From NCBI RefSeq assembly GCF_964275005.1, contig NC_092701.1, forward strand, positions 34,848,520 to 34,912,519: a stretch of DNA of 64,000 nt, read 5' to 3'. The notes under the pieces are model-generated. The model was not told the DNA's origin. It ran no database searches and saw nothing but the letters and a program-made list of their open reading frames with translations. The position numbers and the translations under genes were made by a program. Shown here piece after piece: positions 1 to 64,000 of the stretch. How positions within the stretch are numbered: position 1 is the first letter of the stretch; the number at the start of each line of letters is the position of its first letter. This DNA comes from Diadema setosum (taxonomy: Eukaryota; Echinodermata; Echinoidea; Diadematoida; Diadematidae).

Positions 1-1246
1 TAAGCCTTACATAGCGCGATCGAGAGAGCATCTAGAAGCCTTAACTAGACCGCAAGGGACTTTGCGCTCGTGATGTGCGCTTCGCGCACATCAAGTTGGA
101 GTCTCCCGTTTGCTAGGGGTTTCAGGCGGGAGAATCTCCAGATCAGAAGGTGCTTGGGGTTGGAGTCTCTGCAGCTGACGAGGAAAGGATGGAGAAAGGA
201 GGCAATTCGAAGAAAAAGAGAAGGAGAGGGCAACCCATCAAACGTCTGGGCCTCCATTACTCCAGATTATGTTTCCAATGTTTGAGAGAAAAAAAAAATC
301 CTGCTTTCACTGCATGCACAATAAGTCAGAGCTGAACGTAATTAGGCAATCAAACTATGACCTTTTGTCGGACGCACTCCATACCGTCGACAAATTGATA
401 GGAAATGTCACTTAAAAAATCACAAAGATGCAGCTAAACGGAAATAGAGCAGTAGTAGATAGGTTGATTACAGATTAAGTGATCTAACTGTTTTCACTTG
501 AATGTAAAAGTTAGTGTTAAAATTGTAGAAAATATTTAAAAATGTCTGAATCAAATCTTAACTGGAATCTTTTCATACATTCATCAGTAAGACTCAGGTA
601 CGTCTAAAAATAGGAGATTGCCTTTAGAACATCACATAACCATTGAATTTCACATACTTCTTACCAAGTGTTGCCAAAAATTCTTTGTTTGTCTTCAATA
701 ACACTTTCATACATTAGTTTATTGTAAAATGCAAAACATTCTATATTTCATTCTTCTTTGTAACCAATCAAATCCTAGAAATTGTTTTCCGTGGTTTGGT
801 GCTGTCTCTTTTATCATGATTTGAAGTCTTCATTGTTAGTGGCTCATAAAAAGGGGAAAGAACCCTCATTCATTGATGCCATTTACTGTTTAAATAGTGA
901 TTGCTCGTGTCGGTTGCAGAGTCTTGAAAGAAACTCTTTAAGGCCAAATCTATAACTGTCTCTTAAATCAGCAACATGCTTGAAGAAGACAAATGTTTCT
1001 GTTTCTCTCTAAAATTGGAACACTTTTGCAAATTTATTTCTGATTTTGTGTGTGTGTAAATTTACTGAATTTGATCATTTGATCATTTGATCTTAATACG
1101 TAAGTCTTTGTCTAATACAAGACCTGTAGTGAAGTTCAAATGTGCTGAGTAAAAGATGGCAAGGCAATTATTTTTATACCAAAATTCCCCAGCACCGGAT
1201 GAGTTAAGTTAATGAAGTCTAGACAAACAATTAATTGCTTTCTCAC
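1..1246. other. Last visible intron of the SLC16-like gene; nothing recognised
   Basis: AT-rich sequence left of exon C. I looked on the minus strand for the missing helix 11-12 exon and did not find it. Short open frames at 45-335 have no family resemblance. Confidence 0.5.
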
Positions 1247-2533
1247 CCATAACGATTCCACTGACAGGGGCACCGACACCACTGACAAAGAAAATGATGG
1301 ACAGGGCCGCCTTGAAGCGGTCATCGGGAATCTTGATTTTCACTAGGATGTTGATCAAGGTCGTCTTCACTCCGAGAGTGAAGCCGTTGAGGGCAGCAAG
1401 GATTCCCAGGAACCAGAACGAAGAGGCGAGGTAGTTGATGAGGAACGCCCCTCCCGCTACGACGCTCATCACGACGTAGAAAGCATCGTTATCCATCCAG
1501 ACCTTCTCCGCAATGAATCCGGCGACGAATCGACCGGCGATGTCGGCAACGCCACCGATCGTAGCCAAGAAGACAGCCTCATCCGACGGGATGCCCTTGG
1601 CCTCGGCATTGGGGATGAGGAAAACGACCCAGGCGATGTAGGTGACGGCGTAGAGCACGACGTTGATAGAGAGCACGGTGAATACCAGGGGGAAGTCTCT
1701 GTAGAGATAAAAGTCGAATGCCTTGAGGAAGGTTGTAAAGCCGCGCCTCGCTACTGGTGAACAACACGTCTGCGATTGTTGTTTGCACTGACCTTCGTAT
1801 TGTAATATGACCGTCCTCGTGCGAGGGGAATGTCCTGTCGAATTTTGTGCAGATAATTCTACAAGTGACGATTTAGACATTATTGGCCTACCTCGCTCTG
1901 AACTATCCATCGCCAAGAATAAAATTCTTGAGGCCATGTCTTCGCGTTTTGGTGAGCTTTGACTTTCAGATGCACAGCTCTCTTCACTTTCGTCATCTCT
2001 CGGTGAAGCAGGAGCAATGGTGAAGTTTACGCGATCCCCTTTCGAGTTCGACGAGCAAGTACAATCGGCATCATTCACTGACGACTCCAAAGATGAGGCA
2101 GATACGTTTGCTTCCATCGAGGGCGTTTGTTCTTTGTCCTCATCACACAGGCAGTCCTCGACCTCCAGAGAGGTTGCTATCGTACTGGAGTACGTTATGT
2201 TCGCGCTCACAAAAGAAGACTCGTTCCACTTGGCTTCTTCGAGGAACACCGGCCTGTAGGCGTGGTCGGGATTGCTACCAGCGACTCGCCCTTGAGGTTT
2301 CGAGGGCTTGATGAGGGCGCCGTACACGACGGAGTGGAGGTTCAGAGCTCCTAGCATCAAGAGAGCCGACTTCCAGCCATAAGCGTCAGTAATCAACTGG
2401 GTGACGACCGGTAGGATCATGTTCCCTATGCCACCTCCTGCTATGAGGACGCTGGAGGCTACCTGGAAAGAATCAGGGAAGTAGTCTGCAGGACATGCGT
2501 TCGCCAGAATCACAAGAGCGCTGTAGCCGACAC
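1247..2533 (-). CDS. SLC16-like gene, coding exon C (helices 4-10 with long central loop)
   Basis: A 1287-bp exon. The first 75 or so residues hold helices 4-6 (VGYSALVILANACPADYF, SSVLIAGGGIGNMILP, GWKSALLMLGALNL). A loop of about 200 residues follows, rich in Ser, Asp and Glu, as in the longer SLC16 members. Helices 7-10 follow from YLYRDFPLVFTVLS to VSGVGAPVSGIVM. Helix 8 keeps Asp and Arg four residues apart (ADIAGR), equivalent to the pair known to be needed for transport in MCT1. The acceptor is ttctacag|gtgtcgg at 2534; the donor ATGG|gtgaga lies at 1246. The frame stays open a little past the donor, but the conserved helix 11-12 sequence is absent there, so the donor is preferred. Confidence 0.88.
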
Positions 2534-5334
2534 CTGTAGAAGGCAAGGAAAATGAGATTCGTTCAAACGTGTCTTCGTCTTCCAAGTCTCCTATCGACTT
2601 GAATGAACACACATATTTTCACGAAGTTTTCTTTGTTCACATTGAAACTAAGACGAAAAACCTTCTACTTTCCACATCACACTAACAATAATTGTTGTGC
2701 CATAATAACCGAGCTGTGACGACACGGTAGGTAAGAATGATGATGATGACGATGATGATGATGAAGGCAATTATAATGATTTTGATCATGATGATGACGA
2801 TGACGATGATGATAATAACATTAATGGTAATAATGATAAAAATCATATCGATGATAATCATGATACTTCGGAGAGTGCTCAAGGCGCATACATACCATGC
2901 ATACAATATAATAATCACCCCGGTCACTGGATAGGCCTACATCATTTCCAACTAGCACTGACAGTGCTCACTCTCAACTCCCTGGGGAGCATTCCAGCTC
3001 GTCGCCATCTAACGGACGTACACATGCTGACCAACAAACATTCTCATCCTACCAAGTACCCATTTATATTTCTGGGTAAAGAGCAGCAATGTGAACAAAG
3101 CGCCTTGCTGACGGGCAAATGTGTCGGGCTGCTTGGGGCTCGAACCCACGAACCCAAATCACGCTCATGTGATTAAGACATTCATAAGAAGAATCTAGTA
3201 GCTGCTGAAACATCGACCAAACGCATGATTCTTGTAATACTTGTGTTTTGTTTTTGTTTTTGTTTTTAATGTATAAAGCAATGGGTGAGTTGTGATGTGA
3301 CTACATCATCACTACTTCATCTATTTTACGACTGCGGCTGCGATCAATATCGACACCTTTTCGTGAAACGCCTATACTATTTTGAGAATTCATTTCACTC
3401 TATCGATTTCGGCCAAGTTGAACATGGAGTGAGATTATATTGCCCTATAGATGTATGATTATGACGGCAACCAAGCGTTATGAGATAAATCAGAAGATAT
3501 GCATTATTTGTCTTTCAGAAATTTATTGTCTCACTCAACTAGGGCCGTGCAGTTAATGACCAATAGCTCGTTTACCTTTTGAAATGAAACTCGAAATTCT
3601 CTCTGACGACTTTTATAGAAAAAAAAATAAATGGTGATGTGCCGTCAGGTATGATTGTATGAAGATTGTCCACAGTTTGTCAAAAGATCACGTGTTCCTG
3701 TGTCTTAAAGATGTCAAGGTGGCTGTCACCCAATCTTATGGATTGGCGAAATTTCACTCGTATTTAAAAACTCATCAGATAAATAGATACTTCATCACAA
3801 AAGTATCGTCATCGATTGCAAACCATGTGATGAGGCGGTTAAAATTGCTTGTCATTAATTGTATTTAAGATTGATGATACAATGCAATGGGTTTTGACAT
3901 ATCATTTTACCGTTGCATGAGGCGCCCGTTTCTACAATCGGCTCAAAAAGGACAATGTCGGTGTGATATCTTCTCAAAGGAAATCCCATTACATATAGGC
4001 CTATACCTTTTTATGAACAAAGAAATTGGACCACCGAACAAGTAAACGAGCAAACATACAAACGAACGAACAAACAGAAACACACAAACAATCTTTAGAT
4101 ATGACATTTCTTATAAGCTGCTCAATAAAACACGTCCCCGTACTCAGCCTCCTGATGGTCATTCAAAGAAATTCAAAGAATCGTCGGAAACCACTTAGAT
4201 GGAGCAATGAAGGCATCTTCGGAATGCTGTAGGAAATAACAGCTCCTTGTGCAACGTCTTCTTCTCTAAAACAATAATAATATGGAGAAGCCCTGCCAGC
4301 CTTTATTGCCAAGGTAGTTTATCATTCAGTGATATTGCAATGTCAGTACGTATAGCCAAAAGCAAGGTTATATTGGTGGCTTTTTATGGCAAGAGTACCC
4401 ACAAAGGCTCAGACGGAGGACTATTTTGAGCCATCCATCAATCCTGAACCTCCGCGCGGCACTGGAGGGTTCCTAATGTTCAGAACATGGTGTATGTCGT
4501 AAGTAATTCTAGCGGGAATGTTGGGGAGTATGTCACAAGAAGTATGTGCGCACTCACCAGGATATATTATAATGGTTACTTTGGATACAATCATCCGGTG
4601 TGATTAATGGCAGTCGTAATATCTGCCGATTGCAAGGGGTTGAGGAGGAGAGAAAGAGAACAACCATGTTGTCGTTATAACTAAATGATTTGAATTCGTT
4701 TAACCCTGTCGGGATAATATTCTAAATACTCCATTGCTATATTGCGTGACAACGTTAACCGCGATAGCGATGGGGTTTATTACTTCATACGAAATCATAA
4801 TGAGAAAGCAATCAACGGAAACAACTGACTGTATTGTATGAACGCTATCAAGGTTTGATATTTGATGTTCTCGCAGATTCCTATCCTCATGTGTATACAA
4901 TTTGTGTTTGTGTGTGTGTGTGTGAGTGTGTGTGTAGGTGTGTGTGTGTGTGTTTTTTTTTTTTTTCTTACTGGGTGTGTAATTTCTGTGTAATTTCTGT
5001 GTGTGTAATTTCTGTGTAATTTCTGGGTGTGTAAATTTCTTACTGGGTGTGTGAGTGACAGGGCATATTCGGATTGGCTTGATTAGGCTGATCAAAATAG
5101 CTTTTTCTGAGAATTATGCAGAATTTCAAGTCATTTCTCTTATTAAAACAGGGTATGATTTGGTAAAAAGACCCAAATATATCGTACTGTATGTTTGAAA
5201 AATGATTTAGTAGCACAACAAAGAAGAATACAGCTGCTTTTTTTTTGTTGGTGGACATATCAACTTTATTGTTAATATGGATTTGATATTGAATGAAACT
5301 CAAATAAAGAATATTATATAAAAAAAGTGTTGGT

Positions 5335-5388
<54 letters not shown>

Positions 5389-5762
5389 AACCTGTATGGA
5401 TTTGTTAACGTGAGTTTTTTTTTATAGTAACCTATACGAAACGGGTTTGTGGCGGAACTGGGCTACTTACCGTAGATCAAAATGGCCGCCGCGAATTGGG
5501 AGCCATTCTCCGCCAGAGAGGAAAGCATGAGGCCCACGGAGCCGATCAGGCCTCCAGCCATGGCGAGCTGTCTCATGGAAAACCGCTTTAGCAGGGGCGT
5601 GCTGAAAAGAGCTGGAAAAACACAATAATTGTTATCTTTTGGTTTGTTTTGTTCCGAGAGGTCATTTGCGGCACAATAACATCAACTCATTTAGTCGAGT
5701 AGAAATTTGTCGGACCAGAAAAGTTAAGCAGGCCTTTCAAGGTTTGTTTGTTTGGTTTTTTT

Positions 5763-5797
<35 letters not shown>

Positions 5798-8103
5798 TTG
5801 TCTGTGTGTGTGTGATTTGTGTTCTATATACGGATATTAATCAAGTTTATGTGGGCTGCCTGCTTGGCAAACTTGAACAACTATTTTATTGGCCTACCAG
5901 GATAGACTGAATACATAGATGACACAACTTATCAAGGATTTTCCTTTGACATGGAAAACCCATAAAAAAAATTGTACTAGGCCTATCCGTGTTTTCAGGT
6001 TTTCTGCATCAAAAGTAACAGCATATTACATATATTGCTTATTAGCTGAATATGCTAATTCGACAAATAAAGATAATTGCCCAAAGCTGTCAGGGTGGTA
6101 AATGAGGTTAATTTTACTTATGTCATCAGTGGCATACATTCGACAGTCTGAAAAATAGATGATAGTTAGCAAATAAAGATAATACATGCATACCGGCAAA
6201 GTACAAAGTTATGTTTTAAAAAAAGAGAGAGGGAGAGGGAACTGAAAGGTTTACTAAAACGCATACTTGTATATTGTGACCCGGGTCTGGACTGAGTAAT
6301 GTTGTGTGTAAGCATACCGTCCCCTCTAGCAAGAGGCAACACACTCTGTCCCTCGGATAGGACATAAAATGGAGGTCCCGTGTATGAGAGAGTCACAACT
6401 CATGCACGTAAAAGATCCCGCTTCATTCATTCATCGCAAAGAGCAGGGTGTTTAACCCGGTGAAGTGGTCCCGCCTCACATCCAACTGGACCCCATGGAA
6501 GACCAGCTTAGCATAGCTGATTATGGGCTATCCAGCCATCTTCACAGATGGAAATGTACAAACAAACAAACAAACAAACCACTCAAAGAATTCTATGAGA
6601 ATACTGAAATAGCAGATACTTAAAACAGATAATATTGACAATCAGAGATATTGCTACCTAATGATGTTTCATATATAGGGTATCAATTATTTATATGAGG
6701 CGAACGATATTCCTTTAAAAAAAAAAACTAATTTGAATACATATACTTTCGATGTCGATTTGGGCAATTCGAACGTAACTACAACATCATGTTCTACTAA
6801 AGGATGTACATTCAAAAAGCAGACGCAATAAGAAATATACTGGACATTCTCCCTTGACATCACAACCAAAAAGAGTTTATTATGCTGCATTACCGGTGCA
6901 TAGCTTCCTGAGGATAATATCAATATTCCCAAACCCTGACATTCCGGCAGGATTCTAATCGCTTCTTTGCCGACCTACTCGCGTCGGAGGTGGTGATAAG
7001 TGAACGTTCCATCATCAATCTTGATTCTGCTACTGGAGTATATCATACGATCAACGCGTCCATTTCTTCACGTGTCTGCATTTTATACGAGGCAGGGGTG
7101 TCGTTCACCTCATTGTATTTACTGTGCAACTTCACTTAGTGCTCAAGAATGACTGCAATTGTTTCTTCAAAGTTATGCAAGTTTACAGCTTTTACATATC
7201 TTCGTTTCTTCAAAGTTAAAGTTATGCAAGTTCACAACTTGTACATGTTTTCAAGAAACAAATTAGTATATCAACCTTGTTATATAACGTGTATAACCCC
7301 AGGACTCTTACTCGGACAGGAGACAAAATCCTTCCCCACGCCTACACTGTAAAAACATGGGTGTTAGATTTAACACCACGGGTGTTAAATCTAACACCGA
7401 TCAAACTTCAAAGGACCACACCCACAGGTGTTAAAAATGCATTGTGATGGTGTTGAAAAGTGTTCACCTGACACTTCGTGGTGTTAATTTGACACTGTAC
7501 CTGGTGTTATTTTGACACTGTACTGGTGTTAATTAAAAAATGACACCACATGGTGTTGATTTGATACTTGTTGGTGTTAATATCAATGGTTTAACACCCG
7601 TCCAGCTTCAATAAGGGACCACATCAGCTGGTGTTACTTTGGTGTAAAATTATTTTCACATTTTTTCAAAAATCTAGTATTTTAATGTAAAATTCTTGAT
7701 CGTCTTGTTTAAATTAAAAATAAACAAGAAGTGCTGTTACTAAGAAACTCTTCAAAAAACAGTTTAAAATTTGGAAATGACACCCGGGGGTGTTAATTTA
7801 ACACCATAAATGAGCACCGAAAATTTAACACCAGCTCGGTGTTCACTATTTAACACCGGACTTTTTGCAGTGTAATATGAAATCAGATCCTCCAGAGTAT
7901 TCGGAATCAGCATCGCTAGCAGTTTTCCAAAAATCCTTAAAGACTTTTTCTTTTCGATAATGAAATTGATTGATTAATTATGTATATTTCATATTTTCCA
8001 TTTGTTGTTTTTCCCTTATACCCCTTAATGTAAGTTTGATATTCTTTTGTGAAGCGCTGTGATGCATCCTCACTCGTCAGAGCGCTATATGAGTACGCTG
8101 TCG

Positions 8104-8173
<70 letters not shown>

Positions 8174-8913
8174 ACTGTGTTGTGATAGTGCCATTGCTTC
8201 AACGGTCTCGAATTGAATCGGATATATAGAAATCTTCCATAAATACAATTTTTGATAACATAAAATTTAAAAGAATACGTTTCTTCGCGTTGAGGTAATA
8301 TGATCTTGTATAGTATTCTTGAAACGATGAACTTAGACTCAAAAGAGTTGAAGTTTCTACGCTATTGACCAGGGCCCCGTTTTATCAAAAGATAAAATCG
8401 ATTTTAAATTTCCTTACCACACAGGCCGCCATAGACTTACAGTTGAAATCAACTATATAATCGATTTTAACTCTTCATAAAACAGGGCCCAGAAGGGCAT
8501 TATTTTGTATTATTTTTCAATGCACAGCGGAAGAGCAGTGAGGGAACTGCAGCATCACCTATTCAAGTTCGGTGCGTGCTTGCAACAAATATTACTATTA
8601 TATTCGATAGAGACATATGAAACGTCACATTTCTATAACATATTTACTTTAGGCCCCATTTTGAGGAAACCTGTATCATTTTGTTCATCTGAGGTAACTC
8701 GTTTTATTCAAGCCAACTTAAAAATTTTGTTGAATTGTCCTTTGAAATATATTACAATTAACAGTGTTTTGAAAAGATAAATGCAGACAAAATTATACAA
8801 TTTACTCCTTGTTGGTTAACATATTAAAATACATATCTATACGATAAATTGTATACATATTTAAAGTAGAGAGAGAGAGAGAGAGAGAGGAAAATAGGGA
8901 CAGGGATTTTGTG

Positions 8914-8962
<49 letters not shown>

Positions 8963-11900
8963 CGCGTGTGTGTTTTTGTGTCTTGCATTTCTTTCTTTCG
9001 GGAGAGGAAATCGGATAGCAACCCAATCGCCTGGGTTGCTAATATGGTGGAAATGATTGCAATCGATATTAATCAGACCGCGTTTTCTCTCCAATAGATT
9101 GAACCATTACTACAGATCTATCGTGACGTCATACAAATGTATACCTCAACTGCCTCTGATAATGTCTCTTAATTTGTGATGCCTATCATCTATATTTTGC
9201 TTTGCCAAGGATATTTTTACTGCTGCTGCAAAACAATAGTAAAGACGGGGTGAAAAAAAAGTAAATTTAATGTGGTTATTTTGCCTTTCTAATAGCACAC
9301 AACGTCCACTTTCTCAATGGAGAATTATCTGCTCTAATAATCTTATATATCGTCCAAAAACACATTGGATTGATTCGTACCATCATGTACTGAAGCATAA
9401 TGGTGACTTTTGTTTCTCAGTGCATAACCCGTTTGAGCTTTAACACAAGTTCTGAGAAAGAACTATGCCATTTCAATTTGTACACAATGAATTCTAAATT
9501 CAATCAAACCGATTCGTCACCGCGCGTTCATTCCACGAAACGAGCAGCAGCATTCAAAATTCATGGAGAGCCTGACAGAATCAATCAAGTCTAGGTCGTT
9601 CAAAAGACCCCTTCAATCTTTTAGAGTGTTATAGGACTATACGAGTGGACACAACTAACAAGAAGACTTAGTGACAAGTGTTTACACGTTTACAGAAGTG
9701 ACAAATGAACTTCTCAGTGGATTATCTAACAAACATCATTGTAAGGCAGAGAATTCATAGTGTCATTTTCACTCTGAAAGAAATTGATCTAAAATGTAAG
9801 CAACCAGACATTCAGATATGAACACTATTGCAAATATTTTAAAACACAGAGATAAAGAAAAAAATATTCAAACGATTTTATCGATTCGCCACTGTCATAG
9901 GCAAATCATCTGCCACAATATAAATGAGAATTTCGCAATATTCTGAATTCCAGGAAAAGATATTTCAATTCTTCTTCTTCTTCTTCTTCTTTTTTTTTTT
10001 TGGGGGGGGGGGGGAGGGGGATAAGGCCATGGAACAATATATTACACTGTTACACTGTTCGATTCCTAAATGGTGCAAGTTGAATTATCGGTTACAGCTC
10101 GTTATTCCGAAGGTTCGTTATTCCGAAGGCTCTTCAGTCCGAAGATTCCTTATTCCGAAGGTTCGTTTTTCCGATTTCATTTTCGAATAAACAAATCTTC
10201 GGAATAACGAACCTTCGGAATAACGTCACAAATGTTCGGATTAACGAACCCTTTTTCATTTTCGGATTAACGAACCTCTAGGTATAGGGAAATTGCGTGT
10301 TTCGGATTAACGAACCTTCGGAATAACGAACAGCACCCGAATTATCAAAGCGTTGGTGATTTCAGCTGAGGTTTGAAATGTATATAGCTATAAACTGAAA
10401 ACGGAATGCTCATGAAATCATGTTGTGTCGTTCTGGAGATCGATCTGTCGTTGTCATTGTCAATACCGTGCCATGAAATAATCTGTGTGCTTGAGCGATT
10501 CTTTATTGCTTATCTTTATTAATGTACCATCCTTGATGACATGAAATCTGTGATCTTAGCTCACCACAACAATGCTATTTCAACACTTAATCTTGAGTCG
10601 CGATGAATGCGGTGTCCATGGGAAACGAAGCATTATGTTCACAGCTGTTCGGTCCTTGTTTAACTGTTGTCATAATGATTGTAATTATTGCATTATGCGA
10701 TTAATATTGTACACTTGTGACGGAAATGTCCAAATATACTTAATATATCTCATTAACAAACCTAGACCTTTATAAAACATCAGTTGATAGTTGACTTCTC
10801 GGAGAATGATCAACCAAATGTCAAGGATGCCAGACCTAATACCATGATAACACGTCTCTTGTTCACCTGTCACAACTTTACTTTTGCAAATAGTCTGGTA
10901 TGAATGAAGGGATACAGGGCCACACTCAGAAGACTTTCTGAATCAGGGGGCATGGGTTCTGTTAGCACTTACTCATGACCCGCTCTACGGTATGCCGCAT
11001 AGACTACCGCAATTTCACTTTTTTTTTGTCTGAAATGTCTTTTTCCAATACGTATGATCAGTTTTAAACAAGTGCACGGCATTATGGTATCGAACTAATA
11101 CATACACTGATAACTTCATACTATCACCTACCCCTCTCCGCGTGTGACTTTATGGATGACCTTTACTTGTGGTATTATTAATCCTTTGTGTGCTTGGAGT
11201 GCAAATTGGCACAGAAGATATCATATCATATTATATTATATTATATTATATTATATTATATTATATTATATTATATTATATTATATTATGTTATCTTATC
11301 TTATATTATATTACATTATATTATATTGTATTATATTATATTATATTATATTATGTTATATTATATTATATTATATGATATGATATTATATTATATTATA
11401 TTATATTATATTATATTATATTATATTATAATTGGCGCAGAAAATATCTCATTCGCATTATGGTTTTAATGCAATTATTTTTGAATCCTTTTTTATTCGT
11501 AGTTATCCATTATTTTGAGGTCCATGCACTTCCGCACTTAGCACGATGCACCTTGTGCAATATCAGACTTAACACTCCCACTCTTTTTCGATTCTTTTTT
11601 TCCACTACGAAGTTCCTCAGGCCACTATCATGTCAAGCACGCGCTTATTACGATGTGTGGTCTGATGCATTTTCACCTTATAAACATTCCCTTTTATCTG
11701 GCGTTGTTTGTCATCGTTGATCATAGATTTGTAAGTTATGTTTGTACTGCATTTTCTTTCGTCCGCAATGTTGAAAAAATATTATTGATGATGTTATTTT
11801 GTATTGAAAATGTAAAAAAAAAATCATAATGTTATTTTGTATTGAAAATGTTTTAAAAATATCATTCATGATGATATTTTGAATCGAAATGATGAAAAAT

Positions 11901-12509
11901 GCAGAAATAAAACCAAATACCAAATATAAAAACCAAATATAAAATCCCCATATCATTAAACACAAAGTCCAATGTCCTTGACTCAGTTAGGGTTAAGACG
12001 TTATTGAATGAGATTACAAAGATAATTCACATGTCAACGCGAACAGTTTGAACCAATTATATAGTTCACTATGGTTATCGAATCATACTGTAATATTCGA
12101 AAGAAAGTAAGCGTAGTGGTGCATGATTTTAACGGTATGACTTAAATCCTCGCCCTCATCTCTACCTCCCACCCCCCCCCCCTTCGAAAAAGTAACCCTA
12201 AGCTAGTCCCACGCTAGGGGAGTCCTAGCACAACAAATACATGATACTGTGTGGTAGCAGGATAGCTTTAACGTCATGAAAGACTTACATATACTCATAG
12301 GCCTACATAGTGATGCTGAACTTACAGAGGAGATACACGAGCCCCTGCGAGGAACCAAAGACGAGCCCGGCGAATCCTGTCGACACCTTGAGGTTTCGGG
12401 TCACGTCGACGAGGAGCACGCCGAACGACTTGGCCGTTCCAGCTTCGAGGAAGAGCACGAACATCGCACCGGCCACGACGAGCCAGCGCCTGGCACCCCC
12501 ACACGCCAT
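1247..12509 (-). CDS. SLC16-type monocarboxylate transporter-like gene, 3 coding exons, 3' end outside window
   Basis: Major facilitator carrier of the monocarboxylate transporter (SLC16) type, expected in a plasma or organelle membrane moving small monocarboxylates or related organic anions; substrate not predictable. Coding exons, in order of translation: 12509-12326, 5611-5471 and 2533-1247. All junctions are GT-AG and phases agree (1 nt + 2 nt at both joins; exon C again ends after 1 nt). The joined product has about 537 residues and lacks the last helices, so at least one exon lies left of position 1. SLC16 marks are the N-terminal WLVVAGAM...GTAKSFGV stretch, the helix 2-3 hairpin, a long cytoplasmic loop after helix 6, and helix 8 with the D-x3-R pair (VADIAGRF). 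The first SLC16 signature (DGGWGW) is degenerate. The start is the ATG at 12509, which has A at -3 and G at +4; an extra upstream exon cannot be excluded. Divergent from AK8. Confidence 0.85.
2735..2830. repeat. GAT/GAC trinucleotide tract
   Basis: Imperfect GATGATGAC run on the plus strand; it generates poly-Met and poly-Ile open frames that are artefacts. Confidence 0.85.
2942..3178 (-). mobile_element. tRNA-derived SINE-like repeat
   Basis: On the minus strand the unit starts with a tRNA T-arm-like block GGGTTCGAGCCC (Pol III B-box) near 3130-3145. It runs through a body with AAATGGGTACTTGGTAGGAT and TGCTCCCCAGGGAGTTGAGA, and ends in CACTGTCAGTGCTAGTTGG. I recognise this body as a dispersed repeat of echinoderm genomes. 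The A-box end is not clearly preserved and I saw no flanking duplication, so ends are approximate. Confidence 0.55.
4905..5056. repeat. GTGTAATTTCT minisatellite with TG and T tracts
   Basis: Degenerate TG run, a T run of 15, then about six copies of a CTGTGTAATTT-type unit alternating with GGGTGTGT. Both strands give spurious Thr/His or Cys/Val open frames. Confidence 0.8.
5342..5387. repeat. TG dinucleotide microsatellite
   Basis: Perfect TG run about 80 bp downstream, in minus-strand terms, of SLC16-like exon B. Confidence 0.9.
5471..5611 (-). CDS. SLC16-like gene, coding exon B (helices 2-3)
   Basis: A 141-bp exon absent as a methionine-started ORF but clear from splice sites (tttttccag acceptor at 5612-5613, cg|gtaagt donor at 5470) and phase. 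It encodes S-LFSTPLLKRFSMRQLAMAG and then GLIGSVGLMLSSLAENGSQF and AAAILIYG, matching the helix 2-3 hairpin of monocarboxylate transporters, with the basic loop (LKRFSMRQ) that the major facilitator family has there. Confidence 0.85.
6270..6578 (+). mobile_element. Retroelement-derived dispersed repeat with CAAA tail
   Basis: Contains the block CCTCGGATAGGACATAAAAT, then GGAGGTCCCGTGTATGAGAG and CATGCACGTAAAAGATCCC, which I know as a widespread marine-animal SINE or LINE 3' segment. It continues to 6545 and ends in five CAAA units, like a short retroelement tail. Family name and left end uncertain. Confidence 0.45.
7345..7872. mobile_element. TA-flanked foldback element (MITE-like), copy 1
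   Basis: 528-bp unit starting CACTGTAAAAACATGGG and ending CTTTTTGCAGTG. The termini are inverted (CACTG[T/C]AAAAA) and flanked by TA on both sides, as for a TA target duplication. The interior is filled with GGTGTTAA and its complement TTAACACC, many as back-to-back palindromes. No transposase frame is present. A second, almost identical copy lies at 49290-49820. Confidence 0.75.
8102..8173. repeat. GTT trinucleotide microsatellite
   Basis: About 24 uninterrupted GTT units; the poly-Thr open frame on the minus strand is an artefact. Confidence 0.9.
8372..8490. mobile_element. Small foldback element with GGGCCC ends
   Basis: 119-bp unit: GGGCCCCGTTTTAT at the left, ATAAAACAGGGCCC at the right, with a second inverted pair AATCGATTTTAA inside. 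Reads as a short MITE or foldback; no coding content. Confidence 0.55.
8866..8972. repeat. Compound AG, TA and TG microsatellite
   Basis: AG run (8868-8889), TA run (about 8917-8945) running into a TG run (to 8972). Confidence 0.85.
10097..10334. repeat. Foldback built of TTCGTTATTCCGAAGG units
   Basis: Left half carries several direct copies of GTTATTCCGAAGGTTC, the right half their reverse complement TTCGGAATAACGAACC and a variant TTCGGATTAACGAACC. The outer ends (GCTCGTTATTCCGAAGG and TTCGGAATAACGAACAGC) are themselves inverted, so the whole 238 bp can fold. Confidence 0.65.
11222..11430. repeat. TTATA pentanucleotide array
   Basis: About 40 units of a five-base TTATA repeat with occasional C or G substitutions. 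Because the period is 5, all three frames stay open and give Tyr/Ile-rich artefact ORFs. Flanked by copies of 'attggc(a/g)cag'. Confidence 0.9.
11770..11895. repeat. Short tandem repeat, about three degenerate units
   Basis: Units around ATGTTATTTTGTATTGAAAA at about 11791 and 11829, and a diverged third unit at about 11868. Confidence 0.6.
12326..12509 (-). CDS. SLC16-like gene, coding exon A (N-terminus, helices 1-2)
   Basis: Encodes 61 residues from MACGGARRWLVVAG to SSQGLVYLL, covering helix 1 (WLVVAGAMFVLFLEAG), the conserved GTAKSFGVLL turn and the beginning of helix 2. The donor is ct|gtaagt at 12325. Upstream in frame lie 16 more codons and then a stop, so this ATG is the only in-frame methionine. 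The canonical DGGWGW motif of SLC16 proteins is replaced by CGGARRW, so either the motif is degenerate or an upstream exon with another start exists. Confidence 0.8.
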
Positions 12510-14992
12510 TCTCCACGGCCCGCGCGGCACGCGTCCAGTGACAGTTTGTGACTGCAGTCAGATGTTGTTGGTTATTTCCTAGACTGTTGGTTCAAGGCAC
12601 CTTCCTACTTTCTCATTCAAGTGATAACAAAGGAGAAAATTGATCCGTTGCCAATGCGGATGGCTCATTCCGGCGCCTCGCACATCCCAAACCCGGCGCT
12701 CACAGGAGGTCTGTTGGCTACCCGCTGTTCATTTGCTATTTAAAGTTGAAACATACAAGTAGCTCCGATTAGTGTGGGGTTTTTTTTTTTCAACTACGCG
12801 ACGTGATGTCTACCGCTTCCCCATAAGTTGAATCTTCCACAGATTGGCATAATCACTTTGACTGCAGTTATAGTTTATAAATGTCAAGCAAGCATTCAAT
12901 TTACATGAATAAGATACGATGTATACTCAACCTCTTCAGCCAATCTGTTATCTTGCCTTTGATCAAGAATCAATCCAGTAGTCAACCTGTAACAGACGAT
13001 TTCAATATGATATTCGTTACAGTTATTCCTACCACCTACCCGAGAGATAAAGATCGAATGACGTAGGAACTAATACACCGTTTCGTTTAAGACGTTTAAA
13101 ATCAGTTGAAAAGTCGTATGACATCTCAAGCCGAGTGTGAGAACAATCGCTTTGACCATGGTGTGCTCAGCAATGCTCTTTTGGAGGGCTATGAGGGATG
13201 TGAGCAAAATGATATGAGGAAAAACATACAAACTACAAAAACAAAAACCAAAGGGAGAGAGCGCCACCGATTTCAAGTGGCCAAAATTGCTTCACTGCTT
13301 AGACATTCCAGTAGCGTGTATGTACATATGCGTGGGTGTGTGTGTGTGCGTATGTGTGCGCATGTTTGTGTCTGTGCGTGCTTGATGTTGGGATACATTT
13401 CATAATCATTTTTCGATTCTGATTTTTTTCTTCGTAATGTATCTCGATGTATGGCGATCATTTTTGTAGGTATTCGTGTTTAACTATCTTTCCATGGCTG
13501 TATACACCTGAGAGATATTCCGATCTTGTAATATTACGGTGGCATATTCTAGTGAGACATGATTTATGGCATATATACAGGCCCTATATGTTTTTTTAGT
13601 CTTGTGTATGCTATACGTTTTATTCAATATACGAAAGTTGAATAATATGATCTACACTTATAAGGCACGAAATGGAAGCAATTAGGACATATGAGGAGGG
13701 TCTTTCACCTAGACTTCATTTGAAACATCGATCGCGAGCAACTTTCACGATTTCCAGTGTCAGTAACCCCGGCAAATGACAACTTACAGACAGAGCTTCT
13801 GTCTATCACCAGCCCCTCACCGATCTCTTTATAGACATAGAGAGATCAGGCATGCCACCCACCCCCCCCCCCCCATCCCCCACACACAATGACTTGAGTA
13901 CGTTGAAAAAAAAAAAAAAACGGCATTGATGGCGTAGTGTACTTTTGCTCCTGATGTCATGATTATATCACATACGATTAAGTTCATTCACTAGAAGGAA
14001 AAAAAAAAAACAAGCAACTCATCATTTCTTTCATCGAATTACCGAACTCAGAGGGATTTCAAAGAGATTAATTTCATATTTTGTGATATTTCGAGCCAAA
14101 ACAATATCTAGATACTCATTTTTACTGCCTCATCTATGCCAGAATAGATCTGCATGTATAAGGTATGCAGTCTTTTGACTTGATTTATTCGCTCGCAGAG
14201 CCCCGTGTGGTTGGTTTCTGTATTCCGGCGGGCTTCTCCTCTGATTTTTCTTGATGAGAGGGAATTGGCCAAGATGAAATCCTTTCAGCCGATCAGCGGT
14301 TAATGCACAACGCGCGATCGCATCCTTACGTCGTACGCAATTCCAGTGGCGTACAAGAGCCATCAGCCTGCAGGCGAGTATTTCATACATGGCCCACGGA
14401 ATGTCTTTTTTAATGTTTGTGTATATGAAGGAAAGGATGTCTATAGGCTGGCTCAGGCGAGTTGGTGATGGAACCTTCTATTGAACCCTGTGTTTTAGTG
14501 GTTTTGCAGATATATTTTCTCTTGTATCTTTATTTTTTCTTAATAACCAACATACATTTTTTTTAATGCGCAGGTCCACTGGAGGGGGAGGGGTGTGGCT
14601 TGAGCTTCAGCCCCCCCCCCCCCCCCATTTTTCCCGGTTGTGCGACCACTGTGATGTACTTTAAAAGCTCCAAGGCCACATCCTCCGCAATATCAGAACA
14701 TCATCCAGTTATATATGACCGCAGCTATTACATTAGGATGGAACGAGGAGCATGTGATCGACTATCGTGACTATAAAGGTCTATATTACTGACGCCTTTA
14801 AGACTGTCTTGTGGTCTGCAACAGAATCGACAATAGTTGAGTTGAATTGAATACATAAATACCCCACTCCGTATACAGTACTTAGAAAATAGAGTACAGT
14901 CCTTGTGGAAGGAAGGAGCTGTCAAAAAATGACAAAAGATCAAAGAGTTATAACATTTAACAATTTTGTATGTGCTATACCCAAAATTGACA

Positions 14993-15382
14993 TTAAAGGG
15001 ATCAACAGTATTGGTGGAGATGAGAATTGGGCTTTAAACTTTTTTTGCGAGATACCAAGAAAGCACTTATGAAATAGTACAGAGCATACCATTTTAAGAG
15101 GAATTCAAAGTTCATTTGATGAAAATCGGGTTTGGAATCACTGAAACATCCAAAAACAAAGTAAAACAAAGCGATCGTAATAAAGTGTGGGTCCCACACT
15201 TACTAGAATCGCTCTGTTTTGGATATCTCAGCCATTTCAAAAACAATTTTCATCAAATGAACGTTGAATTCCTCATGGAATTACATGCTCTTTCATATTT
15301 CATGAAAGGTTTCTCATTATCTCACCAAAAAATGTTAGAAACCTGAAATTAGGTCTCAACCAAAACTATACGATCCCTTTAA
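14993..15382. mobile_element. TTAA-flanked foldback, family F, copy 1
   Basis: Begins TTAAAGGGATCAACAG and ends CGATCCCTTTAA, so it has AAAGGG termini inside TTAA, like Kolobok/T2-type MITEs. The arms (AAGTTCATTTGATGAAAATC and its inverted partner near 15250) pair across a centre at about 15190. No coding capacity. Confidence 0.6.
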
Positions 15383-15602
15383 TGAAGAAGTGATATTACA
15401 TCTCCTGACAACTTCTTTTGGTTTGTGCTTGCGCAAAACACACTATCACTGAAATAGTGTTTTTCAATTACTATATTATAACTATAATCCCAATTGAAAC
15501 AGCTGCTATTGTAGCAGGTAAATATCAGATTACAATAATTTGACGCGAAGGACATGACTTATTCTTTTCAATTTCATATCTACGTAGGCTATCAATGTGC
15601 GA

Positions 15603-15679
15603 AGATCCGTGTAGTGAGCGATCCGTGTAAAGGTTAGTGAGCGATCCGTGCAAATAAAGGTTAGTGAGCGATCCGTGAG
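15603..15679. repeat. GTGAGCGATCCGTG minisatellite
   Basis: Three to four units of a 23- to 27-bp repeat; the first part of each unit (GTGAGCGATCCGTG) is exact, the spacer (TAAAGGTTA or CAAATAAAGGTTA) varies. Confidence 0.8.
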
Positions 15680-15849
15680 GTGATGACATCATCATCTCTC
15701 TAATAGTGAGTGGGCGGCAAAAACAAACAAAGAAACAAGCAAACAAACAAACAAACTTTGAATGCACACATTGAAACTTAGATGACTTTCTTCGTGTAGA
15801 TCAGATTTTTATCGAAACCTCTACCATTCTCCTGATTGTATTCTAATTT

Positions 15850-16222
15850 TTTAAGGTCAACTTGGAAGTGTCCAGGAATCGCATTTTGATACAATTTTAA
15901 GAGGAATCCCAAGTTTATTTGATGAAAATCGGTTTTGAAATGGCTGAGATATCCAAAAACAAAGAGGTCCTAACAAAAGGTGGGACCCATATATTATCAG
16001 GACAACAAATTGGGCCTGATAATATATGGGTCCCACCTTTTGTTAGGACCTCTTTGTTTTTGGAAATCTAAAACAATTGTCACCAAATAAACTTTGAATT
16101 CCTTTTAGAATTGCATGCTCTTTCATTATTATGTCACAAGAGGTTTCTCATTATCTAAAAAAAAAAAAAAAGTTGGAAACCTGAAGCTCCATGCATCTCA
16201 ACCAAAGCTATACCATCCCTTT
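15850..16222. mobile_element. Foldback, family F, copy 2, with a perfect central hairpin
   Basis: Related to the unit at 14993 (shared GGTTTTGAAATGGCTGAGAT and ACTTTGAATTCCTTTTAGAA blocks and the CATCCCTTTA end). Its centre is an exact inverted repeat: 15953-16001 is the reverse complement of 16015-16063, 49 bp per arm with a 13-base loop. Left end not sharply defined. Confidence 0.6.
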
Positions 16223-17504
16223 AGGAAGCTGTGTTGTTATAAGGATCCACATGCTTTCACAGACAGGGGCAGTGGAACGAGTGAGGGGTGGGCTTGCTAT
16301 GGTACAGCCCCTTACCCTCACATTTGGCTTTCAAAATTTGAAAATCCATAATCATCGACAAAGAAATAAAACAATCACAAGAAAGCACATGACTTTCCAA
16401 AGGTTGGGGGATCTTGACGGGCATTGACCCTTGACACAACGAGAACTACAATTCCCCCACCCCCACCTCAAGTAGAAAAAAAAATCAAGACAAAGCAACA
16501 ACAAACAAAAAAAGATCCGTCGCCCTCTTGAAATAATGATTTCACTTGGTCTTATAGATACTTATGGATGAAGTAATGATGGCATCACCTTGTAATTTTC
16601 TCTTGAACCTGCCATTCAGAGTTTTGCTGAATTTTCTCTTTTGTCAAGCAAAGACAGTGCGTCCCTTATGATGGTTATTGTAAAGTCATGGTGGCCTAAC
16701 TATAGCGATGACGGTATAGTCGCTAATTAGGTATACGTATTTTCATGTGAAAAAAATATATAATTTTGTAGGCCTGTCTATGTTTATGATTTACCAATAA
16801 TGTTTATGGTTTCATCATGTCGCCGGAATTTCGGGTCGTTGTAGGCATCCCCATAAAATATAACAAAATCTATCAAATTTGATACATGAAAAAAAAAATA
16901 AAGTAAGTTTATTTGACATTAGTTTGCCCCTGCTTCTCATCAAAATGTCGAGGGAAAAAGAGAGAGGTTACAAAATTTAACCCGATTAGGGGGCATATCA
17001 TGTGTGTCGTGCCCCTCAAACTTGCGCGTTATTCATCACGCGTCGTAGCATCTACACAGAATGTTGATAACATCAACATGTATTGTGTGTATATATTATT
17101 GATTATGATGAAGGACGGAATAAAAAAATGAAATCATACTTATCGAGTCTGTAGATGGCACCTGCATAAAAATGGTATTTCGCATGTCTTGATACAGTGT
17201 AACTGTGCCATTTTATTCCCCCGCCCCCTTTTCTCTCTCTCTCCGGCTCGACATATCTTTTTTCTTTCCCTCTCCTGCGAGAACAGGAATTTTTTAATTC
17301 ATAAGTTGATAGGATCATCCACCGTAGCTGATACGCAAAACAGAATTAAAAAGCGAAGAGCACAGATTTTCCAATGAGTCCAACAAAACATCGTTGTGAT
17401 ATACACGTACATCATGTACGCATCATCGGGCACCCGTCGTGCCCGTACTCCTTGGTTCTCCGACGAGATCTATTTTGAAGAAACGCCTTGTCCTAAGCCT
17501 AACT

Positions 17505-17518
17505 TTTTGCATGGCAAC
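17505..17518 (+). promoter_or_regulatory. X-box-like (RFX) site upstream of AK8
   Basis: TTTTGCATGGCAAC. The right nine bases (CATGGCAAC) match the RFX consensus GTTGCCATGGCAAC exactly, the left half poorly. It sits 37 bp before the AK8 start codon. RFX factors drive many ciliary genes, and AK8 is an axonemal protein in other animals, which makes the match plausible; it rests on one imperfect site. Confidence 0.35.
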
Positions 17519-17554
17519 GACGTCCATTCGTGTATCAACAACTTGTAATAAAAT

Positions 17555-17638
17555 ATGGATCAAACCAAAAAGCCTTTGAGAATCCCTCCTCAGTTTGGAA
17601 CGTATGCTGAAAGGCATGGCATATTTGAGCTTTACAAG
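17555..17638 (+). CDS. AK8: AK8 coding exon 1
   Basis: 28 codons, [20 protein letters not shown] to LYK, ending in phase 0 at aag|gtaggg. The RIPP...Y motif and IFEL are conserved at the N-terminus of AK8 in vertebrates. Confidence 0.92.
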
Positions 17639-20600
17639 GTAGGGGCAATACTGATATACATCCAACATATCTGTTGTAAAAACTTGATAATTATTGAAGT
17701 TGTGCCTTGTTACTGTATGTTGAGTGATATCACGGTCCCACCCGTTTAATACTGTGTGTGCTGTATTGTCATCGCAGCCAGAGCAGAGAGGTGCTAGGCT
17801 GGCCGCGGGTGGCTAAGTAAAGGCAGAGCCAGAACCGTATCCCGAATTATCTGTTAATCAATTTTAGGCTATAGAACCCTCTACCAAAATACAAATGGAT
17901 CAGTAGAGATGTTTTTTGAAAATCATAGTTCTGAAGTTTCCATTGCTTGGTTTGCAGAGCCAGGTTGTTCTAAGTAGAATGAGTATTCTAAGTGTAATCT
18001 AACGTTAGTCTAAAGTTAGATTCTCTGACGTTAGATTCTATCTGTAACGTTAGAATGAGATATCTAGATGGGATAGATAGATTTTTAACTATTAAATAAC
18101 TTGTAACTTTGTCTTTGAGCGTTTTAATAGTTCTAGAAAATGATATAGAATGGAGTCTAACGTTAAATAATGGGGGCCTAGACTAGAGTCTAACGTTAAC
18201 CATTAACTTTTGGATATTCTAATGTTAGTTGTAGAATGATGACATTGTGGGCTGTGAAATAGATAGACCATATTCTTCTAGGGTCTTACAGTACAGCCCC
18301 AGGTAGGGATCTAGATTCTAGTGTAAGCTTTTCTGTAGTATTTGGTCACCTACCGGAATTCGGTCACTTATCACTAATCACCAGCCAGTAAGTTCTACTG
18401 TCACAACACACGCAAATCACATCAATTCACATACTGGCACACTCATTCACAACAAGAAAGTCTCTTAGTCCCCTCCAAAAATCCATCCAAAACCCCAAAT
18501 TCCACCATCAAAAGTGCAGAATCGGCAGAATCAGAATCGGTATGATATGGTATCCGCAAATACACAAAAGAAAAACAAAATATTCGTACGTGCCGATGAA
18601 GTGACTCAATGTCCCGGTACAAAAGTTGAATGCAAGTGCCGACTCGCCAGTATTCGGTCACCACCGGGCGCCGCAACGTCCCCCATGCAGTTTTGCACTG
18701 GTCAACAAGGTACTGGTAGTGCGCATTTTTCAGCTGCCTTGAACACGCATTGACTTTGAACGCGCATATATTGCATGACCGAATTCTGATCGCGATGACC
18801 ATATTCTGGGGGATTTTCAAGGTGATATATTTTTGGATTTTGCAAAATCCTGTGAGATATTTAACAAAATGAAAATTGAGATTAAAGAAATTTTATACAT
18901 TTCACATACATTGCTGTAAATATGATGTATACATGAATTGTATTAGTTTAAAAATATATTATACATTTTTACAGTATATATGTACCCTTTTAAGATTTAG
19001 CATTGTGAATTAAATACATTACACAGCATCTGGATCTGACTTTGAATAGTGTCCTGTCGATATTTTAAAGTGACACACCAATCGTCTCATTTTACATGTC
19101 TTTTAGTACAGTAGACTGGCTATGTAAAAGCTTAGAAACGTCAGTATTAAAGGGAACGCAAACCCAGAGAGCAAGTTGGATTGAGTGAAAGCAGTAACAT
19201 TAGTAGAACACATCAATGAAATTTTGAGGAAAATCGAACAATCGATGCAAAAGTTATGAATTTTTAGAGTTTTGGTGTTGGAAGTGCTGGGTAAGGAGAC
19301 TACCAGAGGTTATGACGTATGAGTGGACTACAATATAAAGAAAATATAAAGGGAATTCAGTAAAAATTCATTTTTCCTGAAAATTACACATTCCATCAGC
19401 TTGATACCGACATAAGTTAGGGGTAGCACTTATTCCCCCTGCTTTCTGAAAGCGGTTAGTCAGGTACTCTTTCATTTTGCTAGAAAAGTTAATTTTTGTG
19501 GAATTCCTTTTATATTTTCTTCATATTGTTGTCCACTCATACGTCATAACCTCTACTAGTCTCCTCATCCAGCAGTCCCAACACCAAAACTTTAAAAATT
19601 CATAACTTTTGCATCGATTGTCCGATTTTCCTCAAACTTTTACTGATGTGTTCTACTAGTGTTAATGCTTTTACTCAATCCACATTGCTCTTTTGGTTTG
19701 CGTTCTCTTTAAGTGTGATATACTAGGTAAATGTTATTATTTCATAATCAATTGAAAACATTTGAAATAATTTCTATAAATCTTTGTCAGTCAAGACTAT
19801 AAACTTAACTGATTTCTTACATTCGTTCTCCTTTTCCCCCTCTCTCTTTCTTGTGTATATGCTTACACACACCCTCCGTCAAATGTACATGCTTATACTC
19901 ATACAGCACTTGATTGAGGGACTGCTCGTAAACAAACCACAGGATCCTCTGGAGTTCCTTCTTGAACAGCTAAAGAGAGACAACAATGACAGTAAGTTTA
20001 TATTTTCTCTTCTCCTTCTTTGAATACAGATATATAATATGTTGAGTCATTGGAGGAAACTGTTCTTCTGTGTGACTTTTGTGTGATAAAACAAGAAGAT
20101 AACTTGTCAGACCTGAACATATATGTTTTAGAGTGAGGAGCATATCCATCTCATGATGTTCACAACTTAACAATTACCTCGGGATGATAGCCCGCAATCT
20201 AAAGGCAAGTGAAAGATATGCATACTGAGCATAGCTTTTCATTTGTACATGTAGAAAGCTACGAATCATGTATACTTCGGTTTGTTACTTCTTACCTAAC
20301 CTCTAACATGAACCCACATTTGATTTTAACTGTTTTGAAGTCAAGTTCTGTATTCAAACAAATTTCGGTGAAATATACAAACTTTTCCAAAATTAGAGGC
20401 CATACAAGGTAAACAGTTTATGCAAAATATTGTGTCTCTTTCTCTCTGTTACTGCGATGTTCTCGTAGCACCAGCAATCATCATTCATGGGCCCCCTGCC
20501 TCGGGAAAGACCACTATAGCCCGTATGGTGAGTGCCCAGCTGAGAGCAGCATACATCAGCAAGGAGACTCTGCTCTCGGACGATGTCTCAGCGGTGGCAG

Positions 20601-23600
20601 CCAAGGCCAAGGCCCACCAGGCAAAGGGAGAGGTGGGTACAAGTGTGGCTGAACTATGTCCTTGTCTCTGTTTGTCATCTTATTGCCGTGTCATGGAACA
20701 TGCAACGACCCATTCAAGTCTGTCGATAGAAGCGTCACCTTCTTTCAGAACGTTTGAGACAACATGTTGTAACTGTAGGACTCTGAATTAGCTTATAAAG
20801 TTTGGAATTATTATCAAAGATGCCGTAGGGTAGCATTGAGTTTGGGATTGGGGATGATGGTGACAGAAACAAAGAGCAGGACGGGCAGTTTTGTTTGTGA
20901 TCAAACCACGTCTTTCCCCTTCTCCACACACTGGGATTTATACTAAAAATCAGTGTGTTAGGAAGATGGAACTCTTCACAATGACAGTGTTACAAGGAAT
21001 GTACAAGTGACACGTTACTATGCAGTACTCGTCACATGGTCCTTGCATTATGTAATCATCTACTTGTTCCAACAGTATGGTATTTGAATATCGCATATGA
21101 ATTGGGTGAGCTGCAATGTACACAGTCACTTGCTGAACTTGTTCAACTAGAAACTGGCCATCGATTAATTTCCTTGTCAAAGAGATCCCTCACAATGTAC
21201 CACTTTCATTCATAACTCTGACCTTTCAGCCTGTGCCAACGCCTGTGTGGGTGGAGTTGATCCAGAACCGGGTGAAGCTCTTTGACTGTGTGAGGAAAGG
21301 CTGGGTGTTTGATGGGTTTCCAGATACAAGAGAACAGGCATTGGCCCTGCAGGAGATCGGTGTCAGCCCCAAGCACTTTGGTAAGGCTATCCTCCTGTGA
21401 CACACCCAGTTTCTAGCTGTTGCAAGGTTGTATACAGGTATAGAGTACTGAAGTGTGACATCATAGCCATTTATTGCCATGGACTCTGGTTCTAAATAAC
21501 CTCATGTAACCTGAATATCAGCAAACACAATGGTTGCTATCCATCCTCATACCTGGTTCCAACCCACTGCCTGAAGCCTTGTGCAAGGGTATTTCTTGTG
21601 GAACCAGCACCAAGTTTTAACGAAAGACTGTCTAACGAAAGAATGTCTACAGAACTGTGAACATAAAATTGGTATTCATTTTTGGATGTTTCACCAAGAA
21701 TTTGTTGTGCTTAAATCATGTGGAAAATGTTAATGTCACATTTCATTCAGTAACTGGATGAAAATGAGCTGTGTAAAATGTTGAATAAGAAATTTTTGAG
21801 ATTTTGTTTTTTAATGCACCATGCAGTCTATTCTGCCTTTGAGTTGAGAATGGTGGTGTGAATTTATGCTAGAAGATTTACTTGATATTTTTCCCTTTCA
21901 GTTATCCTGGAAGCTCCTGATACAGTGCTCATTGAACGGCAAATGGGAAAGAGAATTGATCCAGAAACTGGAGGTTAGTAATACGTAGCACTCAATTATA
22001 TGTGATTTCATCAATTCATTATGGTGATAGAGAACTTAGGAGAAATATATTTTATATTGTGATAAAGTCCCATGTCCACTGGTCAAAAATTCTTGTATGG
22101 ACATGCATTTGTAATAACGTGCAGACCCATCGTGGTATCCTCATACATGTATGCATTGTCCATTGCATATCATTTGCTTCTCTTCTTTCTTGTGTGTGTA
22201 ACTTGAACTTCATTTAGAGAACCTTTTGTTGCATTTGCTGCTGATTGGCATTGTTGGGAATGTGTCATCTTCCAAATTACTGATGTGTCAAAATGGCCTT
22301 TCAGTTGTGCCCAGCTGTTGCAGTTTTCACACTTTAGTGGCTTTGTCAAGCTTTTTTAACAGCTACATTACTATTTTGTTGGGGAAGAGGTAGCTAGCTA
22401 AAAGCCTCTGAAATAGTTTGGTAAGTTTATAGCTTTGCGTAAATGAGAAGCAGACACAAATCGAGTTTCCGAGTAAACAGTCACCTTGAAGGCATTTAAT
22501 GGAACCCAGCTTCAGACCAGATACCCAGCAGTGTGTAGCAGACAGTAACGCTACAGTCACCGAGAGGTGGCGCTATATAACAAGCTTGACTTGTAACATT
22601 GATAATCATTAACAACACTGGCGTGATTGCCTTTCTTTTTTACTCTTTCATTTTTCACCTGAATGATAAAGAAAATATAAAAGCTCTACTTGAGCTTAAC
22701 AAACCATTACCTTTAAAATGAATAAGGGTGTAAACTATTATAACATACAAGTAGTTGCACTGTTCATGACCTATGATACTTTCAAGAGTAAACTGCCATG
22801 AACTATAATAGGCTAGCTGGCTTATAAAAACACTAAGCTAACACCTGAAAATAACAATTACACTAACACCTGACTTAGACACCAAGAGTGTAATCATAAA
22901 AACTTATTGGGTACCGTACGTTTAACAATAACACCAGATACGCATTCTACCATCAATTCTTCTCGTCAACGTTAAAGAAAACAAAAACAATCATGAATTG
23001 TTACAAGTATATAACCATCACATCATACCAATACCTCTCTCAGACGTGCTGACACTGAGTCATACAGTCCTGATTGACATGAAACATACCGTTCAGCAAA
23101 AACAACAAATTTGACAATCATGTACGACCTGATGGGGCAAGCTAGGATGGCATGAAATAAGTAGCTCCTATAAAGGCATAGACTTACACAGTATAAACAA
23201 AAATATGAAATGATGTACAAAATGTTCATGTGGGGACACAGGAAATACACATATCTATATGAAAATAGAATTACATATGCACGTAGCAAAAAACATTGAT
23301 ATGTACGAGTAAAGGTGCAATTAGGGACAGGCACCAAACAGACACCAGAGAAGTAAATATATAAAGGTAACTGGGAAATATTAAGAAGATAAGGGTATGT
23401 GATAATAAACCTGGTATTACATACACTCAGAAACAAGAAGGCGTATGCACCCACTAAAGATATAAGCATCATATGTTATACACAGCACAAAGGGGCAAAT
23501 CACTGAGACATAAGCGGGGTGACTGAAAAAAAATACACCTATAGAACATATCCACAACTAAATTATACGCAGAACATACCAAGACAGCTAGGTGAGAGAC

Positions 23601-26600
23601 AATAAAGATAAACAAGGATGTCATACAAAGACGGATTGGTAGAAATGAAGAATAAACATGATACAAGTACAGCTTAAAAGAAAAACAAAAAACGCCCGTT
23701 TGGGGCACCTCAGAAAAAAGGTTATGTTAAAGGACATAATGTAATAAACCAGATGGGGGAAATGGAATAACATATGTGGCACCAGGATAACATGGCTATA
23801 AGAGAGGTACATTGTAAGGATACACAGTGAGTGAGGGGGGGGGGGGGCATTAATCTGAGGTAGCCAACAGTTCGCACAGAAAATAAAATACATGTACATT
23901 GTATATCATTGATTAATACATCAAATAATCATCAAACCTAGGTGGGAGGCGTCGGGAGCGCTGAGGGCGCCCAGTGGGGGTCACATGGGTGGGGGGACAA
24001 CCTGGACCGTTAATAGTCGGAACAGTGGGGGCAGGTTCCTGGGGCAGAGGGGGAAGGGGGGCTTCAGGAGGGGGCTCCTGCAGGGGGACACACGGGACAT
24101 CTGGCCCAGGAGGCAATGAGAGTTCCTGTGGAATGTCTCTGCAGGTGTCCGGGGGGAGCAAATCTCGCTCGTCATCTGGGGAAAGCAAGTCTGTCTCATC
24201 TTCGTCGGACATCTGGTGCTGGGGAGGAGCCACAGGGGGAACAGGGACCCTCATGCATTGCGATGTCTTTACACGATATGACGATTTTCTGAGCTGAGAG
24301 CCAATGAATTTGCGAATGTTACACCACTTGCCATCTATTGATGTTACAAGGTATCGAGGGCGTGCGGAGGACTTGCTGCGATCTGACCGCAGATAAACAA
24401 GGTCCCCAACTGCGAGAGGGTCATCATTGGGGAGGATGCGGGAGGGAGCCTTGGAACGCTCGCTGTGGGGATGGTTCGAAAGGCGCTGTTCATGTTGTGA
24501 AGAGATGAGGTCTGCATCCGACAGTGGAATTTGGCTGTGCGTGAATTGGTCGCGCTGAGTCCACATTTCACGTGCAGAAAGGCCACGCGAGCGAAGACGG
24601 CTATTGAGTCGGGCAGTGGCGAGGGACAGGGACAAGGATGTCAGTGGTCCTCCGGAGGGCTCATGCCGCAGGATTTCATCTTCGAGTTCACGAATGGCCT
24701 TCTCAGCAACCGGGTTCTTATTGGGATTTTTGGCATGACCTACTTCAATGGAAAGGTGAAACTGGGCGAGCAGGGCATCATCTTGTAAGGAGGCGAAACC
24801 AGGGGCGGGGTCGGTGCGGATGACAGCAGGGGGCCCATCGAGCGGGCGAAGTTCCACACAGAGACGGATCAAGGTATCGCGAAGAGTATCTCTGCGCTCA
24901 TCTGGAAGGAAACAAGTGGCGGTGTAGGAAGTGACACATTCGCGGAGAAGTAAAATCAGTTGTTTTGAGCGCTTGATGACATCAGCGGCGAACGATGTAC
25001 CCACGGCTGCGGGGGGATCGCCAGTGGTCTGAGGGACAACCGTGTGTGGAGCATTCCGCAGGGATGCACACTGATGGCAAGTGTCGGTGACACGTGTGAT
25101 GGCAGAGTCCATGTCCAAGGCAAAAAAATGCCGGTTGACAACGGTCTTGAGTTGGTGGTGGGTGGGATGATCAAGTTGGAGATGGAGTGAAGTAAGCAGG
25201 CCATCAAGAACGCTACGGGGGATGATGATGCACTCGCGAGGTGACAGGAGAGCCTGTTCACGGCGGACAACCAACAGCCCATCTCTAGCTATGGTAGCAA
25301 CACGGAGATAGCGTTTGACGTTTTTGATATTGGTCAGTTTCTTAGAAGGTCGGGTGCCCTGGAGAAGGTGAGCATGAGTGCGTCGCAAGTCTGGGCACTC
25401 AGATTGTATGCTGACCCACGCTGGACGGGAAGTGAAGGGTAACTTCTGCTTCCCTGTGAGCACGTCTGTAGGGGACACTCTGTGAACAACAGAATCCTCT
25501 GTCTGACGAATGAAGAGGCATACCTGACAAGAGGAATCAGTGCACTCTGGGGCATTCCTGCTAGCAAAATCTGACGGAACATTGGCGGATCCAGCCAGAT
25601 GGAGCACGGCACATTGGAACCGGCTAACTGTGGACAGGAAGGTTGACACACGTGGGCTGGCAGAGAACTCACCACGACAGAGTTTTTCAAAAGCCTGTAC
25701 ACAGGGCTTGCTATCTGTGAGAATGCATGGCCGGTGCTTGGACTGCACAATGTACGGGCTGAAATACTTGCAGGATGCTGCAATAGAAAGGGCCTCTATC
25801 TCACATGGGAGCCAAGTAACCTGCCGATCACGAAGTTTGGAGCTAAAGAAACCAGCTACCTGTGGCTTTCCTTGTCGTGTTATGTACAATGTGGCACCAA
25901 TACCATGATCTTTGACAGCACCATCAGTAACAATCCAAAGCTGGTCGGATGGTCGGGGAAGGGTAATGGCACGGGGGGAGGCTAAGGCTTCCTGAGCGGT
26001 CTTGAAAAATGAACGCAGGTCATCGGACCAATCAATGCGATCACTCGACTGACCACCAGCAATTGCGGCGTCCAGTGGTGTGAGGAAGATAGCGCAATGT
26101 GGGAGAACACGGGCGAGCATCTTATATGCCCCAATGAAGGAACGCATTCCTTTCACAGTAGTAGGAGGGGGGCATGAGGCAAGCGCCGCAATGCGATGAG
26201 GGCTCGCTTGTAGGGTCCCTTGGGACCAGATCCAGCCCAGGACAGTGGTAGACTTTGGGCAAATCACAGTCTTACGGGCTGAAAGATGAAGGCCTGACTT
26301 TCGGAGGGCATGCAGGACACGTGACCAATTCTGGAGGAGCTCCTCGGGGGTATCACCACCAATGAACAAGTCGTCTGCAAGTTTCACAACAATACCTTCC
26401 ACAAGTAGATCCCCAAGCACGCGACACATCAGCTCTTCAAGAGCAGTTTCTGAGCCTGGCATGCCCATGGCACAGCGTGTATACACACGGACTCCACGAT
26501 AGGGGGTTGCAACACCACAATACTTCATCGAGGCCTTGGACAGGGGAATTTGATAAAAAGCATTGGTGAGATCTGTGGCAATGAGATGTTTCCATTGACC

Positions 26601-29600
26601 AATTTTTCTGAGGGTGGAATCCACATCAGGCATAAGGGAGGGCTGAGGCTTGGCATAACGGCCTACATCGGCAAAAGCTGTGACAAGGCGGAAGCCGCCG
26701 TTGGCCTTCTTCACAAGGAAGGATGGATTCAGGTACTCAACAGAGATGCCCACATCTTCTGGGCGAGCAAAGACACCCTGTTGTTCTAGTTCATCGAATT
26801 TCTCTTGGAGATCAACCAAAGAGTTACGGGAGTAAAGTGGCAAGCGACCCTTGCGTTGGGGAGGCTGAACCGGGCCCATGTTGACAACGGCCTCAAACGG
26901 GCCAACAGCACCATTATACCCAGTGAAGGCAGGGTCAAAAACATCATCGAACTCCGCATGGAGAGACTGAAAGTCATGTTTCGTACCAATGGGGATAATG
27001 CAATCAGGATCGAGCAATATTGGGTCAGAAAAACGATGCTCAGTATCACGTGAGACACCACTGGGCACGGGCCTATCGGGTACACGGGGGAGGTCATCAG
27101 ACTGAGGCTCTGAAGGAACGTAGACCGGACGGACCTGGCAGAAATGTTCATGTTTACGGATCAGGCGGGGTTGAGGCGTAAGATTAGGGATACGCACTTT
27201 GCCTGCTACACTGGAGACCATGCACGGTTCAGGCCAAGATGGATCAGTTGGGGGAACACCTTTCTGAGGGACAATCCTGGGCTCAAGGGCAAGTGTGTCA
27301 TGAGACAGTAGCTCATCAGGAACTGACAGCTCGACGAATTCACCAGGCAAAAGCACAGTAGACTGAGATGGGGCACGAAGGACATGAGCACGGCGAACTG
27401 CATGTGTCGCATTGTCCGAAGGCCTGCGAGAACCATATGAAATGATCATGTCATCACCCACACACACCTGGCGTTTAGCAGGACGAACCGACACATCATT
27501 GTGCTCCATGAATGGGGTACCTGCGAGTACTTCTACATCAAGATTATCAATGACCAAACCCTCAAACACGAATGACTTGCCGTCACGAGTGAAGGACAGA
27601 GTGGTCTCCCCAACAACATCAAGGGGGGAAGACCCATCGGCTTGATGAGCAGACTGCGAGCTGGGTTTTATGACACCCTGGAGGGACTGGACAGTAGAAG
27701 CTCTGATCATGTTACCAGTAGCACCACTGTCGACAGTGATGCGAACGACCTGGTGCCCGCAAAACGCATCAAAATATGGAGACTGACGGACCTGGACTCT
27801 GAGGGCCGATGAAGAGTCGCTGGTAGCCGTATCATCCTTCAGAGGGACAGGCTCAGACAGGTGGACCTGTTCAACTTGGCACAAATCATCAATCTCATCA
27901 TCAGACTCTAAAATATGTGCAACCTGGCGGGCCTTAGCAATGAATCGCCTGTCTGCTTCGGGTAAGTACGTACACTCACTTAAATAATGAGTGTCTGGCC
28001 GGCGCGCTTCACGACAGAGAGGACAGTATTTACTGTTGCGCTGGGGGGTGCGAGTCTGCAGATTGCGGCGACTGCGGGGCATTGGAGCACGCTGGGGGCG
28101 TAGGCCTACAGGGCGCGGGGAAGGGGAGGTCAGGGTGCGCATAGCACGAGAACTCTCTGTGGTGTGGATTTCATCCAAAAGACTATCTAATGCCTGAGAG
28201 ATTTCGGGTTTCAGTGAAGCTAGGGTACGAGAGCGCAATTCTGTCCCGTAGCGCTGCTTGACCAGGCGAGGAAGATCTGAATGAATGAGTTGGAGCCAAG
28301 TGAGGACGATAAGGTTTTCCAACGTGGGAGTAAGCTCCTCATCTTCGCTAACACGCTTACCATGGTGAGTTATGCCACCTGCGGATGTGAGCAGGTTGTC
28401 TTCGATAAAGGCCACCACCCTTTGGTAGAGGTCCTCAGGACGCTCATCCGGCTCTAGTTTGATGTCACTGAAATCAAGAAAGTGAGCGCCGGTACTTTGA
28501 AACCCATAATGAAGCCTGATCTTCCCCCAAATATCGTTGAGGGAGGTGGAAGTCTTGACTATGGAATTGCGTGAGATAATGGGACAATAATTAGCAATCT
28601 GTCCGAGCATAAGCTCAAGCATACTGGCTTTCTGGTGTGCTGATTTTCGAGGCCCAGTCGGGACGCTTTCTGGGTCATCAACAAAGCCACGGAGTGGGCA
28701 AGATTTAGATTTTTGAGCCCATGAGCAATCATCATCTAGGAACGGCGCAAAATTTGAGTCTAGGGTGAGAGTGTACACTAAGTTTTGTCGCCAATTTTCG
28801 AATGAATTGACTGTTTCACGTTTGGTGAGACACCATTGCTTGGGTGCTCTTGGAGCTGAGGCCATCACTAAAGCCTATAGGTGGGACCGTAATGTAAGAG
28901 AAAAACAAGGAACTTACACCAACTCTGGATCGTTGGCCGATTTGGAGCTCAGCAAGCTTAACGTCTGCTTGTGCAGGTGAAAACAAATCCTCAGGAGTAG
29001 GTAACGTTTCCAGAGCTGCCACCACGTAAATGAGAAGCAGACACAAATCGAGTTTCCGAGTAAACAGTCACCTTGAAGGCATTTAATGGAACCCAGCTTC
29101 AGACCAGATACCCAGCAGTGTGTAGCAGACAGTAACGCTACAGTCACCGAGAGGTGGCGCTATATAACAAGCTTGACTTGTAACATTGATAATCATTAAC
29201 AACACTGGCGTTGTGCACTGGCATTTACATGTCTAAAAGCAAAGTTAAATAAATTCACCTGTGAATCTAACTGGTAGAGACAAAAATGTGCAACTGAATG
29301 GAAATGTGACACCATTTGTGTCTGCCAACACCAAGCAGAATTTCCCTCTTACCTCCTTCACCTCCTTCACTTCCCATCACCCAGACGTGTACCACACAAC
29401 ATTTGACTATCCAAGCAGTGCAGATGTGGAGAGGCGACTCGTTGAGCCCCCTGAAGGGTGCGGCGAGGCGGCCATGGTTGACCGCCTGGTCCTGTACCAC
29501 CGATTCATCCCTGGCCTGCAGACAGCCTTTGAGAAGTACACCAAGGCCATCAATGCTGACCAGCCCAAAGCTGATGTTTACTCGCAGGGTACGGAGAAGA

Positions 29601-32473
29601 GTCATCACACATTGTTCTCACATTGTTCATTGATTTACTTCACTTTACAGCAGTTTTCATTTCTGTGTTTCCTTCCATAACAAGAATTGCCATTCCGTTA
29701 TTTTTTTTGCGTAGTATCTTTAGCAAATGTCATCCTCTGATCCGTATGATTTTTGTCATGTTTTCTGTTTTCTGCAGCATGATGTAATCATTTGTTGATT
29801 AATCATATCAAAATGGGAAAAAAAATGCTTGAAATGTGCCCAAAGAAATCCCCCCCCCCCCCCTTTTATGGAGGTGTTTTCACCTGATCAATATGAAGCA
29901 TTCCTGTCCCTTTCCTATGGTGTACCCTTGCATTGTTCTGATTTATTTTCATTCCTCACCGCAGTGACCACCTTTTTGAGCTCCAAGCCACGGTCGCTGG
30001 CCCCGCACAACCCCCGCATCATTCTCCTTGGCCCTACAGGCAGTGGCAAGAGTGTCCAGGCTGCCCTCTTGGCCAGCAAATACAACATCATCAATGGTAT
30101 GTGGACCCCTCTCTCTCTCCTCCTTTGTCCCCACTAGGCCTGTGTCAGTACGTAATGTAGCTGAGACTCACGAGTAGTGACTGATCCTGCTCCAAATGGC
30201 AATTCCGTCACATCTACTCATGATAACATGCAATTCTTTTGTTTTTCTCTCTTTTTTATCACTTTCTTCTCTGTTTTTTTGTTGTTGTAATGCTTATGAT
30301 AAGTAGCAATCATTTACTCTATTTCACCATTGTTTTGATATTCATGACTTTATTGTGGCCCTTTAAGAAAATCCAAACTCAATCATTTTAAGTTGTCTAA
30401 CCTGCTATAATTGAAAGTGTTAAGTGACCATGCTGTGTAATAGAAAGCACAACTGACAACTGTTCTGCAAAGAAATTAGTGCGAATATACACAGCACAAG
30501 TACAGTGCTTTACAGTACATTACTTGATAAATAATGATGTTCAGTACACAAAGTTTTGTGATAGTGAAAACTTAACACTTATAAGTCAAGTAGCATGTTT
30601 CTGTATTTAAGCCTTTAACTGTCTCAGCCAAACTGTTATCATACATCAATTTCAGTAACAACAAACATACATGGAGTGAAGACTTGAACCTCTATGTCCT
30701 TATGTATTTTTTATTGTCTGTTTGTCTCTCTAGTTTCATCAGGACAGCTTGTCAAAGAGGCCATCTCTAACGAGTCCAAGATCGGAGAGGCTATCAAGCC
30801 ATACGTTGAGAGGAACATGCTTGGTGAGTCACTATCAGTCAGGGGAATTCAAAACTATTATCAAATAGTTTTGATATCTGTTTGTTGACTATCATTAAAT
30901 AGTTTTGTTTTTGTCTTTTTTTGTCTTTTTTTTTGTTCATTCTGCTAACCAGACTGCTTGGCCAGTTACTAAAAGGCCTCGAGTGGTGACTCGCCTAAAC
31001 ATTTAAGCGCTTATGACAATAACAAAAAAAATGAATGTCAATATCATTCTTTGACCAGGTACATGAAATGGTTAAAAGAAAATGATTAAATAAAATAAAT
31101 GTATTTAAAAAAGGGCACCCACACACACACAACAACAACAACAACAATCATCATAGAGCGTATGGATCACAGATGAAAGTGTCTGGGTAGGTTGTTGCCT
31201 ACAATGATCACAAATATGTCACATGGTTGATCAATGCAAAGGAGTTCATGTTTTCATCTTTCTCTCTCCCCTCACTCATTAGTGCCTGATAACCTGATGC
31301 TGAAAATTCTGGATGAGAGGCTGAGCCAGATTGACTGTTCCACACGAGGCTGGGTGCTCCGAGGGTTTCCCCGGACGAGGGAGCAGGCTGAGAACCTCAC
31401 GGCAGCTGGACACGAGCCAAACAGGTGAGATGTGGAGTTGAGAAAGAAGCCAACTTTTCTTTGCTGCTGTAGAAAAAGCATGCTCTTGCAGCTACTACTG
31501 GCTAGGCTTAGTCTAAGAAATTTTGCTGTTCTATAATTTGCAATGACATGTAAATAAAGCAGGGCTCAACATTAAGAATGGCCTGGAGCCACTAAAAATT
31601 GATGTCGGGCCAACAAATTGCCACCAAGATTATATTTTGATGGCCCGATTGGGCAGCTAAGATTCAAAATGGATTGTTATGTTTCCTTTTTATAATGGGC
31701 CAATACATTCCTTTTTTGGGCCGCCAAATTTCTGAATTTAAGATTTTAGCTGCCCGAATGAGTCATTTGAGAAAATTATTAGTGTCGAGCCCTGAATAAG
31801 ATGAAAGAAAACTTCAATGAAATTGCTGAAAGTGCTCTTGTATTCACCATCAGAGGTATAACATGTTTTTTTTCTCTTCTGTCATCTGAACGCTGGGAGT
31901 CATTGTTATTTCCTTTGCAAGTTCTTGATATCAAAAGTGAGCATCATATTCAATGGCACAAACTTTGTAAGATTATTGTGCAGAAGGAGGAGCTGTGAAA
32001 CAGTGACTGAAAGAAATAATTTACTTTTTTTGTTGAAATATGAATTTTAATCGCATACCATTTCCATTTGTCCTAAAGCTATTTGAATGTATTACCTTTG
32101 TAACTAATTTGTGTATTCCTTTCTCAATGTCCATTTTTCATTCAGAGTGTTCTTCCTTGATGTCCCAAATGATTCTGTCCACGAGCGTCTGACCATGCGC
32201 TCCCTGGACGTCGTCACGGGCAACCGCTTCCATGCCCTGTACAACCCCGCCCCAACGTCGGACATCAAGGAGCGCCTTGCCCAGCACCCGGCCGACTTCG
32301 AGGAGACTATCCGTAATCGCCTGTCTGCGTACTACACCTACGCCGAGGAGATTGGCGAATTCTACGAAGACGCGCAGCACATCAACGCCGACCAGGACCC
32401 CCATACGGTCTTCGAGTCCGTGGAAAGCATGCTGGTCAACCCGTTGCCACGGAAACTACCCGCCCAGGAATGA
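17555..32473 (+). CDS. AK8: Adenylate kinase 8, complete, ten coding exons
   Basis: Nucleoside monophosphate kinase with two tandem adenylate kinase domains, interconverting AMP, ADP and other nucleotides; in animals AK8 is linked to cilia and sperm axonemes. Exons: 17555-17638, 19907-19991, 20469-20632, 21230-21380, 21902-21973, 29385-29588, 29965-30096, 30734-30823, 31283-31424 and 32146-32473. They join in phase with GT-AG ends to 1452 bp, 483 residues (human AK8 has 479). The start [17 protein letters not shown] mirrors the human N-terminus. P-loop 1 is GPPASGKTT (64-72), P-loop 2 GPTGSGKS (276-283). Each domain keeps a GW-V-x-G-P-TREQA block and an Arg-containing LID block ([20 protein letters not shown]). 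Both sites look competent. Intron 5 holds an antisense LTR element, intron 9 a hAT-like MITE; introns 2-4 and 6-8 show nothing else notable. The start ATG is the first with the conserved N-terminus. Confidence 0.95.
17639..19906. other. AK8: AK8 intron 1
   Basis: 2.3 kb. Holds a cluster of TCTAACGTTA palindromic motifs (17995-18230) and a TTAA-flanked foldback (19147-19712); nothing recognised in the remainder, including the slightly GC-richer stretch at 18590-18760. Confidence 0.6.
19147..19712. mobile_element. TTAA-flanked foldback, family K, diverged copy 1
   Basis: Begins TTAAAGGGAACGCAAACCC and ends GGTTTGCGTTCTCTTTAA, with arms of about 200 bp that pair (GTAGAACACATCAATGAAAT against CTGATGTGTTCTACTAGTG). 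The TTAAAGGRRAAC terminus is typical of T2/Kolobok-type MITEs. Related to copies at 50596 and 57090. Confidence 0.65.
19907..19991 (+). CDS. AK8: AK8 coding exon 2
   Basis: [20 protein letters not shown] then QLKRDNND plus one base; a docking/dimerisation-like helix ([13 protein letters not shown]) resembling the regulatory-subunit-like segment before the first kinase domain. Acceptor catacag, donor a|gtaagt. Confidence 0.92.
20469..20632 (+). CDS. AK8: AK8 coding exon 3 (first P-loop)
   Basis: Carries [20 protein letters not shown], the Walker A loop of kinase domain 1 (residues 57-76), and ends in phase 0 at gag|gtgggt. Confidence 0.95.
21230..21380 (+). CDS. AK8: AK8 coding exon 4
   Basis: Encodes [20 protein letters not shown] then [19 protein letters not shown]; the [14 protein letters not shown] block is the conserved core strand and NMP-binding loop of domain 1. 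Acceptor cctttcag, donor ttg|gtaagg. Confidence 0.95.
21902..21973 (+). CDS. AK8: AK8 coding exon 5
   Basis: 72 bp encoding [20 protein letters not shown] then PETG, the strand and LID arginine region of domain 1. Acceptor ccctttcag, donor gag|gttagt. Followed by the large intron with the LTR element. Confidence 0.93.
22438..22624 (-). repeat. 3' LTR of the retrotransposon
   Basis: Partner of 29025-29211, same 187 bp in direct orientation. Ends do not follow the usual TG...CA rule clearly, so edges are set by the extent of identity. Confidence 0.88.
22625..23912. other. Element 3' region between gag-pol and 3' LTR
   Basis: A-rich on the plus strand, T-rich on the element strand. Hydrophobic open frames here (for example 23023-23472, minus) follow from base composition; no recognised protein. 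Confidence 0.5.
22630..22641 (-). other. Polypurine tract of the retrotransposon
   Basis: AAAAAAGAAAGG on the element strand, five bases before the 3' LTR, where plus-strand DNA priming is expected. Confidence 0.5.
23913..28868 (-). CDS. Gag-Pol polyprotein of the Ty3/Gypsy-type element (1651 aa)
   Basis: Single open frame joining gag and pol. Gag-like region 1-270, then a zinc knuckle-like C-x2-C-x8-H-x4-C ([18 protein letters not shown], 282-299). Aspartic protease follows with DSGATGN (380-386). Reverse transcriptase occupies about 670-900, with the catalytic box KLADDLF (829-835). RNase H spans about 975-1105 ([24 protein letters not shown]). The integrase zinc finger HPTHH...CHQC is at 1234-1267 and the D-D-E core at about 1290-1400. 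The proline-rich C-terminus (1550-1651) is of unknown role. A gag-pol fusion without frameshift is known in several Ty3/Gypsy lineages. The fine clade is not assigned. No function for the host is implied. Confidence 0.88.
29015..29024 (-). other. Primer binding site, tRNA-Leu-like
   Basis: Directly inside the 5' LTR the element strand reads TGGTGGCAGC, complementary to a tRNA 3' end GCTGCCACCA, as in several eukaryotic leucine tRNAs. Position and TGG start are typical of LTR elements; the tRNA identity is from memory of tRNA acceptor stems. Confidence 0.6.
29025..29211 (-). repeat. 5' LTR of the retrotransposon
   Basis: 187 bp, CGTAAATGAG...CACTGGCGT on the plus strand, identical by eye to 22438-22624. 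Contains a TATATAA motif that could act as a TATA box in element sense or antisense. Confidence 0.88.
29385..29588 (+). CDS. AK8: AK8 coding exon 6
   Basis: First exon after the LTR element: [20 protein letters not shown], then the helix [20 protein letters not shown] and [12 protein letters not shown], matching the end of domain 1 in AK8. Acceptor cacccag, donor cagg|gtacgg. Phase agrees with exon 5, so the insertion has not disturbed the reading frame. Confidence 0.94.
29965..30096 (+). CDS. AK8: AK8 coding exon 7 (second P-loop)
   Basis: Encodes the linker and [20 protein letters not shown], the Walker A loop of domain 2 (residues 276-283). Acceptor caccgcag, donor aatg|gtatgt. Confidence 0.95.
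30734..30823 (+). CDS. AK8: AK8 coding exon 8
   Basis: 30-codon segment [20 protein letters not shown] then [18 protein letters not shown] is the conserved AMP-binding helix start of domain 2. Confidence 0.93.
31283..31424 (+). CDS. AK8: AK8 coding exon 9
   Basis: [20 protein letters not shown] then [20 protein letters not shown]; the [14 protein letters not shown] block parallels that of exon 4. Acceptor ctcattag, donor acag|gtgaga. Confidence 0.95.
31560..31794. mobile_element. hAT-like MITE in AK8 intron 9
   Basis: 235 bp with inverted ends CAGGGCTCAACATTAA and TTAGTGTCGAGCCCTG (14 of 16 positions pair). The CAGGG start is typical of hAT elements, and flanking AATAA-type sequence on both sides may be a decayed 8-bp duplication. 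Confidence 0.6.
32146..32473 (+). CDS. AK8: AK8 coding exon 10 and stop
   Basis: 108 residues from [20 protein letters not shown] through the LID-like [14 protein letters not shown] to [14 protein letters not shown] and TGA; the NPLP-K-P ending is the C-terminus of AK8. This exon is markedly GC-rich compared with the introns. Confidence 0.95.
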
Positions 32474-33865
32474 GAGGATGAGAGCGAGACCTGTGTGTTC
32501 TGTTCTCCTTCTCCCAACTTCCCATGATCCAAAGATGAACTTTGATGAGATCTACAAACATATGTCTCATCACAGACTAGCACACAGATGGGCCAACATC
32601 CTGTACATTTGTGATGGAATATGTTGGACTTTTTTTTCCTTTTTTTTTTACAGTTCCTTTTTATACAAGCTCATATGAAACATGTTATGTGTATGTTGCT
32701 TTGAGTTTTCTTAGGCATTTAATACATGGACCAGTATCCCCTGAGTAATAGAATTTGTTGGCAACTCTCTATCTAATTTTGATTAAATTTCGGCATGAAA
32801 TCTGAAGTATTCAGATTATTTTAGCTGTACACAATGCAGTCTTTACCCTGTGAATTTGCCTTATTGAGAAATATTTGACAGCAATTAAGTAACACACACT
32901 GGCTTTGAGTGGCTTTTCTTTCTGAGCCTAGCCCTCATCCAACTTTCTGTGGAAGTTATCAAACAATTGTTTTATCTTTCTGGACTTGTCTTACATATGC
33001 CATCGTTCCTCATTGCCCCTTACATACTGCAGTGCATTGGATAAAAAAAAAAAGTATTGAGGTAGATATATCTCTTTGAAATAAAATGGTGTATACTATT
33101 GTCCTATTAAGAAAACAAACAAAAAACTTATTTGGACGTGATATTGCCTGTTTTTAAGGGGTGCAAGTATTCATTTAAAGCATTGTAGCTTTGTTGAAAG
33201 TATTACATAATGGGCTGTTCCCCACGCTTGATGCCCCGTGTGAGTGATACTTAGAATACAATGCAGCTTCACAGATGACAAAATTTGCAGAAATCCACAT
33301 GATACACACAGCACTCTCATGACTCGGCACATTCTGTACATTGCACCCTTTATCTAAACTGCTCTCTAGTAAACGAAACATCCCGGTTCATATTTTATGC
33401 ATACAGTCCTCTGTGTACCGATGAGAAACAAACAAAGAAACAACAATTCTTTGTAATGCCTTGGTTTGGTTCATCACCCATTCATAAAGAATGGCTTGTG
33501 GATAAAAGACATGGCATGCCCCTGACCCTGTAATGTACAGATGATTAATTTTTGTGTACGTACAAGTTATGGTTTGCCATGAAGTGACAGCGGAGGGAAC
33601 TGTTTGCCCGATGTATTTTGCAAGTTTTAATTGTATCAAACCTTTGTCAAATGTCTATCTTTGTCTGTGAAACAATTGTAAATATCATTGGTGTACAAAA
33701 TGTATGTGTTTCTTCAAATGGTATTCCCATTTCCATAGTTATGTGTTTCATGGACTGGTCAATGTTATGTTGTCTTCAGTGACAAATTATTATTTTCCTT
33801 GGAAGATACAGGAAAAATATTTGTACAAATCTGTAAATGTAATAAAGTTAATACTTCATGAAATC
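32474..33865 (+). other. AK8: AK8 3' untranslated region
   Basis: About 1.4 kb without coding signal ending shortly after an AATAAA at 33841-33846. An earlier AATAAA at 33080-33085 could give a shorter transcript. The end is inferred from the signal only. Confidence 0.55.
33841..33846 (+). terminator. AK8: Poly(A) signal of AK8 (AATAAA)
   Basis: Canonical hexamer 1.37 kb after the AK8 stop, the last before the sequence changes to repeats. Confidence 0.5.
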
Positions 33866-34118
33866 TGCTTATGGTGATAATCTCAGTGACGTATGTTGGT
33901 AATGGAGACTGTGTGTATGTAGCCGGGATTCTCTCCAACATCTTGACATTTTTTTTATTTTTACCAAACAGATCAGGTGCTTTGTAAGTAATTTGAGTGA
34001 CCTACATGTATGACAATTATGATACACATCAGCACTGAACGGGTGAATGAATGATGATATCGATAGATAAGTGAATATGTGATATAGATATATAAGTATA
34101 TAGATTAGATAGATGTAT

Positions 34119-34460
34119 AAATTAGAAACCACTTTATGAAATGTTAAAAAAGCATACGATTCTAAGAGGAATTCAAATTTTCTTTGATGAAAATTAGTTT
34201 TGAAATGGCTGAGATATCCAAAAACAAAGTGAAACAAAGCGGTCCTAATAAAAGGTTGGTCCCACCTTTTATTAGGTTTGCTCTATTTGGGATGTCTTGG
34301 CCATTTCAAAACCAATTTTTATCAAATAAACTTTGAATTACTTTGATAATCATATGCTCTTTCAGATTTCATAGCAAGTTTCCCATTATCTCAAAAATGA
34401 TCATTAAAAAAATTGGAAACCTGAAGCCCCATGTCAACCAAAACTATACCATCCCTTTAA
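34119..34460. mobile_element. Foldback, family F, copy 3
   Basis: Shares GAAATGGCTGAGATATCC, the AAAGGTTGGTCCCACCTTTT centre and the ACCATCCCTTTAA end with the copies at 14993 and 15850. Left end appears truncated beside a GATA-rich stretch. Lies just downstream of the AK8 3' UTR. Confidence 0.55.
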
Positions 34461-36732
34461 GCTGCAATCTCACTTTAGAACAAAGTCATTAACACTCTTC
34501 TTGTGTAACTAAAAGAGTGTTTTATGCACTCACAGCGATACATACAAAATATGCACACACCAAAAAAGCCCGGTAAGATTCCATCTAATTATGGAATACC
34601 TACTCCTACATCATCACATACTACAAGCCATCATCAGTGCAAATAAAACGTTCGTGGTGATACCTCACTTGTTGATTAAGGAGGAACATTTTGAGGTTAT
34701 GGATGAAAACATCCCGTATTTTCCTATCATTAACTCTATTATTTTTAAGTAGCTGTAATCGCATATATCTCAAATCGACGCAAGTGGAGTTTACCTTTTT
34801 TTTTTTTTTTGGATCAAACTCTTCATATTTCCACCCTTTTCATGATCTGGGGTTTTTGTCAGTTCTTAAAATTATCAACAGTGTCGGAGAGGTCCGAGAC
34901 AGGCTGGGGAATCGGACCTGTTTAGGTGATAGCGCCATCTCACCTACCGTCACCGCAGCCACACCTACAACCATCATCACCATCTACAGAACTCTGTTGA
35001 CTACTTGTCCGTGATAGTGATGCCCCGCTGTCTTCACGTTTTCATGTGGGATGTAGCTATTATCACGCACAATTGTTTGTTAAGCTGTTTTTCTGTTCTT
35101 GCTGGCTCGCATGGAAACCAGTGACGCCTTTCTCAGTGACTTTCACAGCTCGTGAAATGGGAAGATTGATCGCAACTCTATTTCAGTGAAATTTGGAGTC
35201 TATTTCTGTTGTTGTGTAGATAGGCCTATTTAAGCAGGAACCAAGTTTACAGAGCGCAGCTCGATCATCTGCGAGCCAGAATTCTTGTTTTATCACCAAG
35301 ATATAAAGCATGTTTTTACTGTCAGACACAGGGGAAACGAGAGAGAGGGAGAGAGGGAGGGAGATGGGGAAAGGTATTGAAATACAAGGTTGCAAATATC
35401 TTGACGAAATAGCAATTTCATTTACATTTACATATGGACAAGATGATGATGATGTGATTGAATCCCAAATCTTGCATTCATCATTCTGCAAACAACACCT
35501 TACTAAAAATTCCTTTTCATTCGAAGTGATTTAATGAATTGATATTGGTAACTCGTCTTTAAAGATCTAGGTAAAGCTACCAAGTTATGAAAATAATTTA
35601 TGCAATGATATTTCCCAATATATATATATGAAAAATCGTTTTGAATTAGTGAAATGATGGCACCATCGCCTTGTTTAATGTGGTCATCGCAAAAAAAAAA
35701 AACACACACACACACACCAAAACAAACATGTCAAACTACCAAATTCCATGATTTTCTCAACTTCTCTGATCTGCATAAATGATTGACTATTTATCGCTTG
35801 ATCTCACCCCCATTAGAAACATATCAGAGTACAATGATAATTCATGCCAAGACATACACAGTTTACACAGACATACGCAGTTTATCATATTCGCCGAAAC
35901 CACACAATGCCCCCACCTCCACACACACATACTCACACCTACTCACATTGATACAAATGTACATAGTACATAAGCTACAATATGTACATATTCGTATACA
36001 CACAATCATACCAATTCCTTACCCAAACAACTACACAGCTCTGCACGCACCCTGACTCACCTAGGCTATATGCACAAATGCTTTTTATACTAGTTTTTTC
36101 CCCATAATAAATCTTATTACAAATTTGATATGCAATGGCAAATTACCCATGTATGATGTATTCCTTTCAGAGGACACCATCAAAGTAAAACTCAAGTCGC
36201 CTAAGATGGCGATCTCCTAAATTTCTCTGTAATAATTGATTTGATTGTTAATGTCAATTGGTACATTTTTGCATATTGTGAGATTTTCATACGCAATATC
36301 TAGTTATCATTCTTGGCAGAATTCACTGTAATGTAATACTTAATCTGTGAAAAATTCAGAAATCGATAAATCAAATTAAATCAAATCAAGTCTTGCTCTT
36401 TCTTTTTATCAAACGGAGGCCGAACAATGAGGACATCTAATCTGCTTGCTGTAGTTAAAGGTAAATAAGACTTGCGAGAAAGATATGAATTGACTACGAA
36501 AATAATGATTCATTTAGGGGCTGGGGTATAGTTTCGTTATCCCTGAACAAGGACCGCCAACAAGCTGTCAGAAAGTTGTCAGAATGATGGATTTCGCCTA
36601 TAATTACAAACAAATACACCCCGCCGATACACAAAAGAAAATAGAGTGTAATAAAAACAAGCATTAGTCATTTAGTTGAAGTCTTAGTTTTTTAATTGCT
36701 TTTCAAATGGATTGACAGATATCTAAAGATAC

Positions 36733-36733
36733 G

Positions 36734-36804
<71 letters not shown>
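36733..36804. repeat. TA dinucleotide microsatellite
   Basis: About 35 TA units with one G interruption; produces a poly-Ile/Tyr artefact frame. Confidence 0.9.
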
Positions 36805-36807
<3 letters not shown>

Positions 36808-39800
36808 TCAATAGATAATAGTATGTAGCTATATATTATAGATAACATGAAGTGCTTTTGTGATAATGTATACGTGCTTCTTTCTTTATTACACAATGTA
36901 GCATCTGCGCAATTCATGTTGATATGTCAGAAATGAACAATGTCACGTGATTTATACCTTTGTTTAGTTTGTGATGCATCGTCAGGTCTACCAATGGCAT
37001 GATTAACATTGTAAAATGAAACTCACTGTATATATATATTTTTTTTGGTAATATTTGTTTTGTCATACAGTGTAACGCCATATTGCAATAGGCATGTTAG
37101 GGGAAATAAAGAGTGTGACGTCCTAAATGCTCGCTGAAAAATAAGGGAGGATATACTGTCGTTTACTGTAATGTGGATCACATAATATTCAAATATGCAT
37201 ACCCACCCGCCCCCCCCCCCCCGCGCCCGTCAGGACTATAGTGATGGAGGCCTAGTGTTACAAAAGCCTTTAATTTATTCTGTACAGCTAAGTGCAAATC
37301 AATCACCATCTTCAAATTACGCTGGATCATTCTGTTTGCCCGCTCCAGATATCATCGAGACGTTTATTTGGTGTGTAAAAAGGTATTTAACCTTTCCCGC
37401 CAAAGATGATATCAATTTCAACGTCATTCCCAGCTTTCATTGTTTGCCATCATCGAGTCAGCACTACTGGCGCGGAAATTGCCAGCTCTGCCAAAATGAA
37501 CGGAAAGCCAAATGCAAGTGGAGTTACCATGACAAACGAATCTTTACTTTTACTAGCTGATAATTCGGTTTAAAAAAAAAAAGAATGAAAGCAAATCAAA
37601 GCTGCAAAATGAAGAGTGAAGATCATTTGGCTAGGCGTCTTTATATCCTTGCGCCTATAAAGGGTACTGGAATTTATACTTAGAAATACGATGCCAAAAT
37701 TACTGTCTTGACTCGTAGGTAACTATAGAACATTAATGGTCATATAACAGCAATTATGATACTGGCGATAATGATGACAATAATAAAGATAACATTTTTA
37801 TTATGATTATTTTCATTTGTTATTATCATTATTCTCATACTACACGATAGTAACACGATAGTCACTTTGCTCGTATACATTTATGTATCTATATATATAT
37901 ATATTAGGCCTAGGTCATATACATACATTATCACCATTAAATAAATGTCAAGCCATAGGGTGACATTTTTGTTCAGCTTTTCTTTTTTCTTTTTTTTTTC
38001 TGAACACATTCGGATTGATGTTTAGGTATACTAGTAATATCCTGATGAGTTACGTCATAATGCCAATATTCCGATACTCTACGGACTAAAAACAAGCCCG
38101 CACTAGGAGTACCCTGAACATGCTCGTGCCAGTCATGCCAGTAGGCATTCATTGCTGGCTGTCTCTTGACAAGTTTACGCGAGGTGTTTGCCACGTGCAT
38201 ACAATCAATCAAAATTGATTTTTGCATTACACATGGACTTGTATTAAACTCATACCTTTGTGAATTCTCGTCCTTGTGGTGCATTACTTTGACCGAGACC
38301 GATCGAGTGATAAAAGCCGAGAGCGAATACTAGTATATGCCTTTTTTCATGCGTTTGTTTGTTTGATTTTATTTTCTTTAACATAATTTCACTCGTAAAT
38401 CAAATTTCTTTTCTGTAATATAATAGGAAACGCTGTGCATATGAAATCAATTTTGTGCAGAGAGAGAAACATACTATGATGTAGACCCATTCTTACCGAG
38501 AGTCAAATGATAATTGTTTCGGATGTTACTGAACATCTTTTTGATATTTTGTAATTCATTTTTTTTTTTCAGATTGCACGTTATACCGTTGTGAAGCGGA
38601 TGAAGAAGTTTATATAAGTGCCATTAGAGGGAGCTCTCGACGCCATGTTCGAGCTGTTCTTCAAACAAATGCAAGTTGTCTCTATTTCTTGAACTTACCC
38701 ATTAAATTTGGGATAGTGGGAATGTCTTTGATTTATATGAATGTCCTTTGATGATGATCGAGATAGCAAATCAAGCTTAAAGATTGAAAAATCCATTCGG
38801 CTTTCTGGGTGGTGGTCGCAACGTTCTTCATTGACCAATATTTTGATATCCAAAAAGTAACGATTCAAAATATAACGAAAATCATTTTTTTTTTTTTTAG
38901 GGGAGGGGGAGAAGAGGGGGAGGTGTAATATGTTTTGCTCAATACTAGGAAGCCACGATATGTTAAGACCGATATCTAAAGATACAAAATACCACCAATA
39001 ACATTCGACACTTCTTATCCCTGGATTTCAAGCACGCAAATCGAATTTCAGCACTATCTCAAACTCTATGTTTAAGGAGAGTGTATGCTAGTCCATTAGC
39101 TTTATATACTCTTGAAAAGTTCACTTGAGTATCCTTTTTCATTGAATCCATCGAAATCCCCCCCCCCCCCACCGATCGTCAGATTCTTTAGCTTTCTAGG
39201 AAACGGTGTACTTGGGCGAAGCGCGGAAATGCATACGTCAATATTAGCAGGGCTTGGAGTAGCTGGCCCATGTACACACAGATCGAGGATGTGTGCGTCC
39301 AAAAAAAAAAAAAAAAACAATAAATGGTTTTACGTTTGCCCCACTCGTATCGTTTTCGCTTTCTATTTTTTAATGTGTTAAATCAATAAAATATGTCTCG
39401 GGAGTCCTAAAACACTGATTTCAACACGGGGATGGATAACAAGTGGACCCCCCCCCCCACACACACACACACATACGTAACCAATACATGCACACTTACT
39501 AGCAACAGGTACTTGTGGCAGACTCTGATGTACAATTCATTTTACTCACGTGACAGCCAAGAAATATGTGACTCAACAAATTTTCTACTTCTTTATTTCT
39601 CTTACTGTTATTTTATCCTGCTGGACATTTGGAGAGCAGAACGATACTAATCTTGATACACTGCAGCACGAATTGTGCCAAGAAACATTTTGAAGCGAAA
39701 TTACATTCCACTAATATCTAAATCAATTTACAAGCGAAACGTCTGCAGTAAGGGACTGTTAATATCAGTTGCTCTTCTTTTCTTCATTTTCAGTTTTCTG

Positions 39801-39817
39801 TTAATACTCTACCCTTA

Positions 39818-39856
<39 letters not shown>

Positions 39857-39979
39857 TGTGCACATGACATTGTGTGAAATACCAAGTTGTGGCTGATATG
39901 TGACTTTTTTTACCACTTTTTCTAATGTCACACATTCCGTTTAGAGATGCATGCGAGGTTTTCGTGTTCGTCATAAACG

Positions 39980-41119
39980 TCAGTGTCCATCATTAGGGCT
40001 ATCATCTGAGATTGTAGAAGGTGCCGTTGAAGATTTCTTGGCTATCGAATCGATAGCATCTTTTTTTTCCTCCTGGTGGCGGGAAAATGTTTCACATAGC
40101 GCCTGACGATACTTAGCATTGGTGGCGCCGTAAATATAGGCGTTGCTGGCAGAATTTATGTACATCAGTGTCTGGAAAACGGGCCAGTAGGCCGAAAACT
40201 CGCTGTGTAATGAATAGTAAGCATCCGCTCCCAACGTTCCCATGATCGCAAAAACAAGAGTTACCACGTGGTATGGAGTGTGGAGCAGCAGGAACATCAC
40301 GCCGCTTACGACGAGCATGCGTGTTACGGTGTTGCGATCTTTCGTGTAGCGACATCGATCGTTGTGTAACGATAGATCGGTCTTGATGCGATCTGTAAGA
40401 CTCCTTATGATATTCGTGTAGAGGACGGAGTTGAGGAACAAGGCAATGAAAAATGGAATCAGTTCCAGTGCATTTCCAAGGACTAGGAAAAAGGGCCATG
40501 GAGTCCCACAAATGCCAGAAAGCGTTGGAAAATCGTCGTAACTGGGGTCGTCTGGGTAGATCAGGCACGTGTATTGCATGATACAACGACCGGGGACTAG
40601 TACCCCTGCTAGGACAACACTGACTGTCCAATTCAAGAAGACAATGCGACGCGTTCTTCTCCATGTTGTAATCTTGAGATGCCAGAACGGCTTGCAGATG
40701 GCGTAGTATCGTTCGATCGTCACTGCCGTAATGAGCAATATGGACGCGTTGTAGGCGAGGTCTATGACAAAAGAGATCGTTGGACACCCTATAGGACCTT
40801 TAGGCGTATGGTCGTTGGCCAACGGTGATACCTGAAAACGCCAGAGCTTCTCGCCTACACCGACTGTCAGGTAGATTAAGTCTGCCACGGCGAGGTTGAC
40901 AAGGTAAAAGTTTGTGATCGTCCGTATGGACTGGACACGCGCCACGATGATGAGAAAGAGAATGTTACCGAAAAGGCCGATGGCCAGCACGCAAGGGAGC
41001 ACATAGGCTTTGATGACAACTTCAACTTCGTTTGGAAGGAACTCCTCTTCATCAACTAGTGTGAGATTGCGCACACCTTCACAAACTTGGTTGTCGTTGT
41101 CGAAGAGTGAGTAATTCAT
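39980..41119 (-). CDS. Class A (rhodopsin-type) G protein-coupled receptor, peptide-receptor-like, paralogue 1
   Basis: 379 residues in one exon; seven-helix plasma-membrane receptor. N-glycosylation sites at Asn2 and Asn18. Helix 1 at 35-61 (GNILFLI), helix 2 with Asp80 (NLAVAD). Cys112 at the top of helix 3 pairs with a loop 2 Cys (185 or 204). ERY at 136-138 replaces DRY, and Trp164 marks helix 4. Basic third loop, helix 6 with TPYHVV. Helix 7 reads NSASNAYIY, so the Pro of NPxxY is Ala. The sequence most resembles thyrotropin-releasing hormone / neuromedin U / ghrelin-type receptors; ligand unknown. The ATG at 41119 has A at -3 and is preceded by cattcag, a likely acceptor of a 5' UTR intron. 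Tandem with the receptor at 47112. Confidence 0.88.
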   Translation of the reverse strand: MNYSLFDNDNQVCEGVRNLTLVDEEEFLPNEVEVVIKAYVLPCVLAIGLFGNILFLIIVARVQSIRTITNFYLVNLAVADLIYLTVGVGEKLWRFQVSPLANDHTPKGPIGCPTISFVIDLAYNASILLITAVTIERYYAICKPFWHLKITTWRRTRRIVFLNWTVSVVLAGVLVPGRCIMQYTCLIYPDDPSYDDFPTLSGICGTPWPFFLVLGNALELIPFFIALFLNSVLYTNIIRSLTDRIKTDLSLHNDRCRYTKDRNTVTRMLVVSGVMFLLLHTPYHVVTLVFAIMGTLGADAYYSLHSEFSAYWPVFQTLMYINSASNAYIYGATNAKYRQALCETFSRHQEEKKDAIDSIAKKSSTAPSTISDDSPNDGH

Positions 41120-42683
41120 GCTGGAAATCTGAATGATGACTTACGCTCCGTGTGCAACTGGATTAAGATTCAGTCGATAGCAGTTTGTATTCTTAAAGAA
41201 TTTCGCTGGCACTTCTTGTCCCACCCTATACAAATCCAACTCAGGGACATTTTCCTGATGGACTATATACAATCTACCCCAATTTTATAAAATTGAATAC
41301 TTGCCCTGGATCAGTATGATGATGCGGCATATATATATTGGTTGCTGTTATCTTGTCTTCGTTTCCTGTTATTGTTGTCTCATCCTGCTTAAAATAAAGG
41401 CCAGATTGTTTCAAGCAGTCCTCGTAGTTCCCGCTCACGACGCAGAAGATTTTTTCGATGGCTAGATTATCTGGTAGCTCATTTTTTTTTATTTTTTTTT
41501 TTTTTGCAAAGGAGTCAATCAAACCTCAATGACTCTTAAAGAATGTGGTGAGCTGAAGAGGACTCTTTGGATTCCTCGTCTATTTGAAATATCAAAAATC
41601 AATCTAGCATTCCTTGTTCGAATATGATGACAAAGCAGTTGCTTGTGTAGTTGATTCGGGTCCACTTTCGTTGCATCCTTCTCCTTGCCAACTTAGCACA
41701 GCGTGTTTGGGAGCCGCTCTTGAAAGTTCGACTGAGCTATCGATCTGTGATGCAGTTGTTGTTAGAAGACGACACTACATCAGAATTATGAAGTCAAGAT
41801 AGTGTGTAGATGTCCGAGCTTTTAAAAGAGAAACATTTCCCTCTTTTCAGCGTCAGACGACACTTGCTTAAAAGAGCTCATGTCTGTCTATAGATTTGTC
41901 CCTTTTGTCAGTATCAAAAATACTTTAGCACAAATATCATCGAGCATTATTATGATTGCGAGCGACTTTCGATGGTGTACAATTTTCATTTACTACCTTG
42001 CCCTGGTGAAGTGTTTGCGCGACGATGACTTTACTTCCTGTCGTTGATGTTAGGTCCTTATACTCTTTGTTGGCTCAGGCGCTCTGAACAAATGACGTGT
42101 CGCTTCAGCTCCACGAGTGACGAAACCTGTCCTCTTGACAGACGATCAAGCTTTAATGTTCCATTGGCTCAACTGTCGATCAAACTCTAATGTTCTGTTG
42201 AGTGTTTAGCAAACAAGCCCGTGCTTCACTTTTTTAATGAGCCGGAAAAGCGGAGTGAATGATGTATACTAATATACACACACACATGGGCGTTCCATTG
42301 CAACGTTGCAAAATCTGACACTTTTCTGGTTCTGATTTTACCGCGATCACGATCTATACCTTAACTGTCACACCGCTCCGAAATAGATGTTCAAATGAGC
42401 TGTCTTTCCCAGCTGCTGAGACGTTATGGACGTGGACAGATCGGCTCAGTTCTTTTGCGAGTTAATTGGATTGCATCATCTGATATGCCCGGTTAACTAT
42501 TTGATGCGGACTGGTCTTCCTGGGCACAGCGATCAGACCATGCGATCGGTTCATTATTAATATTAGACGGGTGCGCAAACAATACGCTCCCGTGACCAGG
42601 AATAGAGCATTGATCATCATGTTGGGAATGTACACAAATTTTGCTTCGCCAATTTCAACGGACTGACGCCATACCAGCATGAC

Positions 42684-42831
42684 CAGTGGCGGATCCAGAG
42701 GACGGCGTACCGGGCGCACGCCCCTCTTTATTTTTGGCTTAAACAAAAGAAATAAAAAGAAAAAGGGGGTGCGTGCACCCCTTTAATTTGCAAAGCTGCC
42801 TCCACTTAGAGAATTCCTGGATCCACCCCTG
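42684..42831. mobile_element. hAT-like MITE
   Basis: 148 bp with inverted ends CAGTGGCGGATCCAG and CTGGATCCACCCCTG; the CAGNGGCGGATCCAG start is common in hAT-derived MITEs. Flanks share ATGAC-like sequence, at best a decayed duplication. Confidence 0.6.
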
Positions 42832-43310
42832 ATGACGACATGACATTCTCCGATGAAGGAGTGTAATTATTATGTGTATTTGATCGGGATGGGGCAGCGA
42901 TGATTTGCACAATGCGTTAAGGGGGGTGGGGTGGGAAGACGGGGGAGAGGGGACAGGAGCAAGAACGCAGCGAATCAATAATTCACAGTGAAATGAACTT
43001 TGCTATCATCTATAATCCTGCGGTGCATGGCCACCCTCTCCTCTGAACAGTATGAAATCTGTTGCCAGCGACTTTTTTTCCCCTGGAGTGTATTTGCTCA
43101 TGTGTTACATCGGCGTTGATTGGTACGATGAGATGTGAAGCATGCACATACAATGCACTCACAAAACACTTATATATTTTCATATTCTTAACTTTTATTA
43201 TAGCGGCGGCCTATTTGACATTGTGATGCACGAAATAGAACTATTGTTCTTCAAGAAATCCAGTGTGTCTGATCATTTATTTCCATATTCAATATGACAC
43301 AAACATAATG

Positions 43311-43358
43311 AAATACATACAAATACACATACACAGACACATACAAACACATATACAC

Positions 43359-43404
<46 letters not shown>

Positions 43405-43410
43405 ATACAC
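43311..43410. repeat. AC dinucleotide microsatellite
   Basis: Imperfect CACATA and CA units on the plus strand. Confidence 0.88.
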
Positions 43411-43990
43411 GTATATACAAACAGGAGAGAAAAAATATGAATAGAAAAGCTCATGACCATTTCCCTCCCATCAATTTCGTCCTAAAAATGGGGGAGGGGG
43501 ACGGGTAACGTCCTGAATATTGGAGAGTTGGGGGGGGGGGGCGGGTAAAGGAGGGGGGGGGGGGTATCTTGCTTGCCCGACGGAAGAATTGACGAATTTA
43601 TCCCTGGGTCATTTCCAATGCTTTTATGAAATCCTATAGTGAACAGTCCAATACAAAACTACCAAAGATCCCTTTGATATGCACGCACTCGAGTAAACTC
43701 TAACACTAACCCTTGCATACAAATGTCTTTCTGCTGTATTTAAAGTACAAATCCACGTAATGTTTAATTCGACTTTGAAGTACATGCATATTGTAAAACC
43801 TATCAAACAAGAAGAACGAGTTTCACTACAATCGCATACAGTATATTGTGTTATGAAATTTTAAAGGTTCGTACGGTCTGACTATGTGGAAACAATGCTT
43901 TCGGTTATAATAATTAATCACAAGGCAGCTTATTCTTTACTTATTAAACAAAGAATTAAAGTGCACCTTAAAACACACGGTTGTGTTGCA

Positions 43991-44032
43991 CTTTCATTTC
44001 ATTTCATTTCATTTCATTTCATTTCATTTCAT
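43991..44032. repeat. ATTTC pentanucleotide array
   Basis: Eight TTTCA units followed by an AT-rich stretch; may be the tail of a degraded retroelement, not established. Confidence 0.8.
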
Positions 44033-47000
44033 TATATTTATTTTCATTCTTTTATTCCAGCTAAACATAACACAGAATAACACAGAAAAAAAAAACAACT
44101 TTACAATGGGGCGTTGTCTGCCTCACTCCCGAGTTTGTTCTGATGAGCGCTAAAGTCCTCTCAGACTATTTACAATAACTTGCTCCTATCTCGGACTTTT
44201 TTCAGTTGACATGCATCAATCAGCAAGTAAGGAGCATTACAGGAACTGCCCCTGATCAAAGCCACATGCATAAAAAACAACAAAAACAACGGCTTCAAGC
44301 AACAACCCAAACTTCTGCTTCAGCAAATATTATAGTTGTGCATATTTTTTTTTCTCTGAAATTGTCGGTGTGAAGAGATGATACAGGTTCTTGGTATAGA
44401 AATAAGACTTCAGCATAAAATGTCGCTTTCTTATTTCATTGACATGAGACAGGTGAAATGACCATCTTCGCATTGTTAATGTATATGCCATTTTTAACTC
44501 TCCCTTAACTCTAAATGTTTCCTCGTCATGAAAATTTCAGTTTGATTATTCTCACTTGAGAGCTAGACGTGTCCTCCGGTCAACTTTAAGCATAATGACA
44601 AATATCTCATTTTTCAGCGCTTATATTCAGTTCAAAGTTTGTTCATGTGTCACGCTTTGTGACATACTCATTTGTAAGCAACAAAGTGTCACATCCACTC
44701 TGGATCCCACGCAATATTTGTTATTAATCTTTCAGCGCTTCAAGACAAAAGTCAAGTGGCATACTTTCATCAGAGAGACTAACCTCGAGCTTAAGGCATT
44801 TTCGCGATAAGAATAGTGTATATACCACGTCAATGTTCAGGTTTCAGAGTTGAAGGAACTTTTAGCGTCGTGCCCTGATGGAATAGCATGCTTTCTTCTC
44901 TCAGTGACACGGGTTTGATGCATGTGGCGTTGCTCACTGGTGGTTATTAATTACCAAGCCAGGTTTGAATGTTTGTGTCAATGTTAATTTTTTAAAGATT
45001 GTCGAGAGAGGAGCTGCACTAAGTAATTATTTGTGTAGCTAATCCAGGTTTGAGTTGTGGTCAAATGGAAGGGCGAACCCCCTACCTCGTCTTTTGTATT
45101 ACATTTGTTGCCGTACAGATTAATGAAACGTCAACGAAATGATACGAAATAAATATTTGAAGTCCTTTTGTCGCAATCTTATACATGTGCTTCCGGGGAT
45201 GATCTCATAAAATATGTGCCTCGACTTAGTATGACCAGGCATGCTTATTTAAAATGAGCTAATATGAGCTTTGTTCAAACAATTGAGACACAACATTGAA
45301 CGGACATTGTCCAAACTTGGTTCCCTATCTCATGGAAGATCTGGCGCCACTGCTAACTTGAATGGTAACTGAAATACAATGTCGACCAGTGGAACCCCTT
45401 TCCCAACTTCCTAACTCAGTCACCCCCTTAGAGTAACTATACCTACCTCACAGCGGCATTGACATTATGTACAAACATGTTACCATTGGTATAAACGAAG
45501 TTTAACAACACTGCCTCAATCTTAGTCAATTCAATTCACTGCAATTCAAATGAATCTATTAGGAATTTTCTGCATTGAATATATGTTACAAATGAAGTAC
45601 AGTCATTTCTTAAAATATACAGTAAAATAAAACATACATCCGAACATAATTAAGATATACGTGTACAGATTAAAGAATAGAATAAGAGAACACATCAAGG
45701 ACCACTCGGGATGTAGCGAATCAAGGTTAATGATCTGACTGAATTATGACACATGTATTGGGAGTGTGAATGCAGAAGACTGTCGTCGAATAAGCATATA
45801 GCTTGAAGATACGACAGCCTGCTGAAATAATAGTCGCGGGCTGAAATAAGGATAAGTGCATTTTGTACCTTTATCTCCACTCCCCTGCGTCTGTAGCGGT
45901 TGAAGATCTTTCGGCAAAAAGATGCCACGTCTCAAGGGGGGGGGGGGGCATGGTAAATACACCTTTCAGAATGAAGATTTTTATACTATGACTAATTTAC
46001 CTTACACAGCTCTGGATTGCCATTGAATGATCCAGCTTAAACCACCATACCATGTCCATGATTATAGTGACAGAGTCTGATGCACTTGCGCAATATTATC
46101 ATTCACACATCACTTGATTATGTCATATTTGTATTTCGACAGCAAATATAATTTGGCTGCACTCCCGAGAAAATGATTATTGTTTCGAAATAATGCATTG
46201 AGAGATATCTTAATCCTTCCCGATGGCACTATTCGATATAATGGGGGAAAATGAAAAGATGAAGATGCTCTCTAATACAGACTTCAACACAACTTTATTC
46301 AGCATTGTTCAGAACAATTTTTTCAATCTCTATACACACAGAATTCTCTTTTCCAAATAGACTGCAAAGCGAGAGTGATGATAGATTTACAAATATTACA
46401 CCACTTAAAATAAAGCTGTGGTAAAGAGTTCCACAATCAGTCAATATTTTTGCATATTCTCCTATATCTCTGAACATGCACAGAAGATAAAACTTCTGAT
46501 ATGACTTCATTTCGTTTTGACAAACGGTTTTCTCAAACGAGCTTTCTGCTGTCTCAGTAATTTCTGAGAGCATTAGACACGAGTGTCTCTTCAACATGTT
46601 CAATTTACTTTATGTCTATTCATGTTCGAAGCAAAAATATTTGGACGGCGCGCAAAATCCACAAAAATATCGGCGGCGTTCATGTTTCGATTTTCAAGAA
46701 AGCATTTCGAGCACTCGTCTACATTTTTTTTTATTGTTCTTCATTCCACATTTTGGTCGGCGGTACTGTTTGCAGTTCGCAATAAGAGAGCTCTTGATAT
46801 GGAATCGGTAATATTCATTTGTCAGGCCCTGTTATTTGCTCATAATGTAGAGAAAACCACTTGTAAAGATCCGCACTTAGTCTTGTCTCATGTCAAGCCA
46901 CGGTGTGTGCAGCACTCCCTCGTATTAGCAGCTGAGAATTAAAGGTGTATGGCCGACTCGACATCTTTTAGGTTATCTGCCTTAGGGGAATTTCCATGAC

Positions 47001-47111
47001 ATTTGCTCAATTTCCGCATTAATCATCTTCTTGCTTAAGAGGAAATTGAAATCAGTTCTGATAAACGATCGATTTAAAAGTGTTTGCATGTCATATCATG
47101 CTCCATTATGT

Positions 47112-48260
47112 TCAATCTGCGTCATAAACAATTTCATTTATGGTTTGTGTTGACGATTTCATCGTGATGGAATTGACAGTGTCCTCCCGTCTTGCACTTT
47201 TGCGATAGAATGTTTTCTTCAGCGCGCGACGGTAACGGGCATTGGTAGCGCCGTAAATGTAGGGATTGTTTGCAGAATTTATGTACAGGAGAGTCTGAAA
47301 GATGGGGAAATAAGGATTTACTTTGTCGCTGAAAGCGAAGTAAGTATCGTCACCGATCATCCCAGCGACCACGAGGGCGAGAGTTACCACGTGGTACGGG
47401 GAGTACAGGAGGAAAAATAGAACACCTGTGATGACGAGCATTCGTGTCACGGCGTTTCGCTCCTTGGTGTAGCGATACCGATCTGTGTGGAGCGCCGCTT
47501 CGGTCTTAATGCGAGCCGTCAGGCTCCAGATGATGAGTGCGTAGAGAATCGAGTTGACGATCAGGGCGAGGAAAAACGGAATCAACTGGAGTGCATTAGC
47601 AATATCCACCCACGTGAGCGAAACGGCTCGACATTGGCCATACAAAGTCGGAAAATCTTCGTAAGCAGGATCATCGGGGTATACTAGGCAGTAAAAGATC
47701 ATATCTAAATGTCCTGGAATGAGCAAAGCCGCGAGCACACAGCTGAGGAGCCAGGTAGCGAAGACAATTCTCCTTGTCCTTCCCCAGGTTGCGATCCGTC
47801 GATGCCAGAACGGCTTACAAATGGCATAATACCGCTCGATCGTCACCGCAGTAATAAGCAGGACTGAGGCGTTGTATGCGAAGTCGACGACGAAGGAGAT
47901 CGTTGAGCACCCAATAGAACCTTTAGGCGTGTGATCGTTTCCCAGCGGCGAGGCATGAAAACGCCAGAGCTTCTCGCCTACCCCGACCGTCATGTAGATC
48001 AAGTCTGCCACAGCGAGGTTGACAAGGTAAAAGTTTGTGATCGTCCGTATGGACGGGACACGCGCCACGACGATGAGAAAGAGAATGTTACCGAAAAGGC
48101 CGATGGCCAGAACGCAAGGGAGCACGTAGGCTTTGATGACCACTTCCACATCATCCGGAAGGAGACCTTTAGCTTCCTCTTTCGACAGATTCACCATCGT
48201 GTGCCCGTCTGCCAAACAAAGTTCAATCGCATCGAGCTCTTGTGCCGTGGAGTATTCCAT
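47112..48260 (-). CDS. Class A (rhodopsin-type) G protein-coupled receptor, peptide-receptor-like, paralogue 2
   Basis: 382 residues in one exon from the ATG at 48260 (A at -3, G at +4). The frame extends upstream only to a non-ATG codon, and a strong acceptor (tttttcttcatcag) lies 8 bases before the ATG, so a 5' UTR intron is likely. N-glycosylation site Asn24. Asp86 in helix 2, Cys118, ERY at 142-144, Trp170, loop 2 Cys191 and Cys210, helix 6 SPYHVV. Canonical NPYIY at 332-336. The cytoplasmic tail is rich in Arg/Lys then Ser/Thr, suited to kinase phosphorylation. Same strand as, and roughly two-thirds identical to, the receptor at 39980, 6 kb away: a tandem duplication. Peptide-receptor-like by overall pattern; ligand unknown. 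Confidence 0.9.
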   Translation of the reverse strand: MEYSTAQELDAIELCLADGHTMVNLSKEEAKGLLPDDVEVVIKAYVLPCVLAIGLFGNILFLIVVARVPSIRTITNFYLVNLAVADLIYMTVGVGEKLWRFHASPLGNDHTPKGSIGCSTISFVVDFAYNASVLLITAVTIERYYAICKPFWHRRIATWGRTRRIVFATWLLSCVLAALLIPGHLDMIFYCLVYPDDPAYEDFPTLYGQCRAVSLTWVDIANALQLIPFFLALIVNSILYALIIWSLTARIKTEAALHTDRYRYTKERNAVTRMLVITGVLFFLLYSPYHVVTLALVVAGMIGDDTYFAFSDKVNPYFPIFQTLLYINSANNPYIYGATNARYRRALKKTFYRKSARREDTVNSITMKSSTQTINEIVYDAD

Positions 48261-49289
48261 GATGCCAACTGATGAAGAAAAACGCTGTTTTACGTCAACG
48301 ATTAAAACAATGCAGGAAACTTTAGTCAAAGAGCTTTTTAATTAGGACTGTATTTACCTCTTCAAAATACTAAGAGCAGCCTATTACTATAATCTGTGGA
48401 AGTCTGCTGGAAAACAGACGTAACACACACGCGCATAAAAAAACTATTGGTTTCTCGTCATGCCTTTCAAGAAGCTAGAGTGAAAATGCAGATTGACGAA
48501 AGTATGAAACAGAGCTCAGTAGAGGACGCGCGATTCATTTTCTCTCAAAACTCATTCTTAATCTAGTTCAGCTGGGTGGTACACTATCTACATAAACATT
48601 CAGCAAGCAAGGCAGATGATTACGCGATGCTGTCGTCATCTTTGGAACGTCGAATTACTGCACATCTCAATATGATTCGCTGTGTAGTTGAGCAAAAAAG
48701 TTTTGACCGCTATGCCGGAGCAGCGAGACCGTTGGGGGTAGCAACGTTCTGCTCACGAATACGCAGCCACGGACCAAGTGGGGGTACATGTATTTTGAGC
48801 TGGACTTGAGATTAAAGAAGTCGCTCTGACAGCGGTTGACATCGATCTAGGATGACGTCACGGTGAGGGAAGCTATTGATGCAGCGAAGACCCGTCACCG
48901 CATTTCAGCAAGTTTGACAATGTCACTGCGTGGCGCGATGAATAGCAAACAGATAAATCGGTTAGAAACGGAAACGACAGTGTACTAAAACATTCAACTC
49001 GGAGAGATTTAACAATCATTTCCTTTTATGCTGTTTGATCATGTAGGTCGATGTACCAACCTCTCTCGAATTGGCCTTTTTATACATTCGCCGGACACAC
49101 GCACGCAAGTATATTGTACCAATTTACACAACTTACTGCTCGCACCAGCGTACGCGCAAACACGCAAAAACTCTAGTACAATATTCTGCGTGTGTGTGTG
49201 TGTGTTTGTTTTTTTTTTTTTTGGGGGGGGGGGGAACAAGAAACTTACGTTGGCGGGAACGCGATTACGCGCGACAAAATCAACACCTA

Positions 49290-49820
49290 CACTGTAAAAA
49301 CATGGGTGTTAGATTTAACACCACGGGTGTTAAATCTAACACCGATCAAACTTCAATAAAGGACCACACCCACAGGAGTTAAAAATGCACTGTGATGGTG
49401 TTGAAAAGTGTTCACCTGACACTTCGTGGTGTTAATTTGACACTGTACCAGGTGTTATTTTGACACTGTACTGGTGTTAATTAAAAAACGACACCACATG
49501 GTGTTGATTTGATACTTGTTGGTGTTAATATCAATGGTTTAACACCCGTCCAGCTTCAATAAGGGACCACACCAGCTGGTGTTACTTTGGTGTAAAATTA
49601 TTTTCACATTTTTTCAAAGATCTAGTATTTCAACGTAAAATTCTTGATCGTCTTGTTTAAATTAAAAATCAACAAGAAGTGCAGTTACTAAGAAACTCTT
49701 CAAAAAACAGTTTAAAATTTGGAAATGACACCCGGGGGTGTTAATTTAACACCATAAATGAGCACCGAAAATTTAACACCAGCTCGGTGTTCACTATTTA
49801 ACACCGGACTTTTTGCAGTG
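49290..49820. mobile_element. TA-flanked foldback element (MITE-like), copy 2
   Basis: 531-bp copy of the element at 7345-7872 in the same orientation, with the same CACTGTAAAAAC...TTTTTGCAGTG ends and TA flanks. By eye only a dozen or so substitutions and a three-base indel separate the two, so they spread recently. It lies 1 kb upstream of the second GPCR. Confidence 0.75.
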
Positions 49821-50269
49821 TATGTTTCTAGCAAAGTGAATTGATCAAAGACTGGACACAAGCGGAAACAACACTATATATAAGAAGTCAATTAGAGAGA
49901 AGAAATATAATCTGACAAGGAGGGCTCTGCTAATAGGTATATTGTTGATTGCTAAATGGCGACTGCGTGCCAAACATCTTCTCCCCCATACTCGCAAAAC
50001 GATAACCACACAAGTTTGATGTTCTCAGTAAAAAAGTTGTCTCTACTCGTTATTACACATAATATCAATACGGTGACACAAAAAAAAAAAAGGAGGGGGG
50101 AGAAAACCTGATTGATGATATGCCGCTAAGTTTACTAAAATGCATTGATTAGATATGTTTCAATCCATGATAGCGTCGATTTAATGGCAGTGCTGATACT
50201 GAGAAAATGCTGCTAAGCGAAGATCATTTTGTCTATACTAATACAATGTATAGCAACATGATGAATATA

Positions 50270-50352
50270 TGTATGTATGGTGATTGTATGTATGTATGTA
50301 TATATGTATACATACATACATACATACATACATACATACATACATGTATATG
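50270..50352. repeat. TATG/CATA tetranucleotide palindrome
   Basis: TATG units on the left meet CATA units on the right, so about 80 bp can fold into a hairpin. Confidence 0.8.
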
Positions 50353-50595
50353 AAAAGTATTAGTTTTCTTCTATTCAAGTTTATCAGTCTTGTAATACTT
50401 ATTGATAAAACAAGTAATCATCGTTTAATTTCTACAACGTTTCCAAAGATCATAGTAGGGCAAGGTCTCAGTGATTGAAGTTTCTTCTCTCCCTCTCAGT
50501 CTTTCTCTTTCTCCTACTGAATCCAGAAAACGGAGGTGTGTTTTTACTATGCACATATCTTGCCCCGATGTAGGCAAAGCTATCAGTTACACACA

Positions 50596-51162
50596 TTAAA
50601 GGACAAGTTCACCTTCATAGACATGTGGGTTGAGTGAATGCAGCAATATTAGTAGAACACATCAGTGAGAGTTTGAGCAAAATCGGACAATCCGTTAAAA
50701 AGTTATGAATTTTTCAAGTTTCTGCTCAGTCACAGCTTGATGAAAAGACTACTATAGCTTGTGATGTCACATGAGTACAACGATGTAAAGAAAGAATAAA
50801 GAAAATTCAACATATTTCAATTTTTCTCGCATAACAAAAGAACACTCGACTTCTCTCTTTCAGAAAGCAGGGGGAATAATATTACCCTTAACATACGTCA
50901 GTAGCAAGTCGAAGAAATGTGCACTTTATTCAAAAAGTAAAGTTTTGTGAAATTCTCTTTTTATTTTCCTTATATAGTTGTACGCATGTGACATCATACA
51001 CTGTAGTAGTCTTCTCTTCTAGAAGTGACTGCGCAGATACTTAAAATATTCGTAACTTTTGAACGGATTGTCCAATTTTCCTCAAACTTTCACTGATGTG
51101 TTCTACTAATAGTGCTGCATTCTCTCAATCCTTATGTATATGAAGGTGGACTTGTCCTTTAA
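50596..51162. mobile_element. TTAA-flanked foldback, family K, copy 2
   Basis: 567 bp from TTAAAGGACAAGTTCACC to GGACTTGTCCTTTAA, arms of about 200 bp around a unique centre. Shares GTAGAACACATCAGTGAGAG-type arms with the copies at 19147 and 57090. Confidence 0.7.
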
Positions 51163-53771
51163 AGGATATGTTTATCTACGGTTTTCACTCAGCATGATAG
51201 TATAAATGACCTTTTAGAAGAGCTTGAACGAACCTTAGCGCTTGAAATGAAAAGCAGGGTTTGGACACAATGGCGATGACGTGTGCAAATCAATACACAG
51301 GGCGTATGGTTTTATATTTTCTTCATGATAAATAGAAACTGATACTTTTGATAAAAGGTCTATCCCGAGGTGGTAATATAGGATTACACCACCTTTTCAA
51401 AATGTGAAAAGTCTAGTATAGCTGAAAATATTAACAGCTCTCACTACCGTGACACATTGTATCATCTCACTTACCCCGCTATAAGCCTGTGATCTGCCAT
51501 TCATTTTGATTTCATTGATGTATACTTTGTCTAACTTGTCAAAATACTTTTTTCCATCTCTTCCTGAGTCTATAAGATCGATGTGCCTTTTGAACTTCCT
51601 CTTCTCTCAAATCCATATGTTATGGTCATTTTATGAGCGATAGTCAATTGTCTTTTTTTTTTCTCTCTCTCTCTCTCTCTAGTCAGTGCTAGTAATTTCA
51701 CATCATTATTTTGTTCATGAAATTAATATCTGCTTGTTAAGAAAGTGTGCGATTGCAATTAATGATGATTATTATTTCAAGAAGCATAATAATGATCAAG
51801 ATTATGATGATAACTCGAAGATAACTACAAAGACAACGTGATCAGGATGGCAGTGGTTTTAAATGATATATTGGCGCACTCTTTCCTTACGTACTATTAC
51901 TTTCCCTGGATGTTAGTATATGGTGTATGAAGTAATAATCGGGCACACTTCATACCTTAGAGAAAAGGTGAGAGTTAGGGCTGTTAAGTTATTCTTCCAC
52001 AAGCGCTTAAGGTGTTATGACTGTTTCCCATTAGCTCTTTCATGAAGCTCCGTTGTATACAGTTCCTTGTCTATGGCTCCGTTGTCTACGGCTGCGTTGC
52101 TACGGCCGAAGCGGTTGCATAACAACAGGTTATGCACAATTAATTTTTTTTTTTTTTTTTTTTTTTTACTTACAAGCTTTCAGACTGGACTCTTTCCAGA
52201 TTGAGTAATTTCTATTAAGCGTTTGAATCGAAGGCGGTTGAGTAAACAAAATGCAGCTGATATTTGTGATTCTTTTTATTTAATCCTCTTTCTCTCTCTT
52301 TATTTGTCTCTATGTTTTTGTGTCTGTATGTTTTCGTGTGTCTGTGTTATTGAGACGGGCCTTAGTATTGTTCGCTACCATAAATTCTCTTCGTTTCCCC
52401 AGTCCCCCTGAACAAACCGTCATAGCTTTTAATTACCCGTCGCCATGATTTATAACAAGCAGAGCAAATATTATCAGAATCCAACATGGCCGAGGATTTG
52501 TGACGCATGTTTGTTTTGCCCGAGATTATACAATAACATTCTATTGCTACATGAATATACTTGCCTTTTGTTCAGCTTAAATCGGAATAGTTGTGCAGTT
52601 CTGATTTTAAAGAATATTATCTTTCTCATCATCACCTGTATAGTTTTGTCCCATTTACACATTAATTAAAAATTTTCGAAGTTATTCGTATTTCCTTTTT
52701 TTTTTCAGTGGTAGCTCTGGTGGATGTTCATGAACATGTGTGGGTTTTTTTTAACATTACAGTCTTCATAGCGACAAGACAATCAATTTCGTAGCAACAT
52801 ACATGCAGGTTTTGACAATGGATATAAAGCAAAATCGATCCTTTGGCAAATATTTTGGTGTCTGTGTGGATATAACGATTCCTTCATAGGCTCTTTTAGT
52901 GGTGCATCTCTGGGTTCAATTAGTTGATTGATTTTGCAATGGATGGACGCTCCTGTATACAGTGAGCTGTTTGATCCAGAAATAACAGTTAATGCTGTCA
53001 GTGAAATAAAACAGCAGTTGACTTCTTTTTTTCTCTCACGTGATTGACTATTGTAAAGGTCCTAGTAATTAAAGTATACGTGAAACATCGACTCTCAAAA
53101 AAAAAAAATCAGGTTGGAAATCTCCATGTAATCCATAGGGGACGAGCAAACCTCGTGTCTGTTTGTGGAATTATTTATGTTAGAGCAAAGGGTGCGTGAA
53201 AAGAAGTGTGGTCATAGGGACACCACTGAATTATTTGATAGTCCTTCAAACATCTGGATATTCCGGGCACGTTCCACAAACTTGGAGTATTTGTGCTCAC
53301 ACTGACCTGTCCTATCCTTGCACACGGCAAGTAATAGCAATCACGTCAATGTCAAATTGTTGATCACGCTCTCCATCGGTCGCCGGTGAATGTTGGCGCC
53401 ATTTCTTGTGACGTCACATACACTGATTTCGACGTGACAGAACAAAGATGCCTCTACGCAATAGCAGCATGATGAAAATAGACACACTGCATCAAACACT
53501 AGTAGGTGACCTACATGTACCATATACATCAGAAACATTGTATGTGTATAGTCATGATAGTTTATCTGAACGACAGGCATTCCAGATTTAAAAGGAACGT
53601 TCACATTAGTTCACTCTCTCACTTAATGCTATTGAGTTCCTCACGCACACACAAATGGTTAAGACCGCCTCCCTGGTTAAGACAGCCAAGTTATCTTGAA
53701 AGCCGACTTATTGTCGTCTTGAGGGAGGAGGGGTATCGGGGCTCAGAATGCTTTCGGGTATGCCATCAAAC

Positions 53772-56700
53772 ATGGGCGTAAATCCCGGGGGGGGGGGGGG
53801 ATGGGGGGGATATATCCCCCCCTGAAATGGAGGAGGGGGGGATGGCCTGTACAATCATCCCCCCCTGAATTTTGAGGGGAAAAATGGAGGAAGCAGAAAT
53901 GTGATTGTATCAATTTTGGCATATTGCATGACGTTTGTACGCCGGCCTTCAGACAGGTAACAGAGCTGAACAGTATTCTATCTTGTAGGAAAATGTATGT
54001 AATTTTCTCAAGCGCTCGCTCGCTTCGCTCGCTCGCGAAGAAAGTAACATCGACATACACTGTAAGGTATGGCTCAGGCGTTGACAACGTCAAATAGTAT
54101 AGGTCTACATGTAAACATGCTATATGACGCGAGTAACTGGGGACCATCTGCAAAATATGTACGAAAACATACAAACAAACAATAACAACAACTTTTATCG
54201 CCATAATTGAATCCCCTCCATTTCCTGAATCATTCCTGAGAAACGACGATGACTGATGACTCAGTCAGGATACATCTATGGGCATACCCAGGGAAGATCA
54301 GGGACGTCGAATCTATGGGGGGCAAAGGGGCATTTGCCCCGCCCCAAAGGAAGTGTTGAGACAGACAAATCATTTATCCCCCAAGCAATTCCCGAGATGA
54401 GGACAAATCTCGAACTTTCTTAATGGAAAATTGTCCAAATATCGCCAGAACTATGCACCAGATCGTTGTATTGCAATCATGAACATGCAAAAGGTCCGCT
54501 ATACAGGATAAGGGATAAACTTTGTACACTTTTGACATAGACGTATATTCCCTAATTTATCAAAGAGTGTGCAGCAGATCTTTCACTTAACAAAAGCAAC
54601 CTAATATGTATAGAGGCGTCGATGGGGGGGGGGGATGGTTCTCAAATAAAAGTGGGACAAAGAAAAGCTTTTGGAGTGTAAAATGTTAAAATTTTAAAGC
54701 TGGCTCGCTCCGCTCGCTCGCATTAACCGCTATGCCATTCTCCTGATGTTGCTGCCAGTGATTGACAGGAGGTGCACCCGGTGCGCCCCCCTTAATTTCC
54801 AAAACGAAAATATAGCTACAAACGACAGTTTTTAGGACTGGAAAATGTCAAAATTTTCAAGCTCACTCGCTTCGCTCGCTAGCATTTTATCAGTATGCCA
54901 TTCTCCTGATGTTGCTGCCAGTAATTGCCGGCAGTTGCGCCCGGTGTGCCCCCTTAATTTCCAAAGCGAAAAAATACAGCCACAAATGGCAGTCTTTGGA
55001 CTGTAAAATGTCAAAATTTTCAAGCTCGCTCGCTCCGCTCGCTCGCATTTAACCGCTATGCCATTCTCCTGATGTTGCTGCCAGTAATTGCCGGCAGTTG
55101 CACTCGGTTTGCCCCCTAAATTTCCGAAGCGAAAAAGTATAGCTACAAACAGCAGTTTTTAGACTGTAAAATGTCAAAATTTTCAAGCTCGCTCGCTCCG
55201 CTCGCTCGCATTTAATCGCTATGCCATTCTCCTGATGTTGCTGCCAGTGATTGTGAGCAGGTGCGCCCCCCTTAATTTCCAAAGCGAAAAATATAGCTAC
55301 AAACGGCAGTTTGGGGACTGTCAAATGTCAAATTTTTGAAGCTCGCTCGCTTCGCTCGCTCGCATTTAATTATTGTTCCATTCTCCTGATGTTGCTGCCA
55401 GTATAATTGCCAGCAGTTTTCGCCCGGTGCGCCCCCTTAATTTCTAAAGCGAAAAATATAGCTACAAACGGCAGTTTTGGGACTGTCAAATGTCAAAATT
55501 TTGAAGCTCGCTTGCATTTAATCATTATGCCATTCTCCTGATGTTGCTGCCAGTAATTGCCAACAGTTTTTGCCCGGTGCCCCCCCCCCCCCTTAATTTC
55601 CAAAGCGAAAAAAATACTAGTACAGCCATAAAGGACATGTGGGACTGTAAAATATCAAAATTTTCAAGCTCACTCGCTTCGCTCGCTCGCATTTAATCGT
55701 TATGCCATTCTGATGTTGCTGCCCGATTGCCGGCAGTTGCGCCCGGTGTGCCCCCATAATTTCCAAAGCGAAAAAATACAGCCACAAACGGCAGTCTTTT
55801 GACTGTAAAATGTCAAAATTTTCAAGCTCGCTCGCCCCGCTCGCTCGCATTTAACTGCTATGCCATTCTCCTGATGTTGCTGCCAGTAATTGCCAGCAGT
55901 TGCGCCTGATGCGGCCCCCCTTAATTTCCAAAGCGAAAAAGTATAGCTACAAACGGCAGTTTTTAGACTGTAAAATGTTAAAATTTTCATGCTCGCTCGC
56001 TCCGCTCGCTCGCATTTAATCGCTATGCCATTCTCCTGATGTTGCTGCCAGTGATTGACGGCAGTTGCGCCTGGTGTGCCCCCCTTAATTTCCAAAGCGA
56101 AGAATATAGCTACAAACGGCAGTTTTTGGACTGAAAAATGTCAAAATTTTCAACGCAAAGAGATTTCACCGTAGGAAGGGGAAACCCCCTACCATACCCT
56201 CCCCCCTCGCTTGATTCGTTCCCTCACATAACCGCTCCTCCTAAGATCAAATCCTGTCTACGCCGATGATAGGCCCCATTATTTAGTAGGCCTTCACAGT
56301 GATGTCGCACAGCAAGAGCTAAAATACCACGATTTTGTCATTCAATAATATATTGTGAATATTTCATTTTCTTATTGTTTTTTTTTTAAAGAAAAGAAAA
56401 CAAAATTTTCACAAGTGAGCACCAGATCGCTGAATTTCAGGTCTGAAAATGCAAAATTTTCCTCGTGTGGGAGAGGGATACCCCGACACCCTTCCCCCGT
56501 TCGGTCGTTCCGCTCCCTCTCACAGATATTTCCAAAAAAAAAAAAAAAAATGTTTTCATACTTTTAAGGTCTGATTTTCCGCCGAAAGTCGTCTGACAAG
56601 CAAAAAAAAAAAAAAAAAAGCAACAAGAACAAAAAGTCTTTATGTTGTTGCTGCCACTTTTCTCCCACTTTATATTTCATGCAAAAGAGTGGGGCATCCG

Positions 56701-56881
56701 ATCCCTGTAAAGTGTGTGAGTGTGGGGGGGGGGGGGGAGGGGGGCACAAAGCTTCTCCCCCCCCCCCCCCCCCCAAAAAAAAAAAAAATAAAAAAAAAAA
56801 GGCTGCGCCGGTCCGGTTATGGGCTTGTAATCGTGGTGATGGTGACCATCCCCCCCACTCCTCAGTATGGATTTACGCCGT
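53772..56881. mobile_element. 3.1-kb non-autonomous DNA element with 11-bp target duplication
   Basis: Left end ATGGGCGTAAATCC and right end GGATTTACGCCGT are imperfect inverted repeats. Immediately outside, TGCCATCAAAC occurs on both sides (53761-53771 and 56882-56892). A duplication of 9-11 bp is typical of Mutator-like (MULE) transposons, so that superfamily is the best guess. No transposase frame is visible; the interior is G/C homopolymer tracts plus a 160-bp minisatellite. Confidence 0.65.
54655..56160. repeat. 160-bp minisatellite array, about nine units
   Basis: Unit 155-164 bp: TGTAAAATGTCAAAATTTTC, then the core GCTCGCTCGCTCCGCTCGCT, TATGCCATTCTCCTGATGTT, GCTGCCAGTAATTGCC, and CTTAATTTCCAAAGCGAAAA. 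Cores lie near 54704, 54863, 55023, 55186, 55341, 55505 (shortened), 55668, 55827 and 55990, with a partial unit at the end. Unit lengths are not multiples of three and indels occur freely, so the minus-strand frames across it are not a repeat protein. Confidence 0.88.
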
Positions 56882-57089
56882 TGCCATCAAACGGAGCACA
56901 GAGTGTTAGAAGCCATTGGGAATCGGGTTATTGTGAAAAGACACAAGACTTGGCAGAAGGAGAAAGTCTTCAGGTGAGATCGGTACCCCATGCGGGTTAA
57001 ACTCAGAGCTCATTATTCTCTTATTCTCTTGTGTGTTTCGTCGAATATTGAACATATATTGTTCTTGTACCACATGAAAACATGACTGC

Positions 57090-57431
57090 GTAAAGGACAA
57101 GTCCACCTTCATATACATGTGGATTGTGTGAATGCAACAATATTAGTAGAACACATTAGTGAAAGTTTGGGGAAAATCGGACAATCCGTTCAAAAGTTAT
57201 GAATTTTTTAAGTATCTGCGCAGTCACTGCTGGATGAGAAGACTACTACAGTGTATGATGTCATATGCGTACAACGATATAAAGAAAATTAACAGAGAAT
57301 TTCACAAAACTTAACTTTTTGTAATAATAATGGCAGGGCCCTCTGGTAGAGCAGTGGTAACACTGAAGAGGCTACCCTGGGTAAATAAGACCTTATCATT
57401 ATTATCGTTATTATTATTATTATTATTATTA

Positions 57432-57515
<84 letters not shown>

Positions 57516-57866
57516 TTTGAATAAAGTGCACATTTCTTCGACTTGTTACTGACATATGTTAAAGGTAATATTATTCCCCCCTGCCTTCTGAAAGAGAGAA
57601 GTCAAGTGTTCTTTTGTTATGCCAGAAAAGTGAATATATATGTTGAATTCTCTTTACCCTTTCTTTATATCGTTGTACACATGTGACATCACAAGCTATA
57701 GTATAGTCTTCTCATCCAGTCTTGAGTGAGTAGAAATTATATTTAAAAAAAATTCATAACTTTTGAACGGATTGTAAGATTTTCCTCAAACTCGCAGTGA
57801 TGTGCTCTACTGATATTGCTGCATTCACTCAATCCACTTGTCTATGAAGGTGAACTTGTCCTTTAA
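57090..57866. mobile_element. TTAA-type foldback, family K, copy 3, with nested insertion
   Basis: AAAGGACAAGTCCACC at the left, AACTTGTCCTTTAA at the right, arms as in the 50596 copy, but with the centre in the opposite orientation. Longer by about 200 bp because a short retroelement (57322-57514) sits in its centre. The left TTAA has become GTAA. Confidence 0.7.
57322..57514 (+). mobile_element. Short SINE-like insertion with ATT tail
   Basis: The head GGCAGGGCCCTCTGGTAGAG and CAGTGGTAACACTGAAGAGG resembles a Pol III A-box region (TGGTAGAGCAGTGG). It is followed by TACCCTGGGTAAATAAGACC and a tail of about 35 ATT units. TTTTG is repeated on both sides (57317-57321 and 57515-57519). The uninterrupted target is seen in the 50596 copy, so the insertion point is well defined. 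Confidence 0.7.
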
Positions 57867-59540
57867 CTCGAGTAGCGTCTCGCGCACTCCATCACATCCA
57901 TTACCAGGAAATGATCAACTTAAAAGGGGGTGAATGATATCTTCAGTAGCACAAATCCGGATAATACTGAACATGGTATAGATAATAGGTTATATCAATT
58001 CAGTAGACACGAAGATGATCAGAGGCTTTCTTCATAGCTGATATTACGTCAAAACAAACGACATGTAATAAAGGGGCATGTCTATATAAGGGTCTGCTTT
58101 TTTGAACCCCACTTCCCAATTAGGAAAAAAATCTTAATTATATACGGGACTGTAGTGGAATATTTAAAATAAATAAAAGTTGCGGAAATATTCGATTTTT
58201 GTCTACCATATTGACAAAACAATATTGAACTGCCTTCGTTAGACGTGAGGAATGTAATCACCTTAAACACGTATCAGTAATAATTCAAGGGAATATGTAC
58301 CGTTAATTTGAAAAATAACGGAATACACGTTCTGTGAATAACCTATTACAAAAGCAAAAGCAAAACAAAACAAAACGCGGACGGAGGATGCAAGTTTTTA
58401 TCTAATTTATTTCATGTCAAAAAACAAAAATGTGTAGTGAGGATTTGTGTGTAGGTCATTGGGAAACTATCATGTCCCAATCATCACATCTCTTCTAATT
58501 TGTATGTGTAGATTCTACCTTTAATTAAACATTATATTTCATAACTTTTAATGTTATATCTAGAAAATTGACAAATTTACAATCCTTCTTGTCTCCCTCT
58601 GTAAATTTCATCTCTTCCATGAAATAGACATTAAGAACCAAATCATAATCACACTTACTGTCGTCAGTAGTCATGATTTGGAATCTGAAGCAAAAGCGTG
58701 GAGACGATTTATATTGTTTTGCTGCCTTTTCAACTCCTTTCCCGCGGATTTCATACAGTTTTAACGCTAATTTCACGTAATCATCACTATAAAACTCAAA
58801 TTAAAGGGCTGGTGTTTTCAAAACAGTTCCTTTTTATGAGAAAGAAAATCCCATTGCGATCTAAAACGTCAACTAAGTGTACACTAATTGATCGTCCTGT
58901 AAACTAACAACACTGGAATTATCAATTAAGACGGACCTAATTTTGCAAATTACGACGTAATAAAATGGGCCACGGTCATTCAATTCGGCGCACATTCCGC
59001 TGTAGCCACCCCGTGTGTAACAGGCGATTAAATTCTGTTTATAGGCCTCCTCACAGCGTCGGCCTTGCGCAGTTCAAGTGTTAATTATTGACGATGAATC
59101 GCCCTCGTGAAGACGAGTTTCATGATCATCGTTCCCGTCTTCCTCGGCCGCAAAGGAAGTAATCAGGGAAGGGGAAATTTACTGCAACGAATTTAATTTG
59201 CAAAATCATGATGGCACTCGTAATAAATTATGGATTCTCTTTCCGAAAGAGTCACATTGTCCATCGAGGTTCATTTCTAGTTTATCAATTTTCCTTTCTT
59301 CGTGTAAGTGTAGTGGTCTACAACTTTCTGCTTTTTGTGACTTCGCATTTATATTGGTGAATCTATGGTGCTTTTGTTGTGTTCCACATTGCTCTATACT
59401 GTAACTATTCAATTACTTCAGAAACGATTCTTTTCTTCAGTAACAATTCAATTCTTCAGTAACGATTCAATTAGTACTTGGGGACTTGATTGAGACTGGG
59501 GAGAATTCATAAACCGTTATCCTAATTTTACACCAATTGA

Positions 59541-59542
<2 letters not shown>

Positions 59543-59604
<62 letters not shown>
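59543..59604. repeat. TG dinucleotide microsatellite
   Basis: About 30 TG units; His/Thr frames on the minus strand are artefacts. Confidence 0.9.
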
Positions 59605-59606
<2 letters not shown>

Positions 59607-60569
59607 AAGGGCGGAAATTGCGCGTGCGTGTGAGTGTGTTTTGCAATGAAGTCACGTTAACGTGACATGAAGTGACAGTAAAAACAAAAACGACACACCA
59701 TATCGTACCATTAACTGCTCCACAAGTAAGATAGAACTGCTCCAATGTCAACGATCCATCGAAGGTGGCGTCCTCTGCATTCCGTCAACAGTGCCGTATC
59801 TATTGTGACCATCATCGCACATCTCCTTGCTTAGTGCATGTTTAATACAATGACAGCATTTGTATTTTCATATCGCACATTTTTTTTTTTTTTTTTGATA
59901 GCTGTACTCCATTCTTTTTACGATATGTAAGAGCGGGGAACCTTTTTATCGTAAAAGGGCTCATAATGCACGAGCGTTTCTCAGACTCGAATTTGGTGAC
60001 ATCTTTAAATAGGCACGCTACATGCAATGTACAAAGCAATTGAGAAATGACGCCAGTATGATATCACAATATGATTATCTGTTCTTTGCCTTTTACTTGA
60101 GTACCTTATTTATTATCAACTGAGTCAATTTGTAATCATGGAAAGAGGACAGGTATATAAAATGCACAACATGAATACAACGGTTCATGTTATACGTTAA
60201 GATGTCGTGAAAGATGCACATTTTTATTCATTCATACTCCATGTAGAGAACATAAAATAATATACGTGTGACAGAAAGTACTAATAAGACTAATACGTGA
60301 TTTGCATAAGCAAGGAGTACTGTACCATTCAATGTGTGGTACAGGATAAACACAATCGATGAACAAAATAAGTCTACATCGAGAACATGAAGTGAATCAA
60401 ATCATCATAATATGTGAAAATACACAGGCATGATTTGCATATATAAAACTTATACCAGTCGTGTAGACAATAATTGCTTAAAAATGACAAGAAGATGACG
60501 CCGCAGAGTCACAAGGGCGAAATAAAAACGTGGAGCCCCCATATGCTACAAAGTACGAAATGTTATGTA

Positions 60570-60623
<54 letters not shown>

Positions 60624-60628
60624 TATGT
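60570..60628. repeat. TG dinucleotide microsatellite
   Basis: TG run with TATG interruptions near its end. Confidence 0.9.
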
Positions 60629-62228
60629 GTGTGTTTGAGAGTATGGCGTGGCTCATCGCATTTAAACTTTAACGTGAATAAGTTCAAACTAAGCTGCTTA
60701 TGGTACCATTTGCTGGATCTTTTTAAAATCAAAATCAATCGTGAGGAACAATGCAAGCTATAGATGGTCAAAAAGCCTACGTTCTATTTTACTTTTTAAT
60801 CATCTTTAAAACCCATCAATTCTTATAGTAATAGGGCCAACTGAATGTTCAGTCTTGAATTGACATTGCTGGTAATGCCGTAGACTTCATCGTATCACAT
60901 CCAAAATTCGTGATGGGGTGTCCAACAGATTAGACCTACATTCGACAAGTATCACACTGCGCTACACAATAACACGCACGCGTGACTTATAGGCTGCATG
61001 CACTTATCTGTAAAACACATTCATTTTAGCAAGTCAGATAGCGATAACAGAATAGTAGTAATAACATTGTGCAATAATATTGCTCACATGCAGTTATTAC
61101 AGTGACATGCTAGCATCTACGATCGCCTTTATTTCTTTTGGTAAGCGCATGTTCTTGGAAATAATATTGTGTATCACTGATACATTGTGACAAAATCAAA
61201 TATAAAGAAAAAGAAACGAACAGCATCAAATTACAGAGGTACTGAGGCTTGAAAATGTTGCAAACTTCATGTAGCTGTGATAATGAAGACTGTCCTTGCG
61301 AGTACAGTCAGCGGACCAGGACGATTAGCGGGTGTCGTTAAAACTGCGATCTCCTTGATGCTTTTCTTATAAACAAATTGATCATGATTATTTACCACAC
61401 AATGCCTGACATTCCTACTTTGCATACTATTGAATAACTATAAGTTTCATCATTCTCTGACAGTGTCCTCCGAATACGAGTGCCAACTTGTGTTTGAGAT
61501 AAATATGGTGAATAGTAGAACGTATAGGCTCCTATAAAACAGTATCGTGCGCAATTTAACATAACACAGTAGTAAACCATATACGCTTACACACGCAGAG
61601 TGATAGACCCACAATTTAATCGGACGCCATTACTAAGGTACTAAGATTCTCTGAGACAAGTTGAACAAACACAATTTGATAGTGTATTATGATAGAAAAA
61701 TAATTGTTGATACACCTTCAAAGATATGTTTGCAAGGTACGAGATTAAAGCCGCCATGTCTCTGCCTGTAACTCAGAATATTGTCAGCTCGTCTGTAATG
61801 AAAAGACGATAAACGGGGACGTTGCCCCACCCCCCCCCCTACTGAGTATTTTCCCCTCCACCATCAGGTTAGAAAATGTCAATCTAAGTAAAATCTCAAT
61901 AACTTGCTCTATTAGTGGTTCACAAAAATGACGTGCCGATATTATACTGGCTAATACAACCACCGATAGACTTTTTCATCATTGCCTTTTCCTACAGATT
62001 TTGTTGTTGGTGTTGTTTCAATATCAAATGAATGAGATAAGTACACAGCTTAGGCCTACATACTTGGGGTTCCAAAGCTTTCCTCTCCTTAGTTGTTTTC
62101 AAACACTAACTTGTGACTCATTATTATCCGTGACATCGCCAAAGATTGTCATACCCGTCCTGACACTGTCTTCTAAGTGAAGTCACTTATTACCGAGGAA
62201 TACAAACTGGTAATCAAAGCAAACTGTT

Positions 62229-62234
62229 TTTATT
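62229..62234 (-). terminator. Poly(A) signal of the sulfotransferase-like gene
   Basis: AATAAA on the minus strand 25 bp after the TAA stop; implies a very short 3' UTR. Confidence 0.5.
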
Positions 62235-62258
62235 GGGGAAAAGAAGAACCATACGAGC

Positions 62259-62895
62259 TTAAAGTTTAAAGGCTGCCATCTCGTCATAATATTGTTGAGT
62301 GGCGTCGATGCATTTAATGGTATCCGGTTTCATCTCGTCGCGGGGTGGCGCCGGTTTCGGCGTCTGGAACCCGGTGCTTTTTAAGGTCATCTCGTGCATT
62401 TTCTCCTGTAAAGGAATCAAGCACCGCCACGTCTTGACAATATCCGCGCTCCCGTCCCATTCCAGAAGGGCCTCAGTGTACGTCATGCCGGCAGCCTCGC
62501 ACAACTTCGGCAGATACAGCACCGGATTCGTGGCCAAATCGTCACTATCGATCACAGTCGGGTTCGGATCGATGTTCTCGCGGACGTGCTTCCACAAATC
62601 GTACTGACACTTGTACGTATATCCAGGCATCATGAACGGAACGTCTGTTGTCATATCAAAGGTTTCCTCCTCCAGCGGTTTGCCTGCTGACAGTCCCTCC
62701 GTCATTTGCTTGAAGAGCAGCCGACGCCACGAGGGAAACATGCGATCTGGGCGTCGGATAAGGAAGACGTGCTTGAAGTTAGCCTCCTTGCTGGGCAGCA
62801 TGTCGTAGAAGTCTGTGACCGCATACGCCATGTCCTTGATGACGTATGACTTATCTGCTGGTAACGAGTCTAGCTGCATTCTTGCACTGTCGCGT
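62259..62895 (-). CDS. Sulfotransferase-like protein, last coding exon
   Basis: C-terminal 211 residues of a P-loop sulfotransferase-family protein, expected to transfer sulfate from PAPS to an unknown acceptor. The acceptor site ctggccaatcag at 62896 starts the exon; one base completes the preceding codon. SYVIKDMAYAV and HVFLIRRPDRMFPSWRRLLF carry the family's second strand and 3'-phosphate-binding Arg and Ser (RRPDRMFPS). Later, PTVIDSDDLATNPVLYLPKL and WDGSADIVKTW match the C-terminal half of the uncharacterised animal members often labelled sulfotransferase or aminotransferase-like. The 5' PSB loop (PRSxST) must lie in an upstream exon at higher coordinates or outside the window; I could not find it up to 64000. 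Exon is GC-rich against its surroundings. Confidence 0.78.
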
Positions 62896-64000
62896 CTGAT
62901 TGGCCAGAAAATAAAGCACAAGAATGATCATGGTCATTAAACAAATAAATAACATTTTGACAGCCTAAATTAGCATAATTTTATAGGGACAAAATACGAC
63001 CGCATGTACCTGCATGTCTCGGGTAACCCCATCCCAGACGTAGTGACACTGACAGAATTTAATGAAGTCGAAACTCCGAATAGTAACTCACAACAATATC
63101 AGGCATTTGCGGTTTGCCATTCGGTTAGATTCGCATTCCTTTGAAAGAGCATGGCCTTGAAATTCAAAGAAATTTTAAGTACTTGATGTCCATGTGTGTG
63201 TTATCAGTCCCAATCACATGCAAATCTTTTCAGATCAGCAAATCTTTACGAAAATGTGGAGGTTGGATAACGGGTAGTGTATCAGATCCGTAACTCATTA
63301 AACGAGGTGTATCAGAGCTTCTCATCACGACGATGATATCTGGTAAATGAAATGGATGAAGCGGATCACCAAATGCACCCAAAACGCCCAAGCAACCGCG
63401 ACGCACACGCGTGTTGACGAATAAAATGAGTCAACAGGGAAAAGCTTCTTGAAAATACTCCTTTGAGGGAGCGGAGCGACCATGGGGGGGGGGGGGGGTG
63501 AATTGGGGTGGGAGGAAGGGAGGTTGGTCGGGAACTTGCGTTTAGGGGGCTGAAGTAGTGCGATTTGGTACATGCATGCCATGTACACTAGTCACTAACA
63601 CTTTATCAATAATTCTTTCGGTAATGATTGAAGATGGCCATAGACGCATCATTTTGGAGCCTGTTTGATCAACATTTTGACAGAGCATAAGTGAGTCAGG
63701 AGCTAATGAGGTATATATCATAATTATTTCAGGGTATAGTATAATCATTCATTTACGTTGAAATTTGAATTAAAGCAATGCTTCAAGCAACTGTCAAGAC
63801 GTAAACTAAACGACTAAACATGGGTTGTGGTGCAGGCGGCATAGTAAGTTCTCAATGGTCTTTCGGGGACAATTTTATGGATTTTCCAGAAACAAAGCTT
63901 ATGAAACAAACAAAAAACAATATTGCTTCCTGCTTTTGTTTCTCTGGTCTTTTCCCTTTTCACTCACAGTATGAGCGATGCGTCCATTTCTCTTGGATGA
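62896..64000. other. Intron or upstream region of the sulfotransferase-like gene
   Basis: No earlier sulfotransferase exon recognised. Contains a G-run at 63485-63497 and a candidate plus-strand first exon at 63820. Confidence 0.45.
63820..63843 (+). CDS. Candidate first coding exon of an N-myristoylated protein
   Basis: ATG with A at -3 and G at +4 opens MGCGAGGI, immediately followed by a consensus donor (ata|gtaagt). Met-Gly-Cys at the start is the classic myristoylation plus palmitoylation signal and is commonly alone on a short first exon. The rest would lie past the right edge, so gene identity is unknown and a chance match is possible. Confidence 0.3.

Follow-up and report, generated by a model that had tools for sequence, protein, structure and literature searches.

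Results

Structure and borders of the element

The window, a 64,000-nucleotide stretch of contig NC_092701.1 of Diadema setosum, contains a whole non-autonomous element, which we refer to as family A. Its features are listed in Table 1. As originally predicted, inverted termini are present at its ends; the 15-bp termini match at 13 of 15 positions (CATGGGCGTAAATCC versus CAACGGCGTAAATCC). The predicted interior of about nine 160-bp units proved to be a 163-bp array of 9.2 copies, and no transposase frame was found inside the element. Just two open reading frames of at least 120 aa overlap it (53743-54204 and 55700-56095, the latter inside the array), and a Pfam scan of the frame at 53743-54204 gave no match.

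Table 1. Coordinates of the family A copy and its parts, as positions in the window
Feature	Position	Strand
Whole element, 3113 bp (borders from comparison with other copies)	53771..56883	+
Target duplication, left copy, 8 bp, CCATCAAA	53763..53770	.
Target duplication, right copy, 8 bp, CCATCAAA	56884..56891	.
Left terminus, CATGGGCGTAAATCC	53771..53785	+
Right terminus, reads GGATTTACGCCGTTG on the + strand	56869..56883	-
Perfect 20-base inverted repeat near the left end, GGGGGGGATATATCCCCCCC	53803..53822	+
Left arm, non-coding, with one partial unit-like motif (~53997-54036)	53771..54668	+
Tandem array, period 163, ~9.2 units	54669..56153	+
Right arm, non-coding	56154..56883	+

The element had been described as flanked by an 11-bp target duplication, and the 11-mer in question, TGCCATCAAAC, is indeed exact and occurs only twice within the window, at 53761 and 56882. 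Comparison with other copies showed that the element starts with the C of 53771 and ends with the G of 56883, which fixes the borders and therefore reduces the duplication to 8 bp. The three extra bases are a mixture of flank and element: TG is flanking sequence at the left and the last two element bases at the right, and the final C is the first element base at the left and flank at the right.

Copy number and target duplications across the genome

We recovered 1021 exact left ends (498 + 523) from the 913-Mb genome and 0 with a reversed-sequence control. Perfect 8-bp duplications bound all 21 close copies (the window copy and 20 that we fetched), in agreement with the earlier judgement that a chance origin of the duplication is negligible. 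Two of these 21 duplications, ATATATAT and GTGTGTGT, sit in simple repeats and are given little weight. Flanks and duplications differ from copy to copy, which rules out that the duplicated 11-mer belongs to a larger segmental repeat.

In a rule-based sample of 14 left ends, both ends were found in 10, with a perfect 8-bp duplication in 8 of the 10; the exceptions were L033, which differs at 5 of 8 positions, and L047, with a 7-bp match shifted by one. No right end was found within 5.5 kb for the other 4 of the 14. A genome search for such ends, as had been suggested, thus shows them to be abundant, with 8-bp duplications in place of the proposed 9-11 bp ones.

Across 30 perfect duplications, the sequences lean to nTnnnnAn: the favoured base (T at the second position, A at the seventh) was seen in 42 of 60 chances (p ~6e-10 at 0.31 per chance), with G at position 1 in 15/30 and C at position 8 in 11/30.

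The array moves with the element

Among the 21 close copies, the array holds a constant position between the same arms and the order of its units is common to copies, with extra unit blocks in some; 16 of the 21 arrays start with unit types BAAC (orders counted by eye). When each of 262 units was matched to the others, the best match lay in another element for 187 and in the same element for 52, with 23 ties. The 163-bp array moves with the family A element. The original prediction, that a tandem array is being spread by a non-autonomous transposon with terminal inverted repeats, is upheld by the shared arms, the shared unit order and the presence of the array behind 12 of the 14 sample left ends.

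A locus with hAT domains between family A ends

One locus, L038, has coding sequence between these ends. Its family A left end lies at 135 and a right end at 8699, with a perfect 8-bp duplication, GTTTGGGT, outside both, and the sequence between them encodes DUF4371 (E 2.4e-19) and Dimer_Tnp_hAT (E 5.9e-10) domains. The coding pieces are spread over several frames, and three of the five that we scanned gave no Pfam match. Comparison of the coding body with the window returned no match, and of the seven sample copies L031-L037 two matched, over the last 42-45 bp only. Two further hAT-domain loci, L039 and L040, were rejected as partners; they hold distant relatives (39-40% identity over ~75 aa). 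Family A ends were absent from L040 at up to 3 mismatches, and L039 holds only 3-mismatch look-alikes of them, inside a 268-bp repeat.

L038 is composite, with a further right end at 1693; the junction that joins this inner end to the coding body occurs only once in the genome. It may therefore be that L038 is no partner at all but a non-autonomous copy beside an unrelated hAT gene, where the 8-mers match by chance. The outer right end, which has the full 15-bp terminus but matches non-autonomous copies over only its last 34-45 bp, would fit this explanation, as would our failure to find a second locus with so close a transposase and family A ends. However, the 8 bp directly after the full outer terminus are identical to those in front of the left end, whereas the bases after the inner right end are unrelated (ATTACGCA), and a chance 8-mer match is expected in about 1 in 65,000 pairs, with two right ends tried at L038. 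We consider such a coincidence unlikely.

Superfamily assignment

The terminal bases of hAT elements follow the consensus YARNG; the right end of family A (CAACG) agrees with it and the left end (CATGG) departs from it. Helitrons and Helentrons are not known to make a target duplication and are ruled out by the 8-bp duplications. Merlin elements, with ends starting GG and duplications of 8-9 bp (PMC8101967), are ruled out by ends that start CA.

Hermes is described as having the target preference nTnnnnAn (PMC10368747). The T2/A7 lean and the 8-bp length are not specific to hAT elements, as they fit P elements too, for which the target motif GTCCGGAC and 8-bp duplications are given (PMC3276498). 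Family A could on these grounds be a non-autonomous element of the P superfamily moved by a P/THAP transposase, and the motif fits the lean to G1, T2, A7 and C8. The hAT domains in the one locus that codes between these ends speak against this, and we regard a P origin as quite improbable.

The element had been proposed to be Mutator-like, that is, a non-autonomous MULE with a 9-11 bp duplication, a reading to which the exact 11-mer flanking the window copy lends itself. We rejected Mutator on duplication length (8 bp in 21/21 close copies versus 9-11 bp): once the ends are placed, none of the 21 needs more than 8 bp. L038, the single coding copy with these ends, has hAT domains, and we regard a MULE origin as highly improbable.

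From the 8-bp duplications, the nTnnnnAn lean and the hAT domains between the same ends in L038, family A most probably belongs to the hAT superfamily, as a non-autonomous element, and not to Mutator. We therefore read the element in the window as a single member of a non-autonomous hAT family, present in many copies, that carries its array along and depends on a hAT transposase from elsewhere (probability about 0.87).

The unit outside family A

The unit occurs exactly at 6381 places in the genome, and we read clusters by eye in the first 100 of these. They form 23 clusters, none longer than ~3 kb, so that a seeding of free satellites is not seen among these places. An exact family A left end adjoins 15 of the 23 clusters and is absent from the other 8, so units are in part, though not always, bounded by these ends. 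We fetched 7 of the 8: two were family A with changed tips, three belonged to a second family, B, one had units behind a stretch common to a third hAT locus, and one was assigned to none of these. Where units lie outside family A ends, the main cause is thus that the unit is present in other transposons as well.

The 8 clusters with no exact left end nearby could also suggest a unit that exists chiefly as a free minisatellite of the genome, with transposons merely inserted beside or into its arrays. This is very improbable given the same array position between the same arms and the shared unit order of the 21 close copies, and given that 5 of the 7 fetched clusters lie in recognisable transposons and 1 shares flank with a hAT locus.

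Family B has other ends (CATAGGCGCCGGAAG) and arms unrelated to those of family A; when the arms were compared alone, with the low-complexity filter on, only a 23-bp GCTCGC motif matched. The A and B arrays are related (~80% identical). The locus of the third hAT, L041, which has transposase sequence, contains one unit behind a tip of hAT-like sequence, and a right end was looked for there and not found; there is perhaps a third family with the 163-bp unit. Arrays in A (CATGGGCGTAAATCC) and B and the single unit at L041 tentatively suggest that the unit is a passenger that changed vehicles, a possibility that we place a little short of even. If true, nested insertion or array exchange could allow such a minisatellite to persist longer than any single family of transposons.

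Discussion

We propose that the family A ends (CAWSGGCGTAAATCC) would be recognised by a hAT transposase produced from another locus, which would excise the element and paste it with an 8-bp stagger, which would give each copy its own 8-bp duplication. A transposase of the L038 type, or a related one, may move family A or have moved it. The array, lying between two non-coding arms, is carried along and grows or shrinks within the element by whole unit blocks, presumably through unequal exchange or slippage.

Family A resembles hAT elements (hobo, Hermes and the DUF4371-bearing hATs, which we take to be Tip100-like) in its 8-bp duplications, nTnnnnAn lean, short imperfect ends and partner locus with DUF4371 and Dimer_Tnp_hAT. 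Unlike these, it is non-autonomous, has a long internal array and departs from YARNG at its left tip, CATGG. A link between a hAT element and satellite formation is also known from hobo, for which McGurk and Barbash reportedly described tandem hobo and double insertions in 2018; there whole elements become tandem, whereas in family A a short internal unit does.

Other dispersed elements also carry satellite-like arrays. Helentrons are rolling-circle elements. The non-autonomous Helentrons CgHINE and DINE-TR1 have central repeats and are dispersed through the genome (PMC9659126); family A differs from these Helitron-type elements in having inverted ends and target duplications of 8 bp. Tetris (TIR-220) of Drosophila virilis is a non-coding DNA transposon with internal tandem repeats variable in number, both features shared with family A. 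It is a foldback element with the repeats inside long inverted repeats and 8-10 bp duplications, assigned by its authors to Mutator, and unlike family A, for which none were seen here, it is linked to longer satellite-like arrays (PMC4079207). Satellite monomers are also described inside non-autonomous DNA elements, namely MITEs (miDNA4 in Xenopus) and the Pearl/CvA elements of bivalves (PMC9659126), which belong to other superfamilies and which we liken to family A by description and not by unit sequence. The satellite-carrying elements that we considered from that review's table are not hAT (PMC9659126), and among open-licence PMC papers, judged by title or the start of the abstract, we came upon no comparable hAT element.

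One way in which satellite DNA has been proposed to arrive at new sites is inside transposons that contain tandem repeats. Here the carrier is a hAT family of at least ~1000 copies, and the transposase domains of L038 point to a likely mover. Separate arrivals can be told by their 8-bp duplications, and array growth can be followed copy by copy from the succession of unit types. Because differently ended families have the unit in common, a switch of vehicle by a minisatellite becomes testable.

Ends and target duplications

In the window, the original prediction described a 3.1-kb Mutator-like element with an 11-bp target duplication. The exact repeat adjoining the inverted ends was found there exactly twice, and the predicted array of about nine ~160-bp units lies between those ends (see table). 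The duplication proved shorter than claimed; its true length is 8 bp, and the remaining three bases agree by coincidence. Judged from copies in which both ends are visible, the ends of this element family (family A) are CATGGGCGTAAATCC and GGATTTACGCCGTTG, because the C ahead of ATGGGCG and the TTG behind GGATTTACGCCG are invariant among copies.

A genome query with window bases 53700-54300 gave 1573 first-look candidates, and all 40 that were scored had at least 95% identity. Twenty copies fetched with flanks, together with the window copy, formed a close set that is biased because its members are near relatives of the window copy. Both ends lay inside the fetched 6 kb in 18 of the 20, and the other two were completed by further sequence. 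All 21 copies had a perfect 8-bp duplication, two of which (ATATATAT and GTGTGTGT) fall within simple repeats. One of the two later-completed copies contains a nested insertion; at L013/L030 a ~2.7-kb nested insertion whose long inverted ends begin with GAAGGGGTCGGTGCATTATAGTG lies between the array and the right arm.

Of the 1021 exact left ends, 100 were listed, and a sample of 14 copies was picked from these by rule (places 1, 16, 31, 46, 61, 76, 91 and 8, 23, 38, 53, 68, 83, 98). A right end lay at most 5.5 kb away in ten, and eight of these had a perfect 8-bp duplication. The flanking 8-mers of L033 mismatched at 5/8 positions, and the flanks of L047 gave a 7-bp match offset by one. Units were carried by 12 of the 14 copies; L035 and L045 had none within 5.5 kb of the left end. 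Over the aligned part, sample left arms shared 81-96% identity with the window copy, and the association between unit and element therefore covers several subfamilies.

Features of the window, of loci fetched from the same genome and of family B copies
Sequence	Position	Strand	Feature
Window	G000:C17:34848520-34912519		Whole stretch; genome of 912.7 Mb, 102 contigs
Window	53761 and 56882		TGCCATCAAAC, exact repeat
Window	54669-56153		Unit array, period 163 bp, 9.2 copies
Window	7359-7534 and 49304-49482		Same pair of short tandem repeats (21-bp, 23-bp units) at both places, ~42 kb apart
Window	23913-28868	minus	1651-aa frame; reverse transcriptase, RNase H and weak integrase zinc-binding matches
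L032	~2052-2343 (element orientation)		Portion of unit array inverted within one copy
L035 (divergent copy)	~1604-2960		Another tandem repeat, seen as frames with a recurring motif (NIKANIRHLFYHRTEL and variants)
L038	135		Left end
L038	1693		Inner right end; unrelated bases directly after
L038	8699		Outer right end; then GTTTGGGT, identical to the 8 bases ahead of the left end
L038	~2115-2190		Frame ahead of transposase domains, KQKTLHSFF (read by eye)
L041	5856-6146	minus	Frame ahead of transposase domains, KKQLALTSFF
L039	~218-4020		~268-bp repeats, seven one way then eight opposite, near a hAT-domain match
B1			1513 bp; end CTTCCGGCGCGCCTG; ~6 units; perfect 8-bp duplication ACCATGGT
B2			1420 bp; ~5 units; flanks ATGGTATT vs TTTGATAC, no duplication

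Elsewhere in the window, six scanned frames include two rhodopsin-type GPCRs, an MFS transporter, a sulfotransferase domain and a reverse transcriptase, and this content points to an animal. The 1651-aa frame resembles a retrotransposon polyprotein.

Target motif and a putative partner locus

Across 30 perfect duplications (21 close, eight sample and that of L038), T stood at position 2 or A at position 7 in 42 of 60 chances (p ~6e-10 at 0.31 each), and only one duplication had neither. The preferred target of Hermes is nTnnnnAn (PMC10368747), and the hobo and P element motifs are both compatible with this lean (PMC3276498). The motif alone leaves the class unsettled because hobo and P both fit.

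A genome search with Dimer_Tnp_hAT gave 40 matches, one of which is on C1, 6.4 kb past an exact family A left end; this locus, L038, was spotted against 100 listed left ends, which span C1, C2 and just the beginning of C3. L038 combines a single left end with two right ends, and only the outer pair is flanked by a matching 8-bp duplication. The stretch between the two right ends contains DUF4371 (E 2.4e-19) and Dimer_Tnp_hAT (E 5.9e-10), in pieces spread over several frames, which may reflect introns or damage; three other scanned frames of the body gave no Pfam match. The DUF4371 piece had 28 genome matches including itself, the next best at 39% over 161 aa and 45% over 130 aa, with two short matches at 51% over 59 aa and 64% over 28 aa. 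This arrangement fits a non-autonomous copy and an adjacent autonomous element co-mobilised from outer end to outer end. It also fits a non-autonomous copy that entered an autonomous one, followed by deletion of the DNA separating their left arms. The inner junction had no second genome copy at up to 2 mismatches.

L041, another hAT locus, has the tip CAGTGGCGTAACTAC; its right end was sought and not found. It carries a related transposase, with matches at 38% over 171 aa, 56% over 66 aa and 27% over 170 aa. The short motifs ahead of the transposase domains in both loci are PCNA-binding-like (PIP-box) motifs. The window element is an abundant non-autonomous element, most likely of the hAT class, that carries a minisatellite. 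Minisatellite-carrying transposons are already known from other superfamilies, and literature searches of limited reach found no hAT example.

The unit array within family A

Array length among the 21 close copies ranges from 9 to 24 units, and ~960-1000 bp precede the first unit anchor. When units were typed by similarity and array orders tallied by eye, the order BAAC opened 16 of the 21 arrays and AAD closed 18. The nearest relative of a unit was in another element in 187 of 262 cases and in the same element in 52, with 23 ties. Given this shared order and nearest relatives mostly elsewhere, the parent element already contained the array, which moved along with it. L009, L022 and L028 contain repeated multi-unit blocks, as would be expected from unequal exchange or slippage.

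Units beyond exact left ends

An exact 22-base unit anchor occurs at 6381 genome places (3121 + 3260; control 0). By eye, the first 100 of these fall into 23 clusters, all on C1 and reaching 29.8 Mb, each of ~3 kb or less, and the predicted seeding of free satellites thus stays hypothetical. An exact left end lay within ~3 kb of 15 clusters. Seven of the other eight were fetched (L049-L055; C1:4166816 was left out), and for all of them but L055 a relationship to other loci was recognised. L049 and L050 are family A copies with altered tips and arms at 91% and 93%. In L052, units follow a stretch common to L031 and L041.

L041 holds a single unit-like piece (88% over ~142 bp) that immediately follows a second hAT-like tip, CAGTGGCGGATCCAGG; in the family A copies L031 and L033, a near-identical tip and the same preceding stretch stand right ahead of the arrays. 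Comparison of these few loci suggests that the unit may have its origin in subterminal sequence of a different hAT-like element.

L051, L053 and L054 have a common start, CATAGGCGCCGGAAGTGGGGGGG, with unlike flanks ahead and 93-96% identity behind; two of them were extended as B1 and B2, copies of a second family (family B). Their arrays match the window array at ~80-84% identity in best matches. The sole match of the window element's arms to family B is a 23-bp GCTCGC motif, which also belongs to the unit; with the low-complexity filter off, short G- or C-rich arm matches appear additionally. That differently-ended families have this unit in common is the aspect most worth following.
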